From positions 1-22,902 of the IMG/VR virus record IMGVR_UViG_3300021197_000713: a DNA stretch of 22,902 nt; one strand, 5' to 3'. Positions 1 through 22,902 of this stretch are shown here, one piece after another (within the stretch, counting starts at the first letter, position 1; every line of letters begins with the position of its first letter). Below the pieces are notes generated by a model, which saw only the letters and a program-made list of their open reading frames with translations, ran no database searches and had not been told where the DNA came from. Both the position numbers and the translations under genes were made by a program. The DNA comes from a virus.

Positions 1-2442
1 CATACCATTTTTAGCAGCTTCAGCTTTTTCTTTTTTAAACCTATCTTTTGTTAATGCCTTTATCTTAAGTCTCATTATCTCTATTTTACCTTCTGGATAA
101 CCCATACCTTTCCACCAAGCATTTTCTATCTTATAAGTATAATACTCTTTTACTAAAGTTCTCAATAGTTTTATGTTAAAAAACGGATGATCAACGTTAA
201 CTATAGCATCGACTAACATTAGCTTATCAAATTTATCTATGTTATCAGCCCAATGGTCTTTATCACCAGGACCAAGCGGTAAACCAAACTCTAACTTATC
301 CCAATCAAAACCACCATAGTTTAAGTTGTCAATGTTTGGATGCTCGTATAGGTGTCTTCTAAACGTACTACCATCTCTTAGCACTTCACTGTCGTGACAG
401 AACATCATTATAAGCTCATCCTGCTCCTTAGACGCTGTTCCATCGTTAAATCCAAACAAAGTATTTATAAAATAATCTATTCGACCTAGGTCAATCTTAA
501 CAGCCTCCTTGCCAGCATTAGCCTCTTGTGCTTGTTGGAAGGTTTCATTTAAAAAGTTTATGTACTCCATAGCCTTTAGGTTATTCCTTATAAACATATC
601 TTTGTTACCATCAAAAACATTTATCATAACAGGGTTGTTATAAAAATCATATACAATACAATACATACCTTCTTCTTCAACTATGTTGCCGTAGTAATCA
701 GTCATGCCAGCTAAAACATCTGCTTCTACGGCATAAACAACTTTTAAGTCTGGATTTTGACAATACATTTGTGTTGCAAAACTTACTTGCTGTTGTGACA
801 CGCCTTTAGATAATAAAGTTTCAGTATCAAATTGGTCCTCATAAAACTCTGCAATAGCTTCTCTTACAACATCTACTGCTGACTTTAATTTTGCAAGTTG
901 CGTCTTAACAACTCCCTTTGCTTGTTCATCATCATTTTTAAGGGCATTTTTCATGTCCTCCTTGTAAATCTTTATTAATTCAAAACCACAATCAGCATAA
1001 CCTTTTGGTAAGTTAGTTTGACTACCAGCATCCCAACTTTTTTTATCTTTTTCCCTCAACACTTTGTCCAATAGTTTTCTCCGTTTCATCGAAGGAGGTT
1101 CAATCTCTTTTATATCAAGCTGTAACTCCTCCCAATTTTTTCTTTTAGTAGCCCCACCTATTATGTCTAAACCAGCTTCAGTCATAGACTTTTTCTTTTT
1201 CATTTCCTCTTGAGGTGTTTTTCCTAATTGTTTTAATGGTGATGGTGTTACTTTTTTCATATTTATATCTATTAAATTGTAGTCTACTGTGTAATAACCG
1301 TTTTTATTTCCAACGGCTTTTTCTTTTCCTAATTCAAGCAAGTCTTGAGCCATAGTTCCGCTCCACGTTTGCTCTTCACCTATATAATTGAAATGGTATA
1401 TTGGTATTCCTGAGTCTGAGTATTTTATTTTTACTATGTTTTCTTTTAATCTTTTATCACTAAACATTTTTCCAATACCACTAATACCGTCTCCAATTCC
1501 TCCCCACATCTTCTCATCACCAGCTTGTTTTTCAGCGCTAGCCTGTTGAGCTTGTTGCATACTGGATTGCATTAGTGAGTTTTGCTTATCCATTTCAAGG
1601 CTAGCTGACGCTAACTGACCGTCGCCTTTAAGTTTTTGAACCTCCATTTCACCTTGGGCTTCTGCCATTTGTAAGTTAGAGGCTTCTTGAGCTTCTGCCA
1701 TTTGGAGTTTAGAAGCTTCTGTTGCCTCTGCCATTTGTAATCTGGATTCTTCACCAAGTCTTGCTGATTGCATAGCATCCTCAGCACTCATTTGAGTTTT
1801 CTGAATATCCATGTCAGTTTGACGCTCTTGAGTATCTAACCTACTTTGTTCACTAGCAATTTTGTTTTGTATGTCTTGTTCTGCTCCAGCAGCTTTTGCT
1901 TGATTAGCAGATTCTTGAGCTCCAATAGATGCCGAAGCTTTTTGAGCTTGTAAAGCACCTTGGTTTGCCATTGATTGGGCCAAAGCAGCAATACCAGAAC
2001 CACCAGCTGCACCAGCCATACTAGACATAATGTTTGCTTGGTTTTGTGCGTTTTGTTGTGCTTCGAACTCTGCTTGTTGTGTGTTAACAGTAAGATCTTC
2101 AAACGCATTCTCCATACCTTCCATTGCGTTTTTCTGACCTTTAAACTTGTTCTCCATGTCAGCAAACTTATTCTCAGCGTCGTCATAAACATTGTCAAGA
2201 CCTGACATTTTGTTATCAAGACCAGCCATTTTATTATCTAGACCTTCGTATGCGTTTTTAGCGTCCTCAAACGGGTTTGACGTGTCTACAGCTTTTAAAG
2301 CATTTTGAGCATCTTTTAAACCTTGTTCTGCCGCTTTCTGTTTGTTCTTAGCTGCCTTTTTATCTTTACCACCTGAAATTGCTTTAACAGTACCCGCGAC
2401 TACCATCGCGCCTCCGACTACCATTGCTGTTACTGCTGCCAT
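1..2442 (-). CDS. Coiled-coil structural protein with internal S74-type domain (3' end off window)
   Basis: The frame is open from an ATG at 2442-2440 to the window edge (814 codons, no stop), so the C-terminus is missing. Residues 1-25 are small and hydrophobic with glycines. Residues 68-116 form seven exact heptads of the type LDNKMAG / MENKFKG. Residues 120-310 are rich in Ala, Gln and Glu and include three 11-residue repeats (231-263). Residues 328-388 match the chaperone-of-endosialidase (peptidase S74) signature: SDKRLKENI, then IPIYHFNY, then GTMAQDLLE, then YYTVDY. A further 420 or more residues follow with no domain I can name; they contain the phrases GVSQQQVSFATQMYC and STFRRHLYEHPNID. 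It starts 3 bases after the GNAT-like gene and has no Shine-Dalgarno site. The likely role is an internal virion, ejection or fibre protein. The S74 call is firm; the overall role is inferred. Confidence 0.8.
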   Translation of the reverse strand, partial: MAAVTAMVVGGAMVVAGTVKAISGGKDKKAAKNKQKAAEQGLKDAQNALKAVDTSNPFEDAKNAYEGLDNKMAGLDNKMSGLDNVYDDAENKFADMENKFKGQKNAMEGMENAFEDLTVNTQQAEFEAQQNAQNQANIMSSMAGAAGGSGIAALAQSMANQGALQAQKASASIGAQESANQAKAAGAEQDIQNKIASEQSRLDTQERQTDMDIQKTQMSAEDAMQSARLGEESRLQMAEATEASKLQMAEAQEASNLQMAEAQGEMEVQKLKGDGQLASASLEMDKQNSLMQSSMQQAQQASAEKQAGDEKMWGGIGDGISGIGKMFSDKRLKENIVKIKYSDSGIPIYHFNYIGEEQTWSGTMAQDLLELGKEKAVGNKNGYYTVDYNLIDINMKKVTPSPLKQLGKTPQEEMKKKKSMTEAGLDIIGGATKRKNWEELQLDIKEIEPPSMKRRKLLDKVLREKDKKSWDAGSQTNLPKGYADCGFELIKIYKEDMKNALKNDDEQAKGVVKTQLAKLKSAVDVVREAIAEFYEDQFDTETLLSKGVSQQQVSFATQMYCQNPDLKVVYAVEADVLAGMTDYYGNIVEEEGMYCIVYDFYNNPVMINVFDGNKDMFIRNNLKAMEYINFLNETFQQAQEANAGKEAVKIDLGRIDYFINTLFGFNDGTASKEQDELIMMFCHDSEVLRDGSTFRRHLYEHPNIDNLNYGGFDWDKLEFGLPLGPGDKDHWADNIDKFDKLMLVDAIVNVDHPFFNIKLLRTLVKEYYTYKIENAWWKGMGYPEGKIEIMRLKIKALTKDRFKKEKAEAAKNGM
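1654..1752 (-). repeat. Three 33-base coding repeats (11-residue units)
   Basis: Three consecutive 33-base units encode EESRLQMAEAT, EASKLQMAEAQ and EASNLQMAEAQ (residues 231-263 of the 814-aa partial protein). The units are close in DNA as well as in protein, which suggests relatively recent duplication. An 11-residue period fits a right-handed or straight helical coiled coil. The repeat lies about 65 residues before the S74-type domain. Confidence 0.85.
2095..2241 (-). repeat. Seven-heptad coding repeat
   Basis: This encodes residues 68-116 of the 814-aa partial protein as seven ungapped 7-residue units: LDNKMAG, LDNKMSG, LDNVYDD, AENKFAD, MENKFKG, QKNAMEG, MENAFED. The first and fifth positions of each unit are mostly hydrophobic (L/A/M and M/Y/F), as in a coiled coil. 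The DNA copies have diverged, so this is conserved protein periodicity and not a fresh tandem duplication. Confidence 0.85.
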
Positions 2443-2445
2443 AGT

Positions 2446-2928
2446 TTATTTTTTTATATTTGATGTTATAACCTTTGTGATTTCGTGAGATGGTTTTTCA
2501 TCGACGAACCAACCTAGTTTTTTGTGCTTTGCTATTAAATTCTTCTGCCTACCTATAGTAAACATGTATATATAACCCATTTCTTTAGATGATTTTTCAG
2601 CCTCTACTATAAGTTTTTCCACAGCTTCGTTTCTATCTTCCTCTCTGTAATCTGGGTTTGAAACAATCCACTCTAACAAAATGCCCTTTGAGTTTGTTTG
2701 ATATAAAAATCCAGCAACTATAGGTTGACCATTTTTCTCAATCATTAAACCACCCTTACCATTATCAGGTAAAAAGTCTCTAGGTGGCACAGGCCAATCT
2801 GGCCAAGCTTCCCACCAAGAAACCAAAGTTTCCCAATCATTATCGTTAAGCGTTCTACATAACAACTTGTCAGCGTCTACCTTAGCTTCTAACCTACCTA
2901 TTTCTTCTAGCAATTCTTTTTCATTCAT
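2446..2928 (-). CDS. GNAT-like acetyltransferase-fold protein (160 aa)
   Basis: The 160-aa protein looks like the Gcn5-related N-acetyltransferase fold, which moves an acyl group from acyl-CoA to an amine. Residues 1-20 form a short charged helix. A tryptophan-rich segment (DWETLVSWWEAWPDWPVPP) and DFLPDNGKGGLMIEKNGQPI follow. A beta-strand pair comes next (VAGFLY, then LLEWIVSN), then a helix and a final NLIAKHKKLGWF helix-strand typical of the GNAT C-terminal half. The usual Q/RxxGxG/A acyl-CoA pyrophosphate loop is not obvious; the matching place reads YREEDRNEAVEKL without the glycines. It lies inside the virion gene cluster, 42 bases after the 124-aa gene and 3 bases before the coiled-coil gene. 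The start has no Shine-Dalgarno site. Substrate unknown; it could be non-catalytic. Confidence 0.65.
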   Translation of the reverse strand: MNEKELLEEIGRLEAKVDADKLLCRTLNDNDWETLVSWWEAWPDWPVPPRDFLPDNGKGGLMIEKNGQPIVAGFLYQTNSKGILLEWIVSNPDYREEDRNEAVEKLIVEAEKSSKEMGYIYMFTIGRQKNLIAKHKKLGWFVDEKPSHEITKVITSNIKK

Positions 2929-2970
2929 TTTATTGTATTTAATTATAATTATAGTTACACTTTTTGCTAG

Positions 2971-3345
2971 TTATTTACTACTTTCCACATAATCCACAGC
3001 CGTAGCAAATATCTCTGCTTTACTACTACTGTAGTTCCTATACTCTGTTTCTGCAAAGTAACCTATAATACCAGAGGTGTTAACAGTTGGGTCTTTACTA
3101 AAAAAGAAGTAGTGGCTTGAGGTTATAGTTGGGGTTGGTAAATAACCACTAGTTTCTATTGTTATAGCATCACCTGGTCCAACAGCCGTAACAATTCCAA
3201 TTGGAAAAGGCTTAGTACTAGCTCCAGACACGTTGGGTTGGTTAACACCAGCTTGATTATTAACTATTACTGATGTGTATATAGTATCGCCTTTTTGCAC
3301 TGACACGTTTAAGTTGTGATTGAAATTTATTACTAATGATGCCAT
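2971..3345 (-). CDS. Small conserved-looking virion protein (124 aa)
   Basis: The 124-aa, beta-rich protein has no signal peptide or membrane segment. It opens with MASLVINFNHNLNVSVQKGD, continues with glycine/threonine-rich strands, and ends in IIGYFAETEYRNYSSSKAEI and AVDYVESSK. Its start lies 1 base after the stop of the 554-aa gene, so the two are probably translated together. I do not recognise an experimentally named family. Size, composition and position among structural genes suggest a small virion component such as a decoration or tail-tip protein, by inference only. The ATG is preceded by an AT-rich leader without a Shine-Dalgarno site. Confidence 0.6.
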   Translation of the reverse strand: MASLVINFNHNLNVSVQKGDTIYTSVIVNNQAGVNQPNVSGASTKPFPIGIVTAVGPGDAITIETSGYLPTPTITSSHYFFFSKDPTVNTSGIIGYFAETEYRNYSSSKAEIFATAVDYVESSK

Positions 3346-3346
3346 A

Positions 3347-5011
3347 TTATAGAGCTTGTATTGTTAAGAAGTTAAGTAAATCTAATTTAGCTGTTGCGTC
3401 TGCTTTTCCGTGAATAATTTCAGATAAAGTTCCTTGTAGCATTACACTTGGAAAAACAGTGTTTCCGCCAGCTTCCTTGGATTTACCAATATTAATTACT
3501 TTTACATTAGCTTTAAAGCTAGCTCCAGTTTCCACGTCGCTAGTCTCCATAGACCAATCGTTAGTTATTGCCGTGCCACCACTTGTAAGGGCTTCAGCTT
3601 TGTTGCTACCACTATCCCAGTTTACAAAAGCACCAGGCTTGCCAGACAATGGATTTCTTTCAGCGAATAAAAATGATTCCGTGTTTGTTGCTCTGACAAG
3701 TACCGTAAACTTTATGTCTTCTGATGAATCTCCAGACTTACCTTTTCCGGTAAATATTTTAGATTTAATAAGTTCACTTGATGATATATCAGACGGGTGT
3801 GGCCCCCAATCTAATTCTTCTATTGTAAAAGCACCACCGTTACCAAATTCCCAGTTTAATATACTGTATATTTTTTGCTCAACAGGTTTTGGTGCTTCAA
3901 CAGCCGCTGTAATAGCTATAGGTCTAGGGGCATCTAATGCCGCTACGGCAGCTACATCGCCGCTAGCTTTTACCTGAGCTGATTTCGCTGCTAGCTGGAT
4001 TAACTCGTGATCAAGAGGCTTATCTGTTGTAAATGTTGTTTGATATGTAACCTCGCTATCTGTTTTTGGAATTTTAACAAAAACCTTTTTTTCACCATAA
4101 CCATAACCTGATCTAGAAACAGGTATCGTGCCTAAAAACATACCACCACCACTTTCAAAAACACCCGTAGTAAAGTTATATGTTTTCAAGTTGTTGTCTT
4201 GCACTGTTATTTTAAATTCAGTACCTGGGACACCTCTAACTCTCATTACTTTAGTACCACCCTCTGCCCCAATTGTTCTACCTTCATCAAAAGAATATAT
4301 CTCATATTCTTCTTTTTTAGTTGCAGGTTTAATTTTTCTATCGTAATCAATTTTTAACACTGTAGAGGTGAACTCTATATTATCCTCCAACCTAGTTTCT
4401 TCTAAATCTAAAGGAGAGGTGTAGTATACAGTGAATATTTTCTTTATAATTTTATTGGAGTTGTTTTTAAAAACGTTTTCCCTAACAGAGTATCTTTCCT
4501 TGTTATTAGTAATTTTATAACTAGGTCCTGAGCTAAAGTAAAAACCACTAACAGCTGTAATTGATTTAGACATAACTAACTTCGTGTCCCCAGGTCTGCA
4601 AGTAACTCTGTAACTTTCACCGCTATTAACCTTAAACTTAGGGTAAGCAGATGCGCCAACAGAAGACACCTTGTCGCCGCTTTCTTTAGTTTTATCTACT
4701 AAACTAAAAGAGTCGACGTTAAGTTTTGATTGTGATATTAGCGGTAAAGAAACGTTCTGCGTAATATTGCTATTAAGAAATTCAGACATTGCTATTCTAG
4801 CAATTACGTTTGGCCCTGATTTCACAAAATCTATCGAAGAAACTTGAGTTGGTAAAAACCCGTGTGTAACCTGTTCTGGTTCTAGTATATATCCTTGCTT
4901 GGGTGATAGTAATAATTCTATAATACTACTATCTAAAGGCATTGGAATAACCTTTTGCTCGATATTAACGTTTTCGTCTATTATATTCGCTCTAAGTATT
5001 AAGTTTTTCAT
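3347..5011 (-). CDS. Beta-rich probable tail or adsorption protein (554 aa)
   Basis: The 554-aa protein is dominated by alternating polar/hydrophobic, Ser/Thr/Gly-rich segments typical of beta-sandwich virion proteins. Residues 1-120 look like an N-terminal attachment domain. Around 130-360 are several possible Ig-like or beta-sandwich stretches, for example RVRGVPGTEFKITVQDN. An Ala/Pro/Val-rich linker with PRPIAI and EAPKPVEQK separates them from a C-terminal beta domain beginning SILNWEFGNGGAFTIEELDW. No enzymatic motif is visible. Its ATG lies 6 bases after the stop of the giant tail gene. An N-terminal anchor, a linker and a distal beta domain would suit a receptor-binding or fibre protein, but I cannot assign a named family. 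Confidence 0.5.
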   Translation of the reverse strand: MKNLILRANIIDENVNIEQKVIPMPLDSSIIELLLSPKQGYILEPEQVTHGFLPTQVSSIDFVKSGPNVIARIAMSEFLNSNITQNVSLPLISQSKLNVDSFSLVDKTKESGDKVSSVGASAYPKFKVNSGESYRVTCRPGDTKLVMSKSITAVSGFYFSSGPSYKITNNKERYSVRENVFKNNSNKIIKKIFTVYYTSPLDLEETRLEDNIEFTSTVLKIDYDRKIKPATKKEEYEIYSFDEGRTIGAEGGTKVMRVRGVPGTEFKITVQDNNLKTYNFTTGVFESGGGMFLGTIPVSRSGYGYGEKKVFVKIPKTDSEVTYQTTFTTDKPLDHELIQLAAKSAQVKASGDVAAVAALDAPRPIAITAAVEAPKPVEQKIYSILNWEFGNGGAFTIEELDWGPHPSDISSSELIKSKIFTGKGKSGDSSEDIKFTVLVRATNTESFLFAERNPLSGKPGAFVNWDSGSNKAEALTSGGTAITNDWSMETSDVETGASFKANVKVINIGKSKEAGGNTVFPSVMLQGTLSEIIHGKADATAKLDLLNFLTIQAL

Positions 5012-5017
5012 ATATTT

Positions 5018-8000
5018 TTAATATGGTTTTTTTAAATTATCCTCCGGCTTGCAACAATCTATAAACGCATTGTATAACTCTGTTTTTGTGATAGGTGCGA
5101 TATCATTGCCAGTAGCAACATCTGTATACCCACCTTGATTTATTATGTCAGTCCAATGAGACACAAGATAATTGACATCTAAAAATGACGAACTACAGCC
5201 TCCTGACGCACTTGTTGGGCCGCTAGCAACTGAAGTTGCCGCATTGTTATATAAACAATTAAAATCAACACAAGCTTCAAGATGACTTATAAGGTTTGTA
5301 CACGGATCTTCTCCAAGATAAACACAAGATCCATCATCCACGGTTGCTAGTGGGTTAAAATTTGAAGCCGTTACTCCGCTTGGACTAAACTCAACAGTAC
5401 AACCCGGAACTGGCGCTTTTGTGCAACTACCATCATCTAAGGTTGCCAAAGGATTATAATTACTCGCGGTATCATCAGTACAACCCTTCACGTTATCAAC
5501 ACATGAACCATCATTTATAGTAGCTAATGGGTCATAGTTAATTGCTGTAATCGCTGTGCAACCATATACATTATATGTACAAGAACCATCATCTACAGTT
5601 GCTGTAACATCATAATTAAGTGCGGTATCATCAGTACAACCAACCATATCATACGTACAACTTCCATCATCTACGGTAGCTGTTGCGTTATAATTGTTTG
5701 CTGTATCATCTATACAACCTAACCAAATACAAGAACCATCATCAGTATTTACAGTAGCATTGTAGTTAGAAGCAGAAGCATCTATACATCCATAAGTGTA
5801 AGGAATACATGATCCATCACTACATGTTGCGTTAGCATCATAGTTAACTTGAGTGCCGTCACAACAACCAGGAACAGACGTGTCTGCGCCAGATAAATCA
5901 CAGCCCATGCAAGTTGCAAAAGAGCAACTACCATCGTCCACAGTAGCTAAAGGATCGTGATTATTAGCTGTGCTATCAGTGCAACCAGAAACAACAACCG
6001 TGTACGTACAACTACCATCATCTGTATTTGCTAAAACGTTGTAGTTATCAGCCAATGGATCCATACAACCATCTACAACATCTATACAAGAGTCTGGAAC
6101 GTCGTCCGTGTTAACATCTATTAATGGATCACCCGTTAAAGCTATATAGTTAAATGCTGATGGGTCCATGCAGCCCGTAATAACAGGTATACAACCGCCA
6201 TCATCAACATTAGCATTTCCATCGTAATTATATGCCGTATCATCCATACATCCATAAACATAAGGAAGGCATGATCCGTCGTCTATAGTAGCTGATATAT
6301 TAAAATTATACATTGTAGGGTCCATACAGCCAGAAGTACCGGTGAAACAACTTCCGTCATCTACTGTAGCCGCTGGGTTGTAGTTAGTTGTATCTAGAGG
6401 GTCGGTACAACCAGCAATAACACTAACATCACTCTCTGAGTACCCTAAACCTTGCACTGAAAACTCAGAAGTATCTAAGAAATCGCCTTGTCCGGGGTTT
6501 TGATTACCTTTTATCCAGTTAAACCACTTGTTCTCCTTGTCTATAAATTCACTCATAACACCATCTTGAAGATCCGTAAATATACTGTGTACCTTCCAAC
6601 CTAGTTTAGGGTAGTTATCGTAATAATCTTGTCCAATAACAATATTATCTATTTTATAAAGATTACCAGGGCCAGTTGTTTCTTCAGTAATATTAGCTTG
6701 CGTGCCTTCGTAGTTTAGTGTTTTAAACCTTTTAACACTTCCCTGTGCTCCATTAAACATTACCTTAACCATAGAGTAAGAATCTCTACTGTAAAACTGG
6801 TTTCTAGCAGTAGTAAATCTTATTTCAGTATTAACTGATACCCAAACGCCTTGTGCATTAAAGTTGGTTCCAGGAGATGTTAAGCCAACGTTGCACAAGC
6901 CAGCAGTACAAGCCACAGAGGAAACCCTAGTATCAGTAGGTATTCCGTTACCAAAAACGTTCATACCTTCTAGTATGACACCTAAGCCGTCATTAACCTG
7001 TAACACGGTACCTCCATTAATATTTGTATTTGCTAATCTTTTTATATTAATATCCAAGCTATGTTGGTGCGCTTCCGCGGTATTATCACCTAAGTAAGAT
7101 ACTCCAAAAGGATCTAACTTTGTTAGTGAGTTGTATTTGTTTGAAGGGAAAGTATAATAAATGTTTTTGTGACTAACACCACCTTGCTGTATAAAGCTTT
7201 TAAAACTAACCCAACCTCTTACTTTTTCCGCATAACTAACGGTGTAAGCTTTATCGTTACCATCTTGATCTGTTGTTTCTATTGTTAAGTTATATTGGTT
7301 GTCTCTATCATCATGACTACCTATTAAAGATGTTGCGTATCTAAGGTTGTCTCTAAACCAATCTTTCATTCCAGCATCAGATATAGGTGTTAAACCATCT
7401 TTTGATAATCTTAACACAGCTCCTCTGTCTTTATCTGTAAAGTAAACTCTATAAGATTCTGACGCAAATGATTCTGGATTTCTAGACATACCATACTCAC
7501 CACTAAAAGGAAGAGACTGACCTAAAACAGCTTGGTTCGATGTTACGTTGGTATTTCCATCAGCATTAAATAAAGCATCTTTTTTAGCAAGTATTTTAAA
7601 TACTTTGTTTTCGCAGAATGTAACTAAATCTGTGTCCCTAGCGAATAATTTTTGAATACTACCATTTATTGGATTAAGATCTTTTGTTATTGGCTCTGCT
7701 TGTATAAATTGGTTTGTTCTATTAATACCGCTAGTTGAATTATATATACCTGAGAATATTAAACCACTACCTTTTCTTTCCTCCTCGTATTGCTCGGCTA
7801 ATGGCATAGATGCTTTTACACCTTTGTCTATAGTAACAGCATTAAAGTCATCTCTAATTCTGTTAGACTCAACCCCAGTACCAAAAGAATAACAGTTAAA
7901 ATAACCTAAACCGTGTCTCACTCTATGTGTTTTACCATTTGTCGGTCCTGATTCTCCAAGTCTATATATAGCTTGGCCAAGAACCTCTATAACTTGTAGT

Positions 8001-11000
8001 TCCACCCACTCATTATCATGAGCCACACCGTAGTAAGTACCCTCACCACGCCATTCTATTCTTACTGTTTTACCAACAGGTAAATCAGCAAAAGTACCAT
8101 CGTCTAGTTGTACTAGCCTGTCCATGAAGACTAAATCGCCCTTCACGTCACACACCTTCATATCTTGAAAACCATCGACTACAACTAAAGATCCCACTCT
8201 AGCTATCTCTTCACCTCTAGCAGTGTAATCATCCCAATTTGCGCCATAACTGTCAATTTCGTCTGCACCCGTAAAGCCATCAGCACCAACGCTATTAGCG
8301 TCAAATCTGTGTCTTTTTGTTTGCACGGGAAAAGATGGACTAGCAGCGTAATACAAGTCTAAACCTACGTCTTCTTTAGGTTCTGTCTCCCATATAGCTG
8401 GGTTGTTACTTATTTCGTTACTTTTATCGTTACCAACGTATTGAGCAACTATCTCTATAGTAGTTTCGTTTAAAGCTCTTTCGTGTAAACCAATATAAGC
8501 ATTTGGATTATCCGCGTACCACGTTTGCGCACTAAGAGTACTAGCGGTAATTTCTTCAGCGAACTTAGCGTTGTAACCAGCGTCTAAATATTCTGGTTGA
8601 TCATTTTCGGTATCACCCGCATTGTCACTAGCGTTCCAATAGCTATTTAAGTTATAAAAGTTTATATCATCAGGCGTACCACCATCATCAGCAGTTATAC
8701 CGTTATTAAAAGAAGTAAGATACTGTTGTCTACCTCTTTTAACATTTGACTTACCCTCCGCATCTACATGATTTGTTATAGGGTGAAATGAGTTTGGTCC
8801 CTCAGCGCCAATAATCTTGTCTAACACCAAAGTGTATCTAACTCTACGGTTATATGGAGCTCCACCTGACAACTTAGCTCTTTCCTGAGGTGGAGTATGG
8901 TTTCGCATCATGATGTCAGATAAAAAAGCATATCCACCAGCTAGGTGGTTTCCTTTTTCAACACTTCCGTATGGAGGTAACATTCCACCACCTATTCCTC
9001 CTCCACCTTTAACACCGTCAATAGCTACTGGAGGAGTAGATCCATTTATATATGCATCGTAATCCCACCAACCCCAAGACCCCATGGGTGCCTCGTAGTT
9101 CCAAACGTCTTCCGTAGAAACGTTAGTAACTGTGTATATTGTTTGGTCTGGATCTTGTTTAAATCTAAATGTAGCACCTATTTTACTTATTTCCTGCGCA
9201 AAAAGAAGCTCTGTAGCTTGATGTCTACTTGCTAAATAAGTATTGCCCTGTGCTTGTGTACCTTCTCTACCTATACCCCAAAAAGATAGATGTATGTATG
9301 ATTGTTGTCCGTCGTTCCATATACCGTTACCACTACCACCGCTAGCAGCACCAGCTTTATCAAAGAACCATCTATCAGGGTGAAAACGACCTAATGGCCA
9401 TTGATCACTAATATCATCTCTACCTCTCCATAAGTTATACCAATGCTGTCTAAGTTTTGCCATCGTACCTAAAGTAAACACAGGTTGTTTTTGTTGTGGC
9501 CATGTGGCATTAAAGTTGACACCATCAACAACAAAATCTTCTTGATTACCCCACGCTGCAGGTATCATGTACGGATTTGCTGGCGCAACATAACCCGGGT
9601 GTTTTGTGCCAGGACCATTTTCAGGTTTAAATTCATTTCCTTTGACTGTCCACTCAAAAATAGGGTCTCCACAAAGTGCTGAAGTTTGACCATTATCCGA
9701 ACCTTTATCATCACAACCAAGTGTTAAATCTAAAATACCTGGCTTTTCTATTCCAACGTCTATATAATCATAAACCCCAATACCACCTATAGCATCATCA
9801 TAATCATTGAGATCTATACCATAGTTACTAGCGTAATGCCAATCTGTAACAGCAATACTAGGCCAATTACCAGGTGCCGTTTGATAGTCTTCAAAATCGT
9901 TATTACTATCTAGGTACTCTTTGTACTTGTTGTTCCAAAAATTACCATCAGGTCCTGGGGTGTGAAAAACACCATTAGTATCTTCATGTGGGCCGAAAGG
10001 CCATTCTTTACCCGCTAAATTAGGGCCATCTTGAATTGCTCCACTCGAGTCTACATACGTAGCACTCATATTACCTACAGATTTTGAGAACGAACTAACA
10101 AAATAATTTCTTGAAGCTGGACTGTTAGTATCCCAATCTATAAATGGATCAATATATTTACTAAAGTTCCAATCTTGTTTTCCAGGATGCGCAGCCGCTA
10201 TGTACTTTATATCTTTAGTGTGTATTACTTGCCAATCGTCATTAACCTCTGCTTGAGCATCCACGATGTTTACCTCAACATTGGCATCTCTTAGTATTTT
10301 AACAAAAAACCTTCCTTCAAATTTAGAGCTATCTCGCTTTTCAATTGTTCTAGCTTCTATTGACAACCCTCTAGACATTGATAGGTTAAAACTAGGATTG
10401 TTTATATTTGTTGGTTGTATAACTGAATCTGACTCGCAAAACAAAGCGTCTTCACCAAAAGCTCTTTCTAAAGAGATTCTAGCTATTCTAACAGGTAAAC
10501 CCTCTACCTCTTGCTCGTTACCATTATCATCAAAATATGTTTGCGCTGGTGCTCCAATATAACTTATGTTGGCTATTTCATACCAATCTGTGTTATTAAC
10601 GTTTTGAGATACAACACTATTATATGCTGATGGCAAACCGCCTGTTTGTGTTATTCTTATCTGACCACCTGGAGCCTCGGTCAAACCCTTTAATACTGTA
10701 GCGTCGAAATACTCAGCTATGACATCTATATTCATTCTGCTAGGTAGTGGTAGGCCAGATGGATGTAACATACCGGTATCCCAACTACCAACATCACCCC
10801 AACCAGGAGGTGGAAGCATGATAGGTACTGATCCCCAATACTTAGATTGTGTTTTTATAAAATTAGGAGCATTATTATCTATAGCTAAAACCTTGTAAGA
10901 AACATCTAAATCTGTAAATTCGTATGAATCATGTTTCTTTTTTAGTATTAAATTAGTGTCTTCATTTATCTTGTTTCTTTCAGAAGAAGGAAAAGACAAC

Positions 11001-12739
11001 CAAACACCACCATCTTCAGCGTCATACCAACGGTCCATAGCTATGTTGTAGTATTCGTTTGAAGTCTCTTTAACGTAAAAAGTATAAGACTCAGCCCAAT
11101 AAGGAGCTTCGTTTTTAAGTTCTACACTTAATCTATTTTGTAAGCTAGCGAAAGGCTTTTGAATATCAACAGATCCAGATTGAGATGTTAGTATAGGTGT
11201 TTCTCTACCATACTTATCCCTGTACACAACTCCAAGTTGGTATGTTCTTTGTGATTTTAATGATTTTGCTGGAAAACCTAACTCTGTATCATCATCGTTC
11301 CAAGGGTTAAGCGAGGTGATGGAAACGTCAAACTCTGGCTTAATAGACGTCCTATCGTCAGTGATAGGATCTATTTTTTCAATATTGTATTGTTGTAGGT
11401 AGTTCGCGTATATAAGTCTATTAGCCGTTATCTCTTGACCTAAAGCTTTTCTTGGAACATTATCCCAAGGTCTAAGCATTTGGTTGGAAGCAACAACCTT
11501 GTGTATCATTTCTGTTTTTATAGTGTATTTACCGTAGTGACCACCATTAGCAGCGGTATTCCAATAGTTTTCAGAACTACCAAGTTCTGGTGGATCTTCT
11601 TTTTTAAATGATTCCACTGTGTACACGTTAGGTGAGTTGGACTCTTTGTAAAGTATGTCTATTTGAACAACGTCTGGTGGGCAATTTTTTGGCCTCCAAT
11701 TCAAGACCTTCAACAGTCTTAAATTGTTTTGCATACCAAGATTATAGCCTTTTTTCGGTGAGTAATCAAATTCACCAGGTATAAACGCTACTTCTGACCA
11801 TGGTGAGAATACAGAGTATTCACCATCTTCGTATTTATATCTATAACCAAACTTGGGAAATTTAACTCTAAAGATTGGTTCACTTTGTACTAGCTCAACA
11901 GAGTATATATCATTTCCTGATGTTGCTCCTATTGGAAAGTTACCAGCCATACTAACGACTCTAGCAAGTACAAATTTATCAACTCCAGACCCAGCTAAAT
12001 TATAAGCACCATAAGTCGCTTTGTCACCAGGAATAACAGTGTTATTAGGAAATCTATAATCACCATTTGCATCAGCTGGCCCGTGTACACTGTAAGGGCT
12101 CCACTCCGGAGTCACCCAATCTTCACCACCAGAACCATCATCAATCCACCTTGTTTGTTTAGCATTTATTATTTCACACCTACAGGTAGCTGATCGTTTT
12201 TTGCCAAAAATATCAACCCACTCATGTGTTATTGTTAGTTGATCCTGGTTTTTCCAATCTTCACCAGATGACTCTATGTTCATTGGTATAACAATTTTAT
12301 CTCCAGCTACTTTTTGAACTTTACCTTTAGTGTAAAAAATACTTATATCTGCTCCATCAGCAGATGTACCTTTGACGTTATGAAGCAGAGTATTAAACAC
12401 ATTGGTTGACGGATCTTCAACAAAATTAGAAGACTGGTCCATGTAAAGCCCAGAGAAAGTAGCGCTAACCGCTGTACCCTCTGTGACCGTATTAACAGCT
12501 GCTAACTGATCCTCATACTGATACATCTCTAGTGTAAGTGGCATTGTAGGGCCTTTTCTTAGCACCGTCATGTTTTTTTCTAGCAAAAAGTGAGGTCTAC
12601 AAATAACTTCAGTATCACAGAGGTTATTTATTTGATCCCTAGGTTTACCTAACTCGTTTACTTTGTCGGCGTAAGTGTTTGCCGCTGCTGTTAAAGTGTT
12701 AGTAACAGTGTTTACTATGTTATTTAATATACTTTGCAT
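5018..12739 (-). CDS. Giant tail/adsorption structural protein with C-terminal Cys-repeat tract (2573 aa)
   Basis: At 2573 aa this is about a third of the window. Residues 1-50 form a helical leader. LLEKNMTVLRKGPTMPLTLE begins a long beta-rich body. Recognisable phrases are YRYKYEDGEYSVFSPWSE (about 300), LGVVYRDKYGRETPILT (about 500), a Trp/Gly/Asp-rich stretch (about 900-1400) with a glycine run, KLFARDTDLVTFCENKVFKI (about 1690), RGWVSFKSF (about 1840) and FIDKENKWFNWIKG (about 2065). Residues 2110-2472 carry about 13 GC.D..A.NYN..AT.DDGSC repeats, then a 100-residue tail with six cysteines. There is no tape-measure-like helix and no signal peptide. Such giant beta proteins in short-tailed phages usually belong to the tail stem or muzzle. 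The start is supported by AGAGGA 6 bases upstream. It reads in the same frame as the preceding 348-aa gene, separated by three stops. Confidence 0.7.
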   Translation of the reverse strand: MQSILNNIVNTVTNTLTAAANTYADKVNELGKPRDQINNLCDTEVICRPHFLLEKNMTVLRKGPTMPLTLEMYQYEDQLAAVNTVTEGTAVSATFSGLYMDQSSNFVEDPSTNVFNTLLHNVKGTSADGADISIFYTKGKVQKVAGDKIVIPMNIESSGEDWKNQDQLTITHEWVDIFGKKRSATCRCEIINAKQTRWIDDGSGGEDWVTPEWSPYSVHGPADANGDYRFPNNTVIPGDKATYGAYNLAGSGVDKFVLARVVSMAGNFPIGATSGNDIYSVELVQSEPIFRVKFPKFGYRYKYEDGEYSVFSPWSEVAFIPGEFDYSPKKGYNLGMQNNLRLLKVLNWRPKNCPPDVVQIDILYKESNSPNVYTVESFKKEDPPELGSSENYWNTAANGGHYGKYTIKTEMIHKVVASNQMLRPWDNVPRKALGQEITANRLIYANYLQQYNIEKIDPITDDRTSIKPEFDVSITSLNPWNDDDTELGFPAKSLKSQRTYQLGVVYRDKYGRETPILTSQSGSVDIQKPFASLQNRLSVELKNEAPYWAESYTFYVKETSNEYYNIAMDRWYDAEDGGVWLSFPSSERNKINEDTNLILKKKHDSYEFTDLDVSYKVLAIDNNAPNFIKTQSKYWGSVPIMLPPPGWGDVGSWDTGMLHPSGLPLPSRMNIDVIAEYFDATVLKGLTEAPGGQIRITQTGGLPSAYNSVVSQNVNNTDWYEIANISYIGAPAQTYFDDNGNEQEVEGLPVRIARISLERAFGEDALFCESDSVIQPTNINNPSFNLSMSRGLSIEARTIEKRDSSKFEGRFFVKILRDANVEVNIVDAQAEVNDDWQVIHTKDIKYIAAAHPGKQDWNFSKYIDPFIDWDTNSPASRNYFVSSFSKSVGNMSATYVDSSGAIQDGPNLAGKEWPFGPHEDTNGVFHTPGPDGNFWNNKYKEYLDSNNDFEDYQTAPGNWPSIAVTDWHYASNYGIDLNDYDDAIGGIGVYDYIDVGIEKPGILDLTLGCDDKGSDNGQTSALCGDPIFEWTVKGNEFKPENGPGTKHPGYVAPANPYMIPAAWGNQEDFVVDGVNFNATWPQQKQPVFTLGTMAKLRQHWYNLWRGRDDISDQWPLGRFHPDRWFFDKAGAASGGSGNGIWNDGQQSYIHLSFWGIGREGTQAQGNTYLASRHQATELLFAQEISKIGATFRFKQDPDQTIYTVTNVSTEDVWNYEAPMGSWGWWDYDAYINGSTPPVAIDGVKGGGGIGGGMLPPYGSVEKGNHLAGGYAFLSDIMMRNHTPPQERAKLSGGAPYNRRVRYTLVLDKIIGAEGPNSFHPITNHVDAEGKSNVKRGRQQYLTSFNNGITADDGGTPDDINFYNLNSYWNASDNAGDTENDQPEYLDAGYNAKFAEEITASTLSAQTWYADNPNAYIGLHERALNETTIEIVAQYVGNDKSNEISNNPAIWETEPKEDVGLDLYYAASPSFPVQTKRHRFDANSVGADGFTGADEIDSYGANWDDYTARGEEIARVGSLVVVDGFQDMKVCDVKGDLVFMDRLVQLDDGTFADLPVGKTVRIEWRGEGTYYGVAHDNEWVELQVIEVLGQAIYRLGESGPTNGKTHRVRHGLGYFNCYSFGTGVESNRIRDDFNAVTIDKGVKASMPLAEQYEEERKGSGLIFSGIYNSTSGINRTNQFIQAEPITKDLNPINGSIQKLFARDTDLVTFCENKVFKILAKKDALFNADGNTNVTSNQAVLGQSLPFSGEYGMSRNPESFASESYRVYFTDKDRGAVLRLSKDGLTPISDAGMKDWFRDNLRYATSLIGSHDDRDNQYNLTIETTDQDGNDKAYTVSYAEKVRGWVSFKSFIQQGGVSHKNIYYTFPSNKYNSLTKLDPFGVSYLGDNTAEAHQHSLDINIKRLANTNINGGTVLQVNDGLGVILEGMNVFGNGIPTDTRVSSVACTAGLCNVGLTSPGTNFNAQGVWVSVNTEIRFTTARNQFYSRDSYSMVKVMFNGAQGSVKRFKTLNYEGTQANITEETTGPGNLYKIDNIVIGQDYYDNYPKLGWKVHSIFTDLQDGVMSEFIDKENKWFNWIKGNQNPGQGDFLDTSEFSVQGLGYSESDVSVIAGCTDPLDTTNYNPAATVDDGSCFTGTSGCMDPTMYNFNISATIDDGSCLPYVYGCMDDTAYNYDGNANVDDGGCIPVITGCMDPSAFNYIALTGDPLIDVNTDDVPDSCIDVVDGCMDPLADNYNVLANTDDGSCTYTVVVSGCTDSTANNHDPLATVDDGSCSFATCMGCDLSGADTSVPGCCDGTQVNYDANATCSDGSCIPYTYGCIDASASNYNATVNTDDGSCIWLGCIDDTANNYNATATVDDGSCTYDMVGCTDDTALNYDVTATVDDGSCTYNVYGCTAITAINYDPLATINDGSCVDNVKGCTDDTASNYNPLATLDDGSCTKAPVPGCTVEFSPSGVTASNFNPLATVDDGSCVYLGEDPCTNLISHLEACVDFNCLYNNAATSVASGPTSASGGCSSSFLDVNYLVSHWTDIINQGGYTDVATGNDIAPITKTELYNAFIDCCKPEDNLKKPY
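5324..6412 (-). repeat. About 13 tandem GC.D...DDGSC coding repeats
   Basis: This encodes residues 2110-2472 of the giant protein. Units such as GCTDDTALNYDVTATVDDGSC recur every 20-30 residues. Most units keep two cysteines, the NYN/NYD core and DDGSC. Three are irregular: one has a longer insert ending in DVPDSC, one is preceded by CMGCDLSGADTSVPG and begins CCDGTQ, and one carries VEFSPSG. The DDGSC codons differ between units (GGA TCT TGT, GGT AGT TGC, GGA AGT TGT), so the repeats are old and diverged at DNA level but held at protein level. I recall similar repeats in secreted proteins of marine Bacteroidota. Paired cysteines suggest disulphides once outside the cell; the Asp/Asn cores could bind calcium, by inference. 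Confidence 0.9.
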
Positions 12740-12745
12740 TAGTTA

Positions 12746-12751
12746 TCCTCT
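12746..12751 (-). promoter_or_regulatory. Shine-Dalgarno-like site of the giant tail gene
   Basis: AGAGGA lies 6 bases before the ATG of the 2573-aa gene, inside the 15-base gap after the 348-aa stop. It supports that start. It stands out because the other starts in the window have only AT-rich leaders and no purine box. Confidence 0.6.
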
Positions 12752-12754
12752 TTA

Positions 12755-13801
12755 TTATTTTGGATCATCACTTGAGTAGTTGTCGGCTTGAAATTCTTCC
12801 AGGTTAAAACTAGATGTTTCTGATTCTTCGTATAATGATGGTTCTTCTTCTGGTGGCTCAACAATTAAAGTATCATCTATAATAGTATCTTGTTTATAAG
12901 ACCTATCGCCACCAAGTATGTCTTCAGTAATACAATCGTATCTAACATCTTCTTTAACAACTAATACAGTGTGTTGATTAAAGTCATCTATTTTTGGTAT
13001 AGGAAAACCAGTATATCTACCTATTAAACCAGTTTTTGTTGACCACAAAGCAGTATTACTACCCATTTTAGCTCTTTCAATATCTATTTTTTTAGGTTCA
13101 GAGTAATTGTCTGTCCAAAACAACATACCATCAATTATATTTAAACCTGTTATATTTCTATCTGGATCAAAATTAAGACTTCTATCACCTTCAAATACAA
13201 TATCCCCACTTCCAGCCCAAAGTTTATCTAACCAGATTTCACCAGTTGCATAGTTTATATCCTCAATAACAGCCCCATAAGAGTCTTTCACTCTCATACC
13301 CCATCTTAATTGATTTGTATTTTTATCAACTTTAATCCAAGTTTTATTACCAACATCATTAGTGCTTGTAACATTAGCCTGCACTTTAAATATATCAACA
13401 ACCACAGCATTTTCTTTTTCTTGCCACGGAGTATCAATAGATTTTGTTGTGTCATACTCTACTATTCTATCCATCCAAACACCATTGCTAGGACTAGGTG
13501 TATGAACGAATCTATAAAGCATGTCTGATTGTGGGTCTACTATTTGTGTTATGTGGAAGTTTTCTTGATCATACTCAGAGTTTACTAAACCGGTTAGCGT
13601 AGTGTTTGTTTGTGTTCTACCTTTAATTGCTTGGGTTACACATATATTACCTAGTATGTTTTGAGCAGCGCCTACGTCTGAATCTTCTGATGTTGATACG
13701 GATATATTTAAGGCCTCTCTATATTGACCGTTAGGAACGATTCTTTCGTCCTTATCCTTCTCCATCTTACCACCTTGAAAAGTGTGTTTTAATTCTGGCA
13801 T
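12755..13801 (-). CDS. N-terminal partner of the giant tail protein (348 aa)
   Basis: The 348-aa protein begins MPELKHTFQGGKMEKDKDER, then VPNGQYREALNISVSTSEDS and NILGNICVTQAIKG. This layout is one I associate with the start of very large virion proteins in marine phages. Beta-propeller-like strands follow (LYRFVHTPSP, MDRIVEYD, LRWGMRVKD, INYATGEIWLDKLWAG), ending in GLNIIDGMLFWTDNYSEPKK. The last 60 residues are acidic and disordered (VEPPEEEPSLYEESE). It ends 15 bases before the 2573-aa gene in the same frame, and the two may represent one ancestral coding sequence split in two. It starts 3 bases after the 313-aa gene. The role is probably structural, in the tail or neck, and the two products probably sit together in the virion. 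This is inferred. Confidence 0.6.
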   Translation of the reverse strand: MPELKHTFQGGKMEKDKDERIVPNGQYREALNISVSTSEDSDVGAAQNILGNICVTQAIKGRTQTNTTLTGLVNSEYDQENFHITQIVDPQSDMLYRFVHTPSPSNGVWMDRIVEYDTTKSIDTPWQEKENAVVVDIFKVQANVTSTNDVGNKTWIKVDKNTNQLRWGMRVKDSYGAVIEDINYATGEIWLDKLWAGSGDIVFEGDRSLNFDPDRNITGLNIIDGMLFWTDNYSEPKKIDIERAKMGSNTALWSTKTGLIGRYTGFPIPKIDDFNQHTVLVVKEDVRYDCITEDILGGDRSYKQDTIIDDTLIVEPPEEEPSLYEESETSSFNLEEFQADNYSSDDPK

Positions 13802-13804
13802 ATT

Positions 13805-14746
13805 TTAGTGATCTATCATTTTTGATTTACCTCTCATAATTTGAGTTATCTCTTCAATTTTTATGTTAGATAATCTTAATTTAGCTTTTCTTGTTTCAGC
13901 AAACCTCTCTCTTTTTAATCTTTGTATAACGCCTTCTGGAACATCAGTTCTAGCGCTAGCGCAACCATAGGCTATCCATTTGTAAATAGCTTCTTCTGCT
14001 AGTTTAGGCAGTATAGAAGTACCCTCGCTGTCAACGCCATCACTAATGTATTTTATTATTATTGTCTTTCCACTTAAAGAACCGCCGAAGTGAATTGTGC
14101 CGTTTGCATAGTCAATGTAGTAAGAGCCGTTAACTTGGGCAAACTGAGGATCAAGCCCATATCTTTTACCCAAAAAAGTAGTCTCTACCGTGTGATCCGC
14201 GGCAGCACCACTTCCACCCTTGTACTTATCCCAAGTGTCTGACGACACCTCATTATCGCAATCAGGATCTTCTTGTTGCGTTAGTGTTCCTGTTCCAGCT
14301 TCATCTCCAGGGTCTATAACGTAAGAATCAGAAGTGTCTCCACAATCATCACACTCGTCTTCATCTTGCTTGACAGCAAATGGGTTGCTAGTGTGTCTTG
14401 CTGGGTATATAACATGCTCTATACCACTAGAATCAGACCAAACGAGCTTAACGTGGTTGACAAAATCATGCGGTAATGGTACCACTAAACTTGGACAAAC
14501 TTCTATTTCTAATGACTTTACAGACCTTAACGTATCATAGTTTAATTCTTGCAAAGCTCTATGAGCGTGAAAACTTATATCTCCTGCTAATATGTTTGGC
14601 AATATTTTACCCTCACCAGTGTAAGCTGCTGTAAAATTATTTATAACATCATCTAAACTTATATATTGATAATTACCAAAATTAACTGGATCACCATAAT
14701 AAGTGCCAGCGTCTTGTGCACCTGCTCCTCCTATTGCTATAGTCAT
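13805..14746 (-). CDS. Probable neck/connector structural protein (313 aa)
   Basis: The 313-aa protein opens with a glycine-rich tip, then ISLDDVINNFTAAYTGEGKI and a helical segment FHAHRALQELNYDTLRSVKS. Next come beta strands SLVVPLPHDFVNHVKLVWSD and HVIYPARHTSNP. An acidic insertion at about residues 127-172 carries a CxxC pair (CDDC at 132-135) and a third cysteine at 163. The C-terminal half has YYIDYANGTIHFGG, then a helix-rich, basic end (RLKRERFAETRKAKLRLSN). Head-tail connector proteins often mix helices with a small beta domain in this way. The position between capsid and tail genes agrees. It starts 2 bases after the 232-aa gene and ends 3 bases before the 348-aa gene. I have no named family for it. 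Confidence 0.55.
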   Translation of the reverse strand: MTIAIGGAGAQDAGTYYGDPVNFGNYQYISLDDVINNFTAAYTGEGKILPNILAGDISFHAHRALQELNYDTLRSVKSLEIEVCPSLVVPLPHDFVNHVKLVWSDSSGIEHVIYPARHTSNPFAVKQDEDECDDCGDTSDSYVIDPGDEAGTGTLTQQEDPDCDNEVSSDTWDKYKGGSGAAADHTVETTFLGKRYGLDPQFAQVNGSYYIDYANGTIHFGGSLSGKTIIIKYISDGVDSEGTSILPKLAEEAIYKWIAYGCASARTDVPEGVIQRLKRERFAETRKAKLRLSNIKIEEITQIMRGKSKMIDH

Positions 14747-14748
14747 AA

Positions 14749-15447
14749 TTATTTATTTTGTTCTTGAGTATTTAATCCGTCTTCTGCCGAAGCCGCTGAG
14801 TACAACTGTTGGTCTTCCGTTGATATACCTGCTAGTTTTAATATTTTTATTACTAAATCAGATTGCTCTGAGTCGTGTAGTACAAAATTAGAACTAGAAT
14901 CAGGGTCATATACAGCTTGTTCGTTTATAACAACATAACCCCAATAACAAGTGGGTGGTGATTTGATGTTTAATCTCTCAACTTTAACACCAGATGTTAT
15001 TTGACCCGTACCATCCCAAACCTGTATGCTTTGTGGACCGTCCATAAAGTAAACAGCATCTGTAAAACCTTTTTTGTGAAAGGTTGACGAGTTTAAGTCG
15101 GTCACGGTATCTGGGTCAACTTGTTTCAAAGCCCTACGGGTACCACCTTGATTTAAGTATATTTCGCCATAGTAATTTGATGATGGTAAACCTGTACCAC
15201 CTGCGACATTAGACAAAACCAGAAAGCTATTTAGTTTTGTGTGAATTGTGCTTACAGAATCACCTAGCGAAAACACTTTTGGCCCCTGTCTTTTGTATGC
15301 TTGAATATCGTAGATATATTGTTCAAATATATCTTGCTGCGCTTGGTTGGCAAATAAATTAAATTCTTGGGGTGTTATATAACCTCGTTGCTCTTTATTT
15401 GCTAGAGCTTGAACGGTTTGATATACTGTATCTATATTTATTGCCAT
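14749..15447 (-). CDS. Probable head-closure/ring structural protein (232 aa)
   Basis: The 232-aa protein has a helical N-terminal third, INIDTVYQTVQALANKEQRG followed by YITPQEFNLFANQAQQDIFE, which recalls small ring or adaptor proteins that bind below the portal. A central beta region follows (KVFSLGDSVSTIHTKLNSF, then LNQGGTRRALKQVD, then GFTDAVYFMDG and SIQVWDGTGQI). Residues 165-185 read PPTCYWGYVVINEQAVYDPD, and the C-terminus is helical (LHDSEQSDLVIKILKLAGIS). There is no enzyme motif. It sits 6 bases after the 54-aa gene and 2 bases before the 313-aa gene. The ATG is preceded by an A-rich leader. The adaptor role is inferred from size, fold pattern and gene order. Confidence 0.5.
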   Translation of the reverse strand: MAINIDTVYQTVQALANKEQRGYITPQEFNLFANQAQQDIFEQYIYDIQAYKRQGPKVFSLGDSVSTIHTKLNSFLVLSNVAGGTGLPSSNYYGEIYLNQGGTRRALKQVDPDTVTDLNSSTFHKKGFTDAVYFMDGPQSIQVWDGTGQITSGVKVERLNIKSPPTCYWGYVVINEQAVYDPDSSSNFVLHDSEQSDLVIKILKLAGISTEDQQLYSAASAEDGLNTQEQNK

Positions 15448-15453
15448 GTTTTT

Positions 15454-15618
15454 TTATTTATTATAAGGGAAAAATCTATTTAAAGTTTCTTGTCTTTTGT
15501 TACAACCACAATCTTTACCGGTAGCCTTACTAACTTTGTCTACTACTTTTTTTATCCCTAAAGCTTTAGTGACTTTGTGTATCGTGTCACCCAAACCTAT
15601 TGATTTCTTTTTTTTCAT
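15454..15618 (-). CDS. Small basic protein with Cys-Gly-Cys motif (54 aa)
   Basis: The 54-aa product starts MKKKKSIGLGDTIHKVTKAL, continues GIKKVVDKVSKATG, and ends KDCGCNKRQETLNRFFPYNK. I chose the ATG at 15618. An upstream in-frame ATG at 15660 would add 14 residues but lies inside the 5' arm of a strong hairpin, and the added residues look like translated hairpin. The protein is highly basic, with a helical core and a C-terminal CxC that could bind metal or form part of a zinc knuckle. It lies 6 bases before the 232-aa gene. Small proteins ending in a DCGC...LN..FPY pattern seem familiar from Bacteroidota-type phage modules, but I cannot assign a function. Confidence 0.6.
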   Translation of the reverse strand: MKKKKSIGLGDTIHKVTKALGIKKVVDKVSKATGKDCGCNKRQETLNRFFPYNK

Positions 15619-15636
15619 TTGATTGGATTTTAATAA

Positions 15637-15660
15637 ATGGTCGCCCCGAAGGGCAACCAT
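15637..15660 (-). terminator. UUCG-loop hairpin after the 282-aa gene
   Basis: On the minus strand, ATGGTTGCCC pairs with GGGCGACCAT around a TTCG loop: a 10-pair stem with one G.U pair. It begins 9 bases after the stop of the 282-aa gene. The bases that follow (TTATTAAAATCC) make only a weak T tract, so it may be a weak or partial terminator, or an RNA-stability or processing element, rather than a full stop. Confidence 0.65.
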
Positions 15661-15669
15661 ATTATTTTG

Positions 15670-16518
15670 TTATTCATTCAATCTTTTCTCTATATTAGAG
15701 TAAATATCCATACCTTCATCTGTTTTAAACCAATGTGCTAAAGCAGTGTATGGGTGTTCGTCAAATGGTATAACCATCAACTTTCTTCCATTACTACCCC
15801 ACAAAAAGTTTCTTTGATCAGAAGATAATCTTAGTATACCTTCTTCAACAGCTCTAATACCAAAGTTTCTTAGCATTACATTTTCATCATCCGCTAACTC
15901 TAAGAATAGTTTAGGATTGTTACGAGCAAATACTAGTAAATCTCTTCTAAGTTCCTTAGAACTCAAGTTAGATACCTCAGATCCTTTCTCTACACGCATG
16001 ATAGCTTCTGCCATATCTATATCGATATTTTTAGCGGCTACCAAAGCATCAACCTGCATTTCTAATATATCTATTTCTTGAGCGGCTAACGCAGCTGGTT
16101 TGTATTCGTAGTAAAGTTGATCTCTATGAGGATGGTACAAGCTTAGTAGCTTTTGTAAAGTTTGTTGGTTTCTTGGAACAAACAAACTACCGGATCTAAA
16201 AACTATATGTTCTAATCTTTGATCGCCTTTCATTTCGTCTACAAATGGAGTTTTTTGATTTTGACAATACTTAAGCTCTCTTTCGTATCCTTTTTCTTCG
16301 TCAAAATAATAAATGTTTGCAGCCTTGATCGATCTAGATAAAGGTTTTTTATTACCTTTTAAGTAGTAGGCTCTATCTTTTATTTCCCACTCATTAGCTG
16401 GTACTTTTCTTTCTCTTGCTTTTGGTTCTTCAACCACTGGTGTTTCTACCATAACTTCTTCGAAGTCTTTTTCTATTAAAGGTTCTACGACCTTTTCTGT
16501 TTTTTGTTTTTTTGCCAT
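15670..16518 (-). CDS. Post-capsid structural protein of unknown role (282 aa)
   Basis: The 282-aa protein begins with a disordered, charged arm of about 40 residues (MAKKQKTEKVVEPLIEKD). A mixed domain follows (NEWEIKDRAYYLKGNKKPLS, then IYYFDEEKGYERELKYCQNQ, then GDQRLEHIVFRSGSLFVPRN). The C-terminal half is helical, with a HEAT-like stretch (NPKLFLELADDENVMLRNFG). No catalytic motif is visible. It is flanked by two UUCG-loop hairpins, one before its start and one after its stop, so its mRNA level may be set apart from the capsid gene upstream and the neck genes downstream. Its start context shares a 22-base identical block with that of the scaffold gene. Directly after the major capsid gene, a capsid-associated or head-completion role is plausible, but this is inference. 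Confidence 0.55.
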   Translation of the reverse strand: MAKKQKTEKVVEPLIEKDFEEVMVETPVVEEPKARERKVPANEWEIKDRAYYLKGNKKPLSRSIKAANIYYFDEEKGYERELKYCQNQKTPFVDEMKGDQRLEHIVFRSGSLFVPRNQQTLQKLLSLYHPHRDQLYYEYKPAALAAQEIDILEMQVDALVAAKNIDIDMAEAIMRVEKGSEVSNLSSKELRRDLLVFARNNPKLFLELADDENVMLRNFGIRAVEEGILRLSSDQRNFLWGSNGRKLMVIPFDEHPYTALAHWFKTDEGMDIYSNIEKRLNE

Positions 16519-16529
16519 AATATAATATA
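16508..16529. repeat. 22-base start-region repeat, copy 1 (282-aa gene)
   Basis: This block covers the first codons and AT-only leader of the 282-aa gene. It is identical over 22 bases to the start region of the scaffold gene (19267-19288). Both encode MAKK with poly-A lysine codons after a TATTATATT-type leader. It may help translation starts where no Shine-Dalgarno site exists, or may be chance in AT-rich DNA. Confidence 0.55.
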
Positions 16530-16549
16530 TAATAAAATTAATAAAAATA

Positions 16550-16577
16550 AAGGGTCGAGGCCGAAGCCTCGATCCTT
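16550..16577 (-). terminator. UUCG-loop terminator-like hairpin after the major capsid gene
   Basis: On the minus strand, AAGGATCGAGGC faces GCCTCGACCCTT across a TTCG loop, giving 12 positions with a single A-C mismatch. It starts 14 bases after the capsid stop and is followed by a T-rich run (TTATTTTTATTAATTTTATT) leading into the next start. This is a good intrinsic-terminator architecture. A partial terminator just after the capsid gene would let capsid transcripts outnumber downstream ones, as the T7 terminator after gene 10 does. Confidence 0.75.
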
Positions 16578-16591
16578 AATATAATAAATGC

Positions 16592-18079
16592 TTATTTCAT
16601 TAACATGAAATTGTTAGCACCTTGTGTAACTAAACATCTTTCAGAAAGCATGTGGATTTGCATTGCGTCAAGTGCAGATGTAGCAGCACCAACAGAACCA
16701 GTAACCCAAGTTTTCATTTTTCTGTCATCAGTTTGAGAAGCTCTATAACGAACGTGTAAGAAAGGTCTCTTAAGATTCTTTCCTAACTGTTGGTCATAAA
16801 CAGTAGAAGTTCCAGCTGGGATAATAACCCCTCTAATAGCACCAGCAGCGTAAGCAGCGTTGATACCACCTCTTGTCGCTAAGTCGTTCAAGTATCTGAA
16901 GTCAGACTTGTAGAAGTCATAAGAACCTCTTCTGAAACCAGAGAAACCTAAATTTAATGCCATGTCTTCTGAGTTGTTGAATACACCGTAAGACGTACCA
17001 CCAGCTCCGTAAGAATTCATAGAGGCTAACATGTCATCCATTGCTAACGAAGTAGCTCTGTTTACAAACATCATGTTTTCTTCAATAGCTCCTTGCTTGT
17101 CAAACTCAGCTAAGATAGCGTCAAATTCAGCTAAATCAGTCGCAGCATTAACTCCAGTGATACCAGAAGTCATGTTACCTCTTGCTTCGATAGCAGCGAA
17201 TAAACCTTCAGTACCAACAGTGTTTGTACCATCAGCTCCATATAAGAAGTCCTCAATAACATTACCAGCGGCATCAAGACGATCAATCTCACCTTCTAAC
17301 ATTGCCATCTCTAAGTAATCAGTAAATCTAGCTCTTGTGTCAGCTTCAGCTTTTAAGTACCATAAGTAACCTGATCCACCCGCTTCAGAAGCAGTTTCAA
17401 CCCATCCAATTCTAGCTGTATCAGAACCTGATACTTCGTAGTAATCTTTTAAGATGATTGGTTTGTTACTAAAAGTTTTAAAGTCTGGTTCGTTAGCACC
17501 TCTAGTATCAGAGTGCGTACCACCTTTTTGGTTGTAACCAACACCTTTAGCATATTCAGAACCATAAACTAAAAGAGTAGTTGCTGAGTCAGCAGTGTTT
17601 CCTGAAGTTGGTATTGTAACCGCATCATAAGTTTTAACAGTAATATCAGCACCAGTTGCACCAGTTCCAATAGCCGTTACCAAACCTTTGTAAACACCAG
17701 TAGGTGCAGCTACGATAACCGTGTCATTTAATCTAACACCGTGAGTTAATAAACCAGCAGCCGCAAAACCATTACCATCAATATCAGATTGAATAGTAAT
17801 AACATCATCAGCGTCGATATCACACTTATAAGATAAATGTAAACGACCTTGCTCAGACCAAATAACTTGATCAGCTTGCATCGCTTCTTCAGCTCCTACT
17901 TGTGATAAGAAACCTGAAATAGTTCTCGGTCCGAAAACTTCAGCTTCTTTTTCCATAAGATCTGGTAAATATTGTTGAGCCCAACCCATATCTGTGTTGA
18001 AATCTAAATAGTTTGTTACTAGTGTTTGCTGTATTGGAGCAGGTACACTATTTAGGCTTGCGCCATTTGTAATTGCCAT
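16592..18079 (-). CDS. Major capsid protein
   Basis: The 495-aa protein would form the icosahedral shell (HK97-type fold expected). Residues 1-60 form a helical N-arm (APIQQTLVTNYLDFNTDMGW, YLPDLMEKEAEVFG). Residues 75-185 carry an Asp/Gly/Thr-rich beta insertion (DIDADDVITIQSDIDGNGF). A long spine-helix region follows (WYLKAEADTRARFTDYLEMA, MLEGEIDRLDAAGN). Further on are a peripheral alpha/beta region (FDAILAEFDKQGAIEENMMF) and an axial C-terminus (RPFLHVRYRAS, MLSERCLVTQGANNFMLMK). Length, Ala/Gly richness, the position after the scaffold and the terminator-like hairpin directly after it all support the call. The N-terminal region of about 100 residues belongs to the mature reading frame; no separate protease is visible nearby. 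The start has no Shine-Dalgarno site. No named relative can be confirmed without a search. Confidence 0.88.
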   Translation of the reverse strand: MAITNGASLNSVPAPIQQTLVTNYLDFNTDMGWAQQYLPDLMEKEAEVFGPRTISGFLSQVGAEEAMQADQVIWSEQGRLHLSYKCDIDADDVITIQSDIDGNGFAAAGLLTHGVRLNDTVIVAAPTGVYKGLVTAIGTGATGADITVKTYDAVTIPTSGNTADSATTLLVYGSEYAKGVGYNQKGGTHSDTRGANEPDFKTFSNKPIILKDYYEVSGSDTARIGWVETASEAGGSGYLWYLKAEADTRARFTDYLEMAMLEGEIDRLDAAGNVIEDFLYGADGTNTVGTEGLFAAIEARGNMTSGITGVNAATDLAEFDAILAEFDKQGAIEENMMFVNRATSLAMDDMLASMNSYGAGGTSYGVFNNSEDMALNLGFSGFRRGSYDFYKSDFRYLNDLATRGGINAAYAAGAIRGVIIPAGTSTVYDQQLGKNLKRPFLHVRYRASQTDDRKMKTWVTGSVGAATSALDAMQIHMLSERCLVTQGANNFMLMK

Positions 18080-18095
18080 AATTTGTAAATTTTAA

Positions 18096-19277
18096 TTATT
18101 TTTTGTTTTTAATTTTAAATTTGAAATCAGCAGTACTTTCACCTATTACTCTTGCTTTAAAACCTCCAGAATCAAAATTACTATTTAATTCTTGTCTTGG
18201 TTTCATATTTATGTTCTTAGATTCATCGATACTTGTTTTTAAAGCATCGGCTTTTCCTTGTTCATAAAAATGTTTCGCAACAGCATCAGGATTCATTGCA
18301 GCGTATAGGGCTTTGTGATAACCTGCTTCATCGCTCATTTGACCATTATTATCAAGAAACTTTCCGATAAAATTGTTAATGTCGCTCTGAGTATCTTTTA
18401 CCTTATTTACATCGTTAACGTTAAACCTAAACTTCTTCTCACCGGTCTCAAATTCAAAACCTTTGAATTGATCTCCAAAAAACTTGTTAGTCTTGTTTAG
18501 AAAATTAGCTTTAGCTTTTTCTTCGTAACTTCGTGTCTGCTCTGCCTCTTTCGAGTGTTTGTTGAAGTAATCAATAGCGTTCTGCTGCTCTGTAGTGAGT
18601 TTGCTTCCAGCTTTGATGTCTTCGTAGTATTTAGACTTTTCACTGTCCAAGTGTTGCCTTGCCTGAGCAACGTGCTCTTTTAAGGCTAGTTTTTTTCTTT
18701 TTATCTCTTTATCGTCATCTACATCTTCGTCGTAAGAGAATTGATCTTCCAAAAGGAAGTTAATTTCTTCTGCGTTTAAATGAGGTTTAGTTTGCTTGTA
18801 ATGCTCGTACAGTACGTCTTGATTATCCATCTCACTGTAGTCTTTATTAAGCTTAACATAGTCATTTAAATCACCACCAGTTTCATCCATAAAGTTAACC
18901 AACTTCTGGATGTTTTCAGGTAAAGGCTCACCAGTCTCCATAGAATCTTTTATAGCTTCAGCAGCTACGTTAGCCACCTCCTCAACTTGCTCTACGGTTT
19001 CATTAGTAATCTCTTCTACTACCGGTATATCTTGTTTTTCCACCTCCTGAGTTTCAGTTTTAACCTCTTCAACTGGCTTTTCTTCTGGTGGTTTATTTAA
19101 ATCAACCTTAGTTACAGTTTGCTCTACAACTTGAGGTTTCATTTTTATTTTGTCTTTAACCTTAGTAACATCACCTTTAGTTTCGTTACCATCCGGTTGT
19201 TTTTCTACTTTTTCCTTTACTTTTAACGAACCAGTTTCGTTGTCTACAACTGGCTCTTCTTTTTTCTTTTTTGCCAT
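18096..19277 (-). CDS. Probable capsid scaffolding protein
   Basis: The 393-aa protein lies between portal and major capsid genes, the usual place for a scaffold. It is extremely charged and lacks hydrophobic globular stretches. Residues 1-110 are a Lys/Glu/Val/Pro-rich disordered arm (MAKKKKEEPVVDNETG, KPPEEKPVEEVKTETQEVEK). Residues 110-330 are helical with coiled-coil character (LVNFMDETGGDLNDYVKLNK, LNAEEINFLLEDQFSYDED, KLALKEHVAQARQHLDSEK). The C-terminus is basic (FKFKIKNKK), as scaffolds use to contact capsid subunits. No protease triad is visible. It starts 27 bases after the portal stop, behind an AT-only leader that shares a 22-base block with the 282-aa gene. Scaffolds rarely show family-wide similarity, so position and composition carry the call. 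Confidence 0.72.
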   Translation of the reverse strand: MAKKKKEEPVVDNETGSLKVKEKVEKQPDGNETKGDVTKVKDKIKMKPQVVEQTVTKVDLNKPPEEKPVEEVKTETQEVEKQDIPVVEEITNETVEQVEEVANVAAEAIKDSMETGEPLPENIQKLVNFMDETGGDLNDYVKLNKDYSEMDNQDVLYEHYKQTKPHLNAEEINFLLEDQFSYDEDVDDDKEIKRKKLALKEHVAQARQHLDSEKSKYYEDIKAGSKLTTEQQNAIDYFNKHSKEAEQTRSYEEKAKANFLNKTNKFFGDQFKGFEFETGEKKFRFNVNDVNKVKDTQSDINNFIGKFLDNNGQMSDEAGYHKALYAAMNPDAVAKHFYEQGKADALKTSIDESKNINMKPRQELNSNFDSGGFKARVIGESTADFKFKIKNKK

Positions 19278-19288
19278 AATATAATATA
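19267..19288. repeat. 22-base start-region repeat, copy 2 (scaffold gene)
   Basis: This is identical over 22 bases to 16508-16529. It spans the AT-only leader, the ATG and the first codons (MAKK) of the scaffold gene. The two genes also have similar Lys/Glu/Val/Pro-rich arms, so the shared DNA may reflect a shared start signal or an old duplication of the 5' end. Confidence 0.55.
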
Positions 19289-19304
19289 ATAATAGTTAAT
19301 AATT

Positions 19305-21686
19305 CTACAAGCTAAACCCACCTAAAGTATTATCACCTGAAGACTCAAAGTTTTTAGCTGGTTTTGAGTTCTCCTTTTGATCTATCATCTCACTTTGTTG
19401 TGTTGCTTGCATTTTTGTTCTACTGTCTTTCCTGTTCTCAGCTAGTAACTGAGTTTCTGTTTTTGTTTTTGCCTCTAGTTGCTTTAACTGCATTGCATAT
19501 TGAAACTCTAGTTGCATTAGTTTTTCTTTGATAGCAGATTCTTGCTGTAATATCTGAGCCTTACCATCTATCTTTAATTGCTCTAATTGCTTTTGAGTTT
19601 TTAAAGAAGATTCGTTTTTCTTGATTTCAGCCTCAGATGCCGCCGCGGCTGCTTCCGCTTGTGCTTTACCTTGAGCTGCTGTTTGTTCTAATTGTTTTTG
19701 CTGATCCTCTTGTCCTTTCTTTTTTCTTCTTAACTTTAATAGTTGGTTGGCTAACTTAACGTTTTTAATAGCTCTTAAATCAATAGCGTCTTCTAACTCA
19801 ATACTACCTTGACTCAAGGCTCCACCAATATTGTTTTCTAACATTGCTTTTTCTTCCTCGTCAGGCTCTAACTCTAAAAATATACCAAAGTCATAAAGGT
19901 GTAAACTAGACATCTCCTGTAGTGTAGCTACGTTGTGAGCGCCTATGGATTCTATAAAAGCATTTTTAGTTGGTGAATACTCTATGATATCTGATATTCT
20001 AAGTGACAATTGTTCTGCCACTTCAGCTGTTAAAAACATACCACTATTTAATATATGCCTAGTTGCTGTGTTTGAGTTTGCAGCCGCCATCTTTTGAACA
20101 CCTACTAAAGATCTTTCCGCTGGAGTTGACCCGTCGCTAGCTTCATTAAGCCCGGTTACATCTCTAATCATCTGTAGATAGTAGTTATATGTTTGTATTA
20201 AGCTTTGCATCTTTTGACCACCCCCACCGCTTTGTATTTCTTGAATAGGTATTTTACCTGGGTTTTGATCACCTTCAGACGTAAAGCTTCTACCAACAAT
20301 ACTACCTGTCTGAAAGAACATATTTAAAGCTTCTTGTGGATTGTAGTTTGTACCGTTACCTAGGTCAACCTCAGCTAAACCGTCTACATCTAAAAATATC
20401 CCATCAGGCGTCATCCTCGCTAATACTTGTTGTATTTTTAAATGTGTTAGTTGAATCATGTCAGCAAAACCGGTTATACGGTTTACTAAAGAGTCAATTC
20501 TACCCTCATACATTCTAGGAGCTACTATAGCGTAATTCATTTTAACCTTAGTATAATCACTTTTTGGTCTCATCATATTGCTGGCTCTTTCCCACTTAAG
20601 AAGCTTGTCTGTACCCAACACATAGGCGCCCTCATATAAACACTCTAGGTTTCTTGATAACTTTTCATACCTATCATTTTGAGGTAAATTGTCGTCTTTA
20701 GCTATAGCCTTATCACCACCACTACCTGTTTTTTTAACCTTATAAACCTCATTCATGTAAGTTTTGTAATTAAAATAAAGTACTTCTACTTGGTTTTTAT
20801 CATTTTCAACAACGCCATTCTTACCGTGGTGGTTACTACCTCTTTTAGATACTATATCCTCTAAATCTGCTTTTGTTAAAAATGGAAACTGTTTTACTAG
20901 CTCATTTACTGGTATTGTCTTAACCTCTCCAACATAATAAATATCATCAAAAAATGGTGAATCCGTGTGAGAGTAAACTAGGTTTGCAGGGTCAACGTAA
21001 TCTATGACAACTCCTTCTGAAGTGTTAAATGATGTTTTAACAGCACCTATACCACATACCACTAAGTCTTGATAAAACCTTCTTTTAATCAAATCGTATT
21101 GATTTCCTCTAAGCAACATGTTTATAGCTTGCTCTTCCGCTATTTCAATGGCTTGCTTGTAATCTAACTGCATGTGTAACGAGAGCTCTTCTTCCGTTGC
21201 TGGTAAAGCCTCTGTTTTGCTTTTCTTAGTATTTATGAAAAAGTTATCTTTCACAAACTTATCAAACTCAGCCATTGACATGTCATCTTGGATTGCCTGC
21301 ATGTACTCTGTTCTTTTAACAACTCCAAATGGATCTTGAGAATAAGCTTTTACGTCATACAGTCTTTCTGCAATACCATTAACAACTATATCAACAAACT
21401 TAGATATTATCGGGACAGGCGTCCAATCTAAATTAAGATAGGACAAATCACCGTTTATAGATAACTCATCCTTATATTTCTGAACATTCTGTTCTCCTCT
21501 AGCGTATAATCTTAGGTTGTGTATTTTAGAGCTACTGTGGTTATATCTGTTTTCAGAGTTATTAGTCTTACCGTACCACTCGTGCTGAATAGCTTTTGCT
21601 ACTTTCAACCCGTAATCGTAACTTATCTTTTCTAAATCACTAACAACTTGACTTGGGAAATTTATATTTATAACTGATTCAGCCAT
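19305..21686 (-). CDS. Portal protein
   Basis: The 793-aa protein would form the ring at one capsid vertex through which DNA enters and leaves. Residues 1-100 hold helices and the phrase TPVPIISKFVDIVVNGIAER, typical of portal N-termini. The middle has a beta-rich wing region (VVIDYVDPANLVYSHTDSPF, DDIYYVGEVKTIPVNELVKQ) and a helical stem or clip zone (MYEGRIDSLVNRITGFADM, QTYNYYLQMIRDVTGLNEAS, then DGSTPAERSLVGVQKMAAA). From about residue 655 on lies a long Gln/Ala/Lys/Glu coiled coil (KLRRKKKGQEDQQKQLEQ) reaching nearly to the C-terminus, consistent with a barrel extending into the capsid. The DVTG...S..ERS.VG pattern and the position right after terminase make the call strong. It starts 2 bases after the terminase stop. 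It is longer than most podovirus portals because of that coiled-coil tail. Confidence 0.88.
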   Translation of the reverse strand: MAESVININFPSQVVSDLEKISYDYGLKVAKAIQHEWYGKTNNSENRYNHSSSKIHNLRLYARGEQNVQKYKDELSINGDLSYLNLDWTPVPIISKFVDIVVNGIAERLYDVKAYSQDPFGVVKRTEYMQAIQDDMSMAEFDKFVKDNFFINTKKSKTEALPATEEELSLHMQLDYKQAIEIAEEQAINMLLRGNQYDLIKRRFYQDLVVCGIGAVKTSFNTSEGVVIDYVDPANLVYSHTDSPFFDDIYYVGEVKTIPVNELVKQFPFLTKADLEDIVSKRGSNHHGKNGVVENDKNQVEVLYFNYKTYMNEVYKVKKTGSGGDKAIAKDDNLPQNDRYEKLSRNLECLYEGAYVLGTDKLLKWERASNMMRPKSDYTKVKMNYAIVAPRMYEGRIDSLVNRITGFADMIQLTHLKIQQVLARMTPDGIFLDVDGLAEVDLGNGTNYNPQEALNMFFQTGSIVGRSFTSEGDQNPGKIPIQEIQSGGGGQKMQSLIQTYNYYLQMIRDVTGLNEASDGSTPAERSLVGVQKMAAANSNTATRHILNSGMFLTAEVAEQLSLRISDIIEYSPTKNAFIESIGAHNVATLQEMSSLHLYDFGIFLELEPDEEEKAMLENNIGGALSQGSIELEDAIDLRAIKNVKLANQLLKLRRKKKGQEDQQKQLEQTAAQGKAQAEAAAAASEAEIKKNESSLKTQKQLEQLKIDGKAQILQQESAIKEKLMQLEFQYAMQLKQLEAKTKTETQLLAENRKDSRTKMQATQQSEMIDQKENSKPAKNFESSGDNTLGGFSL

Positions 21687-21688
21687 CT

Positions 21689-22902
21689 TTAATTTTTAAT
21701 TATTTTACTTGACATACTACTTTGATCGTATTTTGCAAAACTAATGTCTATCGGTTGTCTTTCTATTTTAGCATTTGGTGTGTATAAATGTCTGTTGTTA
21801 GCCATGATAGCTAAACCAGAACTTATTGACGCGTCAAACTTTGTTCTTTTGTTTATATCAAACTTACTCCAATCGTTTAGCAATTCGTTAAAGTAAACAT
21901 TACCAATACCTCCTTCTGGCATCAAACCAACATGGTCTTGTATATACATTTCAATTGCAGCTGCGTGAGCCTGCTTAATGTCTTCTGAAGAGTTAGGTAT
22001 ACCACCTACTTCTTTTTCCGCAACAGATAGTTTATTCCAAACCTTATCCGGTCTATTCATACTAAACCCTCTATATCCTCTACGCCTCAGATAGTACAAG
22101 AGACGAGGTTTATTGTTTTCCGCGAGTATAGGCATCCCGTAAAATACTAATGCCATTAGAACGTCCTCAAAGAACATTTCAGCTGTTGGTGGTCTCGACA
22201 AGTATTCTAAAAAGAAAGTGTTAGCTGGAGCGTTTTCCATACTAAACTTTGTTAAGCCGTGTAAAGCTCCCTTGGATCCTTTACCATCTACTGTACCTGA
22301 TATATCATAACTATCACAACCAAAAGCACCCATGTGTTCATTACCAGGGTACTTAATTCCATTTTTAAGTATTACATTGTTTTGCATACCCTGAGGAGGT
22401 GTCCAACTTAATTTAAACCTACCATTTGGATCTGGATAAAATATTACTTGAGAATCTTTAATACCATTAACCCATTGAAAATTACCTGTTGTGATACCTA
22501 ATGTTCTAGCCATCTCTTCGTTGTAATCTATTTGCTCATATATTTTAACTAAATTAAATATACTACCTTTTGCTTCATCTCTAAATGCGTGTTCTGTGGT
22601 TCTTGGGAATTGACGATAGAATTCATTCAAAGCATCATGATCATCTTTTAATCCATCTACTTCGTTTTGCCAGTTATCTATTACGCCTACGTCTATTAAT
22701 TGACCGTCTGGTGTGAGTCTATCGATATCAGGAGTAGTAAAGACTGGAACTCCATGCTCGTCAATAAATCCTTCATAGTTCCATTCCATTGGGATAAACA
22801 AAGAGTATAAGCCAGACTTTGTCTGACCATTTCTATTTCGTTTCGTGACATCTGAGGCATTGTATAATTTTTTAAAGTTTTCTCCACCTTTATCTAAAGC
22901 AT
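21689..22902 (-). CDS. terL: Terminase large subunit, C-terminal part (5' end off window)
   Basis: The open frame runs off the right edge (first full codon 22900), leaving 403 residues. A TTG at 22801 is not the real start: in-frame upstream codons read sensible protein (KKLYNASDVTKRNRNGQTKS then GLYSLFIPMEWNYEGF). The visible part is the end of the ATPase domain, the linker and the RNase-H-like nuclease domain that cuts concatemers. The nuclease acidic residues are likely the Asp of GAFGCDSYDISG, an acidic position near MPILAENNKPRLLYYLRRRG, and the Asp of RTKFDASISSGLAIM. RQFPRTTEHAFRDEAKGSIF is a typical ATPase-nuclease link. The Walker motifs would lie outside the window. It abuts the portal gene with a 2-base gap, the classic packaging pair. 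Confidence 0.88.
   Translation of the reverse strand, partial: ALDKGGENFKKLYNASDVTKRNRNGQTKSGLYSLFIPMEWNYEGFIDEHGVPVFTTPDIDRLTPDGQLIDVGVIDNWQNEVDGLKDDHDALNEFYRQFPRTTEHAFRDEAKGSIFNLVKIYEQIDYNEEMARTLGITTGNFQWVNGIKDSQVIFYPDPNGRFKLSWTPPQGMQNNVILKNGIKYPGNEHMGAFGCDSYDISGTVDGKGSKGALHGLTKFSMENAPANTFFLEYLSRPPTAEMFFEDVLMALVFYGMPILAENNKPRLLYYLRRRGYRGFSMNRPDKVWNKLSVAEKEVGGIPNSSEDIKQAHAAAIEMYIQDHVGLMPEGGIGNVYFNELLNDWSKFDINKRTKFDASISSGLAIMANNRHLYTPNAKIERQPIDISFAKYDQSSMSSKIIKN

Follow-up and report, generated by a model that had tools for sequence, protein, structure and literature searches.

The muzzle locus and its genes

The DNA analysed here (the window) is a whole IMG/VR record of 22.9 kb. Its genes follow the order terminase, portal, scaffold-like gene, MCP, an intervening gene, two ring proteins, muzzle and further structural or cargo-like genes. 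This order is common to the related contigs L002-L009 (relatives are designated by L numbers) and to Cellulophaga phage phi40:1, and the dense syntenic virion genes rule out host contamination of the window. The putative hosts are judged from cultured relatives (Cellulophaga, Maribacter, Tenacibaculum, Flavobacterium).

A first-pass annotation, made from the sequence alone, had reported thirteen repeats on a phage tail protein. The array is found exactly at the reported place, inside one uninterrupted ORF (Table 1). From homology and synteny, this ORF appears to be the C-terminal chain of a Crassvirales muzzle (nozzle) protein, which is split in two in this genus. The window chains stay below the cut-off of 27 bits with the Pfam muzzle models (PF25731 and PF25729), at 22.4 and 11.8, and several relatives pass the cut-offs, namely L008 (44.0 and 30.6), L067 (52.0) and phi40:1 (67.9 for MUZ_C). 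Together with the phrog_14478 match and the conserved synteny, these relatives bear out the assignment to a tail protein. The location on a virion protein is likewise upheld, since the homologue of the array-bearing chain in phi40:1, gp097, is annotated as a structural protein from MS/MS proteomics.

The muzzle is divided into chains of 348 and 2573 aa in the window and is also split in L002 and L003, while L004, L005 and L009 encode a single chain. The split sites vary by lineage. One lies near residue 310-350 and is that of the window (12739-12801), L002 and L003; the other immediately precedes the last part and MUZ_C, in L075 (~7633-7646) and L118 (~7696-7709). Positions 1-2442 of the window hold an 814-aa ORF with a sub-threshold match to the Peptidase_S74 chaperone in mid-protein (aa 328-371), after which over 400 residues remain. 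In L004-L009, the first ~230 residues of this protein correspond to a shorter ORF of its own.

Table 1. Muzzle chains, repeat units and terminal domain in the window.
Feature	Position	Strand	Remarks
Muzzle N-terminal chain, 348 aa	12755..13801	minus	PF25731 crAss_MUZ E 4e-5, below gathering score; phrog_14478 8e-20; same split in L002, L003
Muzzle C-terminal chain, 2573 aa, crassvirus muzzle homologue	5018..12739	minus	phrog_14478 virion structural protein E 1.2e-113; synteny and homology with phi40:1 gp097 and L002-L009
MUZ_C (crassvirus muzzle C-terminal domain), directly before array	6518..6805	minus	weak PF25729 match, aa 1979-2074
Two-cysteine unit array, n=13	5324-6412	minus	aa 2110-2472 of the 2573-aa ORF
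Unit 1	6332..6412	minus	GCTDPLDTTNYNPAATVDDGSC
Unit 2	6254..6331	minus	
Unit 3	6176..6253	minus	DDGGC variant
Unit 4	6071..6175	minus	irregular, with insertion
Unit 5	5987..6070	minus	
Unit 6	5906..5986	minus	
Unit 7	5792..5905	minus	irregular, insertion and extra cysteines
Unit 8	5720..5791	minus	
Unit 9	5642..5719	minus	AlphaFold2 of units 9-12
Unit 10	5564..5641	minus	AlphaFold2 of units 9-12
Unit 11	5486..5563	minus	AlphaFold2 of units 9-12
Unit 12	5405..5485	minus	AlphaFold2 of units 9-12
Unit 13	5324..5404	minus	with insertion
Terminal domain, 98 aa, private to the window phage	5018..5314	minus	putative tip

Composition of the array

The units follow the pattern GC-x-D-xx-A-x-N-Y-N-xx-A-xx-D-D-G-S-C, after which comes a joint of ~5 residues. 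Ten or eleven of the 13 are regular, and the insertions fall in units 4, 7 and 13. The motif is matched 11 times, against a mean of 0.003 and a maximum of 1 in 20,000 shuffles of the same residues. Aspartate and glutamate together number 56 in the array and lysine and arginine 2. The array is cysteine-rich, as had been claimed, but the proposed count of about 26 is too low: the stretch contains 30 cysteines, because the irregular units 6-7 contribute four more. The whole protein has 49, with 13 within the first 2105 residues.

The units had also been said to differ in codons while keeping the protein motif under selection. Where motif residues are conserved, units share the same codon with a frequency of 0.507, and the value expected from the codon usage of the gene is also 0.507. 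The synonymous sites are thus randomised while the motif is kept intact, in agreement with both claims.

Fold and cysteines of the unit

Units 9-12 were predicted with AlphaFold2 from a gapless four-unit alignment with 31 further rows. The mean pLDDT of 93.4 and the pTM of 0.49 indicate a good prediction for each single unit but not for the orientation of the units to one another; at this pTM, a rigid rod, a flexible string and a collapsed cluster are indistinguishable. The prediction for MUZ_C plus the first unit is unreliable, at a pLDDT of 52.5.

The best PDB match of the unit is perforin-2/MPEG1, both in a profile search of PDB sequences (E 0.0058) and in Foldseek, in which 24 columns align with an rmsd of 0.6 Å (E 2.4). 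Perforin-2/MPEG1 is the sole structural relative found for the unit in the PDB; VIA-align gives no match with a Z of 2 or more. The matching piece is a folded linker, described as "truncated EGF-like", that joins the MACPF domain to the P2/MABP domain (PMC6989145, PMC7593815); in it, a 21-residue pattern has a cysteine spacing identical to that of the unit (PDB 6u23, 6sb3) and the same local fold. For one short unit with modest E-values, the likeness, be it by common descent or by convergence, appears convincing because of this identical spacing and the low rmsd. The perforin-2 unit differs from the array in that it occurs once, joining two domains of a mammalian pore-forming protein, and is not repeated in tandem.

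The unit is a self-contained two-cysteine module of ~21 residues plus a 5-residue joint. The virion proteins of the cyanophages L062 and L063 carry a single unit and no other cysteines; if an intramolecular disulfide forms there, the pair must serve itself. One internal Cys2-Cys21 disulfide probably closes each unit. A canonical EGF-like domain (six cysteines, three disulfides) was rejected, given two cysteines per unit and no Pfam EGF match. The repeats have no Pfam, NCBIfam or PHROG match, and a literature search with the motif string gave nothing relevant.

The array in related phages

Relatives were scored among the 80 best muzzle-core matches out of at least 576, plus the earlier loci; this set is not a random sample, and 75 relatives are scorable. 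Units were counted by a regular expression that misses degenerate units. On this count, 26 of the 75 carry two or more units, either at the C-terminal end of the muzzle or in the gene after it, three carry one and 46 none, and array presence changes at least 12 times across the tree of relatives. Only 25 of the 678 ORFs of at least 150 codons in the relatives' contigs contain two or more units, and none of the reversed proteins does, so the units are restricted to these places. The array as a module needed for muzzle assembly was rejected, as about two thirds of the scorable relatives are without it.

The comparison among close relatives shows an array shared with L003 and a unit number that varies elsewhere. 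L003, whose MCP is 91% identical to that of the window, has the same layout, and its C-terminal part is ~51% identical in the alignment. Despite the similarity of the MCP, the domains after the array are unrelated and unalignable. An irregular unit at position 4 is common to the window, L003 and L064. An assembly chimera with host DNA, which the first-pass annotation had named as a possible refutation, is ruled out because L003, L064 and others show the same layout. In L007 and L008, the array lies on a separate gene that begins 7 bases after the muzzle. The first ~160 residues are well conserved between these two proteins, L008 has visibly more units than L007, and the post-array region is ~32% identical, with a conserved extreme C-terminus. 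The array is inherited, with changes in unit number, while the domain that follows it is non-homologous even between close relatives. The terminal domain of the window has no relative among the viral contigs and resembles neither the terminal region of L003 nor that of other relatives.

Different cysteine-rich repeats, of the form YDCxxGxCV...GTGxYxTYxxCxxxC, occupy the same C-terminal place in L004 (9128-17794, residues ~1986-2889) and in L131, which marks the site itself as a hotspot for appendages. In L003 (9038-10183), one GC..DDGSC unit lies at the C-terminus of the N-terminal muzzle chain; none is present there in the window or in L002.

Occurrence of the module in other proteins

The repeats had been likened to secreted proteins of Bacteroidota, and this likeness holds. 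Flavobacteriales and their phages have T9SS-sorted proteins with arrays of ~5 to 12 units of the same type, and profile matches number 139 and 126 in two marine Flavobacteriales MAGs, with overlapping windows counted apart. T9SS-sorted repeat proteins have a signal peptide and a sorting domain, whereas the window protein is without both: NCBIfam gives no match to the sorting domain (TIGR04183 / TIGR04131) in window 5018-6700, and L012, L029 and L048 do match. An identity of the window protein as T9SS cargo is thereby ruled out.

The same unit is found in virion structural proteins of Kyanoviridae (T4-like cyanophages), with one or two units in S-CAM3 gp232, S-H9-2 gp134, ACG-2014j gp030 and S-RIM44 gp230, and three in AG-345-P14. 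These cyanophage proteins have 1-3 units beside Ig-like-looking repeats and are encoded near short-tail-fibre and collar genes. Unlike the window protein, they carry the unit in their first part, followed by the Ig-like-looking repeats, and have no long array. A BLAST of the array against phages reaches AG-345-P14 only, and the cyanophages are reached with the consensus unit as query; the array has no match in plasmids. An archaeal MAG protein also carries the module. Matches in BFVD comprise A0A7S9SUA2 of the unclassified Virus NIOZ-UU157, which is annotated as "Crassvirus muzzle protein C-terminal domain-containing" and has matching repeats, an uncultured-virus sorting-domain protein, cyanophage proteins and, more weakly, giant-virus MACPF proteins.

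The module thus stands between or beside other domains in unrelated proteins, which fits a generic linker or spacer. As far as these searches reach, it is a general module of marine microbes and not the signature of one host surface, and it is apparently an extracellular linker.

A probable spacer arm with an exchangeable tip

The muzzle C-terminal appendage is probably a spacer arm of 13 folded linker modules that ends in an exchangeable, phage-specific terminal domain. This reading builds on the array itself, its virion-protein context, its shared ancestry in the genus, the turnover of unit number and terminal domain, and the presence of the same unit in the solved perforin-2. The linker role of one unit is suggested by its best PDB match being a folded interdomain linker. 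The exchangeable tip is suggested by the unalignable terminal regions of the window and L003 and by the divergence after the array between L007 and L008, whose N-terminal domains are conserved. The arm would project from the particle and hold the terminal domain, which probably makes the contact with the host, at a distance from the conserved body of the muzzle. The reach of the arm would be tuned as units are gained and lost. The module belongs to the repertoire of the large, often secreted proteins of marine Flavobacteriales, and marine phage virion proteins have taken it up repeatedly. On the other hand, L069, L071 and L112 have only a low-complexity tail after the array, with no obvious binding tip, which speaks against a spacer with a tip.

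In crAss001, the muzzle (gp44) is hexameric, lies at the tail tip and has a gate loop, and its crass domain is thought to contact the cell. If the window muzzle is hexameric as well, six arms would be present. The repeats had been placed at the distal end, which is correct for the polypeptide, where they are C-terminal. For the virion this position is not to be assumed: the C-terminal domain of the T7 nozzle is the proximal platform, and the arm may accordingly emerge laterally from the muzzle and not at its tip.

The units themselves could bind the host, as an avidity array of weak modules for a Bacteroidota surface polymer or for the host's own copies of the module. Such a role, which is unlikely, would be in line with the many module copies in marine Flavobacteriales MAGs, the T9SS-sorted copies encoded by related viral contigs and the strongly acidic array. 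However, the presence of the unit in Synechococcus phages (1-3 units), in an archaeal MAG protein and once in the perforin-2 interdomain linker does not tie it to one host surface, and the earlier proposal of mimicry or binding of a Bacteroidota surface protein is not sustained in that form. Moreover, the part that varies in the relatives is the post-array region, not the unit motif.

The 13 conserved cysteine pairs also bring up a redox-matured clamp, in which cysteines reduced in the cell are oxidised after lysis and stiffen the appendage or cross-link muzzle subunits. Disulfides stabilise the crAss001 tail (PMC10172136) and T7 gp11, which lends this function some ground. It is nevertheless improbable, since the self-contained pair of the one-unit proteins argues against inter-subunit links as the main role and the many relatives without an array indicate that muzzle assembly does not need it. 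Oxidation of the array cysteines outside the cell, only after lysis, is plausible in itself and would not be unprecedented, given the disulfides present in the crAss001 tail.

The Asp/Asn-rich DDGS cores and the high net negative charge would suit a calcium-dependent repeat rod, thrombospondin-3-like or RTX-like, made rigid by seawater calcium. This is very improbable: the window proteins have no Pfam match to thrombospondin type 3, RTX, EF-hand or dockerin up to E 1, and the perforin-2 structure papers do not mention calcium. The calcium binding earlier suggested for these cores finds no calcium-binding family match and is not retained. A passive passenger, acquired from the DNA of a host through recombination and left to drift with no role in the virion, would explain the patchy distribution with its changes on the tree and is scarcely credible in view of the randomised synonymous sites with an intact motif, the irregular fourth unit shared with L003 and L064, and the recurrence of the array at the same site in other lineages.

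With the spacer arm as the preferred reading, a wider scenario can be drawn, which as a whole is rather unlikely. Marine crass-like phages would bear muzzle arms of linker modules from the host repertoire, oxidised only after release into seawater. The number of units would set the reach, and a swap of the tip among close relatives would bring a change of receptor. T9SS-exported proteins made of these modules would be encoded by the same phage communities as well, so that one module economy would be shared by the surfaces of phage and host.

Comparison with known systems

The closest precedent for the window array is the BACON tandem array of crAssphage, for which a modular spacer with a swappable tip has likewise been proposed. 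There, tail-region proteins took up and multiplied a linker domain of Bacteroidetes surface proteins, and the C-terminus is poorly conserved (de Jonge et al. 2019, PMC6949934). Both cases have a tandem linker module of Bacteroidetes surface proteins in a Crassvirales tail-region protein, with recurrent acquisition. BACON is an Ig-like beta-sandwich, whereas the unit described here has ~26 residues and two cysteines, and BACON (PF13004) has no Pfam match in the window. Furthermore, the window array differs from the BACON case in being fused to the muzzle itself and in belonging to a marine lineage.

A small module that has neither a name nor a Pfam or NCBIfam model is shared by proteins of marine Flavobacteriales, several unrelated virion proteins of marine phages and a mammalian perforin-2 linker, and the last of these supplies a solved structural reference for it. 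The muzzle C-terminus is a site of appendage exchange in marine Crassvirales. For a group of phages known mostly through metagenomes alone, this suggests where determinants of host range may be sought.

The units of the T9SS-sorted proteins are the same and are also arranged in arrays. In L040, a T9SS-sorted signal-peptide protein with ~12 GC..DDGSC units (9254-11734) is followed by a 344-aa signal-peptide, outer-membrane-barrel-like protein (11731-12765). An M15 endolysin and a 3TM holin are encoded nearby, and this two-gene phage cassette has homologues in L015, L017, L018, L021-L035, L037-L039, L042 and L050, about 25 viral contigs. Large proteins with degenerate units are encoded in L016 (839-5179), L040 (2386-7083) and L044 (1517-11893). 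Those of L016 and L040 have no PHROG match, and all three have in common a C-terminal helical-looking domain, ..LxTGxxxCxxxxxWKLxLxxYLLxxKGLDCxYNC..
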